From Cryomorphaceae bacterium (GTDB taxonomy: Bacteria; Bacteroidota; Bacteroidia; Flavobacteriales; Schleiferiaceae): 64,000 nt of DNA. Where the stretch lies: NCBI GenBank assembly GCA_024639785.1, contig JAHEGI010000003.1:83197-147196 (forward strand), read 5' to 3'. Both the position numbers and the translations under genes were made by a program. Under the pieces are notes generated by a model. It made no database searches. It was not told the origin of the DNA and saw only the letters and a list, made by a program, of their open reading frames with translations. Each line of letters opens with the position of its first letter. The stretch's first letter is position 1. Below, in pieces: positions 1 through 64,000 of this stretch.

Positions 1-290
1 ACGCCAAAATTGAAAACTTGAACAACAGCGCTAAGTCAGCCAAGCAGGATCGTCTGAAGGCAGAGGCTGCTGTGAGTGAAGCACGCGCCGCCGCCATTGC
101 AGCAAAGAATGCCCCTGAGCCCGAAGTAATCGAAGAAGAAGCCCCTGTAGCTGAGGCTGCTGCTGAAGAAGCCCCTGTAGCTGAGGCTGCTGCTGAAGAA
201 GCTCCTGTAGCTGAGGCTGCTGCTGAAGAAGCTCCTGTAGCTGAGGTTGCTACTGAAGAAGCTGCTGCTGAAGAGGCATCCGCAGAATAA
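1..290 (+). CDS. rpsP: 30S ribosomal protein S16, C-terminal part (5' end outside window)
   Basis: The reading frame is open from the window edge (codons in phase with base 3) and stops at 288-290. Only the C-terminal extension of S16 is visible: a Lys/Ala/Glu-rich helical stretch (AKIENLNNSAKSAKQ, then RLKAEAAVSEARAA) followed by an Ala/Glu/Pro tail made of repeated EEAPVAEAAA units. Flavobacterial S16 proteins are known to carry such Ala/Glu tails after the conserved ribosomal domain, and rimM follows after 8 bases, the usual rpsP-rimM order. The conserved S16 core is not in the window, so the call rests on the tail and the neighbour. The TTG at 18 is internal to the frame and is not a start. 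Confidence 0.8.
   Translation, partial: AKIENLNNSAKSAKQDRLKAEAAVSEARAAAIAAKNAPEPEVIEEEAPVAEAAAEEAPVAEAAAEEAPVAEAAAEEAPVAEVATEEAAAEEASAE
141..260 (+). repeat. 30-bp tandem repeat, four copies, inside the rpsP tail
   Basis: Four in-frame 30-base units lie at 141-170, 171-200, 201-230 and 231-260, each coding for APVAEAAAEE or a close variant. Units 1 and 2 are identical, unit 3 differs by one silent base, and unit 4 by that base plus two more. Near-identity at the DNA level points to recent duplication or slippage rather than old protein-level repetition. Confidence 0.95.
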
Positions 291-298
291 TTGCTTTG

Positions 299-817
299 AT
301 GGAGGGGTATTTCCAACTCGGATTCCTCCGCAAAAAGCACGGATATAAAGGAGAGATTATTCTCCATATCGAATCAGATCATCCAGCACGCTATGCGTCG
401 CTGGATGTTCTTTTTTTAGAGGAAGCAGAAGCCCCTATCCCCTATTTTATTTCTTCCATCCGCAGTCATATCACGGCAGAGTACATTGTGCGCTTAGAAG
501 ATGTGGATGATGAAGCGTCGGTCGATGCCGTGGTAGGTCGTACCGTCTACTTGCCGGAAGACGCGCTCGCAGAATTGAGCGATGACCAATATTACTATCA
601 TGAAATAATTGGTTACAGCGCTTCAGATCCCGCGGTATCCGAAATGATGACGGTAGAAGAGGTTATGGACCGTCCGGGCCAACCACTTTTAGTGCTTCGA
701 CTTGCTTCCAAAGAAAACCCAGTGCTAATTCCGCTCGTGGAGGCTTTTGTCTTGCGGGTGGACAAAGTCAAGAAGCACATCCATATCGAAGCGCCAGAAG
801 AACTATACAACCTATAG
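299..817 (+). CDS. rimM: Ribosome maturation factor RimM
   Basis: RimM binds S19 and the 30S head and is needed for 16S rRNA processing in the cytoplasm. The 172-residue product has the usual length. It opens with YFQLGFLRKKHGYKGE, matching the G-x-(hydrophobic)-x-K-x-H-G-x-(K/R)-G-E signature of the RimM N-terminal beta barrel. The C-terminal PRC-like barrel includes a PVLIPLVEAFVLRVD segment. An in-frame TTG lies one codon upstream (296), but ATG at 299 is preferred. It follows rpsP by 8 bases. The other genes of the classical rpsP-rimM-trmD-rplS operon, trmD and rplS, lie 36 kb away in this window. Confidence 0.93.
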   Translation: MEGYFQLGFLRKKHGYKGEIILHIESDHPARYASLDVLFLEEAEAPIPYFISSIRSHITAEYIVRLEDVDDEASVDAVVGRTVYLPEDALAELSDDQYYYHEIIGYSASDPAVSEMMTVEEVMDRPGQPLLVLRLASKENPVLIPLVEAFVLRVDKVKKHIHIEAPEELYNL

Positions 818-818
818 G

Positions 819-2162
819 TCAGTCACTTAACTTCGTCAAACGCTCATCGAAACGAATTCCCCAATCGGCTAATTCGCGTAAAATTGGAGCGTAGACCTCC
901 TTGCGCATGGGCAGTAAGACGCCTTTCTCTTGAATTTGACCCAAGGCCACCAAACGAGTCGCCATAGCGACGGGTAAGCCTACAGTAAAGGCCATGGCGG
1001 TGTTTTGGGCTGATTTACCCTTACAGACCATCGAGGACTCCAGCCGGAACTCCGCCCCATTTTGCTGGTAAAATAAGCGATGCCACATGACCAACATATC
1101 CGTGTCTTCGGCCTGCATGGTCCATTTTTTCTCCAAGATGTGCTGAAGAATTTGCGCAGGACTGCCCTGCTCCAAGCCAATGGGCTCGTGATCAAATAGC
1201 CCAAGCCATTCAAACATTTCCATCATTTCGGAGTCCTGTGGAATTTGCAAATAGTGCATGAGTTTTAGTTCCACACTATCCGAGGCGTGATAGGCCAAAA
1301 AACTGTTGATGAAGGAACGGTGTGTGAGTGACGCCACTCCTTCCATGTGATAGCTGTCATCTGTGGCTCCCAATTGAACAAAGACATCCCAAGCGCGGCA
1401 AAAACCTGGACGGCGCAACGTACCTCGATACATCGTGGGAATTCCGTCTAAGCCATATTCACTGATGTACTTAAGCGAGTCACGATTCGCATAACCTTCA
1501 AAACGTCCGTAGCCGGGAATGGACACAAATTCCGTGCGTCGGAAGAGCTTGTGATAAGGGATAAACTTATACAAGCCCTCTTGGATAAACTTGACCGCTC
1601 CACCTGCCCCGGCCATCACCACGTTTCGAGGATTCCAAGTGAATTTATACTGCCATGGATTGCTCGGACTTTCCGGGGCAAGGATTCCGCCACAAAAGCT
1701 CTCATAGGAGGTGATCTCTCCCCCCTGGGCACGAATTTTTTCAATAATCTCCATGGTAGACATGTGATCAATACCCGGATCAACGCCACATTCATTCAAG
1801 AATATCAACCCTTTAGCTTTGGCTTCTTCATCCAAAGCTTTCATTTCTGGACTTGCATAGGAAGCCGTTACCATATGCTTTCCTTGGCGCAAGCACTCTT
1901 TGGCCACTTCTGGATGCATGAAGGCGGGCAGCATAGAGACCACGACATCTGCTTTTGAAATCCACTCAGAACGTATTTCTGCTTGGGACAGGTCCGCGGA
2001 GACGGGGATGACATGCGCATATCCCTCGCACTTTGCCGCCAAGGAACGCGCATCCAAGTCGACCACGTGAAGGCTCCAATGGGGAGCATCGGCATGGGTG
2101 GCTAAATATTCAATAAGAGCGGGGGTACTGCGACCAGCACCAAGAACTACGATGGATTTCAC
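819..2162 (-). CDS. Saccharopine dehydrogenase family protein (LYS9-like, NADP-binding)
   Basis: The 447-residue product starts with KSIVVLGAGRSTPALIEYL, an N-terminal Rossmann dinucleotide-binding loop, followed by DVVVSMLPAFMHPEVAKECL and NECGVDPGIDHMS. Both are typical of saccharopine dehydrogenase / carboxynorspermidine synthase-like enzymes. A Sacchrp_dh_C-type domain fills the rest (ESFCGGILAPESPSNPW). The L-glutamate-forming saccharopine dehydrogenase of lysine degradation is the closest role, but the substrate cannot be fixed from sequence. The start is GTG at 2162; no ATG fits the Rossmann N-terminus. It converges on rimM with one base between the stop codons. Confidence 0.85.
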   Translation of the reverse strand: MKSIVVLGAGRSTPALIEYLATHADAPHWSLHVVDLDARSLAAKCEGYAHVIPVSADLSQAEIRSEWISKADVVVSMLPAFMHPEVAKECLRQGKHMVTASYASPEMKALDEEAKAKGLIFLNECGVDPGIDHMSTMEIIEKIRAQGGEITSYESFCGGILAPESPSNPWQYKFTWNPRNVVMAGAGGAVKFIQEGLYKFIPYHKLFRRTEFVSIPGYGRFEGYANRDSLKYISEYGLDGIPTMYRGTLRRPGFCRAWDVFVQLGATDDSYHMEGVASLTHRSFINSFLAYHASDSVELKLMHYLQIPQDSEMMEMFEWLGLFDHEPIGLEQGSPAQILQHILEKKWTMQAEDTDMLVMWHRLFYQQNGAEFRLESSMVCKGKSAQNTAMAFTVGLPVAMATRLVALGQIQEKGVLLPMRKEVYAPILRELADWGIRFDERLTKLSD

Positions 2163-2217
2163 TACAAGGCTGTTGAAAACTGATTGTTTTTGGGGACTTT
2201 CTAGGACGAAGGTAATT

Positions 2218-2225
2218 TACATTTG
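2218..2225 (+). promoter_or_regulatory. Bacteroidota -7 promoter element upstream of pckA
   Basis: TACATTTG fits the Bacteroidota -7 consensus TAnnTTTG, 23 bases before the pckA ATG. No convincing -33 TTTG lies at the usual distance; the nearest TTTG is 25 bases upstream. Confidence 0.5.
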
Positions 2226-2248
2226 CTCTAACCCTTGATTGAATTCAC

Positions 2249-3859
2249 ATGTATACAAACTTCTCCGGAACGGAATCCACCAAAACGTGGATTTCGGACC
2301 TGGGCTTGCAGAATGCCTCCTTGGTATTCCAAGCCCCGCCTGAATTATTGAGCCAGGAAGCCCTTGCTCAAGGCCGGGCTAAATTGACACAAAATCAAGT
2401 CCTTAGCATTGCTACGGGAACTTTTACTGGGCGCTCTCCGGAAGACCGCTTCATCGTAGAGGATGATCTCACTCGCAACCGAGTTTGGTGGGGAAAAGTC
2501 AACAAAAAGTTTGACGAACAGGCCTATCACGCCCTAAAAACCAAGGTGATTGCCTATTTAGATGGCAAAAAACTGTATGTGCGCGATGCCAAAGCGGGTG
2601 CTGAGGATCGCTTGAGTCTAAACATCCGAGTCATCAATGAACATCCAGAACACAATCAGTTCGCATACAACATGTTCATTGAGCCCCGTGCCGAAGAGCT
2701 AGGTGGGTTCAAACCACAATGGACCATTCTTCACGCTCCTGACTTTCATGCGGATCCAACTGTGGATGGCACCCGACAAAGCAATTTTGCCATCCTCAGC
2801 TTTGAGGATCAAACCATTCTGATTGGGGGCACAGGCTACACAGGAGAAATCAAGAAGGGCATTTTCTCTGCGCTAAACTTTTTGTATCCCGTTGATAATC
2901 AAACATTCCCCATGCACTGCTCGGCCAATTTGGGCAAAAATGGAGATACCGCTTTGTTTTTCGGACTAAGCGGTACGGGGAAAACCACATTATCTGCCGA
3001 CCCAGATCGTATGCTGATTGGGGATGATGAGCACGGCTGGACTCCGGAAGGCGGAGTATTCAATTTTGAAGGTGGGTGCTACGCCAAAGTCATCGACCTT
3101 TCTGAAGAAAAAGAACCGGACATTTGGAAAGCTATCCGCCCAGGAGCCATCCTGGAGAACATTGTGATGGATGCCCATGGAAAACCGGACTACAGTGATA
3201 AGAGCATCACGGAAAACACCCGGGTTTCCTATCCTATCGACCACATAAGCCACGTTGCACCAGGCCTAAAAGGACCTAGCCCGAAGAATGTTTTCTTCTT
3301 AACCTGCGATGCCTACGGCGTCCTGCCTCCTCTTTCAAAACTGGGCCCAGAACAAGCAGCATACCATTTCATGTCCGGGTATACAGCGAAGGTTGCTGGA
3401 ACAGAAGCAGGAGTTACTGAACCCAAGGCCGTTTTCTCTGCGTGCTTTGGAGCTCCTTTCATGCCGTTGCATCCGAGCGAATACGCTTCCATGTTAATGG
3501 ATAAAATGCGGGAAGGAAACATCGACGTATGGCTGGTGAACACCGGTTGGGTCGGTGGAGGCTATGGGGTTGGATCCCGAATCAAGTTGAAATACACCCG
3601 TGCCATGATCACTGCCGCCCTAAAAGGCTTGGAGTTGACCTTTGAAAAAGACGTCAACTTCGGTTTTCAGCGGGTTAGCTCCTGCCCTGGCCTAGATGCA
3701 GCGGTATTAGATGCCCGAAGCCAGTGGGCCGACGAATTGGCTTATGATGCGGCAGCCCAGAACCTTGCGAAGCGATTTGTCGAGAACTTTAAAACCTACG
3801 AGGCGGGTTCTTCTGAAGCGATTAAACTAGGGGGACCAGTCCATGCGGTCCTTGCTTAA
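2249..3859 (+). CDS. pckA: Phosphoenolpyruvate carboxykinase (ATP)
   Basis: Converts oxaloacetate plus ATP to phosphoenolpyruvate, CO2 and ADP, the entry step of gluconeogenesis. At 536 residues it matches the ATP-dependent family. Visible signatures are the kinase-1a P-loop GLSGTGKTTLSADP near residue 240, the preceding PMHCSANLG, the kinase-2 region DDEHGW, and RVSYPID near residue 330. The N-terminal TGRSPEDRF motif for oxaloacetate binding is present. It is monocistronic: its own -7 element lies upstream and a strong hairpin terminator follows. Single-gene gluconeogenic PckA fits an organism that feeds on peptides and organic acids. Confidence 0.97.
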   Translation: MYTNFSGTESTKTWISDLGLQNASLVFQAPPELLSQEALAQGRAKLTQNQVLSIATGTFTGRSPEDRFIVEDDLTRNRVWWGKVNKKFDEQAYHALKTKVIAYLDGKKLYVRDAKAGAEDRLSLNIRVINEHPEHNQFAYNMFIEPRAEELGGFKPQWTILHAPDFHADPTVDGTRQSNFAILSFEDQTILIGGTGYTGEIKKGIFSALNFLYPVDNQTFPMHCSANLGKNGDTALFFGLSGTGKTTLSADPDRMLIGDDEHGWTPEGGVFNFEGGCYAKVIDLSEEKEPDIWKAIRPGAILENIVMDAHGKPDYSDKSITENTRVSYPIDHISHVAPGLKGPSPKNVFFLTCDAYGVLPPLSKLGPEQAAYHFMSGYTAKVAGTEAGVTEPKAVFSACFGAPFMPLHPSEYASMLMDKMREGNIDVWLVNTGWVGGGYGVGSRIKLKYTRAMITAALKGLELTFEKDVNFGFQRVSSCPGLDAAVLDARSQWADELAYDAAAQNLAKRFVENFKTYEAGSSEAIKLGGPVHAVLA

Positions 3860-3890
3860 TTGAATAGAACCCTTTAATTGTATCGAAAAC

Positions 3891-3922
3891 GAGCGCCCCG
3901 CCTAGAGCGGGGCTCTTTTTTT
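3891..3922. terminator. Bidirectional rho-independent terminator between pckA and phoH
   Basis: GAGCGCCCCGC and GCGGGGCTC form a GC-rich hairpin with a five-base loop, followed by eight T on the plus strand. The minus strand has a run of A before the hairpin and TTTT after it. The stop codon of the minus-strand phoH gene (3921-3923) lies at the end of the T tract. Confidence 0.88.
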
Positions 3923-5273
3923 ACAACATATCATTCGCCAGATTGGCCAACTCACTACGCTCTCCCTTTTCCAAGGTGACATGGGCGTACAAATCTTGAC
4001 CTTTGAGGCGATCCACGAGGTAGGACAGGCCATTGGATTGTTCATCCAAGTAGGGCGTATCGATTTGGTGCACATCCCCGGTGAAAATGAACTTCGAATT
4101 TTCACCCGCCCGAGTGATAATCGTCTTTACCTCGTGTGGGGTTAGGTTTTGTGCCTCATCCACAATGAAGATAACATTCGAAAGGGATCGACCACGGATA
4201 TACGCCAAAGGTGTCACAAGGATTTTCTCATTGGCAACCATCTCGTCAATTTGCTTGAAATTGCGGTCGCGCTCACCAAATTGGTTCTTGATAAATTTTA
4301 AATTGTCCCACAAGGGCTGCATGTAAGGATTGATCTTTTGTTCTGCATCGCCCGGCAGAAAACCTATATCCCGATTCGATAAGGGCACGATGGGTCGGGC
4401 GAGATATATCTGCTTAAAGTCTCTACGTTGCTCTAGAGAGCCCGCCAAAGCCAACAGAGTTTTTCCCGTCCCGGCGACTCCCGTCAGAGTCACCAGCTTG
4501 ATGTCGGGATGCATAATGGCATGGAGCGCAAAGGTCTGTTCGCTGTTGCGCGGTTTGATCCCATAATAGCTGGACTTCTCCACCAATTCCATCCGTTCGG
4601 ACGCCCCGTGGTAAAAGCCCAAGGCGGAGGATCGGGCAGATTTCAGAATATAAAAATGGTTGGGTTGCAGCCCGAGTTTTTGATTCCCTTTTACATCCAT
4701 ACTTAGCTCAGCAGATTTACTTTCATAGAGCGACTGTAATGCCTTAGGGGGAAAGGCAGCAATTTCGCCTCGACCTGTAAATCGGGTATCCGTTTCTTTC
4801 ACTTTTCCCGTGAGGTAGTCTTCTGCAGCTACGTTTAATGCTTTGGCCTTGAGCCGGAGGTTAATGTCCTTTGTAACCAGAATAACCGGGCGTTCAGGCT
4901 CCTCTTGCTGTAGAAAGAGCGCTGCATTAATGATCTTGTGATCATTCTTTCCTTTGCCGTACACCTCTGTCGCGTCGACATCCAATCGAGGCGTTGACAT
5001 GATGACGCGAAATTTCCCACGCTTGCCGCCATTGAGATCAATCCAATCCGTCAAAGGCTTGTCTGAAGCCTTTTTGTCGAGCATGCGGATAAACTCCCGC
5101 GCCTCAAAATTCTTCGTGTCACTTCCCTTTTTGAATTCATCCAGTTCTTCTAATACTGGAATTGGAATGGCGACATCATGTTCTTCAAAATTCATGATGG
5201 CATTGTGATCGTACAAAATAACCGACGTGTCGAGGACAAAAATCTTGCGTGGGGCTTTCTTGGTTCGAGGCAT
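3921..5273 (-). CDS. PIN domain-PhoH ATPase fusion (PhoH2 type)
   Basis: Two-domain protein of 450 residues. Residues 1-145 form a PIN ribonuclease domain (FVLDTSVILYD, first catalytic Asp at 15; a later LVTKDINLRLKAKA). Residues 235-450 form a PhoH ATPase with Walker A GVAGTGKT (265-272) and Walker B VIFIVDEAQN. Proteins of this architecture are RNA helicase/ribonucleases in studied mycobacterial and thermophile examples, so a role in RNA unwinding and decay is likely but unproven here. It shares a terminator with pckA and is divergent from the Crp/Fnr gene. Confidence 0.92.
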   Translation of the reverse strand: MPRTKKAPRKIFVLDTSVILYDHNAIMNFEEHDVAIPIPVLEELDEFKKGSDTKNFEAREFIRMLDKKASDKPLTDWIDLNGGKRGKFRVIMSTPRLDVDATEVYGKGKNDHKIINAALFLQQEEPERPVILVTKDINLRLKAKALNVAAEDYLTGKVKETDTRFTGRGEIAAFPPKALQSLYESKSAELSMDVKGNQKLGLQPNHFYILKSARSSALGFYHGASERMELVEKSSYYGIKPRNSEQTFALHAIMHPDIKLVTLTGVAGTGKTLLALAGSLEQRRDFKQIYLARPIVPLSNRDIGFLPGDAEQKINPYMQPLWDNLKFIKNQFGERDRNFKQIDEMVANEKILVTPLAYIRGRSLSNVIFIVDEAQNLTPHEVKTIITRAGENSKFIFTGDVHQIDTPYLDEQSNGLSYLVDRLKGQDLYAHVTLEKGERSELANLANDML

Positions 5274-5404
5274 GGTTTCTTCTTGGATTTAGGGTTAATT
5301 TAGGGGAAGAAATCCGACTACCTACCGGATGTTTCACGATGTTTTTAACAGGTAATGGAGAATAACCTTCGGCTTACTTTCCCATAACATGTGACCCCCC
5401 GCAG

Positions 5405-6046
5405 ATGCACCATCCTACCCCGTCAGACATAGCTAAACACTTTGGGTTCCAAGACCCAGAACTTATTGAGGCCATTCTCCAATACGGACGCTTTTGCTCC
5501 TTTGAGAGTGGAGACCTCATTGCCGAACCGGGAATGCCTGTCGATTTTGTGCCATTGATCATTAAAGGCAATTTGCGGGTCATGCGGAAGGATGAGGCCC
5601 ATGATCGAGAGCTTTTCCTATACTTTTTAACGGCCGGCTCTACCTGTTCCAGCACCATTAATTGCTGTATGACGGGCAAAAAAGTGACGGTCGAAGTCGT
5701 CGTTGAGGAAGACAGCGATTTGATTTGCATTCCCAATGAATATGCCTCTAAGTGGATCCACCGCTATCCAGAGTGGCTCGAATTTGTCCTACGCAGTTAT
5801 CAGATGCGCTTTGAAGAAGCGCTTCATGCTTTGGATGAAGTCGCCTTTCGTCAACTCGATGAACGTCTTTGGAATTTCTTAGTGGAAAAATCTCGTTTGA
5901 ATGAGACCAATACGATAGAAATGAGCCACTCAGACCTCGCTCAAGCGCTTCATTCTTCCCGAGAAGTGGTTTCGCGTCTCCTAAAAAAGCTCGAATCAGA
6001 AGACCGATTGGAACTTGGTCGAAATCGAATCCTCATCCTTCGCTAA
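5405..6046 (+). CDS. Crp/Fnr-family transcriptional regulator
   Basis: 213 residues. An N-terminal cyclic-nucleotide-binding-like beta roll (residues 20-120, with GDLIAEPGMPVDFVPLIIKG) leads through a long helix to a winged helix-turn-helix (MSHSDLAQALHSSREVVSRLLKKLE, residues about 172-196). The roll lacks an obvious cAMP phosphate-binding cassette and there is no FNR-like N-terminal cysteine cluster; the CC pair near residue 90 is not a recognised cluster motif. The effector is therefore unknown. The next gene begins 19 bases after its stop but has its own promoter-like element. Confidence 0.88.
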   Translation: MHHPTPSDIAKHFGFQDPELIEAILQYGRFCSFESGDLIAEPGMPVDFVPLIIKGNLRVMRKDEAHDRELFLYFLTAGSTCSSTINCCMTGKKVTVEVVVEEDSDLICIPNEYASKWIHRYPEWLEFVLRSYQMRFEEALHALDEVAFRQLDERLWNFLVEKSRLNETNTIEMSHSDLAQALHSSREVVSRLLKKLESEDRLELGRNRILILR

Positions 6047-6053
6047 GGAACCC

Positions 6054-6061
6054 TATTTTTG
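6054..6061 (+). promoter_or_regulatory. -7 element directly before the gene at 6066
   Basis: TATTTTTG fits TAnnTTTG exactly. Only four bases (CCGC) separate it from the ATG at 6066, so a transcript started here would be leaderless or nearly so. Confidence 0.5.
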
Positions 6062-6065
6062 CCGC

Positions 6066-6581
6066 ATGATTCGTAAGTACCTCCGCTTGGCCATCGCCGT
6101 CCTTTTTATTGGCACAGCTGTTTGGCAGTTTACTGACCGTGAAATTGGCAATGGCATTTTCTTGGTATTATTGACTGGAATTCCCGTGCTATTTCACTTT
6201 CGGAATGAGCGCATTCTTTTGGCCTTGTGGCACGTTCGTAAGCAAGACTTTGTCAAAGCAGAAAAGCAACTGGACGCTATCGCCAAACCGGAGCAAACCC
6301 TCATCAAAGGACAGTTGGCATACTATTATTTCCTTCGCGGACTGATGACCTCGCAAACGAATTTATCCAAGAGTGAAACCTGGATGAAAAAGGCGTTAAA
6401 CACCGGTCTACGCTTGAAGCAAGATCGGGCCTTGGCCAAAATGCAATTGGCCGCCATGGCCATGACCAAGCGCAAAAAGAAGGAAGCGCAAATTTTGTTG
6501 ACTGAAGCAAAAAAGCTGGACGACAAGGGACTCCTCGCCGACCAGCTTAAAATGCTTCAAGCGCAAATGCGCCGGATTTAA
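6066..6581 (+). CDS. TPR-like membrane-anchored protein of unknown function
   Basis: 171 residues. Two hydrophobic segments near the N-terminus (about residues 7-20 and 30-44) anchor it. The rest is alpha-helical with tetratricopeptide-like pairs (QDFVKAEKQLDAIAKPEQ, LRGLMTSQTNLSKSETWMKKAL, KKKEAQILLTEAKKL) and a basic C-terminus. The in-frame GTG at 6015 would overlap the regulator gene; ATG at 6066, just after a -7 element, is preferred. Membrane-anchored TPR proteins usually act as assembly scaffolds, but nothing here identifies a partner. Confidence 0.7.
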   Translation: MIRKYLRLAIAVLFIGTAVWQFTDREIGNGIFLVLLTGIPVLFHFRNERILLALWHVRKQDFVKAEKQLDAIAKPEQTLIKGQLAYYYFLRGLMTSQTNLSKSETWMKKALNTGLRLKQDRALAKMQLAAMAMTKRKKKEAQILLTEAKKLDDKGLLADQLKMLQAQMRRI

Positions 6582-6587
6582 AACGTA

Positions 6588-6902
6588 CTACTTCTTGGCG
6601 ACCGCCGGATTCACCCCGGAAGTCATATCCTTGCTGATGGCAGCGCGCTCAAAGCGCAAGCGGCAATTCTCGCATTCAAGTAGAACTGTCTTTTCATCGA
6701 CTTCGAGGATTTTGCCATGGATGCCGCTGGTTGTGACCACCTTCATGCCTTTTTCTAAGGCTGCACGAAACTTATTTTCTTCCTTTTGCTTCTTCATCTG
6801 AGGGCGGATGAAAAAGAAATACATCACCGCCACGATGGCGATCAATGGAAGGAAGCTAGCGATACCACCTTGGGCAGCTTCTTGGAGGAATAATGAATGC
6901 AT
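6588..6902 (-). CDS. yajC: Preprotein translocase subunit YajC
   Basis: 104 residues with one transmembrane helix (FLPLIAIVAVMYFFFIRPQMKKQKE) ending in the RPQ-(basic) boundary characteristic of YajC. It is followed by the small soluble domain (KVVTTSGIHGKILEVDEKTVLLE). It associates with SecDF at the inner membrane. It is the last gene of the nusB-DUF1573-yajC series that is conserved in Bacteroidota. Confidence 0.95.
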   Translation of the reverse strand: MHSLFLQEAAQGGIASFLPLIAIVAVMYFFFIRPQMKKQKEENKFRAALEKGMKVVTTSGIHGKILEVDEKTVLLECENCRLRFERAAISKDMTSGVNPAVAKK

Positions 6903-6910
6903 AGTTCTGA

Positions 6911-7351
6911 TTAATTAGCTTTTGGTTCGACTTTCGCCGTAATGGTCAAGACTTTTGTATTGGGCACCGTATTGGCCGAAAGCGTAACGGTCTTCGTTTG
7001 ATTACCTGGTTTGCCCTGGCTGTTGAACCGGACGGTGATCGTGCCTTGCTCTCCTGGAGCGATCGGCGCGTTAGAATATTCCGGCACCGTGCAACCACAA
7101 CTTCCTTGGGCCGAAGAGATAATCAAGGGCACCTCCCCTTCATTGGTGAAGTTGAATTCGGTCGTACCGACATCCCCTTCCTTCATGTCACCGAAATCAT
7201 GGCTCTCTTTTTCAAATAGAAAAACAGGTAGCTGGGCGGTTGTGGCCGCCTCTATGGCCATACGCTCCTCGGGTGATTTGATCTTCGATGTAGCATCAGA
7301 GCATGATGCTAAGGTTAAAAGGCCCGCCAGGAGGGCTAAATACTGTTTCAT
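6911..7351 (-). CDS. DUF1573 lipoprotein
   Basis: 146 residues. A lipoprotein signal peptide ends in the lipobox LASC (Cys 17). One Ig-like DUF1573 domain covers residues 45-140 and contains the hallmark GSCGCTVPEYSNAPIAPGEQG. The function of the family is not established; it is placed in the periplasm or outer membrane by its signal. It lies 8 bases upstream of yajC and 24 downstream of nusB, the usual Bacteroidota arrangement. Confidence 0.9.
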   Translation of the reverse strand: MKQYLALLAGLLTLASCSDATSKIKSPEERMAIEAATTAQLPVFLFEKESHDFGDMKEGDVGTTEFNFTNEGEVPLIISSAQGSCGCTVPEYSNAPIAPGEQGTITVRFNSQGKPGNQTKTVTLSANTVPNTKVLTITAKVEPKAN

Positions 7352-7375
7352 GGGGTTTACATATTTGAGGTGAAA

Positions 7376-8317
7376 TTACGACTCAATTAAGCCTCGGCCT
7401 ATCTTTTGGATTCGTCCATCTGCTTTTAGGTCGGCCACCATGGCGTCGAGCAAGCCATTGATAAAACCAGGGCTTTTTTCAGAGCCATATTGCTTCGCTA
7501 ATTCAATGGCCTCATTCATGCTGACCTTGACAGGGACCTCCGAAAAATTGACCACTTCGGTAAGGGTCATTTCCATGATGCAACGCTCCACCGGCGCCAA
7601 ACGCTCATAATCCCATTTATCCGCTTTGGAGCGAATGCGGTCCATCCACTCTTCATGAGCGTTGACGGATTTTAAAAATAGCGATGCGCCAAAGGCTTCA
7701 TCCGAGGCATCCTTGAACAATCGCACTAGCAAAGGCTTACCACGCTTGGCATTTTGAAGGGTTTGGACGGCCATCATTTGGGCCGCGTCTAGATCATCAG
7801 CCCAGTGCATACTGACCTCCTCATAATGGGCGTGAATCGACTCATTATTGGCCATGGCCTCCCGATAGAAACGTTTGAACCAGATAATGCAATCCTGTTC
7901 CGTCAGTTCTTCCTCGCCATCGAGCCAGCCTGACTCGATTTCGCCGTTCCAAAAGGCAAAAAACGCCGTGCGCAGCACATCCACCGTTTCACCCCAAAAA
8001 ACTCTCTTTTTCTCCCAGGCTCCGACCAAGCCCTCATCATGCACAAGCGCATGCATGAAGGGCATGTCTAATAAGCTTTGGATGCGTTCCTTGCGGACCT
8101 GAACAGAAAATTGCTTGTTGCTTTCAATCTCCAAGCGCTCCTCTAAAAAGCGATGGAACTGCCAAAACATGCGCAGTTCGTAGAGATATAGTTCATAGAT
8201 AGATTCGATGCTATCATTGAGCCCTTCCAGGGCACGTTGACGATCAAGGGATTCTCCTTGATAGTAGGCGAATAAAGCCTGCATGACTTTAATGCGGATG
8301 TGTCGACGGGTAAGCAT
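7376..8317 (-). CDS. nusB: Transcription antitermination factor NusB (long Bacteroidota form)
   Basis: 313 residues, about twice the length of E. coli NusB, as is usual in Bacteroidota where an extra N-terminal helical region precedes the conserved domain. The start MLTRRHIRIKVMQALFAYYQ matches the NusB N-terminus. The C-terminal half has ERCIMEMTLTEV and INEAIELAKQYGSEKSPGFINGLLDAM-like text (SMNEAIELAKQYG, FINGLLDAM). It binds boxA RNA with S10 in rRNA antitermination. A consensus -7 element lies 16 bases before the start. Confidence 0.93.
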   Translation of the reverse strand: MLTRRHIRIKVMQALFAYYQGESLDRQRALEGLNDSIESIYELYLYELRMFWQFHRFLEERLEIESNKQFSVQVRKERIQSLLDMPFMHALVHDEGLVGAWEKKRVFWGETVDVLRTAFFAFWNGEIESGWLDGEEELTEQDCIIWFKRFYREAMANNESIHAHYEEVSMHWADDLDAAQMMAVQTLQNAKRGKPLLVRLFKDASDEAFGASLFLKSVNAHEEWMDRIRSKADKWDYERLAPVERCIMEMTLTEVVNFSEVPVKVSMNEAIELAKQYGSEKSPGFINGLLDAMVADLKADGRIQKIGRGLIES

Positions 8318-8333
8318 AGAACGTATTTGAGCG

Positions 8334-8341
8334 TCAAAAGT
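8334..8341 (-). promoter_or_regulatory. Promoter of nusB-DUF1573-yajC
   Basis: On the minus strand TACTTTTG (TAnnTTTG) lies 16 bases before the nusB ATG. A TTTG sits 16 bases further upstream, close to the expected -33 position. Confidence 0.6.
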
Positions 8342-8377
8342 ACGACGCTAAATGCATTCAAAGAGCCTATGAACAGG

Positions 8378-9004
8378 TCATCTAGGTGCCGAGCTATACC
8401 AATCGGGGTAGTTCTGGTACTCCATGAGCTCACCAGTCTGAGGGTGTTGGAAGCGCAAATAGCAGGCATGCAAGGCAATACCTTCTTGGTCCCAAGCCAC
8501 TCCCCCATAGAATTCATCCCCTAAAATCGCCATGTTTCGATGCGCTGCTTGAGCGCGGATTTGATGATACCTTCCGGTAAAGAGCTCAACTTCCGCCTCC
8601 GTATTCGAGTGACTTTGACCGCGCATGCTGGCCCGCTGGCCTGCGGGAGGCTCCACCACGATCGATCGAAATTCTGCTGGCCGCTTCTCTAGGTGATCCT
8701 CCCAAAACCACTCTCCTGAGGGCAAGTCCGCAGAAGATCTGAGCACATAACGCTTGCCTATTTGCCGCTTTTCAAATTGCTCCATCAATCGGGTACAGGC
8801 CGTTTTCTTACGCGCTAGGACCAGTAAACCGCTGGTCGGTCGATCCAATCGATGCACCGCCCAGGTTCTACCTCCCCATTGCGTTTCACCCCAATCTTGC
8901 ACATTGGGGTGCCCTAGGCGGTCAGGTTCCACCATGAGGCCCGCAGGCTTTACGATTACGGCTATCCAGCCGTCTACGTAGAGGACTTGGGGTTCTTTTT
9001 CCAT
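8378..9004 (-). CDS. RluA-family RNA pseudouridine synthase (TruC-like)
   Basis: 208 residues without an S4 domain. The catalytic motif HRLDRPTSGLLVLAR carries the nucleophilic Asp. The HRLDRPTSG form resembles TruC, the tRNA U65 synthase, rather than RluD. Other family landmarks are YVDGWIAVIVKPAGLMV at the start and ELFTGRYHQIRAQAAHRNMAILGDEFYGG near the C-terminus. Its start lies inside the lycopene cyclase gene (31-base overlap), so the two are probably translationally coupled although functionally unrelated. The target base is inferred only. Confidence 0.88.
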   Translation of the reverse strand: MEKEPQVLYVDGWIAVIVKPAGLMVEPDRLGHPNVQDWGETQWGGRTWAVHRLDRPTSGLLVLARKKTACTRLMEQFEKRQIGKRYVLRSSADLPSGEWFWEDHLEKRPAEFRSIVVEPPAGQRASMRGQSHSNTEAEVELFTGRYHQIRAQAAHRNMAILGDEFYGGVAWDQEGIALHACYLRFQHPQTGELMEYQNYPDWYSSAPR

Positions 9005-9666
9005 TGCACCACGGCGGTATAAATGAGCATCATAAGCAAGCCATAAAAGGCGTCTTCGATCGGAATGGTTCCCAGGCGAATGCCGAGGTTTTGGAGGTTG
9101 TCATACCAGACAATAGGTTCCTCCAATCCACTGCCTGTCAAAAGCCCATTGACAACCAAGAAAGGAAGCATGGCCAGAGCCCAACTTCGATAGAACGCCG
9201 CCAACCACCAAGGTTTCCAGACATAGGCCAAGCCTAATCCCGCACCTAATAAAAGGAATGTCCAAAAGGTGTAGGCTTGATGAGTGTGCTTCAACGCAAA
9301 GGCCACGGCAGCCAGGCCTGCAGCCAGGGTCGCTAGGTAGGTTAGGTTATGGGTGGATTTCCAGGGGAAAAAGAGTTGAAGCACTTCAAAAATGAAGTAA
9401 CACGCCCAAGGCACGACCACGAAAAACAGAATTTCCTCCAACGGCAAGCCGAAGAAATCCCAAGGAATGAGATAACGCTCCGTGAACCCCCAAATTCCTT
9501 GTTGCGTAAAGGCAATATCCCACGGGATGAACAGCGTCATCACGGCGAGTGTGGCCGCCAGAAGTCTTTTCCATTTGCCTATGTAGAAGATTCGGGGTTC
9601 AAATGCCCGCGTGAATGGTCCAAAAAACACGAGGAGATCAATGAGTAGGTATAAGCGAGACTCCAC
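8974..9666 (-). CDS. Lycopene cyclase, fused CrtYc-CrtYd type
   Basis: 230 residues with about seven hydrophobic segments. Each half carries the catalytic-type acidic motif of this membrane cyclase family: PLEEILFFVVVPWACY in the first half and PIEDAFYGLLMML in the second. The protein thus corresponds to a fusion of heterodimeric CrtYc and CrtYd. It would convert lycopene to beta-carotene in the inner membrane. The beta-carotene hydroxylase gene ends at the base next to this start codon, so cyclisation and hydroxylation are encoded together. CrtB and CrtI are not in the window. Confidence 0.9.
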   Translation of the reverse strand: MESRLYLLIDLLVFFGPFTRAFEPRIFYIGKWKRLLAATLAVMTLFIPWDIAFTQQGIWGFTERYLIPWDFFGLPLEEILFFVVVPWACYFIFEVLQLFFPWKSTHNLTYLATLAAGLAAVAFALKHTHQAYTFWTFLLLGAGLGLAYVWKPWWLAAFYRSWALAMLPFLVVNGLLTGSGLEEPIVWYDNLQNLGIRLGTIPIEDAFYGLLMMLIYTAVVQWKKNPKSST

Positions 9667-10122
9667 TTAAACTGCTTTTTTTTGATCTCGAATCCAAGCT
9701 AACGGGACCCAGAGTAAACCAAAGTGCTCCGCGCCCTCCTTGCCCAAGGTCTTATGGTGCATCTTATGCTTCAAGCGAACGGCTTTCCAATAGGGAGATT
9801 CCGTTTTTTGGAAAAACCGAAAGCGTTGGTGAATAAAAAGCTCGTGCACTAAGAAATAGGTTAATCCATACGCAGCGATTCCAAAACCGAAGCCCACGGA
9901 TTCGGGCACTCCATAGATCATCCCCAACATGATACACAACCAGCTCGGGATGGCAAAAATCAAGAAGAAATAGTCGTTTTTTTCGAAGAAACCTGGGTCC
10001 TTCGTGTGATGGTCCTCATGCAAGAACCATAGGGGGCCATGCATTAAATATTTGTGCGCTGCCCACGCAGCACCTTCCATCAAAACATAGGCGGCTAAGC
10101 CAAAAAGAAAAGGAATCATCAT
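9667..10122 (-). CDS. crtZ: Beta-carotene hydroxylase
   Basis: 151-residue membrane di-iron hydroxylase. The histidine motifs of the family are visible: HKYLMH (H23, H28), HEDHH (H35, H38, H39), HELFIH, and HKMHH near the C-terminus, with hydrophobic helices between. It hydroxylates the beta-ionone rings of beta-carotene to give zeaxanthin. It abuts the lycopene cyclase gene and lies 23 bases downstream of pepD. M1 and M2 are both possible starts. Confidence 0.92.
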   Translation of the reverse strand: MMIPFLFGLAAYVLMEGAAWAAHKYLMHGPLWFLHEDHHTKDPGFFEKNDYFFLIFAIPSWLCIMLGMIYGVPESVGFGFGIAAYGLTYFLVHELFIHQRFRFFQKTESPYWKAVRLKHKMHHKTLGKEGAEHFGLLWVPLAWIRDQKKAV

Positions 10123-10145
10123 GTTCTAAACACGCCGCGTCTTTC

Positions 10146-11609
10146 TTAGTTCAATGCGCTCAAGCGCTTTAATACATCCACGAAATATTGCCAAGATTTC
10201 TGAACACTGGCGATCTCTACCCGCTCATCGGGACTGTGGGCGCCACGGATATTCGGCCCGAAGGAAATCATCTCCATCCCCGGGCAGCGCTCCCCGATGA
10301 TCCCACATTCCAGTCCGGCATGGCAGGCGTTTACATGGGGTTCTTCTTGGAACAATTCGACGTAAGACTCGTGCATTAGCGAGGCGAGCGTTCCTCCGGG
10401 AGCCGGCTCCCAACCTGGATACGATCCCGCAAAACTCGTTTCAAGTCCCGCCATTTTATACAATCCCGCAAGGCGTTGTGCCGCATCCATCTTTTCGGAT
10501 TCGGAACTACTTCGGGTCAAACAAAGCACTTCAATCCCATTTGGGGAGATACTGATTCGCGCCACATTATTTGAGGTCTGGACCAAGCCGTCCACATCGG
10601 GATTCATTCGCAAAATTCCAGCCGGACTTGCGGCGATGACTTGGATAATATCGGTTTGGGCCTGTGCAGCCAACACCATGGAGTTTGAAGCGCCAAGCGG
10701 TTCCAAATAGATTTCCATCTGTGGATCCGTGCTCGCATACTCCTTTTTCAAGGCAGCAACCATCGGCGACAGCGCATCTTCAAGCAAGGCCACGTGTGCC
10801 TGGCCCATCACGATCGTCGCCTGACATTCCCGGGGAATGGCATTGCGCAAATTCCCACCTTCTACCTGCGTGATCAAAATACACGCTTCACGTTCTAAGT
10901 CCCTGAGCAAGCGCATCATCAGCAAATTCGCATTGCCACGGCCCAAATGAATATCCATTCCGGAGTGCCCTCCCGTTAACCCTTTGACCGTCAGGCGAAA
11001 GCCCATGGGGTCCTCCACCGGAGCGGGACGATAACTTGCTTTTCCTGTGGCGGTTACATCTATGCCACCAGCGCAGCCAATCGTCAATTCACGGTCATCC
11101 TCTGTATCAATATTCAAGAGATATTTCCCTTTAATCCAACCGGTTTCGAGCCCTAGAGCCCCTGTCATTCCCGTTTCTTCGTCACTAGTAAACAGTACCT
11201 CGATGGCAGGATGAATCATCTCGGAAGAACGCAGTGTAGCGATGGCAAAAGCGACTCCAATGCCGTTGTCTGCGCCGAGGGTCGTACCGCGTGCTTTCAC
11301 CCACCCATCTTCGGTATACATGTCGATGCCTTCTTTATCGAAGTCATGTCCAGTTCCCTCATTTTGCTGGCACACCATGTCCAAATGCGCTTGGATGACC
11401 ACCGTGGGAGCCGCTTCCATGCCTGGACTCGCCGGCTTGATTATGCGCACATTTCCCACCGCATCTTTGGCCGTGTCTAACCCCAAGGATTCACCTAATT
11501 GCACGGCAAAGGCTTGCACTTGCTCCTCTCGCTTCGATGGACGGGGCACTGCGTTGAGTTCCGCAAAAGCGGTCCAGACGGCTCGGGGTTCAAGTTGACT
11601 AAGTGGCAT
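10146..11609 (-). CDS. pepD: Aminoacyl-histidine dipeptidase (M20 family, PepD)
   Basis: 487 residues, the length of M20C beta-Ala-His/Xaa-His dipeptidases. Metal-site motifs are visible: VVIQAHLDMVCQ with the first His and Asp, TLGADNGIGVAFA, FTSDEETGMTGALGL with the catalytic Glu pair, and INIDTEDD-like LLNIDTEDDRELTIGCAGG. The C-terminal ligand region includes NACHAGLECGIIGE. It is cytosolic and releases His from dipeptides, which fits with the histidine degradation genes at 42-46 kb. It belongs to the guaA-led minus-strand run, 15 bases after the preceding gene. Confidence 0.93.
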   Translation of the reverse strand: MPLSQLEPRAVWTAFAELNAVPRPSKREEQVQAFAVQLGESLGLDTAKDAVGNVRIIKPASPGMEAAPTVVIQAHLDMVCQQNEGTGHDFDKEGIDMYTEDGWVKARGTTLGADNGIGVAFAIATLRSSEMIHPAIEVLFTSDEETGMTGALGLETGWIKGKYLLNIDTEDDRELTIGCAGGIDVTATGKASYRPAPVEDPMGFRLTVKGLTGGHSGMDIHLGRGNANLLMMRLLRDLEREACILITQVEGGNLRNAIPRECQATIVMGQAHVALLEDALSPMVAALKKEYASTDPQMEIYLEPLGASNSMVLAAQAQTDIIQVIAASPAGILRMNPDVDGLVQTSNNVARISISPNGIEVLCLTRSSSESEKMDAAQRLAGLYKMAGLETSFAGSYPGWEPAPGGTLASLMHESYVELFQEEPHVNACHAGLECGIIGERCPGMEMISFGPNIRGAHSPDERVEIASVQKSWQYFVDVLKRLSALN

Positions 11610-11624
11610 AGGTATACGGGATTA

Positions 11625-12908
11625 TTAGTTTATTTCTTCAAGATGTTCTGCGGGAGTAAAAAGACTATCTAACGGCAAAGGAACGATCTCCTCCAAGGAT
11701 TCTTCCTCCCCATATTCAATCGTAGGAGTCCATTCCGCTTGAATTCCATGCGTGCGATCATAGCGAAAAATTAAAGCGGCGTGGTTTCGGAATCCCGAGC
11801 CCTCCATATGATCCCAAACATACAATCGCCGGGGTCCTTCAAACCCATTGGGATACTGATTTCCAATATATTGAGCCAGCCAAGCCATGTCTAATCCCAG
11901 CCATTCCCAACGTCCAGGAGTGGTCTTCGCTGCGCTATAAAGCAGTGCATCCAAGCTTCGAAACTGGATGTAGTCTAGACGCTCAACCTGGGACCAAATC
12001 AGCGGTTGACGCATTAACAACTGGGCATCGAGCGCCGAACTTGAAAGCACATTACCCAACGTCCAAAATTCGGTGCGCGAAGGTTCAAAAGGTCGCAGTT
12101 GATTGAGCACACGAGCCGCAATTAGCACTTTGTCATCGAGTAAGATGATGCGTGTCAATCCCGTCATGGAGGCGACACTCACGGGAAGCACCGCAGATTG
12201 GCGGTATTCTTGAATCTGCACATCCTCTGCCTTGCCACCTGCTTTGATATACGCTTGCATGAAGACCGATTCAGCCCCTGCCGAAGAGGCATCGGTGCGA
12301 AGTAAGAGAGTTTTGCTGCGAGGAGCCATTTGCTTGGCTTGCGCTGCCCTTTCGCCCAACCGCTCTACCTCGGCCATTCGATAGGAGGCAGCAGCGACTA
12401 GATACGGCTTACCCGCCACATCCACTTTGCGGGAAAGGGGATTAATTACTTGAATTCCAGTAGAATGAGAAGCTAATACTTCGGAGGCTTCTCCACGAAA
12501 GGGGCCGATAATCTTGTCGACATTCCACCGTTCACATTGGCGCATGAACGCTTCAGGGTCTAGGCGAACGAACCAAGTGTAGTCTGCGTTCTCATGCTCA
12601 ATTTTATAGACATCTTGAGCCTCATCGTGATCCACCAAGATTAAATGGATGTTTGCCCCCGCATGATTGAGCGAATCCACCCCTGCGCGCAAACCCGTGT
12701 AAAACTGGGTCGCCATACGATTGGTGAACACAAAACTTCCGGGCAGACCCAACGCGTTGGAGTCTTGCACCATTTCAAATGGCAATGCGATTACCCACGT
12801 CGAGCGTTCCACATTGGAGTCTGAACGCTCATGAACCAAGGCTTCTTGCCCTTTGACTCCAAGTGTCAAGAGCAAAAACGCAGCACATATAAATTTCCTT
12901 ATTCCCAT
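11625..12908 (-). CDS. Secreted type-1 periplasmic-binding-protein-like protein next to guaA
   Basis: 427 residues with a signal peptide (about residues 1-20, ending VKGQ). The body resembles a type-1 periplasmic binding fold: alternating strands and helices ([65 protein letters not shown]-like segments). Related flavobacterial proteins next to guaA commonly carry LysM repeats before this fold; none is visible here. The ligand is unknown and there are no transporter genes nearby. Its ATG lies 10 bases inside the end of guaA, so translation is probably coupled. Confidence 0.7.
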
Positions 12909-14428
12909 TCAATCGTTGCCGGTGGCTTGGAACTAATATCGTATACGACACGGTTTACGCCACGAACATTATTGATGATGCTATTAGAAATCCGTGCCAA
13001 AAACTCATAGGGCAAGTGCACCCAATCAGCGGTCATCCCATCGGTGGATTGCACCGCTCGGAGTGCGACCACTTGTTCGTAGGTCCGTTCATCCCCCATG
13101 ACCCCTACAGACTTAATGGGTAAAAGAATTGCCCCAGCCTGCCATACCTCATCGTAAAGGCCCGCATCGCGAAGACCTTGGATAAAAATGTGATCGACTT
13201 CCTGTAAAATTTTAACACGCTCAGGCGTGATGGACCCCAAAATTCGGATGGCCAAACCGGGGCCTGGAAAGGGATGGCGTCCCAACAAAGCATGGGATAG
13301 ACCGAGGGCCTTCCCTACTCTTCTAACTTCGTCCTTGAACAAAGAGCGCAATGGCTCCACGATGCTCAACTTCATAAAGTCCGGCAAACCACCCACGTTG
13401 TGGTGAGATTTAATCGTTACGGAAGGACCATTGACGGAAACAGATTCAATGACATCCGGGTAGATCGTGCCCTGACCCAAGAATTCCACACCACGAATGG
13501 CCATGGCCTCCCGGTCAAACACTTCAATGAACACGCGACCGATTGCTTTACGCTTGGCTTCGGGCTCTTCTTGGTCGGCCAATGCGGAATAGAAATCTTC
13601 CGAAGCATCGACGCCTTTTACCTGCAAACCCAACCCGGCATACTGCTCCAACACAGCGTCATATTCGTTCTTGCGCAGTAAGCCATTGTTGACGAAGATG
13701 CAATAAAGGCGATCCCCAATTGCTTGTTTGAGCAACATGGCCGCGACGGTACTGTCGACGCCACCACTCAAACCGAGGACTACTTTGCCATCTCCTATTT
13801 GATTTTGGAGGGCCGCGACCGTGCTATCAATGAAAGCATCCGGAGTCCATGAAGGCGCACAGCCAGCGATATCGTAAACAAAGTTTTTCAGTAACTGCAC
13901 CCCATGTTCGGAATGATGCACCTCAGGATGGAATTGAATGGCGTACGTCTCCTCCCCCGCGAATCGATAGGCGGCAACATGCACGTCCGCGGTAGAACCT
14001 TCCACCACCGCATTGGGCGGTAAGGAAACGATGGTATCCCCGTGACTCATCCAAACACACGATCCCACAGGCATTCCTTTGAGCAAACGTGAATCAGCGG
14101 TCACAGAGGCCATCGTGGCTCGACCATACTCCCTGTGTGTGGAACGCGCTACGTCTCCACCACGTGTTTTGGCGAGGTATTGCGCTCCATAGCAAACGCC
14201 CAAGACCGGCATTTTACCTAAAAAACCCGACAAATCTGGATTTGGCGCCCCTTCCTCCAACGTGGAGAATGGAGAGCCGCTCAGAATAACGGCGTTAAAC
14301 TCTGCAAAATGATCCGGAATGTGGTGAAACGGATGAATTTCACAATACACATGGAGTTCGCGTACCCGTCGAGCAATTAGCTGCGTGTATTGCGATCCAA
14401 AATCGAGAATAAGAATGGCGTCTTGCAT
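12899..14428 (-). CDS. guaA: GMP synthase (glutamine-hydrolysing)
   Basis: 509 residues. An N-terminal class I amidotransferase domain has the nucleophile loop [13 protein letters not shown] and the His-Glu pair in [11 protein letters not shown]. An ATP-pyrophosphatase domain has the PP-loop [14 protein letters not shown], and a C-terminal dimerisation domain ends [10 protein letters not shown], the classical GuaA C-terminus. It converts XMP to GMP. It leads a minus-strand run with the binding-protein-like gene, pepD, crtZ, lycopene cyclase and a pseudouridine synthase. Confidence 0.97.
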
Positions 14429-14434
14429 GGACTA

Positions 14435-14442
14435 CAAAGATA
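14435..14442 (-). promoter_or_regulatory. -7 element directly before guaA
   Basis: On the minus strand TATCTTTG matches TAnnTTTG, with six bases (TAGTCC) before the guaA ATG. This predicts a leaderless or ultrashort-leader transcript. Confidence 0.55.
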
Positions 14443-14492
14443 CTTCGCATCCAGAGGGTGCAGAACCCTAAAAGGCAGGTTTTTCAACAGGT

Positions 14493-16094
14493 TTATTCGC
14501 CTGAATCCGGCAGCATCCAGCCCCACAAAAAGGGAAGGCCATCATTCAGGTCCAGATGCTTCACAAGCCCTTCTTCCATGGCATCAAAAGAAAGACGGCC
14601 AAAATGGTAGGCTAAATCCAGAGCGGTCCATGTGCGTTCTTGCATGGACCCTGCTCCCCCGCTTTCGACTGAACCTGGAAACTGGGTCGCTTTTATGGCT
14701 AGAAAGCGCTTCCATCGATCGTTCTGAGTGCGCAGTGCCGCACGACGCGCACGTTGTCGCATGCGCGTTTCCTCATTGGATATTCGCTTTAACCAGGCAT
14801 CAGCAGAGCGCTCTAAATCAGTGTATTTACCATATTCCTGTTTAACGAGTGTCGCCAAAGCTTCCGTCACAGGATGCGCATTCTCCTGAGGAGCTGCCTC
14901 CTCTTTTAACCAAGCCTCACGAACTTCGGAAATCGTCGCATGGTAGCGCAACCCATGAGGGGCGAGCTTTTGCCAATTTCGCCACGACTTGACCGGCCAC
15001 CATTCAAATGAAGTTCTAAGGTGCATGCGCACTTCTGCCATGCCTTGAGCCCGGAAATATGGAATGAGCTGAAGCCAATATTCCATCTCTCCAGACCCAC
15101 CCGCATACAAAACATTGGGCAGGATGCACTCCTGGTATATTGGCCGCAGGATCGCATTGGGGCTGAAGGTTTCTGGGTGTGTTTGGACACGCGCAAGTAG
15201 TTCCTTTTCACTCAACTTCATTTCTCCGAAGAGCCACTCCCCTTTCCCCTGATAGTCCAAACGGGTTCGACGTCCTTGCTCAAGAAGAAATAGTGTGGAG
15301 GGCTTTACTTCTACGGGAGGCTCCCAGCCTCGAGCGTCCCAAGGCCCAGGCTCTTGGAGCGCAAACATACGCTGATGCTGGATTTCATCGGACCAAAGAT
15401 CCTTGGCCAGGGCTTTTAGGCGGGCATCTGAGGCATCCAAACAAAGCACGTTGGGATGCCAGTGAGCCATCATGCGACGGGTAGCATCCGTTAAGGTTTC
15501 CCCGAGGACATAAGAGGCCTTTAGAATCTTGAGTTGATCCCCTATCGCAGCGTGCTGCCCCCAGTCTTTTTCGATGGCCTCAAGTACGGGTAAAACAGCT
15601 TCGGAGGGAATCGAACCTGTGGCCCAGCCTTCATAGGCGTTCGGCATGCTATAGCGTTTCCCCTCAAACGAAATATGCCGGATTTCTTCCACATCATGAT
15701 CTTCTGTCGCCATCCAAAAAATGGGCACCACGGGGCGAGCAGGAACCTCCCACTGGCTGCTTAATGCGGAAACTTCGCGAATCTTGCTGTGAACATATAG
15801 CGGACCGCCTCCCAACACCAGCTGATGTCCGCAGGTCATTGTCACCGCTCCCGGATGTGCCAAGGCCTGGAGTTGAGCCTCTTGAGCCTCCGTCAGCTTT
15901 TGAGTCGCATACTGATCCCGGAGAACCGAGACCAATGTCGTCCGTGAGGTCGCCGAATACCCGGCACTACGCGATCGGATGAAGTCATCACCCAGCCCCT
16001 TCAAATGTGCCGAACGCGCAAAGTCCCCGTGACGCAGGGTGCGCACGCGCTGAGCGAGGGAGGTACCTTCAATTGGTTGAGGATGGAACTGCAT
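14493..16094 (-). CDS. bshC: Bacillithiol biosynthesis cysteine-adding enzyme BshC
   Basis: 533 residues, the usual BshC length. Family signatures are TMTCGHQLVLGGGPLYVHSKI, followed by VPIFWMATEDHDVEEI, and LCLDASDARLKALAK in the core domain. A C-terminal helical region (residues about 400-480) is the expected coiled-coil dimerisation element. It adds cysteine to glucosaminyl-malate, the last step of bacillithiol synthesis. The open frame extends 81 codons further upstream into the DUF4294 gene; ATG at 16094 (MQFHPQPIEGTS) is chosen because it matches the family start and overlaps the upstream stop by one base. BshA and BshB are not in the window. Confidence 0.92.
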   Translation of the reverse strand: MQFHPQPIEGTSLAQRVRTLRHGDFARSAHLKGLGDDFIRSRSAGYSATSRTTLVSVLRDQYATQKLTEAQEAQLQALAHPGAVTMTCGHQLVLGGGPLYVHSKIREVSALSSQWEVPARPVVPIFWMATEDHDVEEIRHISFEGKRYSMPNAYEGWATGSIPSEAVLPVLEAIEKDWGQHAAIGDQLKILKASYVLGETLTDATRRMMAHWHPNVLCLDASDARLKALAKDLWSDEIQHQRMFALQEPGPWDARGWEPPVEVKPSTLFLLEQGRRTRLDYQGKGEWLFGEMKLSEKELLARVQTHPETFSPNAILRPIYQECILPNVLYAGGSGEMEYWLQLIPYFRAQGMAEVRMHLRTSFEWWPVKSWRNWQKLAPHGLRYHATISEVREAWLKEEAAPQENAHPVTEALATLVKQEYGKYTDLERSADAWLKRISNEETRMRQRARRAALRTQNDRWKRFLAIKATQFPGSVESGGAGSMQERTWTALDLAYHFGRLSFDAMEEGLVKHLDLNDGLPFLWGWMLPDSGE

Positions 16095-16744
16095 TATTCG
16101 ACGCTTGGTGGGTAGTAAAAATAGGTCCGTGGGGTTAATTGACCAGAGGCAAAAGCAGATTGAAGGATTCGTTCGATCAACGCGTCTTCCTCCACTTTGC
16201 TCGGTTCGTATTCCTCTTTGATGCGAATGTCCCACCATGCAGCCGTAGCGCTCCATCCAACGGCTTGGATCCAGGATCGGTATTCCCGGACAATTTGAAA
16301 GACCGTCGTGTGCGTTTCTCGATAAATCAACTTGCACAATATCTGACCTTCCGACACCGTAAGCTTGTGCAACTCTGGCTCAAATCGATCGGCCAGATAC
16401 TTTTGGTAGCGCTTCGTCAAGCGCTTTCGTTTGAAGTAATTTTTCTCCTGGGCCAACTTCATGTTGAGACTATCCAATCGCTCGCCCATGCCTTTGGCGT
16501 ACGGATAGACCTTTATGACTCGCCGCTTGAGCCGAAGGTAATTGAGCCGAGCCTCCGCATCCGAAAAGGTCGGCTTGTCCAATACCATGATCTCATCGAG
16601 AAAAACCCATGGAATCGTGTCTTGACCTATTACGCTGGCTTTCGATTTTTCTCCCTCATAGATGATTTCTATTTGGGCCGTCAACTTCGTGGCTGACCAT
16701 AGCGTCAGCGTTAAAAAGGAGAGAACTTTTAACGACGTCGCCAT
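16094..16744 (-). CDS. DUF4294 secreted protein
   Basis: 216 residues with a signal peptide of about 23 residues (ending KLTAQ). The DUF4294 core is recognisable: FLDEIMVLDKPTFSDAEARLNYLRLKRRV-type text followed by the YPYAKGMGERLDSLN segment and a basic helical stretch (KRKRLTKRYQKYL). It continues to GQILCKLIYRETHTT. The family is almost confined to Bacteroidota and has no assigned function. It sits between accC and bshC, overlapping accC by 16 bases and bshC by one. Confidence 0.85.
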   Translation of the reverse strand: MATSLKVLSFLTLTLWSATKLTAQIEIIYEGEKSKASVIGQDTIPWVFLDEIMVLDKPTFSDAEARLNYLRLKRRVIKVYPYAKGMGERLDSLNMKLAQEKNYFKRKRLTKRYQKYLADRFEPELHKLTVSEGQILCKLIYRETHTTVFQIVREYRSWIQAVGWSATAAWWDIRIKEEYEPSKVEEDALIERILQSAFASGQLTPRTYFYYPPSVE

Positions 16745-18198
16745 GCAGAAATACTCCCAACCGACCCGCTCAGCACAGGTTGGACCTGTTGTTGGCGAAA
16801 CTGCGCCAATGCAGCGGCTATGCCGGCTTCTTGACCCTCGTGTAGGAGCTCTGGGAGAAAGTGATCTTGGACGAAATGCGTATCAAAATCTCCGGAAATA
16901 AAGGCCTCATGTCCAAGTACAAACTGTCCAAAAGGCAAGGTCGTTTCCACGCCAATTATGATGTAATCCTGAATGGCCCGCAGCATGCGCTCGATGGCTG
17001 CTTGGCGATTGGGGGCATGGACCACGAGCTTGGCGATCATGGGGTCATAATAAATGGAGATTTCCATTCCTTCTTCCAAGCCATCATCCACTCGAATGCC
17101 TGGCCCTTGTGGACGTCGGTACACTTTGAGCGCGCCTATGTCGGGAGCAAAACCATTTTTGACGTCTTCGGCATACACGCGAAGCTCTAGGGCATGTCCC
17201 AACAAGGGAATTTCTGATTGTTCATACCCCAAGGGTTCACCCGCCGCGATGCGCAGTTGTTCCCGAACTAAATCGAGACCAGTAATGCACTCTGTTACGG
17301 GGTGCTCCACCTGAAGGCGCGTATTCATCTCCAGAAAATAGAATTCGCCACTCGCATCATAAATGAATTCGACCGTCCCCGCTCCTTCATAATGGCAGGA
17401 TTGTGCCGCTTTTACAGCGGCTTCTCCCATCGCTTGACGCTGGGCAGGAGTCAAAACAACCGAAGGCGCCTCTTCGATGACTTTTTGATGACGGCGCTGG
17501 ATAGAACACTCACGCTCATGCAGGTACACACAATGCCCATGTTGGTCTGCAAGGATCTGAATCTCGATGTGCCGGGGCTTTTGCACATATTTTTCGATGA
17601 AAACCGCCCCATTGCCAAAGGACTTCTCTGCCTCGGAGACGGCCATGGTAAAAGCTTCAACAAAGCCGTCCGCATCGTGCACAATGCGCATACCCTTGCC
17701 TCCACCACCCGCTGATGCTTTCACCATAACAGGAAATCCAATCCGGCGAGCTTCTTCAATGGCTTTTTCCACGGACTCAATGGCATACGCTGTACCAGGC
17801 ACAAGGGGAACTCCAAAAGCTTCTACCGCCTGCTTGGCCGAAAGTTTGTCACCCATCACCCGAATTGCTTCCGCACTCGGGCCGACAAAGCGCAATCCGG
17901 CTTCCTTTACACGTTCTGCAAACTGGGCATTCTCAGATAAAAAACCATACCCCGGATGGATGGCGTCTGCCCCTGATTCTTTGGCCACAGCCAAAATTCG
18001 ATCTATTTGCAGATAACTCTGGGCACTTGGCGCGGGTCCAATCAGGTAGGCTTCGTCCGCCACCTGCACGTGGGGGGCCCGAGCGTCCGCTTCGGAATAC
18101 ACGGCCACTGTAGTGATGCCCATCTCCTTGGCGCTTCGGGCAATCCGAACAGCAATCTCTCCTCGGTTGGCAATCAGTAGTTTGTGAATCCTAGACAT
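16729..18198 (-). CDS. accC: Biotin carboxylase (acetyl-CoA carboxylase subunit AccC type)
   Basis: 489 residues from ATG 18198 (MSRIHKLLIANRGEIAVRI, the canonical start; an in-frame ATG five codons upstream is less likely). The ATP-grasp core is clear: MVKASAGGGGKGMRIV glycine loop, ERECSIQRRHQKVIEEAPS, and the FLEMNTRLQVEHPVTE signature. It carboxylates biotin on a carrier protein. It is about 40 residues longer at the C-terminus than AccC of E. coli. No biotin carrier or carboxyltransferase gene lies nearby, so whether it serves acetyl-CoA or propionyl-CoA carboxylase cannot be told. Confidence 0.9.
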   Translation of the reverse strand: MSRIHKLLIANRGEIAVRIARSAKEMGITTVAVYSEADARAPHVQVADEAYLIGPAPSAQSYLQIDRILAVAKESGADAIHPGYGFLSENAQFAERVKEAGLRFVGPSAEAIRVMGDKLSAKQAVEAFGVPLVPGTAYAIESVEKAIEEARRIGFPVMVKASAGGGGKGMRIVHDADGFVEAFTMAVSEAEKSFGNGAVFIEKYVQKPRHIEIQILADQHGHCVYLHERECSIQRRHQKVIEEAPSVVLTPAQRQAMGEAAVKAAQSCHYEGAGTVEFIYDASGEFYFLEMNTRLQVEHPVTECITGLDLVREQLRIAAGEPLGYEQSEIPLLGHALELRVYAEDVKNGFAPDIGALKVYRRPQGPGIRVDDGLEEGMEISIYYDPMIAKLVVHAPNRQAAIERMLRAIQDYIIIGVETTLPFGQFVLGHEAFISGDFDTHFVQDHFLPELLHEGQEAGIAAALAQFRQQQVQPVLSGSVGSISAWRRR

Positions 18199-18248
18199 AG
18201 CGGGGTTTTCCACTGCAAAGTACGCACAGATTCCGTACTTTGGCCCCC

Positions 18249-19259
18249 ATGGAATTGTACCTGGACTCAGCAGACTTCAAAGAGATTGAATCTGCCTTCA
18301 AACTTGGCTTTCTAGCCGGTCTGACCACCACACCCACCTTTATGCAGCGCGAAGGGGTGCTTGATGTAGATACTACAATTGTTCAACTCGCCGACATCGT
18401 GCCGGTACTTCAAATCGAAGCCCTTGGCCATACCGCAGAGGAAATTGTTGCCGAAGCAAAGCGCCAAGAAGCCCTGGGACTGGATCGCGCACGTACCGTA
18501 TATAAAATCCCCATCTCCATGGAAGGGGCGCGTGCCTGCAAAATGCTCCGCTCTGAAGGCTTTTTAGTCAATCTCCATTTGGTCTACACACTCCAGCAAG
18601 CCTACATCGCCATGGCCGCCGGAGCTACCTATGTTTGCCCCTTGGTTGGTCGTCTGCAGGACCAAGGCAGTGATGCACTGGGCCTCGTTGCAGCCATTGT
18701 CGACATGAAATTGCAACATGGCTATGACACCAAAATCATGTTTTCTAGCGTCCGGCACTTAGAACATGTCCGCAATGCCATTGAGCTCGGCGTAGATACG
18801 ATTACCGTGCCTTGGAAGGTGATGCAACAAATGACCTCCAACCACCTGACCCAATTAGGGACCGATCAATTCTATGTCGACAACCGAAAGGTCAGCACCA
18901 CAGTGGCACAAGCTATGCGCCAGGTGGATGTTTGTATGTCGCCCTCTGCATCGGTGCAAGATGCGCTCGTCCATATGACAAAAGGCGGTTTTGGCGCCGT
19001 AGTGCTCACCGACGAAGGACGGCCTGTGGGCATGTTCACCGACGGAGACATTCGCCGCTGGCTTCAATCCGAAGCCAAGCCTTCTATGGATCAGACATTG
19101 TCAAGTATTTGCCCCCCTTCGAATCCGGCGTGGATTCAATCAACTGCGAAGCTTTCAGAAGCAGAGAAACGATTTGCTGAGGCCAAAGTGGACCAGCTCG
19201 TTGTGATCGAAGACGGACGTGTTTTGGGATTGTTGGATGTCCAAGATTTGATGGCATGA
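18249..19259 (+). CDS. FSA-type transaldolase fused to a KdsD-like CBS-domain pair
   Basis: 336 residues from ATG 18249; a TTG three codons upstream is disfavoured because fructose-6-phosphate aldolases start MELYLD. Residues 1-215 are a small transaldolase/FSA barrel with the catalytic-type Asp 6 (MELYLDSADF), the Schiff-base Lys 86 (VYKIPISMEG), NLHLVYTLQQAYIAMAAGA and CPLVGRLQDQG. Residues about 225-336 are two CBS motifs including GMFTDGDIRRWL, the wording typical of the CBS pair of arabinose-5-phosphate isomerase KdsD/GutQ. The downstream KdsC-like phosphatase overlaps it by four bases (ATGA). I do not know a characterised protein with this architecture. A sugar-phosphate aldol step gated by a nucleotide or sugar ligand is inferred. 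Confidence 0.85.
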   Translation: MELYLDSADFKEIESAFKLGFLAGLTTTPTFMQREGVLDVDTTIVQLADIVPVLQIEALGHTAEEIVAEAKRQEALGLDRARTVYKIPISMEGARACKMLRSEGFLVNLHLVYTLQQAYIAMAAGATYVCPLVGRLQDQGSDALGLVAAIVDMKLQHGYDTKIMFSSVRHLEHVRNAIELGVDTITVPWKVMQQMTSNHLTQLGTDQFYVDNRKVSTTVAQAMRQVDVCMSPSASVQDALVHMTKGGFGAVVLTDEGRPVGMFTDGDIRRWLQSEAKPSMDQTLSSICPPSNPAWIQSTAKLSEAEKRFAEAKVDQLVVIEDGRVLGLLDVQDLMA

Positions 19260-19855
19260 AGGCCCTCGTACTCGATTGGGATGGGGTTTTTCACGAGGGA
19301 CGAAAGGGGCCCGATGGTAGCAGTAGCTTTTCTGAAATCGACAGCATGGGCCTGAACCTTTTGCGCTACGGCTATTATCTCAAATTTAAAAAGCTACTAC
19401 CTGTAGCCATTGTCACGGGGGAACTCAACCCAAGTGCAGAAGCCTTTGCACGTCGAGAGCACCTTTCTCATTTCTGTTTTTTCGCTAAAGACAAACGCAG
19501 AGCCATTGCTCCCTTAAGCGAGGCGTGGAAGGTCGATGCAGCCCAATGGGGATTTGTCTTCGATGATGTCCTTGATTTTGGATTGGCTGCTCAGGTTGGA
19601 TTGCGCGCCATGGTTTACCGGGAAGCCTGTGAAGAAACCTATCATTATGCGGTAAATCAAGGATGGGTGGACTGGACCCTACAGCCTGAACATGCGGTCC
19701 GACGGTTTGCTGAACGCTATCTCACGGAATCTGGCCAATGGGAAGCCGTGGTGGAGGGACGCATGCAGCTATCCGACTCGTACAAAGCATATTGGAATGC
19801 ACGTCAGGCTCAAGACCTCACCTGCCTGGACCTACGGGAAGAGACGGTTCGATAA
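19256..19855 (+). CDS. KdsC-like HAD-superfamily phosphatase
   Basis: 199 residues. HAD motif I is LVLDWDGVFHEG (D7, D9), the DxDGV form seen in Kdo-8-phosphate phosphatase KdsC. Motif II is AIVTGE (T54), a Lys follows at FAKDKRRA, and motif IV is FVFDDVLDFGLAAQVGL (D103, D104). The SSSFSEIDSMGLNLLR segment parallels the KdsC F-x-x-x-D-G-x-G-(I/L) stretch. About 60 C-terminal residues beyond the usual KdsC end are rich in aromatic and acidic residues and unassigned. It is translationally coupled to the transaldolase-CBS gene and followed by a terminator, making a two-gene operon. The substrate is probably a sugar acid phosphate or phospho-sugar made by its partner, but this is inference. Confidence 0.8.
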   Translation: MKALVLDWDGVFHEGRKGPDGSSSFSEIDSMGLNLLRYGYYLKFKKLLPVAIVTGELNPSAEAFARREHLSHFCFFAKDKRRAIAPLSEAWKVDAAQWGFVFDDVLDFGLAAQVGLRAMVYREACEETYHYAVNQGWVDWTLQPEHAVRRFAERYLTESGQWEAVVEGRMQLSDSYKAYWNARQAQDLTCLDLREETVR

Positions 19856-19870
19856 GGAACTTAGAACCAT

Positions 19871-19902
19871 AAAAAAAGCCGGCTTACATGCCGGCTTTTT
19901 TC
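19871..19902. terminator. Bidirectional terminator between the HAD phosphatase gene and rny
   Basis: AAAAAAGCCGGC and GCCGGCTTTTTT form a perfect stem around a six-base loop (TTACAT), with T tracts on both strands. It separates convergent genes. Confidence 0.92.
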
Positions 19903-19915
19903 ATTGAAAAAGAGT

Positions 19916-21451
19916 CTACTTCGCGATACTCGTTGCGCGTGTTTCACGAATAACCGTCACCCGAACTTGACCAGGATACGTCATTTCGTTTTGGATTTTT
20001 TGCGAGATGTCAAACGCAATAGTGCTCGCTTCCGTGTCGCTGACGCGCTCGCTTTCTACCATGACCCGGAGTTCTCGTCCAGCATGAATTGCAAAGGCTT
20101 TATTGACCCCTTGGAAGCCCATGGCCATTTGCTCTAGATCCTTTAGGCGTTGCATGTAGCTTTCGGCCAATTGCCTCCGGGCCCCAGGGCGCGCGCCAGA
20201 GATGGCATCACATACTTGAATGATGGGCGAAAGAAGAGAAGTCATTTCAATTTCGTCGTGGTGCGCCCCGATAGCATTGCAGATATCTGGCTTCTCTCCA
20301 TACTTCTCTGCCCATTGCATGCCCAACAAAGCGTGTGGCAAGTCTGTCTCCTCAAAAGGCACCTTGCCAATATCGTGGAGCAGTCCAGCGCGTTTAGCGG
20401 CTTTGGGATTCAGACCCAGTTCAGAGGCCATTACCGCACTTAGTTTAGCCACCTCTTTGGAGTGCGCTAACAAGTTTTGACCGTAAGAGGATCGATATTT
20501 CATTCGGCCCACCATGCGCATCAATTCTGGGTGTAAGCCATGAATTCCCAATTCAATCGCGGTGCGCTTGCCTAGTTCGGCAACCTCGTCTTCGATGCTT
20601 TTGGTGACCTTTTCTACCACCTCCTCAATTCGGGCAGGATGGATTCGGCCATCCGTAACGAGTCGGTGCAAAGAAAGCCGAGCAATCTCACGGCGCACGG
20701 GATCAAAACAACTCAGGATAATTGCTTCGGGGGTGTCATCCACAACAATTTCCACGCCCGTTGCAGCTTCGAGCGCCCGAATGTTACGGCCCTCACGCCC
20801 AATGATTCGGCCTTTCATTTCGTCGTTTTCAATGTGGAATACCGACACCGCATTTTCATTTGCTTGCTCTGTGGCAATCCGCTGAATCGTTTGGATAACA
20901 ATCTTCTTGGCTTCCTGATTTGCGGTCATTTTTGCCTCTTCCAAGGCAGTCTGAATGTATGAAGATGCTTCATGTTTAGCTTGCGCTTTCACCGCCATGA
21001 TCATCTCCTCCTTCGCCTGCTCAGCCGTGATGCCTGCGAGACTTTCCAATTTCTGCAATTGCTGTTGCAGTGTCTTATCTAACTGACTCTCTTTGCTTTG
21101 AATTCCTTCCAGCTTGCGACTGTAGGACTCCTCGAGGCGCTGCACATCTTTTTCTTTGCGGCGCAGCTCTTCGACATTTTTATTATGGTCGCGCTGTGCT
21201 TCTTTCAGTTGCCCGTGCTGTTCTCGGATTTTGGCTTCCCGTTCGGAGGAACGCTGCTCATGTTTTTCTTTGAGCTCGAGATAGCGCTCTTTGGACTGAA
21301 GCATTTTCTCTTTCTTAAGCGCCTCGCCTTCTTTTTCAGCTTCGCGTAAAATGGCCGCCGCCTTCGATTTTAGGGCTGTCTGCTGCAAAACAACGGCTCC
21401 AATGGAACCCGCTGCTATCCCTGCCAGACCTACCAGGATCATTATTATCAT
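19916..21451 (-). CDS. rny: Ribonuclease Y
   Basis: 511 residues from ATG 21451 ([11 protein letters not shown]); a TTG three codons upstream is also open. Order: an N-terminal transmembrane helix (residues 1-25), a long coiled coil (about 30-190), a KH domain with [31 protein letters not shown]-type text ([11 protein letters not shown]), and an HD domain with LLHDIGK. It is a membrane-bound endoribonuclease that initiates mRNA decay. It is the last gene of the coiled-coil protein-zapA-rny run, an order common in Bacteroidota. Confidence 0.96.
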
Positions 21452-21511
21452 GGTCGTCAAATATCAAAGTCCACCTGTATAGACGCTCTACACAGGGCGG
21501 GCTCCGGATGA

Positions 21512-21814
21512 TCAACTCTGGCTCAACACCGCATCCAATTGGGCTTGTACGCTCTGAAGACGCCCGGAAAGCGCCTCCGACTCCTTGCTGTGATCCGCGC
21601 CTCCTTTTAAGCCAAGCATTTGGTTGGCTAACTGGAGGGCACACATGGCCAAGGCGTCTTGTTTGTCCCCGACCGCGTAACGTTCTTCGAAACGCTGCAT
21701 CGCAGACTGTATCATAGACACCGCCTTTCGAACTTGCTCCTCTTCTTGACGCTCAATGGTCAAAGGGTACGTTCTTCCGGCGATGCTGACTTTTATTTTT
21801 AGCGTATCATTCAT
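21512..21814 (-). CDS. zapA: Cell division protein ZapA
   Basis: 100 residues. It starts with LKIKVSIAGRTYPLTIERQEEEQVRKAVSMI-like text (the stretch VSIAGRTYPLTIERQEEEQ is clear), the ZapA beta-hairpin head. A helical region follows with DALAMCALQLANQMLGL and a C-terminal coiled coil. ZapA bundles FtsZ filaments at midcell. It lies 13 bases after the coiled-coil gene and 60 bases before rny. Confidence 0.9.
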   Translation of the reverse strand: MNDTLKIKVSIAGRTYPLTIERQEEEQVRKAVSMIQSAMQRFEERYAVGDKQDALAMCALQLANQMLGLKGGADHSKESEALSGRLQSVQAQLDAVLSQS

Positions 21815-21827
21815 GCTCCAATTGGGA

Positions 21828-22118
21828 TTAGGCGTTCAGCTGCGCGAGGCATTTGTTGATTTCCCTTACCCATTCATTCAATTGCGTCTTCAAGGCTTGG
21901 CGCTCTGCCTGGGTGCCGTTGAAAGCCATCAATAAACGAAGTTGTTCAATTTCGCTTCGCAATTGCGAGGAGTTTTGCTTTTGGAGTTTGAGTTCCGCGT
22001 GCAAATCTTCCACCTGCTTAGCTTTCTCCTCCAACTCCCCAACAGCCAATCGATAACGCTCAATCAGGGTATGCACCTGATCTTGAATGCGTTGAATTTG
22101 GTCTATTGGAGTGGACAT
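21828..22118 (-). CDS. Small coiled-coil protein upstream of zapA
   Basis: 96 residues from ATG 22118 (MSTPIDQIQRIQDQV); the frame is open further upstream but a -7 promoter element lies there. The protein is almost entirely heptad-patterned (IERYRLAVGELEEKAKQVE, LHAELKLQKQNSSQLRSEIEQL), with a short C-terminal helix (WVREINKCLAQLNA). Size, composition and position before zapA make it a possible ZapB-like division partner, but sequence identity to ZapB is not claimed. Confidence 0.7.
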   Translation of the reverse strand: MSTPIDQIQRIQDQVHTLIERYRLAVGELEEKAKQVEDLHAELKLQKQNSSQLRSEIEQLRLLMAFNGTQAERQALKTQLNEWVREINKCLAQLNA

Positions 22119-22138
22119 TGAAGGGGATATTGAACATT

Positions 22139-22146
22139 CAAACTTA
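22139..22146 (-). promoter_or_regulatory. -7 element upstream of the coiled-coil-zapA-rny run
   Basis: On the minus strand TAAGTTTG fits TAnnTTTG, 20 bases before the ATG at 22118. It lies in the 66-base divergent spacer with the M23 peptidase gene. Confidence 0.45.
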
Positions 22147-22184
22147 GCCAAACTCTGGGGCATTTCCTATCTTCCCCTTCGAAT

Positions 22185-23795
22185 ATGAAGCGCATTTTTT
22201 TCTTTGTTTTTAGCCTTTCTTTCGCCCCCCTGGGTGCACAGCCGTATATCGCTGTCCAACCATTGGCTGGGCCTGTGGATTTTGCAGGAACCTTTGGAGA
22301 ATTGCGCAATCACCACTTTCATTCTGGGGTGGACTTCCGGACGGGTGGACGGACGGGCATGCCCGTTCGTGCCGTGGCCGATGGGTATTTAAGCCGAATC
22401 GTGGTGCGCCCTGATGGTTTTGGATGGGCCCTTTACCTGAGTCATCCATCGGGATACACCTCGGTGTATGCACACCTAGATGATTTTCAGCCCGCATGGA
22501 ATCAACTAGCCCTAGACCGCGCTCGAAGGAGCCAGACCCACAAATTAGACCTCTATCTCGAACCGGGAGCCTACCCCGTCCGTGCGGGCGATACCATTGC
22601 ATGGTCCGGAAATTCAGGCGGCTCGGCTGGCCCACACCTACATTTTGAGTGGCGAGACGCACGCAGTGAAGAGCCTTTGAATCCGTTTGAATATGGGTTA
22701 TTCTATGGGGAAGACACCTATTCGCCTCGATTGATTTCCATTTACAACGCGGAAGGAAAGCGGGCTGTTATCAGTAACGGTCGCTGGCAAGAGCCTATCG
22801 CACTCACGGCGTGGCCGGATTTGGGTATTGAATTTCTCGACCGAAAGCATCCCCAAGGTTTGAGTCTGGGGATGCAACGTTTGGAAACCGAGTGGATTTA
22901 CATGGAGGATTCAAGCCAGGTAGGCAATCTAGGCTGGGAAATGAAGCGCTTTTCGTTTGATGAGACCCGCTCAGCCGACGGGCATATGCAACCAGAAGTC
23001 AAACGACTGACGAGTAAGCGCACCTATCGGATCGCCCCTTCCTTAGCGAAAAGCCCCAAATGGACAGGAAGCGCCCCCGATTATTCACGCACGGGTCGAT
23101 ATCACTTGCGCCTGCGGGCGACCGCAGCCAATGGGGAGGTCGTTACGGCAGAGGGCCCGGTGATCCTCACGAATAGGGATAGTCCATGGAAAGGTGGTGT
23201 AGGTGTTCTTGCCGGAGATGCGGGTCAACTCACTACGGAACATATGGAATTGCGCTGGGCCAAAGCGAGTTTCACCGAAGCCTTCTCTCCCGAGCTAGTA
23301 GAAGTGGACGCATCGCACTGGAAAGGGCTTCCGGATGTCCCAGTATTGCAGTCCTTGGACTACACATGGACCCCGCCCGCAGACTACCCAGCTGCTTGGC
23401 GATCAAAAACGGTACTCATCGGACGGGATGCGCGGGGTTCTTATCGCATCGTTGGTGAAGCACGAAATGACGGGCGGATTCACTTTCGCATCAAGATTTT
23501 TGGCGACCTACGCATCAGCCAAGACCTTGAAGCGCCCATGATGAGCTCCTTTGGCACCAGTACTTTTCAGGGTAAAGCGGCATGGTCCTTGCGACTCGAA
23601 GACAACTTGCTCGATATTGTGGACTACGATGTCTGGATCAACGACCAGTGGCAATGGGCATACTATGACGCCAAAAACAAACGTTTACATATACCAAAGC
23701 CAGAAGACCTTAGTGAACTTCACGGGGCAAATATGCGGGTTCGCGCCAAAGACGAGGCAGGAAACCTCAGTACCTTTGACATAATCATACCATGA
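22185..23795 (+). CDS. Secreted M23 (LytM-type) peptidase
   Basis: 536 residues with a signal peptide (residues 1-19, ending LGAQ). The M23 zinc site is complete near the N-terminus: HFHSGVD (H46, D50), a supporting H97 in VYAHLDD, and HLH (H151, H153) in AGPHLHFEW. The last 350 residues form beta-rich, Ig-like domains without a recognised name. It should cut peptidoglycan cross-links or another peptide in the periplasm. Its stop overlaps the next start by four bases (ATGA), the first link of a coupled chain ending in a TonB-dependent receptor. Confidence 0.9.
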   Translation: MKRIFFFVFSLSFAPLGAQPYIAVQPLAGPVDFAGTFGELRNHHFHSGVDFRTGGRTGMPVRAVADGYLSRIVVRPDGFGWALYLSHPSGYTSVYAHLDDFQPAWNQLALDRARRSQTHKLDLYLEPGAYPVRAGDTIAWSGNSGGSAGPHLHFEWRDARSEEPLNPFEYGLFYGEDTYSPRLISIYNAEGKRAVISNGRWQEPIALTAWPDLGIEFLDRKHPQGLSLGMQRLETEWIYMEDSSQVGNLGWEMKRFSFDETRSADGHMQPEVKRLTSKRTYRIAPSLAKSPKWTGSAPDYSRTGRYHLRLRATAANGEVVTAEGPVILTNRDSPWKGGVGVLAGDAGQLTTEHMELRWAKASFTEAFSPELVEVDASHWKGLPDVPVLQSLDYTWTPPADYPAAWRSKTVLIGRDARGSYRIVGEARNDGRIHFRIKIFGDLRISQDLEAPMMSSFGTSTFQGKAAWSLRLEDNLLDIVDYDVWINDQWQWAYYDAKNKRLHIPKPEDLSELHGANMRVRAKDEAGNLSTFDIIIP

Positions 23796-24436
23796 ACATG
23801 ACTCGCCCCCTCTTCGCAGCTCTGGCCCTCTCCTTTAGTTTGGCCTGTCACGCACAACAAGCCGTGCAGGTATCGGGGGTTATCTTGACGCAAGATTCTA
23901 CCGGTCAAACGATTCCGAATACCAAAATTCAGGTCAAGGGGCGCCCCTTGATCGCGCAATCCGGGGATGATGGTTTCTTTAGCATCGCTGCCGTACCGGG
24001 CGACACGGTCCTATTTCGCCGCTTTGGATTTGAAGTGGAGCGCCTCTGGGTCCCTGATAGCCTCAAAGGAGAATCGTATTTGGCCGTCATCCAAATGACA
24101 TGGAACACCCTGGAGCTGGATGAAGTAACCCTCTACCCTTGGCCGAGGCCCGAAGACTTAAATCGGGAACTATTGGCCATGGAAGTAAAAACCACAGAAC
24201 GAGACATCGCCCTGAGAAATTTAGCCATTCAATCCCTGAAAGAACAAGCCAAAGCCATGGGTATGGATGCGGGAGAAATGCAGCGCTACATCATGACTGC
24301 TCAGGCTCAATCCGTTCACAACGCGAATCGCTACTATGGAAGCAATGGAGGTACCGCGATTCTAGGACGATTAAGCGACCCATTTGCCTGGTCTCAGTTC
24401 TTCAATGCCCTCAAACGAGGAGATTTCAAGCGGTAA
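23792..24436 (+). CDS. Secreted CarboxypepD-like regulatory domain protein
   Basis: 214 residues (M1 or M3 as start) with a signal peptide ending in ACHAQ. Residues 25-110 look like a CarboxypepD_reg-like beta-sandwich (VQVSGVILTQDSTGQTIPN, IQVKGRP, GFFSIAAVPGDTVLFRRFGFE, the last being the usual F-x-x-x-G-Y-like end). A proline-rich LYPWPRPEDLN and a helical C-terminal half follow. In most Bacteroidota receptors this domain is the N-terminus of the TonB-dependent receptor; here it is a separate protein encoded just before a receptor that lacks it. Coupling is by ATGA upstream and TAATG downstream. Confidence 0.8.
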   Translation: MNMTRPLFAALALSFSLACHAQQAVQVSGVILTQDSTGQTIPNTKIQVKGRPLIAQSGDDGFFSIAAVPGDTVLFRRFGFEVERLWVPDSLKGESYLAVIQMTWNTLELDEVTLYPWPRPEDLNRELLAMEVKTTERDIALRNLAIQSLKEQAKAMGMDAGEMQRYIMTAQAQSVHNANRYYGSNGGTAILGRLSDPFAWSQFFNALKRGDFKR

Positions 24437-26610
24437 TGATTGCATTGCTCCTCAGCGCAGGCATCTGGACGGCCATCGCTCCTACGGAGAATGACAGCCT
24501 TCCGAAAGTGAAGGTGTTGGATGAAATTGAAATTACCGGTGAGCGCAAGAGCACTAACACCCTCGTTTTAAAAACGGCCAATTTTGGAGGAATTGGCCAA
24601 GTAGGCGGCTCCGTTGAAGGTATGGTTCGAAGCCTTTCGGGGGTTGCCGGCAGCGATGAGCTATCCTCTCAATATTCCGTTCGAGGGGGCAATTTTGATG
24701 AAAATCTGCTGATTATCAATGGGTTTGAAATCTACCGCCCTCAACTTGCTCGGAGTGGGCAGCAAGAAGGTTTAAGCGCCATCAATCCGGATTTTGTGCA
24801 GTTTTTAAAGTTTTCTGCCGGCGGATTTGACGCCTCCCAAGGGGATAAACTTTCCTCCGTCTTGGATATGACCTATCGCAGTCGAGGCACAGCAGATTTG
24901 CCTCAAAATAAAGTTCGCTTTGGTTTGTTCTCCGGGCGGGCGTTTACCAGTCGGATTCTGGATCATGAAGGTAAAAATGGGCCTGTATATGCGAGCCTTG
25001 CTTTGGGCGTGCGGTACCGCAGCAACGCCCCGTTTGTTCGCGGAGGCGATGTGCAAGGTGACCTGCGCTCAGACGCTCAGGACCTTCAACTTTTTTACGA
25101 ATCCTCAGGTCTTCGTTGGAATCATGAACTCCTCGCTATCGCCCAAACAAGCACTTTTGCGCTGCGCCCTAGTTCCCGAGTGACGGAATTTGGAACGGTG
25201 ACAGAAGTGCTTCGATTGAATGTCTATATGACGGGGTTGGAACGCTATCAGTACCAAAATGTATTTGTCGGAGGCCGAAGCCGGTACCGCTTGAATGAGG
25301 ACCATGCGATGTATGTCGAAACGAGCATGGTTCAAGCATTGGAACAAGAAGACATGGACGTGGAATCCGCCTATCTTCTCGGAGAAGTGAACAACAATTT
25401 GGGGTCAGATAATTTTGGAGAACTATCCTACTTGCGAGGGTCCGGCGGCCATCACCGCTATGCCCGCAATGACCTGTGGATCAGAGAATTTCAAGTAAAA
25501 ACAGGTTGGACATACCAAAGTCAAAAACAGCGTTGGGATGCCTCCTTGGCCTATCGCCTTCAAGATGGAATCGATCGGGTACACGAATGGGTTAACCTCG
25601 ATTCGGCGGGCTATAGCCTTCCCCACCAACCGACTCAAGTCACCTTGCAAGGGTCAGACACGATACGCAATCCCAAAGAAAGTCTACGCCTATTTCTGGT
25701 GAACAACAGTGAAGGGGCTCTAGTCAACGGGAAACTAAGTGGCCATGTGCTTTGGGAGGGCCAAAGTGAAACAGGGGATTTCTCCTGGCGTGCAGGGCTG
25801 AGATATTTGCGCGATAGCCGGAGTGCTGAGCAACGTTTAAGCCCACGAATCTCCGGACGATGGTCCTTGGCCTCAGGGTATGGTCTTGAGTTGGCTGTCG
25901 GTTCCTATGCCCAAACGGCGAGTATTCGAGAATTGCGGGATTGGAAAAGTGGCGCTTTTTTGTCCACCGCACGAATGCAGCATGCTTGGCATGGCATCGC
26001 GGCCTTAGAACATCAATTTCAATCGAAAGGGCGCCCCTTTTTCTGGCGAGGTGAAGCCTACATAAAATACTTAGATCGGGCTTTTCCATTTGAACAAGAT
26101 GGAATGCGGGTGCGCTATTTGGGCGAAGGGCCCGGTGTAGCGCGGGTGATTGGAGTGGACAACCGCATTCACAGTGAATGGCTTCCGGGCACTGAATCTT
26201 GGGCTTCGCTCTCATTATTCCGCGCCCAAGAGCGCTTTGATTCCCCCATTTGGTCAGATCGAGGAAGTGATTACCGCTTTAGCTTTTCCTTACGCGTAGA
26301 AGATGCCTTGCCAGGCAATTTGAATGACAAAGTCTACATGCAGATAAATGTCACGGGAGGATTTCCATTTTCAGCACCTTTGGAGGCAAGTAAGGACTTC
26401 CGTAGTCCACCCTACCGCCGGATGGATTTAGGTTTTCAGCATGAATTTGGACCCAAAGCAAGCCTGGGACTGGAAGTGTTTAACCTCCTAGAGATTCGCA
26501 ACACGGCCTCCTATTTCTGGATTATGGATATTTCTACCGCCCGTCAATATGCCGTACCCAATTACTTGACGAATCGTCTGATCAATTTGATTTTTCAATA
26601 CCAATTCTAA
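24436..26610 (+). CDS. TonB-dependent outer-membrane receptor without N-terminal CarboxypepD domain
   Basis: 724 residues from ATG 24436, which overlaps the upstream stop by one base; the frame extends 99 codons further upstream but only through the previous gene. A short signal-like start (MIALLLSAGIWTAIA) leads into a plug domain: ITGERKS, GMVRSLSGVAGSDELSSQYSVRGGNFDENL, INGFEIYRPQ. A 22-stranded-type barrel follows, ending in a terminal aromatic residue (LIFQYQF). The substrate is unknown. It is part of a chain with an M23 peptidase and a CarboxypepD-like protein. Confidence 0.9.
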   Translation: MIALLLSAGIWTAIAPTENDSLPKVKVLDEIEITGERKSTNTLVLKTANFGGIGQVGGSVEGMVRSLSGVAGSDELSSQYSVRGGNFDENLLIINGFEIYRPQLARSGQQEGLSAINPDFVQFLKFSAGGFDASQGDKLSSVLDMTYRSRGTADLPQNKVRFGLFSGRAFTSRILDHEGKNGPVYASLALGVRYRSNAPFVRGGDVQGDLRSDAQDLQLFYESSGLRWNHELLAIAQTSTFALRPSSRVTEFGTVTEVLRLNVYMTGLERYQYQNVFVGGRSRYRLNEDHAMYVETSMVQALEQEDMDVESAYLLGEVNNNLGSDNFGELSYLRGSGGHHRYARNDLWIREFQVKTGWTYQSQKQRWDASLAYRLQDGIDRVHEWVNLDSAGYSLPHQPTQVTLQGSDTIRNPKESLRLFLVNNSEGALVNGKLSGHVLWEGQSETGDFSWRAGLRYLRDSRSAEQRLSPRISGRWSLASGYGLELAVGSYAQTASIRELRDWKSGAFLSTARMQHAWHGIAALEHQFQSKGRPFFWRGEAYIKYLDRAFPFEQDGMRVRYLGEGPGVARVIGVDNRIHSEWLPGTESWASLSLFRAQERFDSPIWSDRGSDYRFSFSLRVEDALPGNLNDKVYMQINVTGGFPFSAPLEASKDFRSPPYRRMDLGFQHEFGPKASLGLEVFNLLEIRNTASYFWIMDISTARQYAVPNYLTNRLINLIFQYQF

Positions 26611-26843
26611 TGCGCATCGTTGAACAGATTCCCCACCCCGATTTCCGTTTGCTGATTTATGCCACTGATAATCAGTTCATTGTAGAGATAGAAGCCGGCC
26701 CTATGCGGCAGGCTTATCGTTTTAGTAAAGAGCGATTCCCTACGGTCGAGGCGGTGAAGTCGTGCATCCAAAGCGAATGGATTGAAGCGGTACGGGGACA
26801 CTTCAACGGCATGTACGTGGACTGGAAAAAAACGTGGGAGTAA
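26610..26843 (+). CDS. Small conserved-looking protein of unknown function
   Basis: 77 residues. The ATG overlaps the receptor stop (TAATG), which argues for real translation. The sequence is compact, with mixed strand and helix (FRLLIYATDNQFIVEIEAG, FPTVEAVKSCIQSEWIEAVRG), without a signal peptide or membrane segment. I do not recognise a family. It is the last gene of the M23-receptor chain. Confidence 0.6.
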   Translation: MRIVEQIPHPDFRLLIYATDNQFIVEIEAGPMRQAYRFSKERFPTVEAVKSCIQSEWIEAVRGHFNGMYVDWKKTWE

Positions 26844-26910
26844 AAAGTCCGCAGGGAGTTTAACTACCCTATACACCAAACAAGAAGAAACCTTGTTCCC
26901 CCCTGCGGAC
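26842..26910 (-). terminator. Probable terminator of rocD, perfect stem with a large loop
   Basis: GTCCGCAGGG (26848-26857) and CCCTGCGGAC (26901-26910) are perfect inverted repeats separated by 43 bases. On the minus strand the second arm is followed at once by five T, as expected for a terminator of the rocD transcript. The plus strand has no T tract after the hairpin. Confidence 0.5.
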
Positions 26911-26927
26911 AAGTTATGAACGCCTAA

Positions 26928-28205
26928 CTAGCGATTTTGTTCGGCTGCTTCAAAAACTTTTTGCATCCGTGCTAAGGCATCTTCCATTTGCACTTCTGTA
27001 ATAACTAAGGGTGGGGCAAACCGGATGATGTTGCCGTGGGTAGGCTTTGCCAGGATTCCGGCGTCGCGTAATGCAATACATAGATTCCACGCTGTTTTGG
27101 ACTCGGGGCTATCGTTGATCAAAATGGCATTTAGTAGCCCTTTACCTCGAATGCCTTTGACCAGTCGCAGGTGTCCAATTCTTTGGGCCAATCCATCTCT
27201 AAACTGCTGACCTCTCAGGCGGGCATTTTGCATTAATGATTCTTCATCAATTACCTCAAGGGACGCTTGAGCAACTTTCGCCGCGATGGGATTCCCTCCA
27301 AAGGTCGACCCGTGCTGCCCAGGCTTAATTGTCAGCATGATGGCATCATCGGCAAGCACCGCGCTAACTGGATACAATCCGCCCGAAAGGGCCTTTCCCA
27401 AAATGAGAATATCCGCCCGAGTATAGCTTCCTGCTTGTCGCTCGCAAGCGCCGGAAGCACAATGGCAATTTCCGCATGTCGCGAGCCATGCGCCCGTCCG
27501 ACCTATGCCTGTTTGGATTTCATCGGCGATAAACAGGACATTTTTGGAAGCACAGAGCGCGGCTGCACGGGGAATAAAGTCGGCATCCGGCACAACTACA
27601 CCGGCTTCACCTTGAATCGGTTCGACGAGAAAACCTGCGACATGCGGATCTTCTAGGGCCTTCGCTAAAGCGGTTAAATCATTGTAAGGAATCCGCTCAA
27701 AGCCGGGCATAAATGGTCCAAATCCCGCATAGCTATCAGGGTCTGAAGAAAACGAAATTATGGCGCTCGTTCGGCCATGAAAATTATCGCCGCAGACAAT
27801 GATTTTTGCCTGATTGGCAGGGATGTTTTTCACCTCATAGGCCCAGCGACGGCAGAGCTTGATGGCGGTTTCTACGGCTTCTGCTCCTGAATTCATGGCT
27901 AATACCTTGTCATAGGCAAACCGCTCGGTAATCGCTTTTTCGAAAGGACCTAATTCAGAGTTATAAAATGCACGCGAGGTCAAGGCGAGCTTTTGAGCTT
28001 GCTCCAGCATGGCCTTCACGATTTTTGGGTGACCATGTCCCTGATTTACAGCAGAATAGGCACTTAAAAAATCATAGTATTCTTTACCTTCTACATCCCA
28101 CACAAGCACTCCTTCACCCCGTTCAAGTACCACGGGGAGTGGGTGGTAGTTATGTGCTCCATGTTGGTCTTCGAGAGCGATGAAATCCGCTGCACTACGA
28201 GTCAT
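26928..28205 (-). CDS. rocD: Ornithine--oxo-acid transaminase
   Basis: 425 residues from ATG 28205 ([27 protein letters not shown]); the longer open frame is not used because the family starts here. PLP enzyme of the class III aminotransferases: [26 protein letters not shown], the [14 protein letters not shown] Asp, and the Schiff-base Lys in [10 protein letters not shown]. It makes glutamate semialdehyde from ornithine. Odd feature: between TGAWLA and the Lys motif there is a Cys-rich insertion ([11 protein letters not shown]) that could bind a metal. A -7 element lies 17 bases upstream of the start, divergent from rlmD. Confidence 0.95.
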
Positions 28206-28222
28206 ATCAAATAGGTTTTTCT

Positions 28223-28230
28223 CAAAGATA
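28223..28230 (-). promoter_or_regulatory. -7 element of rocD
   Basis: On the minus strand TATCTTTG fits TAnnTTTG, 17 bases before the rocD ATG. It lies back to back with the rlmD element in a 53-base divergent spacer. Confidence 0.5.
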
Positions 28231-28246
28231 AGGTCAGACAGAGGAC

Positions 28247-28254
28247 TATCTTTG
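28247..28254 (+). promoter_or_regulatory. -7 element directly before rlmD
   Basis: TATCTTTG fits TAnnTTTG; four bases (GACA) separate it from the ATG at 28259, so the mRNA should be leaderless or nearly so. Confidence 0.55.
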
Positions 28255-28258
28255 GACA

Positions 28259-29683
28259 ATGATTTTAGAAGGAATTCAAATGGAACGCGCGGGTGGACGA
28301 GGCATATGTATCGCCCATGCCCCAGATGGCAAAACAATCCTAGTTGCTGGGGCCGCCCCAGGGGACGTTGCCACGATCAAGGTGGTTCGCAAGCGAAAGA
28401 AACACTTGGAGGCCGTCATTGAACGCATGGAAATCCCTTCTCCTCATCGCGTAGAACCCACGTGCATGTACGCTGCGCATTGTGGCGGTTGCAGCTGGCA
28501 ACATGTGGCTTACGAAGAACAAGCGCGATTCAAGGAAGTCGAAGTCAATGAAAATTTGCGAAGAATCGGCGGTGTGCACGTTGAAGAAAGCCGACCGATT
28601 GTGCCTGCACCCCAGGCATTGCGCTATCGGAATAAGTTAGAATTCAGTTTTTCGGCAAGTCGTTGGCTGACATGGGATGAAATTGCCTCTAACGAACCCA
28701 TTGAAAAAGGAAATGCCCTTGGGTTCCATGTGCCTGGCATGTGGGATAAAATCATGGATATTGAAACCTGCCATCTCCAACCCGAACCCTCCAACGCTAT
28801 TAAGAACTTCATTCGCAGCTATGCGAAGGAACATGGCCTGACATTTTTTCATCCACGTGAAAAACATGGCCTGTTGCGCACTCTCATGCTCCGATGCACA
28901 TTAGCGGGGGAATGGATGATGGTACTTCAACTTTTTGAAGCACCAGGCGAGGAAGGCTTGGCCCTTTTGGCCGCCGTGAAAGCACAGTTCCCTGAACTCG
29001 TAAGCATCTATTACGCCCACAACCCGAAAGCGAATGATAGCATCTATGACTTGGATTTACAGCTATATCACGGCGTGAGCCATCTTACGGAGCGCATGGT
29101 CTCTGCAATCGATGGTGGCCGAGCGTTGTCATTCAAGATTGGGCCCAAGAGTTTTTATCAGACCAACCCCGAACAAGCCCAGCGACTGTATAGCGAGGCC
29201 CTCAAGCTCGCCGATTTAAAAGGGGGTGAAACCGTCTACGATTTATATACGGGCACAGGGACTATCGCTCTTTTTATGGCCCAAGTTGCTGGAAAAGTAG
29301 TTGGAGTGGAATCGGTGCCCGAAGCCATTGATGCGGCCAAGGAGAACGCAGAAGCCAATGAGATTCACAATGCGTTCTTTGAGGTGGGCGATATGCGGCA
29401 TGCCTTTAGCGAAGAGCTTTGGGACCGCTATGGCAAGCCTGATGTGCTGGTGACCGATCCTCCAAGGGATGGGATGCACCCAAAAGTGGTGGAACGACTC
29501 TTGAGCCTAGACATACCTCGGATTGTCTATGTATCCTGTAATTCGGCAAGCCAAGCCAGAGATTTGGCTCTACTAAGTGAGACGTATGATGTAAAGATTG
29601 TCCAATCGGTTGATATGTTCCCTCAAACGCACCATGTCGAGAACATTGCCTTACTCGTCCGAAAAAATCACCATGCCGAATAG
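28259..29683 (+). CDS. rlmD: 23S rRNA (uracil-5-)-methyltransferase RlmD
   Basis: 474 residues. A TRAM-like N-terminal region (residues 1-55) precedes an iron-sulfur motif C69-x5-C75-x2-C78 ([12 protein letters not shown]). The Rossmann methyltransferase domain has [17 protein letters not shown] and [12 protein letters not shown]. The catalytic Cys 427 is in [14 protein letters not shown]. It forms m5U at position 1939 in E. coli numbering; the exact uracil is inferred from the family. It heads a plus-strand run with a methyltransferase and a phosphoribosyltransferase. Confidence 0.92.
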
Positions 29684-30275
29684 CGCGAAATATTGGGAAG
29701 ATCGCTACCAGCAAGACCAAACAGGATGGGATTTAGAAGGGCCCACTCCCGTTTTGCAAGCCGTGATGGCCACTATTTCTAAAGATGCCCGCATCCTGAT
29801 TCCAGGCTGTGGCTTAGGCTGGGACGGCGAAGCACTCCACAAGGCGGGATACCGCCATGTCTATCTCAGCGACTGGGCAGAAAGCGCCAAACGTGCCTTT
29901 TTAACCCGTGTTCCTGACTTTCCAGAAGATCGCTTTTTGACCGGTGATTTCTTCACTTGGTCCACGGAAAGCCCATGGATAGATCATTTCGATCTTGTTT
30001 TGGAATGCACCTTCTATTGTGCCATACCTCCCGAAAAACGGGAAAACTATGTGCAGCAAATGGCGCAAATCCTGCGCCCGGGTGGCCAAATCTGCGGCCT
30101 CCTGTTTACGTTCCCTTTGACCGATCAAGGTCCTCCATTTGGTGGAAGTACGGAAGAATACCGACAGCGTTTCTCCCTTCCTTTCGAACTGACCGCCTTG
30201 CGTCCTCACCCTTTGAGCATCAAGGCCAGGGCGGATAAAGAAGTTTATTTCTGTGCTACATTGCAATCACTATGA
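29673..30275 (+). CDS. Thiopurine methyltransferase (TPMT)-like SAM-dependent methyltransferase
   Basis: 200 residues from ATG 29673, which lies 11 bases inside rlmD; in-frame starts further upstream fall within rlmD. The TPMT-like opening is AKYWEDRYQQDQTGWDLEGPT, the SAM-binding motif I is ILIPGCGLGWDGEALHKAG, and later text includes LVLECTFYCAIPPEKR. Bacterial members methylate thiols, selenols or tellurite-type substrates, and the acceptor here is unknown. It overlaps the next gene by four bases. Confidence 0.85.
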   Translation: MPNSAKYWEDRYQQDQTGWDLEGPTPVLQAVMATISKDARILIPGCGLGWDGEALHKAGYRHVYLSDWAESAKRAFLTRVPDFPEDRFLTGDFFTWSTESPWIDHFDLVLECTFYCAIPPEKRENYVQQMAQILRPGGQICGLLFTFPLTDQGPPFGGSTEEYRQRFSLPFELTALRPHPLSIKARADKEVYFCATLQSL

Positions 30276-30772
30276 CCGAACGCACGCTTATTCTTGACCC
30301 TGAACGAATTCACCGCATGCTTGAGCGGATGGCTTGGCAAATTTTGGAACGCCATGGCAGTGAAGAGTCCGTCATCCTCGTAGGGGTCAGCAAATCTGGC
30401 TTCCGCCTGGCTCAATTACTTCAAGCGAGAATTCAAGCTATTAGCCCTAGCCCGATCGCCCTCGCCGAAATCTCCGTGAATAAGCGATCTCCAGCCTCCG
30501 GACCCACGGAATGTAGTTTGCGTCCAAGCGAATTTGAAGGCAAGAATATCGTAGTTATTGATGACGTTTTAAACACGGGCGCAACCCTCATTTATGCGGT
30601 GCATTTTTTCCTTCAAGCCCCAGTGAAGCGCTTATCTACGGCGGTTTTAATTGACCGGAATTTTAAGAAGTTTCCGATCAAAGCAGACATCAAGGGAATG
30701 AGCCTCAGCACTAGCCTGCAAGACCGGGTAGAGGTAGATCTCGACGGGAATGAAGCTGTTTACTTGGTGTAA
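30272..30772 (+). CDS. PyrR-like phosphoribosyltransferase
   Basis: 166 residues. The PRPP-binding motif is NIVVIDDVLNTGATLIYAV, with two acidic residues and the G-T-A turn. The N-terminal segment VILVGVSKSGFRLAQLL fits the PRTase PP loop region. Length and layout resemble PyrR, the bifunctional uracil phosphoribosyltransferase and pyr regulator, but no pyr gene is near and regulatory function is not shown. Its end overlaps the end of convergent aroK by 13 bases. Confidence 0.85.
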   Translation: MTERTLILDPERIHRMLERMAWQILERHGSEESVILVGVSKSGFRLAQLLQARIQAISPSPIALAEISVNKRSPASGPTECSLRPSEFEGKNIVVIDDVLNTGATLIYAVHFFLQAPVKRLSTAVLIDRNFKKFPIKADIKGMSLSTSLQDRVEVDLDGNEAVYLV

Positions 30773-31284
30773 GGGGGCATCAAGGAGTGCAACGCCGCTA
30801 AGACATCCTCTTTTTCAACCGAAATTCGGTGGGCCGCTTGGTCATAATAGGGCATTCGCTCGAGTAAATGCTTCCCTACAAATTCTGGATACATAGCCAC
30901 CTCGAGGCCTTTTAAAAGGGGTCGCTCATTGCCCGCCAAGGTGGAATCTTGCAATCGCTTACTGAGAAAACCTACGCCAGCATGAAGGTAAATCGTCTCG
31001 CCTTGGGCATTCATCACGTCCATATTGTCATAAAAGCACGGACTGCCCCCTCCTACGGCAATAATACCTTCGAGGTTGCCACTTCGACGAATTTCCTCTC
31101 GCTCCTCTTTTCGAAAGGCCAGCTCCCCAAAGGCGCTAATATATTCAGAGATAGACATTTGAAGTCTTAATTCCAGCAGCTTATCGAGGTCATGTACTGG
31201 GAGCTGGCTCGCCTTAGCCCACTTTTTGGCCCAGGTACTTTTACCCACCCCCATGTAGCCGATTAGATAGTAGCGATTGTGCAT
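30760..31284 (-). CDS. aroK: Shikimate kinase
   Basis: 174 residues from ATG 31284 (a TTG two codons upstream is also open). Walker A is GYMGVGKST (residues 9-17). The shikimate-binding LDKLLELRLQMSISEYISAFGE-type segment and AVGGGSPCFYDN follow, then RLQDSTLAGNERPLL in the lid. It phosphorylates shikimate at O3. Chorismate synthase is also in the window (41 kb). A consensus -7 element sits only three bases before the ATG. Confidence 0.93.
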   Translation of the reverse strand: MHNRYYLIGYMGVGKSTWAKKWAKASQLPVHDLDKLLELRLQMSISEYISAFGELAFRKEEREEIRRSGNLEGIIAVGGGSPCFYDNMDVMNAQGETIYLHAGVGFLSKRLQDSTLAGNERPLLKGLEVAMYPEFVGKHLLERMPYYDQAAHRISVEKEDVLAALHSLMPPYTK

Positions 31285-31287
31285 GCT

Positions 31288-31295
31288 CAAAATTA
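31288..31295 (-). promoter_or_regulatory. -7 element directly before aroK
   Basis: On the minus strand TAATTTTG fits TAnnTTTG with three bases (AGC) before the ATG. It is the tightest spacing seen in the window. Confidence 0.5.
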
Positions 31296-31320
31296 TCGGA
31301 TTTTTCCCGAGCAGAAGGAA

Positions 31321-31347
31321 TTGAATTAAAGTTTCTCGCTATATTTG
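31321..31347 (+). promoter_or_regulatory. Promoter of tRNA-Lys/tRNA-Leu
   Basis: TATATTTG at 31340-31347 is a perfect -7 element, with a TTG at 31321-31323 near the -33 position. The -7 region reads TATATTTGCACC, identical to that before tRNA-Val and tRNA-Asp. The mature tRNA-Lys begins 25 bases later. Confidence 0.7.
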
Positions 31348-31371
31348 CACCCTCGTTGAAAAAGCGAGAAT

Positions 31372-31444
31372 GACTCGATAGCTCAGCTGGTAGAGCAATA
31401 CACTTTTAATGTATGGGTCCTGGGTTCGAGCCCCAGTCGAGTCA
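31372..31444 (+). tRNA. tRNA-Lys (anticodon TTT)
   Basis: Cloverleaf of 73 bases. Acceptor GACTCGA pairs with TCGAGTC; the D arm contains AGCTCAGCTGGTAGAGC; the anticodon stem ATACA/TGTAT encloses CTTTTAA with anticodon TTT at 31405-31407; the T arm is CTGGGTTCGAGCCCCAG. No CCA is encoded (the sequence continues CAAAA). Confidence 0.97.
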
Positions 31445-31450
31445 CAAAAT

Positions 31451-31533
31451 GCCCTGGTGGTGAAATTGGTAGACACGCCATCTTGAGGGGGTGGTGACCT
31501 ACGGTCGTGCTGGTTCGAGTCCAGTCCAGGGCA
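31451..31533 (+). tRNA. tRNA-Leu (anticodon GAG)
   Basis: Class II tRNA of 83 bases. Acceptor GCCCTGG pairs with CCAGGGC; the D arm has the Leu-type TGGTGAAATTGGTAGACA; the anticodon stem CCATC/GGTGG encloses TTGAGGG with anticodon GAG at 31485-31487. A short variable arm (TGACCTACGGTCG) precedes the T arm (GCTGGTTCGAGTCCAGT). Six bases after tRNA-Lys, on the same transcript. Confidence 0.96.
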
Positions 31534-31554
31534 CATAGAAACTCCCAAACGCCT

Positions 31555-31590
31555 ACACGCTCCACCTTCGGGTTCGAGCGTGTTTTTTTT
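31555..31590 (+). terminator. Terminator after the tRNA-Lys/tRNA-Leu pair
   Basis: ACACGCTC (31555-31562) pairs with GAGCGTGT (31576-31583) across a 13-base loop, followed by a run of T to 31590. Confidence 0.85.
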
Positions 31591-31707
31591 GCTCAATCCT
31601 GCCGATCCTGCGTTCGTAGTAGTTTTAAGTTCCTTCTAGCCTCGTGCTTTCCTTTTCTGAACTTGCGCCCAAAAGAACTTCTCTGACTTGACTGTGTTAT
31701 TTCCATT

Positions 31708-32223
31708 ATGAACCTGTATTCTTCCATATCCACCCTGGCCAGCATTAGCTTTTTTGTGCTCATCACTTCGTGTCAGGCTCAAACCCCCGCGACTATGACT
31801 ACCCCATCTCATCCTACGATCAAAACTGACGAAGAATGGCTCGCTCAGCTCGGACCTGAACGCTATCGGATATTGCGTGAAAAAGGCACGGAATACCCTC
31901 GCAGCGGGGAATATGACCAGCATTTTGAGGCGGGACAATATCTCTGTGCAGGGTGTGGCACCCCTCTCTTTTCCTCGGACTCCAAATTTGATGCGCATTG
32001 TGGCTGGCCCAGCTTTGATCAGGCCACAAACGAAGAGGTGGTTCTTGAATCACGCGACCTCAGTCATGGCATGATTCGTACAGAAATTTTATGCCGTCAA
32101 TGCGGCGGACATTTAGGCCATGTGTTTGACGATGGTCCAACCGCCACCGGCTTGCGCTATTGCGTCAATAGTTTGAGTCTCACATTTGAGAAGGATAGCA
32201 CCCAAAGTGCTGAGGCGAAGTAA
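31708..32223 (+). CDS. msrB: Peptide-methionine (R)-S-oxide reductase, lipoprotein form
   Basis: 171 residues. A lipoprotein signal with lipobox LITSC (Cys 22) places the enzyme in the periplasm or on a membrane. The MsrB domain covers residues 40-162. The zinc site is C80-x2-C83 and C129-x2-C132 (LCAGCG, LCRQCGG), and the catalytic Cys 152 is in RYCVNS. It repairs methionine-R-sulfoxide in proteins. The exported location suggests repair of envelope proteins. The 174 bases upstream, after the tRNA terminator, show no strong promoter element. Confidence 0.94.
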   Translation: MNLYSSISTLASISFFVLITSCQAQTPATMTTPSHPTIKTDEEWLAQLGPERYRILREKGTEYPRSGEYDQHFEAGQYLCAGCGTPLFSSDSKFDAHCGWPSFDQATNEEVVLESRDLSHGMIRTEILCRQCGGHLGHVFDDGPTATGLRYCVNSLSLTFEKDSTQSAEAK

Positions 32224-32274
32224 GTACTTTTGCATCCATGCAACGCTAGGCATGAAACGAACATCCATAGTTGT

Positions 32275-32640
32275 ATGAAAAAGATCGTTTACCTCCTCCC
32301 TTTCGCCTTGACTGCCATGAGCAGTTGCGAAAACCAGCTCATTTGTGACATGTCCTTTCAGACGGTTGGATTTACCTGGTCAGATTCAACCCACCTACCC
32401 GATCGTGTGGATGTCGTCATACGCGAAACGAATGACAGCCTTTTCAGCGATCACACGGGCTGGTCAGGCTACTATTTAGTCGCCACAGATGAACATCAAA
32501 GCCTTTTTTACAAACACACTTATACGGCAGACGTCTATGTGTATGATGCGAATGATAGTTTGCTGACTCAGAATGAATGGCTTATCACTGCTGATGAATG
32601 CCATATTCAAAAAGTTAGCGGTCCAGAAATTCTTCCGTAA
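32275..32640 (+). CDS. Small lipoprotein of unknown function
   Basis: 121 residues from ATG 32275 (MKKIVYLLPFALTAMSSC), chosen because it gives a complete lipoprotein signal with lipobox MSSC; an in-frame ATG fifteen codons earlier does not. The mature part is probably a beta sandwich (FQTVGFTWSDSTHLPDRVDVVIRE, YYLVATDEHQSLFYKHTYTADVYVYD) with two further cysteines. I recognise no family. A -7-like TACTTTTG lies at 32225-32232. It is followed by the tRNA-Val promoter. Confidence 0.65.
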   Translation: MKKIVYLLPFALTAMSSCENQLICDMSFQTVGFTWSDSTHLPDRVDVVIRETNDSLFSDHTGWSGYYLVATDEHQSLFYKHTYTADVYVYDANDSLLTQNEWLITADECHIQKVSGPEILP

Positions 32641-32668
32641 CCTAGATGGTGAATGTGCAAATTGCGTA

Positions 32669-32676
32669 TATATTTG
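32669..32676 (+). promoter_or_regulatory. -7 element of tRNA-Val
   Basis: TATATTTG, continuing GCACC as at the other two tRNA units, ends 12 bases before the mature tRNA 5' end. No clear -33 TTTG is seen. Confidence 0.6.
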
Positions 32677-32688
32677 CACCTCCAATTT

Positions 32689-32766
32689 GGGAGATTAGCT
32701 CAGCTGGTTCAGAGCACCTCGTTTACACCGAGGGGGTCGGGGGTTCGAACCCCTCATCTCCCACCA
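32689..32766 (+). tRNA. tRNA-Val (anticodon TAC), CCA encoded
   Basis: Acceptor GGGAGAT pairs with ATCTCCC. The D arm has TAGCTCAGCTGGTTCAGAGC. The anticodon stem CCTCG/CGAGG encloses TTTACAC with anticodon TAC at 32724-32726. The T arm is GGGGGTTCGAACCCCTC-like. The discriminator A at 32763 is followed by an encoded CCA (32764-32766), unlike the Lys, Leu and Asp tRNAs here. Confidence 0.97.
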
Positions 32767-32792
32767 AAGCCGCAGGAGACTGCGGCTTTTTT
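32767..32792 (+). terminator. Terminator of tRNA-Val
   Basis: AGCCGCAG and CTGCGGCT form an eight-pair stem around GAGA, followed by TTTTT. It begins directly after the encoded CCA. Confidence 0.9.
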
Positions 32793-32827
32793 ATTTTAGC
32801 GGTCTAATCTTCTTATCCATACCCACC

Positions 32828-33172
32828 ATGGGAATCTATAAACGCTTAGCCTTAGCCTCGGTCCTACTTTCGCTACTCCTTCTTTACGTCCTTAAACCCG
32901 ATTCCAAGCACCATAGTGAAGAAGCCATAGCCAATGGCGCCTTATACCTCGAAAACCAAGCAGAAGAAGCTGGTTTGATAGGCAGTCTCGTTTCTTGGGG
33001 CAGCAATCAATTGGCTGAAATGACGATCCAGGTTAAGAACTATCAATCATATGGGGTTTTCTCCACCGCAGAAGTGTACGTGGGAGGAATCAAACGAGGA
33101 GACAGCTTCGGATGTGCATCCAAAGTATGGGTGCTCTGGGAGCCCTTAGAATCTGAAACGGCAGAGGACTGA
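32828..33172 (+). CDS. Small membrane-anchored protein of unknown function
   Basis: 114 residues with one N-terminal hydrophobic helix (LALASVLLSLLLLYVL), then a soluble domain with helical start (SEEAIANGALYLENQAEEAG) and beta-rich end (QSYGVFSTAEVYVGG, SKVWVLWEP). The layout vaguely recalls DUF4359 proteins, but I cannot confirm that. It stands alone between the tRNA-Val terminator and a hairpin terminator. Confidence 0.6.
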   Translation: MGIYKRLALASVLLSLLLLYVLKPDSKHHSEEAIANGALYLENQAEEAGLIGSLVSWGSNQLAEMTIQVKNYQSYGVFSTAEVYVGGIKRGDSFGCASKVWVLWEPLESETAED

Positions 33173-33199
33173 AGCTCTTTCGAGAAATTTTTGAATGAA

Positions 33200-33224
33200 A
33201 AAGGGCGCCCAATGGGCGCCCTTT
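33200..33224. terminator. Perfect hairpin terminator between two small genes
   Basis: AAAGGGCGCCC and GGGCGCCCTTT pair perfectly around AAT. The minus strand continues TTTTTC, so it best serves the minus-strand gene at 33248; on the plus strand only three T follow. Confidence 0.85.
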
Positions 33225-33247
33225 GAATGTCGGTTTGGTCGGTTTAC

Positions 33248-33466
33248 TTACTTCGAAACGTTATATCCGAGACTCGTTAAGTAATCGATACGCTCTTGAA
33301 CAACCGCAGCTTCGCGGCGTGAAAGCTCCTTTGAAATGCTCTTGCTCAAACCCTCTAATTCTTCGGGAGAAAACTTGCCCAAAAACTGAGAGGCAAATAA
33401 GCTCTTCAACGATTTGTTGTTGTTCTGATTTTCACGAAAATGAGCGACAAGTTGACCTGGAGTCAT
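33248..33466 (-). CDS. Small helical protein of unknown function
   Basis: 72 residues, charged and probably all-helical (LFASQFLGKFSPEELEGLSKS, LSRREAAVVQERIDYLTSLG). No signal peptide or membrane segment. The start MTPGQLVAHFRENQNNN follows an AT-rich 90-base spacer. A strong terminator downstream supports a real transcription unit. Family not recognised. Confidence 0.6.
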   Translation of the reverse strand: MTPGQLVAHFRENQNNNKSLKSLFASQFLGKFSPEELEGLSKSISKELSRREAAVVQERIDYLTSLGYNVSK

Positions 33467-33558
33467 AAGATGTTTTTTTTAGTTATTTCCACAAATATAT
33501 ATGATGGAATTTAAAATCAAAAATAAATATCCATTTTTAGTCATATTAAGAGCTTAAA

Positions 33559-35526
33559 TCAGAAGTTTAATACCCTATTTATCGCTTCTTCAATGCGTGA
33601 ATTTGCCAAATAACCACGTTCTAATTCTGCAGAAAATGGAATCGGAATATCTAAAGAGGACACTACCTCTACCGGGGCATCAAGCTTCGCAAAGCACTCC
33701 GTCTGAATTCGATGGCTTATGTCCGCGCCGAACGACCCCCGATACGTGTCCTCCTGAATCACTACACATCGCCCCGTCTTTTCGATAGATTTTTGAACCG
33801 TATCAAAATCCCATGGAACCAGCGTTCGCATATCAATCACTTCCGCAGAAATATTCGGATTTTGGGTCTGCCATTCTTCGATCCAACGCATCCCTAGTCC
33901 ATACGAAACCAGCGTTAACTCCTCGCCCACCGTGCAGATTCTTGCCTGCCCAAAGGGCAATGCATAAGCTTCTTCTGGCACGTCACTTTCTTGCGAGCGA
34001 TACAACGCTTTATGCTCAAAAAAGAGCACCGGATTTGGGTCTTGAAAAGCTTGAATCAGTAATCCCTTCGCATCAAAGGCATTCGAAGGATACACCACTT
34101 TGAGCCCAGGAACGCGCGTAAACCACGCCTCGGTACTCTGAGAATGGAAGGGCCCTGCCGCGACTCCCGCTCCTGTAGGCATGCGGATGACCATATTCAC
34201 CGATTGCCCCCAGCGATAATGTAGCTTGGCTGCTTGATTACATATTTGCGTCATGGCTTCTGTGACGAAGTCAGAAAATTGCATTTCAACCATGACAGCA
34301 TGCCCTTCCACTGTCAATCCAACTCCAGCGCCCACAATCGCTGATTCGCATAAAGGAGTGTTACGCACCCGTTCTTTACCGAAGCGTTCAACAAAGCCTT
34401 CCGTCGCTTTAAATACCCCCCCATAATCGGCGATATCCTGGCCCATAAGCACCAAGCTGGGATCTAATTCCATGGCGGTCTCTAAACCCTCGCGAATCGC
34501 ATCAATCATCCGACGCGCATGCCTCGGGCCATTGGGTGTAGACGTAAGTTCCGAGGATTGGACTTGCGCATAGACGTCATTCAGCTCCACTTCTGAGTTA
34601 AAAATTGGATTTGGCTCCTCCAAGGCTTCGTTCAAAGAATCTAAGACCAATTTGTGGCAATTTTCTTCCAGTGATTGCACCTCCTCCGAACTCATCCATT
34701 TTTGGGCAAGTATTTGCGCCTTAAATCGATCAATAGGATCCTTCTCTTTCCATGAATCTATTAAACCATCAGGATAATATTTAGTCCCCGAGGCTTCTTC
34801 GTGACCTCGCATGCGAAATGTCACGCATTCCAATAAAATAGGCCGAGGATTTTCGCGTATGGAATCCGTCAGCTTTTTAGTCAAGGCATATACCGCCTCA
34901 AAATCATTGCCGTCGACTGAATGCGCCTCCATGCCATAGGCAGGGCCCTTGACCGTAAATGAATCAAAGACAAATTGCTCTTTGGATGGGGTGGAGAGTC
35001 CCCATTGGTTGTTTTCAACCACAATGAGCACGGGCAAATCCCACACCGCTGCGACGTTGAGTGCCTCATGGAAGTCTCCTTCCGAAGCTCCGCCATCTCC
35101 TGTGTAGACGAGGACACACTTTTTTTCACCCCGGAGCTTTCGCGCTAGGGCCAAGCCATCGGCTACCCCCAGCTGAGGTCCTAGATGACTGATCATACCG
35201 AATATTTTGTGCTCCGTACTTCCAAAGTGAAAAGAGCGATCTCTACCTTTTGTAAAGCCTGTGAGTTTGCCTTGGAACTGTGCAAACAACTTCCTCAATG
35301 GGATATCCCGGGTGGTAAACACCCCAAGATTTCTGTGCATCGTGCAAATCCATTCATCTTCATGCATCGCCATCGCCGTACCTACCGAAACGGCCTCTTG
35401 TCCATAGGAAGAGAACCACTTGGAGATCCTTCCTTGCCGCAAGGCAATGAGCATTCGTTCCTCGACTGCACGGGGTAAAAACAAGGAGGTATAGGCGGCA
35501 GAAGCGTTTTTGGATGAAAATTCCAT
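33559..35526 (-). CDS. 2-oxo acid dehydrogenase E1, alpha and beta subunits fused (branched-chain type)
   Basis: 655 residues. The alpha half (1-320) holds the thiamine diphosphate motif: GDGGASEGDFHEALNVAAVWDLPVLIVVENNQWG in part (GDGGASEGDF ... NNQW). The beta half (330-655) has RMIDAIREGLETAMELDP, MGQDIADYGGVFKATEGF and RNTPLCESAIVGAGVG. Single-chain alpha-beta E1 is widespread in Bacteroidota and is usually annotated as 2-oxoisovalerate dehydrogenase. It decarboxylates branched-chain 2-oxo acids for branched-chain acyl-CoA. E2 and E3 genes are not nearby. The start codon lies 57 bases from the divergent oxygenase gene. Confidence 0.92.
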   Translation of the reverse strand: MEFSSKNASAAYTSLFLPRAVEERMLIALRQGRISKWFSSYGQEAVSVGTAMAMHEDEWICTMHRNLGVFTTRDIPLRKLFAQFQGKLTGFTKGRDRSFHFGSTEHKIFGMISHLGPQLGVADGLALARKLRGEKKCVLVYTGDGGASEGDFHEALNVAAVWDLPVLIVVENNQWGLSTPSKEQFVFDSFTVKGPAYGMEAHSVDGNDFEAVYALTKKLTDSIRENPRPILLECVTFRMRGHEEASGTKYYPDGLIDSWKEKDPIDRFKAQILAQKWMSSEEVQSLEENCHKLVLDSLNEALEEPNPIFNSEVELNDVYAQVQSSELTSTPNGPRHARRMIDAIREGLETAMELDPSLVLMGQDIADYGGVFKATEGFVERFGKERVRNTPLCESAIVGAGVGLTVEGHAVMVEMQFSDFVTEAMTQICNQAAKLHYRWGQSVNMVIRMPTGAGVAAGPFHSQSTEAWFTRVPGLKVVYPSNAFDAKGLLIQAFQDPNPVLFFEHKALYRSQESDVPEEAYALPFGQARICTVGEELTLVSYGLGMRWIEEWQTQNPNISAEVIDMRTLVPWDFDTVQKSIEKTGRCVVIQEDTYRGSFGADISHRIQTECFAKLDAPVEVVSSLDIPIPFSAELERGYLANSRIEEAINRVLNF

Positions 35527-35570
35527 GGAATTTGACGTGGGTTGTATTCTTACAAAGGTGAGGCAGGAAG

Positions 35571-35578
35571 TACATTTG
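35571..35578 (+). promoter_or_regulatory. -7 element directly before the 2OG oxygenase gene
   Basis: TACATTTG fits TAnnTTTG. Four bases (TCGT) separate it from the ATG at 35583. Confidence 0.55.
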
Positions 35579-35582
35579 TCGT

Positions 35583-36512
35583 ATGAACTTGCAAACGCTC
35601 AACCTACAGAATTTTGCCCAAGGCGATGCCGCTCAGCGCCAAGCCTTTGTTTCAAGCCTAGGAAATGCTTTCGAAAGCATTGGATTCGCAGCGATCGAAG
35701 GGCACGGATTTACCAATGCAGAACGGGATGCCTTACAAGAGGTCATCCAAGCCTTCTTCCATCAAAGCAAGGAAGATAAAATGCGCTCGCACTTGGCCTC
35801 AGCCAAAGGACAGCGCGGATATACTCCTTTTGGTGTGGAGCATGCCAAAGGGGAATCCCGTCCAGACCTGAAAGAGTTTTATCAATGGGGACCCATGAAT
35901 GCCGCGGAGCGTGGACTCGCACCAAATATCCTGGTCCCACACGTGGCTTCGCTGGACGCCACGGTCAAATCCGCATATGAAAAACTTGAAATGGTCGGCC
36001 AAAACTTGATGCGAGCGATTGCCTTGCATCTGAACCTCTCGGAGGACTTTTTTGATGCTCACCTCAACCAAGGACATTCTATTTTCCGCGCCATCCATTA
36101 CCCAGGCCAAGAAAGCCCCGTGGTGGAAGGCATTCGAGCGGCTGCGCACGAGGACATCAATTTGATTACGCTCCTGATGGGTGCTTCTGCTGAAGGCCTA
36201 GAATTGCTAAACAAAGACGATCAATGGGTTCCCATCCACGTGACATCGGAGGTCCTCGTCATTAATGTTGGAGATATGCTCCAACGATTGACGAATAACT
36301 TATTGCGTAGTACGACACACCGGGTGGTAAACCCACCTGCTGAGAAATGCCATCTCCCTCGTTTTTCGATGCCATTCTTCGTCCATCCAGCAGAGGATAT
36401 GCCTTTGAATTGCCTAGACTTCTGCGTGAACGAGGAAAATCCTAAGGCCTACGACGACATGACCGCAGGGGCGTATTTACACGAACGCCTCGTGGAAATC
36501 GGCTTAGCCTAA
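35583..36512 (+). CDS. 2-oxoglutarate/Fe(II)-dependent oxygenase, isopenicillin N synthase-like
   Basis: 309 residues. A DIOX_N-like N-terminal region (LGNAFESIGFAAIEGHGF) is followed by the double-stranded beta helix with the iron facial triad H189-x-D191 (AAHEDINLI) and H246 (STTHRVV). R260 in PRFSMPFF would hold 2-oxoglutarate. This complete triad argues for an active hydroxylase or desaturase. Related genes are common in marine bacteria but their substrates are not known. It precedes trmD by three bases and probably shares its transcript. Confidence 0.9.
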   Translation: MNLQTLNLQNFAQGDAAQRQAFVSSLGNAFESIGFAAIEGHGFTNAERDALQEVIQAFFHQSKEDKMRSHLASAKGQRGYTPFGVEHAKGESRPDLKEFYQWGPMNAAERGLAPNILVPHVASLDATVKSAYEKLEMVGQNLMRAIALHLNLSEDFFDAHLNQGHSIFRAIHYPGQESPVVEGIRAAAHEDINLITLLMGASAEGLELLNKDDQWVPIHVTSEVLVINVGDMLQRLTNNLLRSTTHRVVNPPAEKCHLPRFSMPFFVHPAEDMPLNCLDFCVNEENPKAYDDMTAGAYLHERLVEIGLA

Positions 36513-36515
36513 GGA

Positions 36516-37193
36516 ATGCGCATTGATATCATTTCTGTGCTGCCCGAACTCATTCGAAGCCCTTTCGAAGCGAGTATTCTAAAGCGCGCCCAACAAAAAG
36601 GCATCGTGGAAGTGCATTTGCACAACCTCAAAGACTTTGGGATGGGAAAGCACCGCCAAGTGGACGATTATTCCTTTGGCGGAAACGCTGGAATGGTGTT
36701 GCGCCCGGAACCCCTGTTCGCGTGCATTGAGTCCCTTCAAGCTGAACGAACGTATGACGCCATAATCTACACCACTCCCGATGGGCGTCGTTTTGACCAA
36801 AAATCAGCAAATAGCCTGTCCCTCCTCGAGAACATCCTCATCATTTGCGGGCATTACAAAGGCATTGATCAACGGGTCCGAGACCATTTTGTCACCCATG
36901 AAATCAGCATTGGGGATTACGTTTTAAGTGGGGGCGAATTAGCAGCAGCTGTCATTTCAGACGCCATTATTCGCTTGATTCCCGGAGTCCTTAATGACGA
37001 GACTTCCGCGCTAACAGACTCATTTCAAGATAATTTACTAGCCCCGCCAGTCTACACCCGGCCGGCTGAATTCCGTGGGCTCGAGGTTCCAGAAGTCTTA
37101 ACATCAGGGCATTTTCAAAAGATTGAAGATTGGAATCATGCGCAGGCCCTTCAGCGCACTAAGGAGCGCAGGCCCGACCTATTAGAGGACTAA
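36516..37193 (+). CDS. trmD: tRNA (guanine37-N1)-methyltransferase
   Basis: 225 residues, the family length. It starts [29 protein letters not shown]-like ([13 protein letters not shown]). The deep trefoil knot SAM site has [12 protein letters not shown] and [16 protein letters not shown], and the helical C-terminal domain ends with an [10 protein letters not shown] stretch. It methylates G37 next to the anticodon. It is followed by rplS, but a 183-base spacer with its own promoter and leader separates them. Confidence 0.96.
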
Positions 37194-37238
37194 GTCCCTC
37201 AACCTTAAAGACCACGTACAATTTATTCGCCTTTTTTG

Positions 37239-37376
37239 TACATTTGCCGACCTTAACGGAGGAACTCATTTACACTTTTTCGTGTGATTTGGGGCCAAAG
37301 TGAGACCTCAAGCGACGCTAACCTCTGGCCACCGTGGCGAATGTTGACGATCGATGAACGCATAAAATGCACAGTT
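37239..37376 (+). promoter_or_regulatory. Promoter and long structured leader of rplS
   Basis: TACATTTG at 37239-37246 fits the -7 consensus, and about 125 bases lie between the expected transcript start and the rplS ATG. The leader contains short complementary segments: ACAC/GTGT around 37272-37285 and GGCCA (37293-37297) with TGGCC (37326-37330). Most genes here have very short leaders, so a long one before a ribosomal protein gene suggests autoregulation by L19. This is inference; I did not fold or match it to an RNA family. Confidence 0.4.
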
Positions 37377-37724
37377 ATGGACCTGATTAAATACGTCCAA
37401 GAGAAATTTGTCGAAACGAAGGAGTTTCCTTCCTTCGCTGCCGGTGACACAATCACCGTGTACTACCAAATTCGTGAAGGTGAAAAAACGCGTACGCAGT
37501 TCTTCCGCGGCGACGTTCTTCAGCGCAGCGGCTCGGGCACTACCGAGACCTTCACCATCCGCAAAATGTCCGGAAACATCGGCGTTGAGCGTATCTTCCC
37601 TGTAAACATGCCAAACCTCGAGAAGATCGAAGTGAACAAGCGTGGTAAGGTTCGTCGTGCACGCATCTTCTACCAGCGTGAGCGCACGGGTAAATCAGCT
37701 CGTATCAAGGAGCGTCGCGGATAA
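37377..37724 (+). CDS. rplS: 50S ribosomal protein L19
   Basis: 115 residues from ATG 37377 (MDLIKYVQEKFV); the frame is open 31 codons upstream but that part is the leader. Recognisable L19 text: FAAGDTITVYYQIREGEKTR, FFRGDVLQRSGSG, ETFTIRKMSGNIGVERIFP and a basic end RRARIFYQRERTGKSARIKE. It sits at the 30S-50S interface. It is followed by a UUCG-loop terminator. Confidence 0.97.
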   Translation: MDLIKYVQEKFVETKEFPSFAAGDTITVYYQIREGEKTRTQFFRGDVLQRSGSGTTETFTIRKMSGNIGVERIFPVNMPNLEKIEVNKRGKVRRARIFYQRERTGKSARIKERRG

Positions 37725-37760
37725 GCCATCAAGGCTTGGTCAACGACCCCTATATCTTTT

Positions 37761-37786
37761 AAATGGAGCCTTCGGGCTCCATTTTT
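37761..37786. terminator. Terminator with UUCG tetraloop after rplS
   Basis: AAATGGAGCC and GGCTCCATTT pair around TTCG, followed by TTT. It also ends the convergent OmpA gene, whose stop codon (37785-37787) is in the T tract. Confidence 0.92.
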
Positions 37787-39731
37787 ATTTGCTCAAAACT
37801 TGAAACACGGTGCGCCGATTCATCGCGCGACCACTCGCTTGGGAATTGTCCGCTATGGGCTGACTATCTCCATAGCCTTTAGCGGTCATTTGGCTAGAAT
37901 CCACCCCCTCCGTAGCTAGATAATCCATCACGGCATGCGCTCTACGATCGGAGAGCAATTGATTGTCACTCGCTCTACCTACGTTGTCGGTGTGACCTTG
38001 AAGTTCAATCCGCATCGCGGGATGCGCCTTAAGGTATTGGATGAATGGCCTTAACGAGGCTTTGTCCAGCAACGACATCTGATAGCTGTTGGTCGCAAAT
38101 CGAATCGAATTCAACGAGAAACTTTCTCCAATCTCTAATTTTTTTGCCTCTAAAATGGGCACTTTTGCCTCCTCATCCCGCGGATCCACCTCAACGCGAA
38201 CGGCGGTAAATCCCACTTCGGGATTTTCTATGCTGACCACATAGTCACTTACTTCAGTAGCAGAAACAACCGCTGTGAAGGTTCCCGTTGCCGCATCCAC
38301 ACGTACCCGGGTCACTTCGCGTGTCTTTAAATTCTCGATGCGCAAACTCACTCCATCGGGCAGCACGTCTGCCCCTTCAACGATCCCCGTGAGGAAGGCC
38401 ACTTGATCACCCCGCGAGGACTCTGGCAATGGAAAGCCATAAAAATCGTAGCCCGAACCAGCGGGCAAGTCTCCCACCTTCTCATTGCTGGAGAAATACG
38501 CCATGGGGGATTTCGCAGCTACGGCAAAACCGACTTCTGCCTTTTCGGTATTGATGGGATATCCCACGTTTTGAGGCGGGGACGCTTGGCTCAAATCAAC
38601 CACGAAGACATCAAAATCTCCAAGGCCCGGATGTCCATTGGACGAAAAGAACAGGCTATGCCCGTCTGCATGTAGAAATGGAGATTTCTCGTCGCCGTCT
38701 GTATTGACTCGTGGACCCAGGTTTCTAGGCTCAGACCAGCTTCCATCCACTTGGCGGGTCACCTCGTACAAGTCGAGTCCGCCAAGACCGCCTGCGCGAT
38801 TGGAGGTGAAGATCAAGCGATCCCCATTGGCCGAAAGGGTGGGTTGCGATTCCCAAGAATCAGGACGATTGACTGTTTCCAAGGCCTTGAAGTCGAGCCA
38901 TACATCATAGGTGTTTTGGACAAGGAAAATATCACAATTGCGGTAGCCGCTTCCCAGCAGCTGACATGATGTTAACGCCATCCATCGATTATCGGCAGTT
39001 AAGCTTGGACCACCCTCGTTGAAACCTTGATTGAATGGAGGAGAGAGCACCGTGATACCCTGGACCCCGTCTGGACTATTTTGCCCGATGCAAAACTCTT
39101 CTTTGAGCCGTCGGATGGGCGCTGGGCCACTTTTTCGATCCAATACTTCTTGGCGCCGAGTAAAGTACCAACTTGCTTCGTCCGGGCTCAATACACCTAA
39201 GAATTCGTCCGCGGGCGCATCTAGACCTTTGATTCGATAGGGTTCAAATGCTATGGGATGTTTTTTGAGCGAGTCCACCAAAGCCCATGTTGCCAATTGC
39301 TTTCGAGCATCCGCTAGAAAGGGCGAACCCACCGGGCCTTGTTGAACAAAGGATTCGAGTAGGCGTCGGGCCTCTTCTTGACGACCTTGGCCCGCCCACA
39401 AAGCGCCCAACTTGTAGGACAAATCCGGATGGTAATCCGGACATGCGAGGTACACTTGATTAAGTAAAGAGGATGCCATGTCCACCTTTCCCATGAGCAA
39501 GTTCATTTCCGCATTTAAATAATTCAAATGAACACTTTGTTCGGGCGATTTGCGCAGGGCAGCGTTTAAATATACTCGCGCCATGTTTAGATCATTTCGA
39601 TCCAATGCTTGCTCTGCTTTGAGTACTTCCGCGCTAGGTTCTGGCGCACCCGAACAACTCCCTAATTCCACCTGTGCTTGCACGCTCAACCCAGCGAGGC
39701 ATGCGGCACCCAGCAACAAGATTTTTCTCAT
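37785..39731 (-). CDS. OmpA-family protein with TPR, beta-propeller and CarboxypepD-like modules (PorE-like)
   Basis: 648 residues from ATG 39731. Signal peptide 1-20 (ending SVQAQ). TPR-like helices fill residues 35-160, WD40/PD40-type propeller repeats residues 230-430 (SQPTLSANGDRLIFTSNRAGG, KSPFLHADGHSLFFSSNG), a small beta sandwich 440-520, and an OmpA peptidoglycan-binding domain at the C-terminus (LQGHTDNVGRASDNQLLSDRR). This module order matches PorE, a type IX secretion protein that ties the machinery to peptidoglycan, although PorE is a lipoprotein and this has a signal peptidase I-type signal. Its start overlaps the symporter stop by four bases. Confidence 0.85.
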   Translation of the reverse strand: MRKILLLGAACLAGLSVQAQVELGSCSGAPEPSAEVLKAEQALDRNDLNMARVYLNAALRKSPEQSVHLNYLNAEMNLLMGKVDMASSLLNQVYLACPDYHPDLSYKLGALWAGQGRQEEARRLLESFVQQGPVGSPFLADARKQLATWALVDSLKKHPIAFEPYRIKGLDAPADEFLGVLSPDEASWYFTRRQEVLDRKSGPAPIRRLKEEFCIGQNSPDGVQGITVLSPPFNQGFNEGGPSLTADNRWMALTSCQLLGSGYRNCDIFLVQNTYDVWLDFKALETVNRPDSWESQPTLSANGDRLIFTSNRAGGLGGLDLYEVTRQVDGSWSEPRNLGPRVNTDGDEKSPFLHADGHSLFFSSNGHPGLGDFDVFVVDLSQASPPQNVGYPINTEKAEVGFAVAAKSPMAYFSSNEKVGDLPAGSGYDFYGFPLPESSRGDQVAFLTGIVEGADVLPDGVSLRIENLKTREVTRVRVDAATGTFTAVVSATEVSDYVVSIENPEVGFTAVRVEVDPRDEEAKVPILEAKKLEIGESFSLNSIRFATNSYQMSLLDKASLRPFIQYLKAHPAMRIELQGHTDNVGRASDNQLLSDRRAHAVMDYLATEGVDSSQMTAKGYGDSQPIADNSQASGRAMNRRTVFQVLSK

Positions 39732-41119
39732 CCTCCCCACTGCCCTTCTGATTCAGAAACGGCTACGGCTACCGAGGCATCTCCCGTCACATTGATGACC
39801 GTACGGCACATATCCAATATGCGGTCTACGGGGAAAATAATGGCAATCCACGCTGGATTCAATCCCACGGCGTCCAGGACCATGATGAGCATAATGAGGC
39901 CCGCTGAAGGTATCGCCGCGGCCCCGATCGAAGCAAAGACGGCAGTGACTATGATGGTCATTTCCTGCGCTAGACTCAAGTCCAACCCGTGCAGCTGAGC
40001 TAAAAACAACACAGCTACTGCCTGATATAGACTCGTCCCATCCATATTCACCGTGGCACCAATCGGTAGGGTGAATTGGGATATTTCTTCATTCACTTTT
40101 AAATCATCATGCACACAATCCATGGTCACAGGCAGGGTAGCCGCAGAAGAACTGGTGCTAAAGGCCAATAATTGGGCAGGGCGAATGTTTTGGTGCAAGA
40201 AGCGGAAAGTTCGCACCCAGGAATACCCTTTCTTTCGAATGAACCACCAAACGAGCGTGGGATAGACCACTAAGGCCATAAGGAGCAATCCGGCGACCAC
40301 CGTAAGCATGTAAATACCAAAAGAGGACAACAGGTCACCAAAACGACTCGGATCATCTCCTGCCAGCTGAGTGAGCGTACTGGCCATTAGCGCAAAAACA
40401 AAGAAGGGCGCACCGAGCATGACAATTTCTACCATCTTGATAAAAATCTGAGCACTTTGACTCATGAAGGCCCGCAAGGTTTCGGTTTGAGTCTTTGGAA
40501 GCATAACGACGGCGATGCCAAAAAAGAGGCCAAAGAATATGACCTGAAGCATCAGGGAATTATTGAAAGCCAAGAAGATGTTGCTCGGCACAATGTCCAC
40601 CAAGAAAGCCAAGGGACCGCGATTTGATTCGGCCCGAGCCGAGGCAATCTTATCACCCAAGTCATCGGACGTAGCCTCCATCGCGGGCATTCGCCCAGCA
40701 TAGGCGGGATCTTCAGATAGCCACTGTCCATCCGGAGAGGCTTTGCCTTCGGATTGCAGCCACGTTTCAAACCCTAGTCTATTTTCAACGATTTGATCTT
40801 CGGATACAAACGTTCCTGGCCGGACCACATTGCCCAGCATTAAACCAATTAAAATGGCAATTAACGTGGTCCCTATGTACAAGCCCAGAGCTTTCCCTCC
40901 AATTCTCCCCAAGGCTTTCGGGTCACCCAATTGCCCTACTCCATCGATCAAACTGAATAAGACCAATGGAATAGCTATCAACTTCAGCGCATTGATAAAG
41001 ATGGTTCCAAACGGAGCAATCCAGTCCTGCGTGAACTGCGAACCGCCCCAATACGAACTGGCGACAGCCCACACGATGCCGAGCACCATGCCGAGGATAA
41101 TCTTGGTATGTAATTTCAT
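39728..41119 (-). CDS. Dicarboxylate/amino acid:cation symporter (DAACS family)
   Basis: 463 residues. Eight-helix symporter with the re-entrant loop serine-rich motif STSSSAATLPVTM, then INMDGTSLYQA (PIGATVNMDGTSL) and the C-terminal NVTGDASVAVAV. It imports glutamate, aspartate or C4-dicarboxylates with sodium or protons. An unusually long hydrophilic loop of about 65 residues (near residues 105-170, rich in Asp, Glu, Ser) separates helices early in the protein, presumably periplasmic. It is coupled by four-base overlaps to aroC upstream and the OmpA gene downstream. Confidence 0.93.
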   Translation of the reverse strand: MKLHTKIILGMVLGIVWAVASSYWGGSQFTQDWIAPFGTIFINALKLIAIPLVLFSLIDGVGQLGDPKALGRIGGKALGLYIGTTLIAILIGLMLGNVVRPGTFVSEDQIVENRLGFETWLQSEGKASPDGQWLSEDPAYAGRMPAMEATSDDLGDKIASARAESNRGPLAFLVDIVPSNIFLAFNNSLMLQVIFFGLFFGIAVVMLPKTQTETLRAFMSQSAQIFIKMVEIVMLGAPFFVFALMASTLTQLAGDDPSRFGDLLSSFGIYMLTVVAGLLLMALVVYPTLVWWFIRKKGYSWVRTFRFLHQNIRPAQLLAFSTSSSAATLPVTMDCVHDDLKVNEEISQFTLPIGATVNMDGTSLYQAVAVLFLAQLHGLDLSLAQEMTIIVTAVFASIGAAAIPSAGLIMLIMVLDAVGLNPAWIAIIFPVDRILDMCRTVINVTGDASVAVAVSESEGQWGG

Positions 41120-42207
41120 GAATTTGTCCGTTGAATGCGTTGTGCTAGATAAAAATCAGCCAAGACCAAAGCTACCATGGCTTCGACAATCGGCAGGGCG
41201 CGGGGCAGCACGGCAGGATCATGTCGACCTTCGATCTGCATCTCTACGGCCTCACCTTGCCGGTTGATCGTTTGCTGGCTCTGTTTAATGCTAGCAATAG
41301 GCTTAAAGGCTAAGCGGAAAAAGAGGGGCATCCCATTGGAAATACCTCCTTGGATTCCGCCCGAGTGGTTGGTCGCAGTTTGCCCGGGCGCTATAAACGC
41401 ATCATTCTGAATGGACCCCCGTGAATCCGCTCCTGCAAAGCCCGAACCGAACTCGATGCCCTTGGCCGCATTAATTCCCATCAGCGCATAGGCGAGACGG
41501 GCAGATAACTTGTCAAAAACAGGTTCTCCCCAGCCGGCGGGAACTCCATGCACCTGACATGCTATCACTCCACCGGCGGAATCACCGAGCGCCTTGAGTG
41601 CTTCGAGTTGGCCACGCATGTTTTCGGCGGTTTCGGGATGCGGACATCCTGTGATATGCGCGGTGGCAGCTTGTGGGTCAAAAGAAGCGTCTGCGGGGAT
41701 GCCGATGCCCGCCATGCGTTCGACAAAAGGAAGGATACGCAGATCTGCAGGGAGGAGCTGTGTCGCCAGGGCGCCCGCAACGACCCGACAGACGGTTTCT
41801 CGCGCTGAACTCCTGCCGCCTCCGCGGTGGTCTCGAATGCCATACTTCGCTTCATACGTGTAATCCGCATGAGAAGGGCGGTATTGATCCTGTATCGCCT
41901 GATAATCCGTGGAGCGCTGGTCCTCATTTTCAATGATAAAACCTATCGAAGTACCCAGCGTTTGCCGTCGGCCTGATTCGTCTTCTTCCGGATGAAATCC
42001 ACTCAGAAAACGCACGACATCTTGCTCTTTGCGCTCCGTCGTAAGGGTATTCTGGCCAGGGCGCCTGCGGTCCAGCGCTTGCTGCACCTGTTGTAAATCC
42101 ATCCAGATACCCGCCGGCATTCCATCCAAAACCCCTCCCATTGCGGGACCATGGGATTCCCCAAATGTGCTCAAACGCAAAATCTCTCCAAAGCTGTTCC
42201 CTGCCAT
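41116..42207 (-). CDS. aroC: Chorismate synthase
   Basis: 363 residues. FMN-dependent enzyme that converts EPSP to chorismate. Signatures: GNSFGEILRLSTFGESHGPAMG at the start (FGESHG), RRPGQNTLTTERKE, the RGGGRSSARET motif (HRGGGRSSARETV), and SGGIQGGISNGMPL near the C-terminus. The ATG is five bases after a consensus -7 element, suggesting a leaderless mRNA. First gene of the aroC-symporter-OmpA run. Confidence 0.97.
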   Translation of the reverse strand: MAGNSFGEILRLSTFGESHGPAMGGVLDGMPAGIWMDLQQVQQALDRRRPGQNTLTTERKEQDVVRFLSGFHPEEDESGRRQTLGTSIGFIIENEDQRSTDYQAIQDQYRPSHADYTYEAKYGIRDHRGGGRSSARETVCRVVAGALATQLLPADLRILPFVERMAGIGIPADASFDPQAATAHITGCPHPETAENMRGQLEALKALGDSAGGVIACQVHGVPAGWGEPVFDKLSARLAYALMGINAAKGIEFGSGFAGADSRGSIQNDAFIAPGQTATNHSGGIQGGISNGMPLFFRLAFKPIASIKQSQQTINRQGEAVEMQIEGRHDPAVLPRALPIVEAMVALVLADFYLAQRIQRTNS

Positions 42208-42212
42208 ATCCT

Positions 42213-42238
42213 CAAAAATACGCGATACCCTACCTTCG
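42213..42238. promoter_or_regulatory. Back-to-back -7 elements between aroC and hutI
   Basis: The whole divergent spacer is 35 bases. On the minus strand TATTTTTG (42220 to 42213) lies five bases before the aroC ATG. On the plus strand TACCTTCG (42231-42238, one mismatch to TAnnTTTG) lies four bases before the hutI ATG. Each -33 region must lie in or beside the other gene's start. Confidence 0.5.
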
Positions 42239-42242
42239 TTCT

Positions 42243-43502
42243 ATGCGCACTCGACTGGAAAACCTCGATGGATTGGCTTTAGCCTACATGGAAGACGCCT
42301 CACCGGCCTGTCTGGCAGGAAAGGATATGGATCGAGCTCCAATTATTCAAAACGCCTACCTCGATATGGAAGGGGGCACGATTGTGGGCTTTGGACCTAT
42401 GGCGTCCCTTGAGCCGGAAGCGCATCCGCCTGCTTTGCGCCGAATAGATGGGCGCGGACGATGGGCTTTACCCGCATTCATCGATTCACACACGCACATG
42501 GTATTTGCCCACGAGCGTTCAGAAGAGTTTGAAATGCGGATGCGCGGCGCAACCTATGCCGAGATCGCTGCGGCAGGGGGAGGAATTTTACATTCAGCCA
42601 AGGCGCTAGAAGCATGTTCCGAAGCGTTTCTATTGGAGGATTTATTGCGTCGCTTGAGCCAAGCACGAAGTAGCGGCACGGCGGCCGTAGAAATTAAAAG
42701 TGGCTACGGCTTGAGCATGGCATCCGAGTTAAAAATGCTCCGTGTCATCCAACAGGCCAAATCCCTGACTCGAATGCCGCTTTTTGCCACCTTTTTAGGA
42801 GCTCATGCCGTTCCCACGCGCTTTCAGGGACAACGAGAAGCCTATTTTGAGGAAGTACTTCAGGAGATGCTTCCCGCCATCGCTGCGGAAGGTCTAGCCG
42901 ATTTTGTGGATATTTTCTGCGAGGAGAATTACTTTACCCCCAATGAACTCTTGCGCCTTGCCGAAGCGGCACGCAACCACGGATTGCCCCTCAAGGCCCA
43001 TGTGAACCAATTTACCAGCAGTGGCGGACTTCAAGCCAGTATCGCCTCGAAGGCCCTCAGTGTGGACCATTTGGAAGTCATGACGTCCCAGGATGTAACG
43101 GATCTATCGAACGCCTGGTCGGCAGGCTCAGGACCTATGCCTGTAGCCCTTCCTGGTTGTTCTCTTTTCTTAGACATACCATACACCCCCGGGAGGTCCA
43201 TCATCGATGCAGGGCTCCCCTTAGCCTTGGCTTCGGATTTTAACCCAGGCTCGGCGCCTAGCAGTAATTTGATGCTCGTCTGGAGCTTGGCTTGCCACCA
43301 AATGAAACTCAGCCCAATGGAGGGCCTGGCTGGATTGACGATCAATGCCGCAGCAGCTTTGGGTGTGAGTCACCGAATGGGAAGCATCGCCGTAGGCAAA
43401 GAAGCTCATGTCCTATTGACCAAACCAATAAAAGGTCTAGCCAGTCTACCCTACCACTTCGGTGAAAATCTGATCGAACACACATTTGTTTTTGGCCAAT
43501 GA
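42243..43502 (+). CDS. hutI: Imidazolonepropionase
   Basis: 419 residues from ATG 42243; the longer open frame runs antisense into aroC. Amidohydrolase fold: metal motif PAFIDSHTHMVFAHERSEEF, GGGILHSAKALE, VEIKSGYGLS, TFLGAHAVP, KAHVNQF with the zinc His, and ALASDFNPGSAPS. It opens the imidazolone ring to formiminoglutamate in histidine degradation. It is coupled by an ATGA overlap to hutG. hutH and hutU are not in the window. Confidence 0.95.
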   Translation: MRTRLENLDGLALAYMEDASPACLAGKDMDRAPIIQNAYLDMEGGTIVGFGPMASLEPEAHPPALRRIDGRGRWALPAFIDSHTHMVFAHERSEEFEMRMRGATYAEIAAAGGGILHSAKALEACSEAFLLEDLLRRLSQARSSGTAAVEIKSGYGLSMASELKMLRVIQQAKSLTRMPLFATFLGAHAVPTRFQGQREAYFEEVLQEMLPAIAAEGLADFVDIFCEENYFTPNELLRLAEAARNHGLPLKAHVNQFTSSGGLQASIASKALSVDHLEVMTSQDVTDLSNAWSAGSGPMPVALPGCSLFLDIPYTPGRSIIDAGLPLALASDFNPGSAPSSNLMLVWSLACHQMKLSPMEGLAGLTINAAAALGVSHRMGSIAVGKEAHVLLTKPIKGLASLPYHFGENLIEHTFVFGQ

Positions 43503-44464
43503 ACCCATTTGACTCGTACCAAACCCGTAGCGGTGAACGCCGCCTTGGAGACCACCTAAAGTTGCGCCCGGAAGGGGAAGGTCAGTACATCTTTGTTGCC
43601 GTTGCCGAAGACATCGGTGTTCGAGCCAACATGGGACGGCCAGGGGCTGCAGCCAGTCCCGCAGCCATCCTCGAGTCCATCGCAAAACTCCCGCTCAATG
43701 CTTGGACGGAATCTCTTGATCTGGGTTGGGTGTGGGTGGATGTTGCGGACCTTCAAGCCGCTTCTCACGCGCATACTGGCCCGGATAGCCTCCCGGCTTT
43801 GCGGGAACTCGTCGCAGAAGTGGACGCTCGAGTGGAAGCGGCCTTGCAGCCGCTATTCGCCGCGGGGAAAACACCGATTTTACTGGGAGGAGGTCACAAC
43901 AATGCTTTCCCCTTGCTCAAAGCGGCTGCCGCGCGGCAACCGATGAATGCCTTGAACCTAGACCCTCACCCGGATTGCCGCGCGATGGAAGGTCGGCACA
44001 GTGGCAATGGTTTTAGCTACGCACACGCGGGTGGATTTTTGGATCGTTATGTTGTTTTGGGCTTGAGTGAACACGGCTGCAACGAGGCGAGCTGGGACAT
44101 GATTCGCCAGACGCCTGGATGGACTGCCATCACGTATGAATCCTGGGCCGTGCGCGGAGAAATGGACATGGCCCATGCCCGAGACCTGGCATTGAAGCAT
44201 GTGCAACACGCACCGTTTGGTGTCGAAGTTTGTGCTGATGGGATACTTGGCTGTCCAAGCAGTGCGCAATCAGAATTCGGCTGGACCTGGGAGCAGGTCG
44301 CTGCAACCGTTTATCAGGCGGGCCAGAGTGGCCAAGCCCGTTATTTACACCTCGCGGAGGTAGCGGTGGGGCTTTGCCCCGAAGAAAAGCGTGCAGCGGT
44401 AGCTAGAGCCGCTGCGTGGACCGCCTTGCAATTCATCCGTGGCTGCGAAACCCCCTTCCAATGA
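43499..44464 (+). CDS. hutG: Formimidoylglutamase (arginase family)
   Basis: 321 residues. Arginase-fold motifs ILLGGGHNNAFPL and LNLDPHPDCRAMEGRHSGNGFSYA identify the Bacteroidota HutG-type. It would hydrolyse formiminoglutamate to glutamate and formamide. The manganese site differs from arginase: GGGH is followed by Asn instead of Asp, and the strand that normally reads S/E-x-D-x-D reads GVEVCADGI, with Cys at one ligand position. Activity with this site is uncertain. It overlaps hutI and ftcD by four bases each. Confidence 0.88.
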   Translation: MNPFDSYQTRSGERRLGDHLKLRPEGEGQYIFVAVAEDIGVRANMGRPGAAASPAAILESIAKLPLNAWTESLDLGWVWVDVADLQAASHAHTGPDSLPALRELVAEVDARVEAALQPLFAAGKTPILLGGGHNNAFPLLKAAAARQPMNALNLDPHPDCRAMEGRHSGNGFSYAHAGGFLDRYVVLGLSEHGCNEASWDMIRQTPGWTAITYESWAVRGEMDMAHARDLALKHVQHAPFGVEVCADGILGCPSSAQSEFGWTWEQVAATVYQAGQSGQARYLHLAEVAVGLCPEEKRAAVARAAAWTALQFIRGCETPFQ

Positions 44465-45384
44465 GTGGATTGGAATGCGTAGCCAACGTCTCGGAGGGCA
44501 GGCAACCAAACGTTATTGCACGTTTACGCGCGTCCATTGAGTGTATTCCCGGGGTGTCCCTTTTGCATGTAGACTCGGGCTATGATGCACACCGTACGGT
44601 CTTCACCTTTGTCGGCGCGGAGGATGCCATGGTGGCTGCTGTCGTATCGCTGGGCAAGGCCTGCGCGGAGCTTATTGACATGCGGGGCCACAGCGGAAAC
44701 CACCCGCGGATTGGCGCACTCGATGTATGCCCTTTGATCGCTCTTTCACCCGAAGCCGAGCTGGCCGCGGACCGCGCCGTGAATCGAATCGCCACTGGAC
44801 TGGCTTCCATTGGCCTGGGCGGGTGGTTCTATGCGCAAAGTGCCAAACAGGAATACTACCAAGACTTGGCGGAGGTTCGACGCGGGGAGTACGAAGGGCT
44901 CCCAGCACGTGCTATGAGCTTCGACTTTGGTAGCTATGACGCCCGATTCGGGGCGGTGGCTTTAGGCAAACGACCCTTATTACTAGCGTACAATATCAAT
45001 GTTCACAGCCGTGAAGTGGGCTTGGTTCGTGAAGTGGCGCGACGTATTCGGCAGAAAAATCCTCATGGATTGCCGGGCGTTAGAGCCATCGGTTGGGACT
45101 GCCCCGCATTTTCATGCAGCCAGGTAAGCTGCAACATTGTGGACTTAAATCAATGTAGTCCGAAACAGCTCTTTGACCGGGTGCAAGAGGAAGTACATTC
45201 GCTCGGATCCTCATTGATGGGTTCTGAATTGATCGGCCTCGCTCCTTTGTATGCTTTTCGCGATTTTGAGCATGTCGAGGCGGCGGTAAACTATCTAGGG
45301 CTGGATTCGGTTGAGTCTTTTAATATCTCTGAACGAATTCTTGACTATCGCATCCCCTCTGTATCCACATCACCCCACCTATGA
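44461..45384 (+). CDS. ftcD: Glutamate formimidoyltransferase
   Basis: 307 residues from ATG 44461 (MSGLECVANVSEGRQP), the formiminotransferase N- and C-subdomains only, without a cyclodeaminase domain. Motifs: CVANVSEGR, DMRGHSGNHPRIGALDVCPL with the catalytic-type His, and LLAYNINVHSREV. It moves the formimino group from formiminoglutamate to tetrahydrofolate. Together with hutG this gives two alternative final steps of histidine degradation in one operon. No separate cyclodeaminase gene follows. Confidence 0.93.
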   Translation: MSGLECVANVSEGRQPNVIARLRASIECIPGVSLLHVDSGYDAHRTVFTFVGAEDAMVAAVVSLGKACAELIDMRGHSGNHPRIGALDVCPLIALSPEAELAADRAVNRIATGLASIGLGGWFYAQSAKQEYYQDLAEVRRGEYEGLPARAMSFDFGSYDARFGAVALGKRPLLLAYNINVHSREVGLVREVARRIRQKNPHGLPGVRAIGWDCPAFSCSQVSCNIVDLNQCSPKQLFDRVQEEVHSLGSSLMGSELIGLAPLYAFRDFEHVEAAVNYLGLDSVESFNISERILDYRIPSVSTSPHL

Positions 45385-46082
45385 ATCTAGAAAATAAACG
45401 TATCCTCATCACCGGCGCCTCTTCTGGCTTGGGAAAGGCCATGGCAAAAGCGCTCATTTCCAAAGGAGCCAACGTGCTCATCACTGGGCGGGATGCCGAT
45501 AAAGTGAAGGATGTGGCGAATGAATTAGGGTGTTGGGGCTTGGCTTCTTCCATTGCATCGGAAGACGCTATCCTTGCCCTGTTTGCCGCCATAGATTCAA
45601 CCTGGGGGGGCATTGACATTCTGATTAACAATGCGGGCATAGGGTATTTCCACCCCGTGGAGGAAGTTCAATGGGCGCATTTGGAGGAGATTTTTCATAC
45701 CAATGTATTCGGCGCGGCTCTCGCCGGTCGGGAGGCCGCTATCCGCATGAAAGCTCAGTCCTCCGGACACATCATCAATGTAGCCTCCACTGCGGGTTCT
45801 CGCGGCTTCAAAAATGGGACCGTCTATGCTGCTTCAAAGTTTGCCTTGAAAGGGATGACCCAATGCTGGATGCACGAATTGCGGCCACACAATATTCGCG
45901 TGACACTGCTCAGTCCTTCGGCCGTTCCGACCGCATTCAATGTGGAGAGCCGGGAAGAAAAGGACTTAAAAGACGGTTTACTGACTCCAAACGAATTGGC
46001 ACACGCCGTGGTTTCGGTCCTCGAAATGGATAATCGCGGATTTATACCAGAGCTTGAAGTTTGGGCGACTAACCCATTCTAA
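45381..46082 (+). CDS. Short-chain dehydrogenase/reductase
   Basis: 233 residues. Classical SDR with the NAD(P) motif TGASSGLGKAMA, the NNAG-containing LINNAGIGYFHPV, catalytic Ser in INVASTAGS and YAASKFALKG with Tyr and Lys. An Arg after the glycine motif (LITGRDADKV) is compatible with NADP. The substrate is unknown. It is the last gene of the hut chain, overlapping ftcD by four bases, and its stop is one base from that of convergent alkB-like gene. Confidence 0.88.
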   Translation: MNLENKRILITGASSGLGKAMAKALISKGANVLITGRDADKVKDVANELGCWGLASSIASEDAILALFAAIDSTWGGIDILINNAGIGYFHPVEEVQWAHLEEIFHTNVFGAALAGREAAIRMKAQSSGHIINVASTAGSRGFKNGTVYAASKFALKGMTQCWMHELRPHNIRVTLLSPSAVPTAFNVESREEKDLKDGLLTPNELAHAVVSVLEMDNRGFIPELEVWATNPF

Positions 46083-46083
46083 T

Positions 46084-47079
46084 TCAATTTTTTGGTATTC
46101 GGTGATTCATCACCTTGAACCACAAAGGAGGGCACAAGGTCAACACCATCATCGCAGGATAACCCGCCGGCATTTGAGGGGAGGCATCATGGTGAAGTAA
46201 AGCAGGGTATTTCTTGTGCGGCGCGGCATGATGGTCACTGTGTCGCGTTAATTCAAAAAGCAAAAATCTTCCAAGCGGATGATTGGAGTTCCACGAGTGC
46301 ACCGGGCTGGCTGTTTCGTATCGCAAATCGGATTCTTTCTTTCGTTCCAAGCCGTAATGTTCGATATAGTTCACCGTTTCGAGTAGTAAAAAACCGATGA
46401 CAGAAGCCAAAACCCAGGGGAGCAGCGCCGTCGGCTCTATCCAGGCGATGGCTAGAAAAAGTGCCGACTCCCAAAGTAGCAATCTACCCATACGCGCGGG
46501 ATCAATCCGCCAAGCAGAACGCCACACCCCCCACACGGAGCGAAGCCAAAAGGCATAGATACTTTCGTTCTTACGCGCAGAAGATGGATCTTCCGGCGTA
46601 GCCACATGTTTGTGATGCCCCCAGTTGTGATCAATAAAAAACTGGCCATAAAGCGTGGTGATGAGCAACAGTTGCGCAAGGGTTTGAAAATGTTTTTGAG
46701 GCCGATGTCCGAGCTCATGCGCTACGTTTATAGCTAACGCGCCAGAAGACACCCCATAGGCCGTGATATGGCCCACGAGCGACACGTAGTCACCACGAGC
46801 AATATCGTCTGGGACAACCCACAAGAGCAGACCGAGCGCGTAAAATTGAGCGGGCACCGCCAAGACAAGCATCACATCAAACCAGACGGATCGATCGCGT
46901 CCTTCTATCTCTGAAGGCGATGCATTTTGGGTACGGGGAGGTAAAATAACCTCGAGCAGAGGAACAAAACCAAAGGCGTAAGCCAACGCCGCAAAGGAGG
47001 CCCAAGAAACCGAATGCATGGCAATAAAGACCGATCCGGTCAATGAAAAGGCAAGGAGATATCTGAGGTGGGCAAGCAT
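46084..47079 (-). CDS. AlkB-like membrane non-haem di-iron monooxygenase
   Basis: 331 residues with about six hydrophobic helices. Histidine boxes of alkane 1-monooxygenases are all present: HELGHRPQKH, HNWGHHKHVATPEDPSSA, NYIEHYGLERK and LTRHSDHHAAP (usually LQRHSDHH). They bind the di-iron centre at the cytoplasmic face. Alkane or fatty-acyl hydroxylation is the family role. It lies nine bases after a CrtA-like gene, so the pair is probably co-transcribed and the real substrate could be a carotenoid or another lipid. No rubredoxin gene is adjacent. Confidence 0.85.
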   Translation of the reverse strand: MLAHLRYLLAFSLTGSVFIAMHSVSWASFAALAYAFGFVPLLEVILPPRTQNASPSEIEGRDRSVWFDVMLVLAVPAQFYALGLLLWVVPDDIARGDYVSLVGHITAYGVSSGALAINVAHELGHRPQKHFQTLAQLLLITTLYGQFFIDHNWGHHKHVATPEDPSSARKNESIYAFWLRSVWGVWRSAWRIDPARMGRLLLWESALFLAIAWIEPTALLPWVLASVIGFLLLETVNYIEHYGLERKKESDLRYETASPVHSWNSNHPLGRFLLFELTRHSDHHAAPHKKYPALLHHDASPQMPAGYPAMMVLTLCPPLWFKVMNHRIPKN

Positions 47080-47088
47080 GACAGGTGT

Positions 47089-47790
47089 TTAGACTTGAAA
47101 ATTAGGCACTTCGCCGATAAATTTCAAGATTTCCATGCGAACGAACATCTCTTCGCGATACCAATCATATTGCCTTGTTTTTTTCACCATTGGGGCATGC
47201 TGACGACTGCGGTAGGCGAATTCATCTAACTGCGCTGCGCTTTCCCATACGGATAGCGTAGCTTGTTCAATGAGCGGATATTCGCCCACGCCTTTGGCGT
47301 AGCGTATCCCGGGCTGGTCTGCAATACGGCGAGAGGCCGCAGGTACATTCCACCAAAAACGCAGCGCTTGGCTTCGGCGAATGCTCGCCCGAGTGAGCAC
47401 GGAAACCGGACCCGCCGACGCAGAGGGCGTGGATGGGAATTCAAAAGGTTCGCGGCCATTCCACGTGCCATGTCCGCGCAGGGGCGTCGCTTCCCACCCA
47501 AAGACCTGATCTGCATAGGTCTGCAAATCCAAGAACATGGGGTCGTTCGCCCAGAAGGCGTCTGCTTGATCCGCGTGTTCCCAGACGGTGAACCATGCAT
47601 ACGTTCCCCAATCAGGCCACACCGAGAATCCCGCACCCGCACCACTCCCTAACATTTTGCCAAAACACAACCCGGGTGCATGCAACCCTTGACGCAGGCT
47701 TATTCCCATGGCACCAAAGGCTCTCCAACGGGCTTTAAACCCCGAGAATGTCATGAATCGAATAGAGATATGTCGGCCTTTGGGCTGCAT
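47089..47790 (-). CDS. Spheroidene monooxygenase (CrtA)-like protein
   Basis: 233 residues. The CrtA-like pattern is visible in ISIRFMTFSGFKARWRAFGAMG at the start, then in VSVLTRASIRRSQALRFWWNVPAAS, EYPLIEQATLSVWESAAQL and YDWYREEMFVRMEIL. In purple bacteria CrtA oxygenates acyclic carotenoids at C2; in Bacteroidota the homologues are uncharacterised. ATG 47790 is preferred over an internal ATG at 47754 because the upstream ISIRF strand belongs to the domain. It heads a two-gene oxygenase operon with the AlkB-like gene. Confidence 0.75.
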   Translation of the reverse strand: MQPKGRHISIRFMTFSGFKARWRAFGAMGISLRQGLHAPGLCFGKMLGSGAGAGFSVWPDWGTYAWFTVWEHADQADAFWANDPMFLDLQTYADQVFGWEATPLRGHGTWNGREPFEFPSTPSASAGPVSVLTRASIRRSQALRFWWNVPAASRRIADQPGIRYAKGVGEYPLIEQATLSVWESAAQLDEFAYRSRQHAPMVKKTRQYDWYREEMFVRMEILKFIGEVPNFQV

Positions 47791-47880
47791 TCGGTCAAAT
47801 TGTCAGTTCCTGTCTATGAAGAACCGGCATGGCATACGCCTTGTTTAGAACTTCGACATATAAAACTAAACCAAAGCATT

Positions 47881-49773
47881 ATGGCGACTGGAAAAATCAA
47901 CGTTTCGGCGGACAATATTTTCCCCATCATTAAAAAATTCCTCTACAGCGATCATGAAATCTTCTTGCGCGAGCTGATTTCAAATGCCGTAGATGCGAGC
48001 AATAAATTGAAAACGCTGGCGAATTTGGGAGAATTCAAAGGTGAGCTTGGCGACATGACGGTCCAAGTGCATATCGACAAGAAGAAAAAGCAACTCCGCA
48101 TTGTAGACCGAGGTATCGGCATGACGCAGGACGAAGTTCAGAAATACATCAACGACGTAGCCTTTTCGGGCGCGGAAGAATTCGTGAAGCAGTATGAAGG
48201 CAAAGTCGAGAAAGGCGCCATGATTGGCCATTTTGGACTGGGCTTCTACTCAAGCTTCATGGTCTCCAGCAAGGTGGAAATCAAATCCTTGTCTTGGAAG
48301 ACCGAAAATGAGAAAGAGGGAGCGCACTGGGCTTGTGATGGCTCGCCCGAATTTGAACTGAAAGCGTGCAGCCGAAAGGATCGCGGTACGGAAATCATCC
48401 TGCACATCGACGGGGAGAGCGAAGACTTTTTAGAAGAACACAAGATTAAAGAGCTCCTAAAGAAGTACGCCCGGTTCATGAGTATTCCCATTCAGTGTGG
48501 CGAAAAGGAAGAGCGGGTGAATGTGGCGGCCGAAGGCGAAGAGGCGAAGTACGAGTCTGTCAAAAAGCCGGATATCATTAACGAAACGGAGCCCGCATGG
48601 ACCAAAAAGCCAAGCGAATTAAGCGATGAGGATTATAAGAAGTTCTATAAGGCCCTCTACCCCTACTCCTTTGAAGACCCCCTCTTCCACATCCATATCA
48701 ATGTGGACTACCCCTTTGACCTGACGGGTATTTTGTTCTTCCCCAAGATCAAGCCCAACATGGAGCTTCAGAAGAATAAAATTCAATTGTACCAGAGTCA
48801 AGTCTTCATTACCGACAACGTAGAAGGCATCGTGCCCGACTTTTTGACCTTGCTCCATGGCGTCATCGATTCCAAGGACATTCCGTTGAACGTATCGCGT
48901 TCTTACTTGCAAGCCGACGGCAATGTCAAAAAGATCAGCGGCCACATCACCAAAAAGGTGGCGGACAAGCTCGAAGAGATGTTCAAGGCTGACCGCGCGG
49001 ACTTTGAAGCCAAGTGGAAGGACATCTCCATGATCATTGAATACGGCATGGTGACGGAGGAGAAATTCTACGAGCGTGCCCAGAAATTCAACCTCTTCAA
49101 ATCCGTCGTGGAAGACAAATTCTACACGATGGAGGAATACTTGGAGAAGATTTCGGCCTTGCAGACGGATAAAGAAGGGCAGCGTGTCGTGCTCTACGCC
49201 TCCAATGCGGATGCGCAGCACAGCTACATCCAAAAGGCGAAAGCGGAAGGCTACGATGTGATCTTGCTCGAGTCGCCGATTGCTGGCCACAGCATTCAGA
49301 AGTTCGAAGGCAGCCAAGAAAAACTGCGATTTGCCCGGGTCGACAGCGATTTGCTGGACAAACTCATTCCAAAAGGCGACGAACGCACGTCCATCTTGAC
49401 AGAAAAGGAAATCGAATCCTTGAAGGGCCACATCGAAGGCGCACTGAACAGCAAGACGTATTCGGTACGCACGGAAGCCCTCAGCAGTGATGATGCCCCC
49501 ATGATGATTACGATTCCTGAGTTCATGCGCCGCATGAAAGAAATGTCGGCCACTGGCGGGGGTGGATTTATGGGCATGGGAGACTTCCCAGAAACCTATG
49601 ATTTGGTCGTCAATACCAACCATGCACTCGCTGGAAAAATTCTAGCGGCAGAAGGCGAAGCGCGGGATGGCATGATTGCTCACGCAAAAGATTTGGCGTT
49701 GCTTCAGCAGAATCTATTGCAAGGGGAAGCATTAACTGCATTTGTGAACCGCGCAATGGAGCGTTTAGTATAA
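47881..49773 (+). CDS. htpG: Molecular chaperone HtpG (Hsp90)
   Basis: 630 residues from ATG 47881 (MATGKINVSADNIFPIIKK); the frame is open further upstream across the divergent spacer. GHKL ATPase motifs: FLRELISNAVDASNKL, IVDRGIGMTQDEV, GAMIGHFGLGFYS. The middle domain has SRSYLQADG with the conserved Arg, and a helical C-terminal dimerisation domain follows. A glycine-rich GGGGFMGMG insertion sits near residue 560. It is cytosolic. DUF2911 follows after 12 bases. Confidence 0.97.
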   Translation: MATGKINVSADNIFPIIKKFLYSDHEIFLRELISNAVDASNKLKTLANLGEFKGELGDMTVQVHIDKKKKQLRIVDRGIGMTQDEVQKYINDVAFSGAEEFVKQYEGKVEKGAMIGHFGLGFYSSFMVSSKVEIKSLSWKTENEKEGAHWACDGSPEFELKACSRKDRGTEIILHIDGESEDFLEEHKIKELLKKYARFMSIPIQCGEKEERVNVAAEGEEAKYESVKKPDIINETEPAWTKKPSELSDEDYKKFYKALYPYSFEDPLFHIHINVDYPFDLTGILFFPKIKPNMELQKNKIQLYQSQVFITDNVEGIVPDFLTLLHGVIDSKDIPLNVSRSYLQADGNVKKISGHITKKVADKLEEMFKADRADFEAKWKDISMIIEYGMVTEEKFYERAQKFNLFKSVVEDKFYTMEEYLEKISALQTDKEGQRVVLYASNADAQHSYIQKAKAEGYDVILLESPIAGHSIQKFEGSQEKLRFARVDSDLLDKLIPKGDERTSILTEKEIESLKGHIEGALNSKTYSVRTEALSSDDAPMMITIPEFMRRMKEMSATGGGGFMGMGDFPETYDLVVNTNHALAGKILAAEGEARDGMIAHAKDLALLQQNLLQGEALTAFVNRAMERLV

Positions 49774-49785
49774 CTTCGTGAACCT

Positions 49786-50628
49786 ATGAAAAAGACGATT
49801 CTCTCCATGATGATTCTGGGTAGCCTTTCGATGCTGGCCCAAGAACTTCCTCAGCCCTCCCCTAGCGTGCATCTCGAGCAGCGCGTAGGCTTGACCGACA
49901 TCAGTCTAGATTATTCACGTCCAAGCGTGAATGGTCGGGACATTTTCGGCGACCTCGTGCCCTTGGGTAGCCATTGGCGCGTAGGAGCCAACCAAAACAC
50001 CAAAGTCACCTTTTCGACTCCGGTAACGATTGCCGGCGAAACCGTAGCTGCGGGTACCTACAGCCTTTCAATGATTCCTGGAAAAGGAGATTGGACGGTG
50101 ATTTTGAACACAAAAACCGACATGTGGGGCGTCGATGGGTACAGCCAAGACGACGATGTGCTGCGTACCTCGGTCACGCCTCGTTCGATTTCAGCCGTCG
50201 AGAGCATGAGCTTGACTCTAGAAAACCTTGAAGTCTCTTCTGCCGACTTGGTGCTTTCATGGGACGAGACCTCGATCGTCCTCCCGATTGAATTGAATAC
50301 GATGGATTTGGCGATGGCCAATATCAGTAAAGCGATTGCGGACAGCCCAGAAGATTGGCGTGTGTATCGCAGTGCCGCGAATTTCTACAATCAAAATGAC
50401 ATCCACCTGGACCAAGCACTCGTCTACATGGAGAAAGTGCTTTCACTCAAGGATGACAATTGGTATAACTATTACCTCTACGCTCAAGTGCTTGCCAAGA
50501 ATGGCCGCAAGAAAGAAGCTCGCAAGGCAGGAGAAAAGGCCATTGAAATGGGGCGCGCAGAGGCTGCAAAAAACAATGCTCCGTTCAATTACAACGATAC
50601 CATCAAGCGATTTATCTCCAACTTGTAG
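49786..50628 (+). CDS. Secreted DUF2911 protein with C-terminal TPR
   Basis: 280 residues with a signal peptide (ending SMLAQ). Residues 25-170 are the DUF2911 beta domain (QRVGLTDISLDYSRPSVNGRDIFG, VPLGSHWRVGANQNTKVTFS, TYSLSMIPGKGDWTVILN). The last 80 residues form TPR-like helices (YMEKVLSLKDDNWYNYYLYAQVLAKNGR). Function is unknown; DUF2911 proteins are abundant in Bacteroidota. It probably shares the htpG transcript and ends at a strong terminator. Confidence 0.9.
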   Translation: MKKTILSMMILGSLSMLAQELPQPSPSVHLEQRVGLTDISLDYSRPSVNGRDIFGDLVPLGSHWRVGANQNTKVTFSTPVTIAGETVAAGTYSLSMIPGKGDWTVILNTKTDMWGVDGYSQDDDVLRTSVTPRSISAVESMSLTLENLEVSSADLVLSWDETSIVLPIELNTMDLAMANISKAIADSPEDWRVYRSAANFYNQNDIHLDQALVYMEKVLSLKDDNWYNYYLYAQVLAKNGRKKEARKAGEKAIEMGRAEAAKNNAPFNYNDTIKRFISNL

Positions 50629-50652
50629 TTTCGTTTTCACTTAGTTACCGAA

Positions 50653-50679
50653 AACCCGGCCTATCGCCGGGTTTTTTTG
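50653..50679 (+). terminator. Terminator after htpG-DUF2911
   Basis: AACCCGGC and GCCGGGTT pair around a five-base loop (CTATC), followed by TTTTT. Confidence 0.92.
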
Positions 50680-50730
50680 TTGAACTATTTCGGCTGAAAC
50701 TTGTTCAATTCGGGTAAAAGCTTAAACAAA

Positions 50731-53085
50731 ATGCGCAAACTACTCTTCATTGCCCTACTCTTCCCTCTAGCTATTCAGGCCCAAATCCTTCGCGGTACGG
50801 TCGTAGATGCTTCGGACAACAGCCCCTTACCTGGAGCGATAATTTCAATTGAAGGTGTTTCTAATCAGGCGATTAGTGACATGAATGGCCAGTTTGAATT
50901 GTCTGGGTTAAAAACTGGATTGTTCAATGTTAGCGTGGCACTGATAGGCTATGACGCCCAAACGCAATTTGAGGTCCTTGTGACCCAAGCAAAACCGGCC
51001 ATTGTCAACTTCAACCTCCGGGAGGCATTGCAAGTTTTAGATGAGGTGGAAATTTCGGCCCAACAGCAATTTAAGCAAGAAGCCCAGTCGCCCGTCAGCG
51101 TGCAGAGCATAGGGATTAATGAAATCCAACGCAATCCAGGAGGCAACCAAGACATTTCCAAAGTCATTCAATCGCTACCCGGGGTTGCCTCGGGAGTTGC
51201 TTTCCGAAACGACTTGATTATCCGCGGGGGCGGTCCAAATGAAAACCGTTTTTATCTCGACGGCATTGAAATTCCTGCCATCAACCACTTCGCCACGCAA
51301 GGTGCCTCCGGAGGCCCAGTCGGCATGATCAATGTCAACTTTATTCGTGATGTAGATTTCTACACATCCGCCTTTCCAGCCCAGCGCGGCAATAGCCTTT
51401 CCTCCATCATGGAGATCAATTTAAAGGATGGTCGCACGGACAAAACTGGCGGCATTTTCCAAATTGGCGCTTCCGAAGTTGGCTTGACCTTGGATGGGCC
51501 GATTAATAAAAAAACGACCTACCTCGCCTCGATCCGTCGGAGCTACTTGCAATTCCTCTTCAAAGCCATCGGCCTACCCTTTTTGCCCACCTACAACGAC
51601 TATCAGTTTAAGGTGAAGCACAACTTTGACCGAAACAATCAATTGACCATCTTGAGTCTTGGCGCCTACGATGTGAGCATACTCAATACGGATCAAAACG
51701 AAACCCCCGAGCAGCGCTACATCCTCAACTATTTACCAGAATACAATCAATGGAACTATAGCATTGGTGCGAAATACACCCATTTTGGACCGAGGGGAAT
51801 CACCAACCTCGTGCTTAGCCGATTTATGCTAAACAACGAGTCCTATAAATTTGAAAACAATGACCGTTCTGCCAACCAGCTGTTGAATTACGCGTCTCAG
51901 GAAATTGAGAATAAATTCCGTCTAGAACATCAGATTAAAAAGAACCGCTGGGAATCCATGGTAGGTTTTGGCTTGGAACAAGCCAAATACAACACCCAGA
52001 CCTATGACGAGCGTCTCCCTGGGGGCTTCATTTTGGACTATTCTACGGATGCGGTGTACTACAAGGCGAATGCTTTTGCCAATTGGGTGGGCCGATTTGC
52101 GGAGGACCGACTCAAGCTCTCTTTGGGCTTACGGACGGACATTATTGATTTTAATGCAAGTACCCAAAACCCACTCAATCAGCTTTCTCCTCGACTTGCC
52201 TTATCCTATAGCATCAATGAAAACTGGACCTTGGATGGCAACTATGGCATCTATTATCAGCTCCCTCCCTACACGGCACTCGGATATACCGGCATGGATG
52301 GAAATAATGCCGATTTAAGCTTCATACAAGCCGAACACTTTGTGCTCGGAAGCAGCCAATACTGGCCTTGGAATGCCAAAACCTCTATTGAGGGATTCTA
52401 CAAGCGATATAGCAATTATCCCTTCTTGCTTCGTGACTCCATCTCTTTGGCCACGGTTGGAGGTGACTTTGGGGTCATCGGCAACCAGTTAGCTACCTCC
52501 ACCTCAGACGGGCGTGCTTTTGGTCTGGAGTTAACGTATCAGCAAAAGCTCTACAAGGGCCTTTTTGGTATCGCGGCGATTACCCTAGTTCGATCTGAGT
52601 TCCAGGACATCTTAGGCGATTATGTACCTAGTTCATGGGATAATGGCATTATTGCCACGTTCACTTTTGGGAAGCGCTTTGGCAAAAACTATGAGATTGG
52701 AATGCAATACCAGCACCTAGGTGGAGCCCCCTATACCCCATTTGACCTAGATAAGACTGCAACGATTTACAATTGGGATGTCTTGGGTCGTGGAATTCCT
52801 AATTACGGCTTACTCAATACGCAGCGACTTGGGGAATTTGATCGCCTCAATATTCGTATTGACAAAAAATGGTTTTTGAAGAAGGTCAATATTGATTTGT
52901 ACTTCGACCTGCAGAATGCCCTCGCCTACAAAGTCGCTGGCCCGGACTTCATCGATGTTGTGCGCGATAGTGACGGCAATCCCGTAATCAATCCGGATAA
53001 GCCATGGCAATATCAAACGACTACGTTGCCGAACGTAAACGGAGGAACCGTTCTCCCCAGCGTCGGATTCATTTTTGAGTTCTAG
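50731..53085 (+). CDS. TonB-dependent receptor with N-terminal CarboxypepD-like domain
   Basis: 784 residues from ATG 50731 (MRKLLFIALLFPLAIQAQ signal). A CarboxypepD-like domain at 20-105 (LRGTVVDASDNSPLPGAII, SDMNGQFELSGL) precedes the plug (DISKVIQSLPGVASGVAFRND, IRGGGPNENRFYLDGIEI) and the beta barrel, which ends in Phe (PSVGFIFEF). The substrate is unknown and no SusD partner gene is present. It is a single-gene unit between two terminators. Confidence 0.93.
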   Translation: MRKLLFIALLFPLAIQAQILRGTVVDASDNSPLPGAIISIEGVSNQAISDMNGQFELSGLKTGLFNVSVALIGYDAQTQFEVLVTQAKPAIVNFNLREALQVLDEVEISAQQQFKQEAQSPVSVQSIGINEIQRNPGGNQDISKVIQSLPGVASGVAFRNDLIIRGGGPNENRFYLDGIEIPAINHFATQGASGGPVGMINVNFIRDVDFYTSAFPAQRGNSLSSIMEINLKDGRTDKTGGIFQIGASEVGLTLDGPINKKTTYLASIRRSYLQFLFKAIGLPFLPTYNDYQFKVKHNFDRNNQLTILSLGAYDVSILNTDQNETPEQRYILNYLPEYNQWNYSIGAKYTHFGPRGITNLVLSRFMLNNESYKFENNDRSANQLLNYASQEIENKFRLEHQIKKNRWESMVGFGLEQAKYNTQTYDERLPGGFILDYSTDAVYYKANAFANWVGRFAEDRLKLSLGLRTDIIDFNASTQNPLNQLSPRLALSYSINENWTLDGNYGIYYQLPPYTALGYTGMDGNNADLSFIQAEHFVLGSSQYWPWNAKTSIEGFYKRYSNYPFLLRDSISLATVGGDFGVIGNQLATSTSDGRAFGLELTYQQKLYKGLFGIAAITLVRSEFQDILGDYVPSSWDNGIIATFTFGKRFGKNYEIGMQYQHLGGAPYTPFDLDKTATIYNWDVLGRGIPNYGLLNTQRLGEFDRLNIRIDKKWFLKKVNIDLYFDLQNALAYKVAGPDFIDVVRDSDGNPVINPDKPWQYQTTTLPNVNGGTVLPSVGFIFEF

Positions 53086-53107
53086 ACGCTACGTGTTTTG
53101 GTTAGAG

Positions 53108-53136
53108 GAAAGGCGCCTACTAGGCGCCTTTTTTTA
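53108..53136. terminator. Bidirectional terminator overlapping the end of the namZ coding region
   Basis: AAGGCGCC and GGCGCCTT pair around TACTA, followed by TTTTT on the plus strand; the minus strand also ends its hairpin in TT. The TAG stop codon of the minus-strand namZ-like gene (53122 to 53120) lies in the loop, and its last codons for IKKGA form one arm and the A tract. Confidence 0.9.
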
Positions 53137-54433
53137 TTGCCTTTTTGGCCTTCTTTCCAGGAGCAACTGACGGGGGCGCTGTGGCAGGCACAGGAAGAGG
53201 CTTGGTATGGTACAGTAGGTATCGGCTGCGAATCTGCCTAAAGGCCTCCAGGTCCGGCTGCCAAGATGCTTGGATTTCTTGGACGGTTTGGCCCGCCACC
53301 AAGGCGTCTTCCAGCGAGGTTCCTCCAGCCAGTTTGTCCATGAAGGAGGTAAAGAAGGACGGTAGACTATCCAAACCACGGTTCGCATAGTCATGGTAGA
53401 CACCATGGAGATAGTTCAGTTGCAACCCCTGTTCCGGGTGTATGGGCGCAGTACGCAAATCCCAGCCGTGGCAGGTATCGCCTTGAAATTTGGGGGAATT
53501 GGCGCCCGCATTAGGCATAGGAACAAAGGAGAAGCCCGTTGAATCCAACCAAGGCGCCCCCAGCCATTCAAAAGGAGCCTCCGTCCCTCGCCCCACACTA
53601 ACAGGGCAGGCCTCAAAAAAGCAAAGCGAGGGATACAGGGCAATGGCGTGAGCATTCGGCAAATTGGGCGACGGAGGTGCCTCCTCCGGAAACGCCACGG
53701 GCTCCCGGTGGTAGTCTACGCAGGGAACCACCTGGAGCTCGAGGGAATCCGCGTTGGTAATCCAGCCTTCGCCTTTGACCATTTGGGCATACTCACCCAT
53801 GGTCATGCCATAGAGCACCGGCACGGGATGCATGCCCACAAAGCTGGTGTAGGCGGTGTCCAGCACGGGGCCATCCACCACATTCGCAAAGGGATTGGGA
53901 CGATCCAAAACGATGAGCGGCTTTTGATATTCCGCACAAGCCTCCATCACATACGTGAGCGTGCTGATGTAGGTATAGAAGCGAACCCCCACATCCTGAA
54001 GGTCAAAAAGCACGACGTCCACATCCGCCAGATCCTCCGCGGTAGGCTTTTTGTGGGATCCATAGAGGGATACCATGGGTATTTTCACGCCATCCACCTC
54101 CTCATCCTCCACATGTTCACCCGCCGAGAAACTCCCTGTAAATCCATGTTCTGGCGAGAAAACCTTCACCACATTGAGGTGCAGTTTCCGTGCGCGTTCG
54201 ACGGTGTTGTACAAGCGCTTTTTCTTGCTGTCGTAATTCAAACTGGCCGCATGTGCCACCAGGGCATAGCGCAAGGTATCCGGGGCTTCTTTGAGAACTT
54301 CCAGCTGTAGAGCCCCCGTATGTTCGGCCCCAGGGATATAGGGGCTGTACGCTTGCCCTCGGGTCGAAATAGAAGAGAAAAAAAAGAAGACAATGCCAAA
54401 GGCTCCGACGAGCCAAGTATCTTTACGCTGCAT
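53120..54433 (-). CDS. Exo-beta-N-acetylmuramidase NamZ-like protein (DUF1343)
   Basis: 437 residues from ATG 54433 with a signal peptide (hydrophobic GAFGIVFFFFSS, ending RGQA). DUF1343 signatures: VVKVFSPEHGFTGSFSAGE, IPMVSLYGSHKKPT, VDVVLFDLQDVGVRFYTYISTL, LDRPNP and GRGTEAPFEWLGAPW. The founding member NamZ of Bacillus subtilis removes terminal MurNAc from peptidoglycan fragments. The C-terminal tail is Pro/Ala- then Lys-rich (about 25 residues) and runs into the terminator. The start codon overlaps that of the divergent permease gene. Confidence 0.88.
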   Translation of the reverse strand: MQRKDTWLVGAFGIVFFFFSSISTRGQAYSPYIPGAEHTGALQLEVLKEAPDTLRYALVAHAASLNYDSKKKRLYNTVERARKLHLNVVKVFSPEHGFTGSFSAGEHVEDEEVDGVKIPMVSLYGSHKKPTAEDLADVDVVLFDLQDVGVRFYTYISTLTYVMEACAEYQKPLIVLDRPNPFANVVDGPVLDTAYTSFVGMHPVPVLYGMTMGEYAQMVKGEGWITNADSLELQVVPCVDYHREPVAFPEEAPPSPNLPNAHAIALYPSLCFFEACPVSVGRGTEAPFEWLGAPWLDSTGFSFVPMPNAGANSPKFQGDTCHGWDLRTAPIHPEQGLQLNYLHGVYHDYANRGLDSLPSFFTSFMDKLAGGTSLEDALVAGQTVQEIQASWQPDLEAFRQIRSRYLLYHTKPLPVPATAPPSVAPGKKAKKAIKKGA

Positions 54434-55652
54434 GGGTTCAAGATGGCAATTTTTCTCGATATGGCTAGGCTGGCAATGGGGGCGCCGAAGTCCCAAAGCG
54501 TCGGTATCCAATATTTTGGCCTCCACCGTCATCGCCGCAGGAATTTTTACCGTCATTGTTGGGCTTGCCACGGGCCAAGGGCTTCAGGAAGCCATTGATC
54601 GGAAAGTGGCCACATTCCATGGCGAGGTGCAACTGCGAGGCTACCAGCAGGTCCTTTCTTCGGATGCCGAGGCCCTCTTTCTTAGCCCGGAGGATATCCA
54701 ACGAATTGAGTCCCAACCATCCTTTGCGGGTGGCCAGTGGTTCTCGGCCTCCTTCAAGGCGGGAATGGCCAGTGCAAATGATCAGATGTTAGGCGCCCAA
54801 CTCATGGGCTTTGACGCGATGCCCCCGCGAATCACAGAACAACTAGTCGATGGGCGACTGCCCATATGGCCATCCAACGAGGTGCTCATCTCCACGGAAA
54901 TAGCCCGGCAACTTCAACTCGCGGTAGACAGCAGCTTTGAGGTCTATTTCTCTCGAGACCCATCCTCCCTCCCCACCTTGCGCTACTACACCGTTGCGGG
55001 TCTATATGAAACAGGTTTGCAAGAATGGGATGCCACCATGATGTTTTGCCATGAGCGTCAGATTCAAAAAATCAATCGCTGGGAGCCCGATCAACATCAA
55101 GCCTGGGTGTATTATGGGGATCATTCCATTTCCGCCGCGGAAAGCGCCACACTTCGCGAAATCCTACCCTTGGACTGGGATGTCTATCGACCCCGGCAAG
55201 ACTTTCCTCAACTCTATCAGTGGCTGGACTTATTTGATACCAACACGTGGATCTTGGGCATCATTCTGACCTTAGTAGCGGCATTTAACTCCGCCGTGGT
55301 CGTTTTCATTCGGGTCATTGAACGTCGTAAGGCACTCGCCATCCTCCGAACCATGGGCCTTTCCTCGAATCGACTCACTTCTTCGATGCTCGCCTTATTT
55401 AGTCGCTCCATCATTTTTGGGGTGATCGCAGGGAACAGCCTCGCTCTTTTGATCCTGTGGGCGCAGTCGACGTGGGGGTTTTTACCCCTTGATGCCGAAA
55501 CGTATTATGTCAATCAGGTCCCAGTAAGCTGGAATTGGCCGGGCTTCCTTGCCGCTAACCTCCTAATATTCATTGCTGTTTTGGGAACATCCATCCTGCC
55601 AGCAAAAATTTTATCAAAATTCCACCCTTCGCAGGTTTTGCGAATGCAATAA
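54432..55652 (+). CDS. FtsX-like ABC transporter permease (LolE/MacB type)
   Basis: 406 residues from ATG 54432. One N-terminal helix (NILASTVIAAGIFTVIVGLA), a large periplasmic domain (residues 55-270), and three C-terminal helices with the FtsX-family segment RRKALAILRTMGLSSNRLTS. The end HPSQVLRMQ is typical (P-x-x-x-L-R). Lipoprotein release or a similar task is likely, but no ATPase gene is adjacent. The ATG overlaps the namZ ATG on the other strand (CATG at 54431-54434). A near-consensus TATCTTTA lies six bases upstream, inside namZ. Confidence 0.88.
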   Translation: MGSRWQFFSIWLGWQWGRRSPKASVSNILASTVIAAGIFTVIVGLATGQGLQEAIDRKVATFHGEVQLRGYQQVLSSDAEALFLSPEDIQRIESQPSFAGGQWFSASFKAGMASANDQMLGAQLMGFDAMPPRITEQLVDGRLPIWPSNEVLISTEIARQLQLAVDSSFEVYFSRDPSSLPTLRYYTVAGLYETGLQEWDATMMFCHERQIQKINRWEPDQHQAWVYYGDHSISAAESATLREILPLDWDVYRPRQDFPQLYQWLDLFDTNTWILGIILTLVAAFNSAVVVFIRVIERRKALAILRTMGLSSNRLTSSMLALFSRSIIFGVIAGNSLALLILWAQSTWGFLPLDAETYYVNQVPVSWNWPGFLAANLLIFIAVLGTSILPAKILSKFHPSQVLRMQ

Positions 55653-55666
55653 GCGGTATATATTTG
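55637..55666 (+). promoter_or_regulatory. Promoter of tRNA-Asp with both -33 and -7 elements
   Basis: TTTG at 55637-55640 and TATATTTG at 55659-55666 are separated by 18 bases, the best match to the Bacteroidota consensus in the window. The -33 element lies inside the end of the permease gene. Confidence 0.8.
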
Positions 55667-55691
55667 CACCCTTCCTCGGAAGAACCAATCT

Positions 55692-55765
55692 GGTGCGGTA
55701 GTTCAGTTGGTTAGAATATCGGCCTGTCACGCCGAGGGTCGCGGGTTCGAGTCCCGTCCGCACCG
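55692..55765 (+). tRNA. tRNA-Asp (anticodon GTC)
   Basis: 74 bases. Acceptor GGTGCGG pairs with CCGCACC, discriminator G. The anticodon stem TCGGC/GCCGA encloses CTGTCAC with anticodon GTC at 55716 plus 20, that is 55736-55738. The T arm is GCGGGTTCGAGTCCCGT. No CCA is encoded (the sequence continues CAAAA). Confidence 0.97.
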
Positions 55766-55767
55766 CA

Positions 55768-55795
55768 AAAGCCTGCTTTCGAGCGGGCTTTTTGC
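55768..55795 (+). terminator. Terminator of tRNA-Asp
   Basis: AAAGCCTGC pairs with GCGGGCTTT (one G-T pair) around a six-base loop, followed by further T. Confidence 0.85.
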
Positions 55796-55827
55796 TTTTT
55801 ACATCTCGGCTATTGTACCTTTTCCCA

Positions 55828-56004
55828 ATGAAAAACAAGCTAGGACCCACCCTCTTTATCCTCGGCTCATTGGGGATACTCACCTCGGATATTTTTTTCA
55901 TGAATCACCTGATGGGAGCCCGCAATGTCTATTGGACCGGGTTTACACTCTCCTTTGTAGGGGGATTCTTAAGTCTATGGCAGTGGTTTAGGGCCAAGTC
56001 ATAA
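55828..56004 (+). CDS. Small two-helix membrane protein of unknown function
   Basis: 58 residues from ATG 55828 (MKNKLGPTLFILGSLGIL). Two hydrophobic helices (residues 6-22 and 32-50) and a basic C-terminus (WFRAKS) suggest a hairpin in the inner membrane. A near-consensus TACCTTTT lies four bases before the ATG. Family not recognised; coding status is plausible, not certain. The 186 bases to trxA hold only the trxA promoter element. Confidence 0.5.
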   Translation: MKNKLGPTLFILGSLGILTSDIFFMNHLMGARNVYWTGFTLSFVGGFLSLWQWFRAKS

Positions 56005-56157
56005 GGTCCACAGCATGGCCCATCGTAGGACTTTTGGCCGCTCGTGAAGGGCTTGCCGATCCGGCAGACCATTAACTTGCGTCCCTTTCAGGTATTTTTT
56101 CACCGAAATTGGCGGTTTTTGTGACCTGAGTTCCATGGCTTATTTGGTCGTGGCGGT

Positions 56158-56165
56158 TACATTTG
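56158..56165 (+). promoter_or_regulatory. -7 element upstream of trxA
   Basis: TACATTTG fits TAnnTTTG, 25 bases before the trxA ATG. No clear -33 TTTG at the usual spacing. Confidence 0.5.
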
Positions 56166-56190
56166 TCTTTCACTTTTAGAAAGCACACAG

Positions 56191-56508
56191 ATGGCACTTG
56201 AAATTACAGAAAGCAACTTCCAAGACTTGGTCTTGAAATCAGATAAGCCCGTATTGGTTGACTTTTGGGCTGCTTGGTGCGGCCCCTGCCGAATGGTCGG
56301 CCCCATCGTCGATGAATTGTCCAATGATTTTGAAGGTCGTGCCGTGGTTGGTAAGGTCGACGTGGACAAGGAAGGCGAAATCGCTATGCAATTTGGCATC
56401 CGCAACATCCCCACTCTCTTGGTTTTCAAGAACGGTGAGGTCGTAGATAAGCAAGTAGGCGTCGCTCCTAAGAATGTCTTAGCGGGCAAGCTGGAAGCTC
56501 AACTTTAA
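56191..56508 (+). CDS. trxA: Thioredoxin
   Basis: 105 residues. Active site WCGPC (C30, C33) in VLVDFWAAWCGPCRM, with the buried Asp (VDVDKEGEIA region), the cis-Pro in RNIPTLLVFKNG and the C-terminal VGVAPKN. Cytosolic disulfide reductase. Only three bases separate it from the heptose nucleotidyltransferase gene, so it heads that operon, which is an unusual place for trxA. Confidence 0.97.
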   Translation: MALEITESNFQDLVLKSDKPVLVDFWAAWCGPCRMVGPIVDELSNDFEGRAVVGKVDVDKEGEIAMQFGIRNIPTLLVFKNGEVVDKQVGVAPKNVLAGKLEAQL

Positions 56509-56511
56509 GCC

Positions 56512-57816
56512 ATGGTGAACACCGCAGTGGTCTTGGCCGGCGGGAAAGGCACACGCTTGCAGTCTGCTTTTCCTGACACCGCAAAGCCCATGGTCCCCTT
56601 AGCGGGAAAACCGGTACTTCAGCATTTGGTAGAAACCTACAGCGCTCAAGGAATTGAGCGCTTTTTATTTACCATTGGCCACTTAGGGGATCAAATTCGT
56701 AGTCATTTTGGGGATGGTGCTTCATGGGGCGTCCAAATTGAATACTTCGAAGAGAAAGAGGCTTTAGGGACCGCGGGCGCGCTCTCGCAGCTGCAAGATG
56801 TTCTCCCAGAGCAATTTTGGGTCCTCTACGGGGACACCATCAGTGACATCGATTTGGCCCAAATGGAAGCCTTCCATCTGAGCAAACGGGCGGATGCGAC
56901 CCTATTTGTTCACCCAAATGATCACCCGTACGATTCAGATTTAGTCCAAAATGACCGCCATAGCCGAATCATTGCGGTACATGGCAAACCGCATGATCCC
57001 AGCGTCGACTACCCCAACTCCGTCAACGCGGCATTTTACCTTTTTAACAAGAACGTCATCGCCCAAATTCCTGCGGATAGGGCAAGTGATTTTGGCCGAG
57101 ATCTTTTCCCTGCCTGGGCACACTCCCTAAAGTTGTACGCTTATGCCAGTCCAGAGTATATCAAAGACATGGGCAAACCCGAACGCCATGCTCAAGTTGA
57201 AAAAGCTTTGATCTCGGGCAAAGTTGCGGCGCGCAACCTCAGCCAACGTCAACGCGCGATTTTTCTCGACCGGGATGGGGTGATTAACCTCGACACCGAT
57301 TTGATCAAAACGCCGGATGAAATGCAGGTCTATCCCTTTGCAGGTCCAGCTATCCGCCGCATCAACGAGTCGGATTTCTTATCAGTTGTGGTAACGAACC
57401 AAAGTGCTGTGGCCCGTGGGCTGACAGATTTGGATGGAATCGATGCCATCCATGCCCGCATGGACCGACAGTTGGGCGCAGATGGCGCCTTCGTGGATGC
57501 GCTGTACTATTGCCCACATCATCCAGATGGAGGCTTTCCTGAAGAGCGACCAGAATATAAAATTCCATGCAGCTGCCGAAAGCCTAGCCCGGGCATGCTC
57601 TTGGCGGCAGCTGACCGCTTTCAAATTGACTTGGAGCGCTCATGGATGATTGGCGACAGTCCACGAGACATCGAAGCTGGAAAGGCAGCTGGCACACGCA
57701 CTATCCGTGTGCGGACTGGCCATGGGGCCGTGCCCGGGCCCGAACCCGACTACTGGGCGGAGAATATTATAGACGCTGTGGAACTTATCTTCACCATAGA
57801 AAGCGCTAGTCTGTGA
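56512..57816 (+). CDS. Bifunctional heptose-1-phosphate nucleotidyltransferase / heptose bisphosphate phosphatase (HddC::GmhB fusion)
   Basis: 434 residues. Residues 1-235 are a sugar-1-phosphate nucleotidyltransferase: [42 protein letters not shown]. Residues 248-434 are a GmhB-type HAD-IIIA phosphatase: [23 protein letters not shown], zinc ligands in [10 protein letters not shown] and [13 protein letters not shown], and [13 protein letters not shown]. The fusion would remove the 7-phosphate from heptose-1,7-bisphosphate and activate the 1-phosphate, probably to GDP-heptose. hddA follows with a GTGA overlap, so the sugar is assigned by context. Confidence 0.9.
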
Positions 57817-58796
57817 TTATCACCCGTACCCCGTTCCGCATTTCCTTCGTAGGTGGAGGTAGCGACCTCCCTGCCTTTTATCGGATGCATGGAGGCTCTG
57901 TCCTGTCCACCACGATTGATAAGTACATGTACATTTCTTCGCATGACTATTTTGAGGCGGGGCAGATACGAACGAAATATTCAAAAACAGAAACCGTCAA
58001 CTCTGTGGCGGAATTGGAACACCCGATTCTTAGAACTATCATGCAACGACTGGGTGTTGGCGAAGGGCTAGAAGTCAGTTCCATCGCCGATGTCCCTGCG
58101 GGCACTGGAATGGGATCGTCTTCGAGTTTTACGGTAGGCACCCTACACAACCTGATGGCGCGAGAAGGTCGTCTCCAAGAAGTCAACAAAGCTTGGTTGG
58201 GCGAACAAGCTTGCCGTGTAGAGCTTGAAGACTTGGGAGAACCCATCGGCAAACAAGACCAATACGCAGCGGCATTCGGCGGCTTGAACATCATCGACTT
58301 TCATGCGAATGACCACGTCACGGTGAGCCCCATCCAGCTCTCTGCGGAGGGATTACTCGAGTTTTCAAGCCATTTAAAGCTCTATTACTTTGGAAATCAG
58401 CGCAGTGCGAGCAGCATCTTAAAGGAACAAAGTCAACGCGCAAGCGAAGTGGATAAAGTCCAGGCGCTCAAAGAAATGGTCGGATTTGTGCGTCCTTTCG
58501 CCGACCATCTGCGATCGGGTGAATGGGAGGCCATCGGACATCTCATGGATGAGAACTGGAGACTTAAACAATCCCTTGCCTCCGGAATTAGCACCCAGAC
58601 CATTCAAGAAGCCTATGCCGCGGCCCAACAAGCGGGTGCATGGGGAGGAAAATTATTGGGCGCAGGAGGCGGTGGCTTCCTGTTGTTTATCGCTCCTCCC
58701 AGCCAACATCTCGCCTTAGATCACGCCTTGTCACCATTGCGCCCATTCCCTTTCACTCTGGAAACCGCGGGCTCTCAGGTGATTTTTAACGGCTGA
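57813..58796 (+). CDS. hddA: D-glycero-alpha-D-manno-heptose 7-phosphate kinase
   Basis: 327 residues, GTG start at 57813 overlapping the upstream stop. GHMP kinase: [22 protein letters not shown] at the start, ATP motif [17 protein letters not shown], and C-terminal [18 protein letters not shown]. It phosphorylates the alpha anomer at C1, giving the substrate of the phosphatase half of the previous protein. Closest well-known group is HddA; other sugar kinases of the same subfamily are possible. Confidence 0.9.
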
Positions 58797-58805
58797 GAAA
58801 TCCAC

Positions 58806-58813
58806 TACCTTTG
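58806..58813 (+). promoter_or_regulatory. -7 element directly before gmhA
   Basis: TACCTTTG fits TAnnTTTG, with four bases (ACCT) before the gmhA ATG. TTTTT at 58783-58787 lies 18 bases upstream in the -33 position. gmhA may thus have its own leaderless transcript besides the operon. Confidence 0.5.
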
Positions 58814-58817
58814 ACCT

Positions 58818-59417
58818 ATGACCGCAGCCGAATACCGCCAACTGCTCACCGAAACCTTGGATCGACTTGACATGACGTCGGTTAATGCCATGGTGGATTG
58901 TTTCGCTAAAGCACATGCCCAAGGCGCCCATATTTATACCATGGGCAATGGTGGCTCTGGAGCCTCTGCCAGTCACGCAGCAGGCGATTTCTTGAAAGGG
59001 GCCTCCTACGGTTTAGACCAGCGGTTCAAAATGATCTGCCTCAATGACAATCTTCCCTCCATGATGGCGATAGCCAACGACATCGGCTGGGAGGACATCT
59101 TTGTCGAGCCCTTGAAGAACTTTCTTCAGCCCGGAGATGTCGTTATCGGCATCAGTGGCTCTGGGAACTCCAAGAATGTTCTAAAAGCCGTGGATTACGC
59201 TAAAGAACATGGCGCTACGGTGATTGGAATGACGGGGTTTTCAGGCGGTGCCTTACGTCAAAAGGCGGATATTTCTATCCATTCGGACGCTATGGACATG
59301 GAAGTCGCAGAAGATGTCCATATGGCCGTTTTCAATATGGTCAAAAAAGTGATGATGGCACGACTCATGGGCGACCAACCCAGCATGGGGAGCACATACG
59401 ACGACCGCGTTCGCTAA
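58818..59417 (+). CDS. gmhA: Sedoheptulose-7-phosphate isomerase (GmhA-like SIS protein)
   Basis: 199 residues. SIS fold with IYTMGNGGSGASASHAAGDFLKGA, VVIGISGSGNSKNVLKAVDYAKEHG and the C-terminal EDVHMAVFNMVKK helix with zinc-site residues of GmhA. It isomerises sedoheptulose 7-phosphate to D-glycero-D-manno-heptose 7-phosphate, the first committed step of the module whose later steps are in the two preceding genes. DiaA-type SIS proteins are an alternative, made unlikely by context. Confidence 0.92.
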   Translation: MTAAEYRQLLTETLDRLDMTSVNAMVDCFAKAHAQGAHIYTMGNGGSGASASHAAGDFLKGASYGLDQRFKMICLNDNLPSMMAIANDIGWEDIFVEPLKNFLQPGDVVIGISGSGNSKNVLKAVDYAKEHGATVIGMTGFSGGALRQKADISIHSDAMDMEVAEDVHMAVFNMVKKVMMARLMGDQPSMGSTYDDRVR

Positions 59418-59521
59418 AATCACCGCAAGGATTGGCTGTGAGATACGGCCTAAGAGATCATCCGCTCGCCTTCAACCTTGAGAATTCGAAGAATTTCTAT
59501 AGATCCCTATGCTTTGCTACC

Positions 59522-60475
59522 CTATCGCGTAAAGCGTGCTAAATCACGCAGGGTATCCACACAGTCTGAATAGATGTTCTTGGTAAGCTCTGCCGCCGAC
59601 GGCAGATCATGGATGGATTGGGCGACCTGCCCTATTTCTAGCTCCCCCTCTTGCATATCCCCTTCGAACATCCCTTTTTTGGCCCTACCCCGACCTAGAA
59701 GGGCCTCAAGTTCCTCTTTGCTTGCGCCCTGCAGATAGGCAGATTGGATTTCTTGGTAAAAGGGATTTTTCAGCAACCGCACTGGCGCAAGTTCTTTCAA
59801 TGTCAATTGGGTTGCCCCTTCGCCTGCCTGAAGGATGGCCTCCTTGAATGCCGGGTGGGCCGAAGATTCTTGGCTGGCAGCAAACCGACTTCCAATTTGC
59901 ACGGCGTCCGCGCCGAGGGCGAGCGCAGCGGCCATCGCGCGGCCATCAGCTATACCTCCTGCCGCTATGACTGGTATCTGAACCGCATCGCGTACCGCTG
60001 GAATCAGCACCATAGTGGTAGTTTCTTCCCGGCCATTGTGACCTCCGGCTTCAAAACCCTCTGCGATCACAGCATCCACACCGGCCGCTTGAGACTTCAA
60101 GGCGAAAGACGCCGAGGAAACGACATGCAGAACGCAAATCCCAGCGTTTTTAAGGCGCTCCGTGTGGATTCGCGGACTCCCTGCACTCGTGATCACCACA
60201 GGTACTTTAAAATCAATACAGGACTGGATATGCTCTTCCATACTTGGATAGAGCAAAGGGAGATTGACCGCAAAGGGTTGATCGGTAGCTGCTTGGAGTT
60301 TAGTCAGATGTGCTCGGAGCACCTCTGGATACATACTCCCTGAGCCCAGCGTACCCAGGCCCCCGGCATTTGAAACGGCGGAGGCCAGACGCCAACCCGA
60401 ACACCAGATCATTCCTCCTTGGATCAAGGGGAGTTTAATCTTTAATAGTTCCGTGGCAGGCGTTTGAATGGTCAT
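59522..60475 (-). CDS. Nitronate monooxygenase / FabK-like flavoprotein
   Basis: 317 residues. FMN-binding TIM barrel of the 2-nitropropane dioxygenase family: PLIQGGMIWCSGWRLASAVSNAGGLGTLG, AEGFEAGGHNGREETTT with the catalytic-type His, PVIAAGGIADGRAMAAALALGADAVQIGSRF in part. It could oxidise alkyl nitronates or act as the FMN enoyl-ACP reductase FabK; the sequence does not decide. Last gene of the minus-strand MORN-mnmA-protease run, five bases after the protease gene. The 104-base convergent spacer to gmhA shows no terminator. Confidence 0.85.
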   Translation of the reverse strand: MTIQTPATELLKIKLPLIQGGMIWCSGWRLASAVSNAGGLGTLGSGSMYPEVLRAHLTKLQAATDQPFAVNLPLLYPSMEEHIQSCIDFKVPVVITSAGSPRIHTERLKNAGICVLHVVSSASFALKSQAAGVDAVIAEGFEAGGHNGREETTTMVLIPAVRDAVQIPVIAAGGIADGRAMAAALALGADAVQIGSRFAASQESSAHPAFKEAILQAGEGATQLTLKELAPVRLLKNPFYQEIQSAYLQGASKEELEALLGRGRAKKGMFEGDMQEGELEIGQVAQSIHDLPSAAELTKNIYSDCVDTLRDLARFTR

Positions 60476-60480
60476 AAAAC

Positions 60481-62112
60481 TCAGAATGCAGGAACCTTTA
60501 GCACCAAGGGCTCTTCTGCATCAATTTGGAGAAAGGTCATCATGGGCTGGGATGCCAAAATTTGGGGCATCGTGCCGGCACTTAAGGTCCACTCTTCCAA
60601 GAGCCGACCTGAAAAATCATACCGACGAACAAGGGTCATACCCGTAGGTCGAGTCCGGTGGAGCGCATAGCCCTGCCCTTGAGGACGCAAGGACCATTCC
60701 GGCACAAGGCTGGGTTCATCTATACCCATCACTGCGAGGGTGCTTCCGAAATTGGGAATACCCCAGCCAAGCAAACTATCGGGTTTGCTGGCCTGACTTG
60801 CCTCACTGCGAACAAGATTCATCAGATCTTGGATGCTCAGCGCACTGTTGGTCGATTTATGCGCTTGAACCAAGCAAGCCATTGCTCCACATGCAATCGG
60901 TGAAGCGAAGGAGGTTCCACTTCCGGTACCTACCGTCCCGGAGGATTTCATAATGGTGGCAGAGGATCCTCGTGTGGCGATATCTGGTTTGGTACGGCCA
61001 TCCGCCGTTGGACCTTGGCTCGAGAAGCCTGCGCGCACGCCCAAGCCATCCACTGCGCCAACGGAGAAGATGGAATCGGCATCGGCCGGGCATGATATAT
61101 ATTTCCAAGCGGAAGACCCCTCATTCCCTGCGGCTACAACCACGATCATCCCCGTTCGCGCCGCAGCCGTAGCTGCCCGGGAAATGACCGCAGTTCGGCC
61201 ATCTAAATCCGCATAACTATGATCGCCTATGCCATTATCAAAGGTGGTATAGCCCAAAGAAGTATTTATCACATCCACCCCAAGTGAATCTGCCCATTCT
61301 GCGGCGACGACCCAATTATCCTCTTCAACCAGGGTTTCCGAGTACTCATCTTCCGTCCGAAAGAGAAAATAGTTCGCTTCTGGAGCCGTACCAATAAAGG
61401 TTCCATCTAGATCCGAACAAATTGTGCTCAATACCGACATACCATGACTTCCCGCTTGAAAGACATTGCTGTCATTATCTACAAAATCATGCGTGAGGAC
61501 AATGCGGTTTTGATTCCACGCCCCCGTGAAGCAGGCATGGCTTTCCACGCCAGAAAACCCCCCATCCATCAAGGCCACATTCACTCCAAGCCCCGTGTAG
61601 CCTGCATCATGAAGTGGGATGAGATTGATTTGACTCACTTGGTCTAAACTCTGGCCATAGGAATAGCTTGTGAGGCCTTCGTCTGGAACCGGAGAAGATC
61701 CTGCGAGATTCAACGCCGGTATCGGGGCGTCGGGTGATTCGGACCAGCGACTAATCTGCATACGCGCGACAGGCTGCACACCGCGCACTCCTTGTGTTGC
61801 AGTTAATTCCGCTAGCTGAGCCTCTGTCGCATAGACCGTTACAGCCCGAAACCAACGAGATACGCGGTACACCTGAGCACCGGTTGCTTGAACCCGCGCA
61901 ATGGCCTCCGCAGGCACCGGAAAATCACTTGGTTTTAATGGTATGCCTTGGCGTATCCGACGTTCGATACCTGTCGGCGAAAGCGCAGGTAACGTTGCAC
62001 TAGCTGGGCTAAGCCCCATTTCTGCTTCATCTAAGAACACCCAATAGCGAGATTGCGCCTGAATTGAAATGCTCGTAAAAAGAAGAAGAATGAGGCTGAT
62101 AGGATATTTCAT
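60481..62112 (-). CDS. Secreted subtilisin-like (S8) serine protease with a degenerate sorting-type tail
   Basis: 543 residues. Signal peptide 1-20 (ISIQAQ). An inhibitor-like propeptide (30-120) precedes the S8 domain. Catalytic triad Asp 183 (VALMDGGFSG), His 223 (AGSHGMSVLS), Ser 401 (GTSFASPIA), oxyanion Asn 330 (AAGNEG). The last 70 residues (YDFSGRLLEEWTL, TFLQIDAEEPLVLKVPAF) have the strand pattern of a type A T9SS sorting domain but lack its PNP start. It lies two bases after mnmA. Probably exported; surface sorting is uncertain. Confidence 0.9.
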   Translation of the reverse strand: MKYPISLILLLFTSISIQAQSRYWVFLDEAEMGLSPASATLPALSPTGIERRIRQGIPLKPSDFPVPAEAIARVQATGAQVYRVSRWFRAVTVYATEAQLAELTATQGVRGVQPVARMQISRWSESPDAPIPALNLAGSSPVPDEGLTSYSYGQSLDQVSQINLIPLHDAGYTGLGVNVALMDGGFSGVESHACFTGAWNQNRIVLTHDFVDNDSNVFQAGSHGMSVLSTICSDLDGTFIGTAPEANYFLFRTEDEYSETLVEEDNWVVAAEWADSLGVDVINTSLGYTTFDNGIGDHSYADLDGRTAVISRAATAAARTGMIVVVAAGNEGSSAWKYISCPADADSIFSVGAVDGLGVRAGFSSQGPTADGRTKPDIATRGSSATIMKSSGTVGTGSGTSFASPIACGAMACLVQAHKSTNSALSIQDLMNLVRSEASQASKPDSLLGWGIPNFGSTLAVMGIDEPSLVPEWSLRPQGQGYALHRTRPTGMTLVRRYDFSGRLLEEWTLSAGTMPQILASQPMMTFLQIDAEEPLVLKVPAF

Positions 62113-62114
62113 AG

Positions 62115-63260
62115 TTATGCATTCATAATTCCTGAGCCCAGGAGTTCATTTTCATGGTACCATGCCGCGAACTGTCCTGCTGCCACAGCTTTCCATGGCT
62201 CCTCAGGGACTAGCTCTAGGCCGTTCTCGTCACATCGAAGTTCGCACAAAACCAAGGCTTGCCGGTAACGTATGCGTGCAGAAACCTGAAGGCGTTCTCC
62301 AGGCTGGAGGGCGATGGCCGGATTTAGCCAGTGCACCTCCTGCGAAAGAATCCTGACACATGGTCGGTAAAGCCCAGGGTGGTCTTCCCCTTGCCCCACG
62401 TAGACCGTATTGGTCTGAACATCCGTTGCCAAGACGAATAAAGGCAAAGGAGATCCCCCTACAAGCAGCCCTTTGCGTTGTCCCACGGTAAAGAAATGCG
62501 CGCCGGAATGCGTCCCTACAGGATGGCCCATGCTGGGATCCAACTTCCACGGCGTCCCGCAGACGGCTTGGTCAAAAAGAGAGTGTTCGCGGTCCAATTC
62601 AATAATAGGACCCTTTTTTACGGCTAATTGTTGTTGCAAAAAATCCGGTAAGCGAACCTTGCCAATGAAGCAAAGCCCCTGACTGTCCTTTTTTTCAGCG
62701 GTCGCCAACCCCGCTTCGGCGGCTATCCGTCGAACCTCGGGCTTCGGCAAGTGGCCAATAGGAAACAGGGCCTTGGCCAGCTGAGTCTGATTCAATTGGC
62801 AGAGGAAATAACTTTGATCCTTATTTCCATCCGCACCGGCGAGCAGGTGATGAACCCCATCTTCTGAGGTGAATTTTTGCGCATAATGTCCGGTTGCCAC
62901 ATATTCCGCTCCCAGAGACATGGCGGCCTGAAGAAATAAGTCAAACTTTATCTCACGATTGCAGAGCACATCGGGATTGGGAGTGCGACCGGCTTGGTAT
63001 TCCGCAAACATGTAATCGACGATACGTGTTTTGTACTCTGCACTCAAATCCAAGACTTGGAAGGGAATTCCCAATTTGTCCGCTACCAAGAGTGCATCGT
63101 TGGAATCCTCTATCCATGGGCATTCTGCTTCCAGCGTGGGGCTTTCATCCGTCCAGTTTCGCATGAACAATCCGATGACCTCATGTCCCGCTTCTTTAAG
63201 CAAATAAGCGGCGACAGATGAGTCAACCCCGCCAGATAGGCCTACGACAACGCGCGCCAT
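62115..63260 (-). CDS. mnmA: tRNA-specific 2-thiouridylase MnmA
   Basis: 381 residues from ATG 63260 ([21 protein letters not shown]); the frame extends 27 codons further upstream into the MORN gene. PP-loop GLSGGVDSS, the catalytic Cys pair in [11 protein letters not shown] and [18 protein letters not shown] and the tRNA-binding [12 protein letters not shown]. It thiolates U34 of tRNA-Lys, -Glu and -Gln; the tRNA-Lys(TTT) in this window is a predicted substrate. It overlaps the upstream stop by one base. Confidence 0.96.
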
Positions 63261-63955
63261 TAGTACTCCACTTCTTTTGTGATTCTGCCTTGGTGATACC
63301 AAATGCCTTTGGCAGGTCTGCCGTCTGAAAACTCCAGCCACTTCCCTTCCCTTAAGCCATGTTGGTAACTCCCTCGAATGGAAATGCGCCCATTTTCGTC
63401 AAATTCCGTCCACACCCCACTGGGCTGATCCTCGAGGTATTCCGCACTGCGTAATTTTTGGCCATTCTCGTCAAAGCGCGTCCAAGTGCCTGTTTTCATA
63501 TCCCCCAGCATCACTCCCGTCTCCACCAGTTGACCATTCGGATAAAACGTCTGATAGGGGCCATCTAATGCGCCCGCGGCATAGGTTTCCAGGCTGAGCA
63601 ATTTTCCATTGAGATCATAGATCCGCCAGGTGCTGTCCTTGACCCCCGGAGCCGAATATTTCCCTTCCGCCAGGAGGACATTGTTTTCCGCGTACTCATG
63701 GACGTAGCATACCTGTGTTTTTCCCCGGAAATTCATCTCCGCGCGTTTGGCCCCATTCGGGTGGTAATGGACGAAGGTGCCCACGGGGATGCCGTGATCA
63801 AAACGGCCTTTGTAACGAAGCACCGTGGACTTCTCAAAGCGTACTTCCCAAGGACCGTGCTTTTGACCATTGATGGTTTGATTTTGAGCCAAGCTCGGCC
63901 AGGCCATGAGACAAAGCAAGCCGAGAGTCCCATAAAATTTGAGCCTTTTCATCAT
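63260..63955 (-). CDS. Secreted MORN-repeat / YwqK-like protein
   Basis: 231 residues (ATG 63955 or the next ATG at 63952). Signal peptide ending SLAQ. The mature part consists of seven or so beta-hairpin repeats of the form G-x-W-x-x-(F/Y)-x-x-x-G-(K/Q) ([81 protein letters not shown]). Such proteins are frequent in Bacteroidota; the toxin-antitoxin label sometimes given to YwqK is not supported here because no toxin gene is present. Function unknown. Confidence 0.85.
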
Positions 63956-64000
63956 CCAGCAGTTTCAGTTTTAACGGCTGCATGAAAATGGGACAGCTCG
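63952..64000 (-). CDS. Possible C-terminal end of a gene truncated by the window edge
   Basis: On the minus strand a frame open from the edge reads [15 protein letters not shown] and stops at 63954-63952 in an ATGATG context, overlapping the MORN gene start. The tight overlap fits the coupled gene style of this genome. Fifteen residues are too few to name it. Confidence 0.35.
   Translation of the reverse strand, partial: ELSHFHAAVKTETAG

Follow-up and report, generated by a model that had tools for sequence, protein, structure and literature searches.

Kdo is among the core sugars of the outer membrane in most Gram-negative bacteria, and SIS-type isomerases, including KdsD/GutQ with the domain order SIS-CBS-CBS, are considered to provide its first committed sugar. 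The configuration of D-arabinose 5-phosphate (A5P) is that of C2 to C6 of fructose 6-phosphate (F6P), a product of the transaldolase/fructose-6-phosphate aldolase (FSA) fold. For E. coli FsaA and FsaB, one published account gives glycolaldehyde as the preferred donor and glyceraldehyde 3-phosphate as the acceptor in a reaction yielding A5P (PMC6298115), and another describes an engineered pathway that used FsaA as an A5P aldolase (PMC9947464). Our search of the open-access literature, with subscription papers and preprints outside its scope, turned up neither a description of a transaldolase-CBS protein nor a report of Kdo synthesis involving a transaldolase.

We analyzed a protein that joins a barrel of the transaldolase/FSA type to a CBS pair, encoded in a 64,000-nucleotide stretch of a Cryomorphaceae genome (contig JAHEGI010000003.1), hereafter the window. 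This fusion shares its barrel fold, at about 33% identity, with the small transaldolase/FSA proteins (TalC and the transaldolases of T. acidophilum, 3s0c, and T. maritima, 1vpx), from which it is set apart by its CBS pair and its kdsA neighborhood. Like KdsD/GutQ, it occurs beside kdsA and carries a related CBS pair, but it lacks the SIS domain, has an aldolase barrel in its stead and was never found together with KdsD.

Domain architecture and active site of the fusion protein

The fusion gene (18249..19259, forward strand) encodes 336 residues beginning with MELYLDSAD, as supported by ORF reading, Pfam, NCBIfam and an AlphaFold model; its start codon is the ATG at 18249, and an alternative TTG at 18240 would add three residues. 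Alignment places the aldolase barrel at residues 1-215 (18249..18893), where TAL_FSA (PF00923) matches residues 3-205 over its gathering score (E 4.3e-32, 112 bits vs. 27), and Pfam and NCBIfam place the CBS pair (Pfam E 4.1e-17) at residues 216-336 (18894..19256), with FTDGDIRRW at 263-271. The AlphaFold model is confident (mean pLDDT 91.4, pTM 0.73), and its closest fold according to Foldseek is that of the T. maritima transaldolase 1vpx (TM 0.90 over the target). The protein missed the cut-off of the fructose-6-phosphate aldolase equivalog TIGR00875 (153.9 vs. 245.95 bits) and that of KpsF/GutQ TIGR00393 (51.6 vs. 203.7 bits, E 9.9e-14); the latter match spans model positions 151-267 only, corresponding to the CBS part and leaving the SIS isomerase domain uncovered, and the GutQ and KdsD models match the same part more weakly. 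An earlier note, made from the letters of the window, had described an FSA-type barrel with D6 and K86 followed by a CBS pair with FTDGDIRRW, and all of these elements are present in one protein, in agreement with Pfam and TIGR00393. Conservation of this two-domain protein extends over its whole length in 86 distinct sequences, in an alignment that left out fusions with fewer than 300 aligned residues (L045 and L058 among these), and the arrangement is thus not due to chance.

Active-site residues were numbered by alignment to the T. acidophilum transaldolase, in which E60 corresponds to E57 of the fusion. As in the small transaldolase/FSA proteins, D6, E57, K86, N108, R135, S167 and R169 are retained, and the expected Schiff-base lysine, K86 (codon at 18504..18506), aligned with K86 of the T. 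acidophilum enzyme, is kept in 86/86 fusions. The same alignment reveals changes at T28, H110, C130, L132, F165 and S166. Five of these (T28, H110, C130, L132 and S166) are fixed in 86/86 fusions, as opposed to N, T, S, F and A in 27/27 ordinary transaldolases of the order (rows that count one gene twice, L013/L156, and leave out L014), and position 165 is F in the fusion and A (23) or S (4) in the ordinary enzymes. The window's fusion keeps every active-site residue of the fusion group. In the ordinary enzymes, the C1 hydroxyl of the dihydroxyacetone unit is bound by N28, and the site of the catalytic water is shaped by T110 together with F132, which is Y in FSA. PDB titles record mutation of K86 (K86A variant, 3s1w), T30, D211, E60 and F132 in the T. 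acidophilum transaldolase. Since the active site is retooled but invariant, with its lysine kept, its sequence suggests that the barrel acts on different substrates rather than having lost catalysis; being unlike the sites of both FSA and transaldolase, it also means that FSA-like chemistry cannot be assumed.

The CBS pair was compared with those of KdsD and of other Bacteroidota proteins. With a profile of the fusion CBS pairs, scores were 64-76 bits for eight KdsD CBS pairs and 41-63 bits for 14 other CBS proteins of Bacteroidota, setting aside L004 (10.9 bits) and the fusion L206. The corresponding tree, built with 16 of the fusions and without L206 (itself a fusion) and L004 (a poor match), placed the 16 fusion and eight KdsD pairs together on the same side of a branch supported at 93/88, a value just under the tool's strong-support mark in a tree where several other rows are long-branched. 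These comparisons fit a putative reuse of a KdsD-type pair.

Downstream, the stop codon of the fusion overlaps the start of the next gene by four bases (ATGA, 19256..19259), an overlap that is also seen in several relatives (gap -3). This gene (19256..19855, forward strand) encodes a predicted KdsC-fold HAD phosphatase of 199 residues, a designation based on weak KdsC-model matches, alignment and a fold match. The KdsC-like HAD and its four-base overlap had both been noted earlier and hold on closer inspection, including the motifs DWDGV, T54 and D103-D104; among 34 aligned sequences, D7, D9, K80, D103, D104 and D107 are invariant. KdsC-type models matched it weakly (E 2e-5 to 4e-4, far under their cut-offs), a KDN-9-phosphatase model did equally well, and a Pfam scan of the protein returned no match. 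Its AlphaFold model (mean pLDDT 94.1, pTM 0.90) finds its best fold matches in KdsC-family structures (4um7, 3nrj). The HAD protein shares motifs and fold with KdsC/YrbI, but differs from it in scoring only 20.3 bits against the KdsC model TIGR01670 (cut-off 106.95) and in its C-terminal part, where R and Y residues of its own are invariant. A terminator had been proposed to close the gene pair: the inverted repeat with its T run, GCCGGC-TTACAT-GCCGGC-TTTTTT, can be read by eye on the forward strand at 19878..19901, but it is absent from the list of our pattern scanner. No promoter was found in a scan of this locus, and the upstream neighbor of the fusion is a gene on the opposite strand, presumably accC-like, with no kdsA there.

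Gene neighborhood and mutual exclusion with KdsD

The fusion was detected in 8/148 genomes of the order, four from the window's genus and four from other genera of the same family, and a profile search detected it in 5/296 genomes of the phylum that were at least 90% complete, from four families. Scanning 84,980 species genomes yielded 498 pattern matches, 486 of which are relatives, and the best 80 of these 486 were analyzed. Their identity to the window protein is 57-83% (99% for L045), with alignment near full length save for the truncated L045 and L058; 78 of the 80 fall under Bacteroidota taxa, one under Proteobacteria and one under "bacterium" only. The viral contigs searched contained no relative of the fusion.

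A survey of this architecture and its neighbors, as the earlier note had proposed, revealed that kdsA and the HAD gene recur beside the fusion. Among the best 80 of the 486 relatives, 55 loci have a same-strand kdsA no more than 4 kb upstream of the fusion, at a distance of up to 150 bases in 39 of those 55; where at least 2 kb of upstream sequence was available (67 loci), kdsA is found upstream in 49 and is not near in 18. The HAD gene lies within 4 kb downstream in 64/80 loci (58/69 with at least 1.5 kb of downstream sequence), both neighbors are present in 51/80, and kdsB occurs anywhere in the locus in 11/80. These neighbor counts define a recurrent operon-like run of kdsA, the fusion, the HAD gene and sometimes kdsB.

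The distribution of KdsD is complementary to that of the fusion. KdsD scored over its cut-off in 0/8 fusion genomes of the order, compared to 98/140 non-fusion genomes, and a further ten non-fusion genomes encode a SIS-only isomerase (E 1e-46 to 1e-50), bringing those with either enzyme to 108/140; G037, with a SIS fragment at a contig end, was counted as lacking an isomerase. Nine of the ten SIS-only genomes belong to the window's family, and the isomerase directly adjoins kdsA in eight of these nine, lying about 2.5 kb off in G116. The fusion likewise sits beside kdsA in place of a full KdsD, but the SIS-only enzyme has the SIS domain, lacks CBS domains and is unrelated in fold. Restricting the comparison to the 110 KdsA-positive genomes of the order, KdsD or the SIS-only isomerase is present in 0/6 fusion genomes and in 96/104 others (Fisher p 1.4e-6, from a cross-table compiled by hand and uncorrected for the relatedness of the genomes). 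The eight KdsA-positive non-fusion genomes with neither isomerase are at most 83% complete, save for one at 92% with 7% contamination. A second set of 43 fusion genomes, drawn from 39 of the 80 loci and four genomes of the phylum set, likewise had no KdsD above the cut-off, and the best SIS match there had an E of about 4e-5. Two of the 43 appear to be G007 and G082 again (identical coordinates), so that about 49 distinct fusion genomes were searched, and neither a KdsD above cut-off nor a SIS-only isomerase turned up in any of them; an assembly gap was rejected on this basis as the cause of the missing kdsD.

Genome context thus provides good support for the aldolase standing in for KdsD. The relatedness of the CBS pair to that of KdsD, together with the failure to find KdsD in fusion genomes, also fits the proposal of the earlier note that an aldolase domain would have replaced the SIS domain while keeping its CBS pair. 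Elsewhere in the family, the non-fusion locus L135 (G042:C26) has the SIS-only isomerase, kdsA and KdsC adjoining, a third arrangement for this step.

KdsA, KdsB and phosphatase partners of the fusion

The KdsA proteins of fusion genomes are themselves altered. Their KANRSS segment reads KDNRSS, the position of A. aeolicus R106 holds M instead of R, a K of NLKKGQF is replaced by H, and R stands in place of the Q that follows the HS motif. Each of these changes is seen in 85/85 rows, compared to the usual residue in 5/5 rows from KdsD genomes; further changes occur as well, and the NRSS after the changed residue is kept. The 85 rows count some genes twice and leave out L165, and the five are those of eight KdsD-genome loci that passed a length and similarity filter. 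The usual residues are found in A. aeolicus KdsA (1fwn) and in that of the SIS-only genome G042. In KdsA with these residues, the R at the R106 position is a contact of the A5P phosphate and the K of NLKKGQF a contact of PEP. With substrate-site positions altered in this manner, the sugar used by KdsA may not be A5P. Locus L165, in the same fusion genome as L074, encodes a KdsA with canonical residues (377 bits) and is either a contamination or an exception.

KdsA scored over its equivalog cut-off in 22/29 fusion genomes, with one more partial, in a test that deliberately took in loci without a near kdsA. The window's own genome (G000; 1.82 Mb, 22 contigs, rated 98.3% complete) is among those in which it was not found: matches to KdsA were confined to one 380-residue DAHP-synthase-like protein (E 4.8e-10). 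KdsA was not found in any of the six close-lineage genomes searched (G000, G456, G457, G417, G458 and G459), including G456, whose fusion is 99% identical to that of the window. Next to a deoxynucleoside kinase gene (Pfam dNK), kdsA adjoins in G130 and is partial in G125, and the same site is intact and empty in G000; on account of this site and of the five other close genomes, the loss of kdsA in the window's close lineage seems real. Judged by its sequence, the DAHP synthase of the lineage was set aside as a stand-in for KdsA on its KPRT motif, which we take to denote the DAHP type of synthase, although it may be promiscuous. NeuB was ruled out as another stand-in, having been found in none of nine genomes searched, the six of the close lineage among them. 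In the window's genus, the kdsA of G135 (L127, G135:C64) is cut at the end of a 3.5-kb contig whose GC content (0.54, compared to 0.48 in the contig that holds the fusion in that genome) suggests possible misbinning.

The search of the complete genome for kdsD, kdsA and kdsB that the earlier note had called for therefore returned neither of the first two, the best KdsD-model match being the CBS pair of the fusion itself and no SIS-only isomerase being present, and only a KdsB-like gene (Pfam CTP_transf_3; 140.6 bits vs. a cut-off of 155.2). KdsB scores are low in the genus, with 145.8 bits in G130; the gene is fragmented in G135 and was not detected in G125. Outside the genus, KdsB of four fusion genomes reaches 199-217 bits, compared to 206-228 in non-fusion genomes. 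Among the six close-lineage genomes, the search for KdsB and WaaA covered G000, where WaaA scored over its cut-off (C7:83531). A canonical kdsD with a separate kdsC elsewhere in the genome had been named as a finding that would contradict the proposal: a KdsC over cut-off does lie between DUF2520 and Maf genes at C6:186740, whereas KdsD was not found. The window also contains, at 56512-59417, three genes whose products, by their Pfam domains, are a 434-aa nucleotidyltransferase-HAD fusion, a GHMP kinase and a SIS protein, which we take to be a GDP-D-glycero-D-manno-heptose set (HddC-GmhB, HddA and GmhA).

The proposed coupling of the HAD phosphatase to the fusion stands in that the two genes are neighbors in most of the analyzed loci, but the HAD gene also occurs on its own. 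Four SIS-only genomes examined (L129-L131 and L138) encode it without the fusion, adjoining a calcineurin-like phosphoesterase gene (Pfam on the L129 copy), presumably LpxH-like, and the fusion genome G145 has a copy away from the fusion in the same company. We rejected the HAD protein as a strict partner of the fusion on these occurrences. One stand-alone copy (L131:6001-6705) reads FVWDGV, with V at the position of the nucleophile Asp, and is possibly a decaying relic. KdsC scored over its cut-off in all eight fusion genomes of the order, with at least one copy in each of the 20 family genomes tested. Because the HAD gene occurs apart from the fusion and KdsC is present throughout these family genomes, the substrate of the HAD protein is less certain than the pathway of the fusion.

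Candidate reactions of the fusion protein

A role in a Kdo-type supply, as the earlier note had envisaged, is favored by the kdsA and HAD neighbors and by the failure to find KdsD, even though the window's lineage shows no KdsA and that of other fusion genomes is altered, and we regard participation in a Kdo-type pathway as very likely. Within such a pathway, the fusion is probably a class I aldolase of its own kind, providing KdsA with its aldose phosphate in Bacteroidota devoid of KdsD. A5P synthesis is the simplest assignment, given the reported FSA chemistry and the match between A5P and C2 to C6 of F6P, and we consider A5P its probable product. K86 would form a Schiff base with an aldehyde donor, namely glycolaldehyde, either free or released by a sugar phosphate, for instance ribose 5-phosphate, and the donor would be joined to glyceraldehyde 3-phosphate to yield A5P. 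KdsA would then add PEP, the phosphate would be removed by the HAD protein or by the separate KdsC, and the CBS pair would act as a brake sensing a nucleotide or CMP-Kdo. The weak point of this proposal is free glycolaldehyde, for which we know of no ample source and which we put forward as donor only tentatively.

This donor-supply problem would be removed if the fusion made A5P by 2-epimerizing ribose 5-phosphate, a variant of the A5P proposal in which a Schiff base at C1 would be followed by retro-aldol cleavage and aldol addition on the other face, or by deprotonation at C2, with no free glycolaldehyde. H110 could act as the acid/base in such a reaction, and the protein retains K86 as well as the residues at the positions of R135 and R169; the route is nonetheless an inference that no sequence feature singles out, and we deem it unlikely. 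Slightly less unlikely is a scenario in which the fusion and KdsA changed together, so that KdsA would use another aldose, of different stereochemistry or devoid of its terminal phosphate after HAD action, leading to a Kdo analog accepted by KdsB and WaaA. The substrate-site changes fixed in every fusion-genome KdsA row point in this direction, as does the low-scoring, fragmented or missing KdsB of the window's genus. Against it, most of the fusion genomes tested have a KdsA that still exceeds its equivalog cut-off and the NRSS segment is kept, and outside the genus the KdsB scores of fusion genomes are only slightly under those of non-fusion genomes.

A pentose phosphate pathway enzyme of the ordinary type, either an F6P/S7P transaldolase or an FSA, that had gained a CBS tail would account for the best sequence and fold matches of the fusion, all of which are transaldolases. 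We rejected this reading, now highly improbable, because a separate, ordinary transaldolase gene is present in 8/8 fusion genomes of the order (at C9:61006 in G000) and five active-site changes are fixed; the kdsA neighborhood and a score far under the FSA cut-off also speak against it. A broader, joint reading would have the window's lineage make the acid for KdsB and WaaA without KdsA, KdsD or NeuB, with the aldolase-CBS/HAD pair as the surviving part of a route to Kdo or an analog, and the wider group replace the textbook first two steps with the aldolase and a re-specified KdsA; taken as a whole, we find it rather improbable, more so than the epimerization route.

If the assignment of the fusion as the aldolase supplying KdsA is true, an unrelated protein family would occupy the KdsD step, clearly exemplifying a non-orthologous displacement in which a regulatory domain was reused. 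The fusion would also parallel, in nature, the A5P synthesis that has been engineered with FSA, and would be a candidate enzyme for the step that many Bacteroidota genomes are missing.
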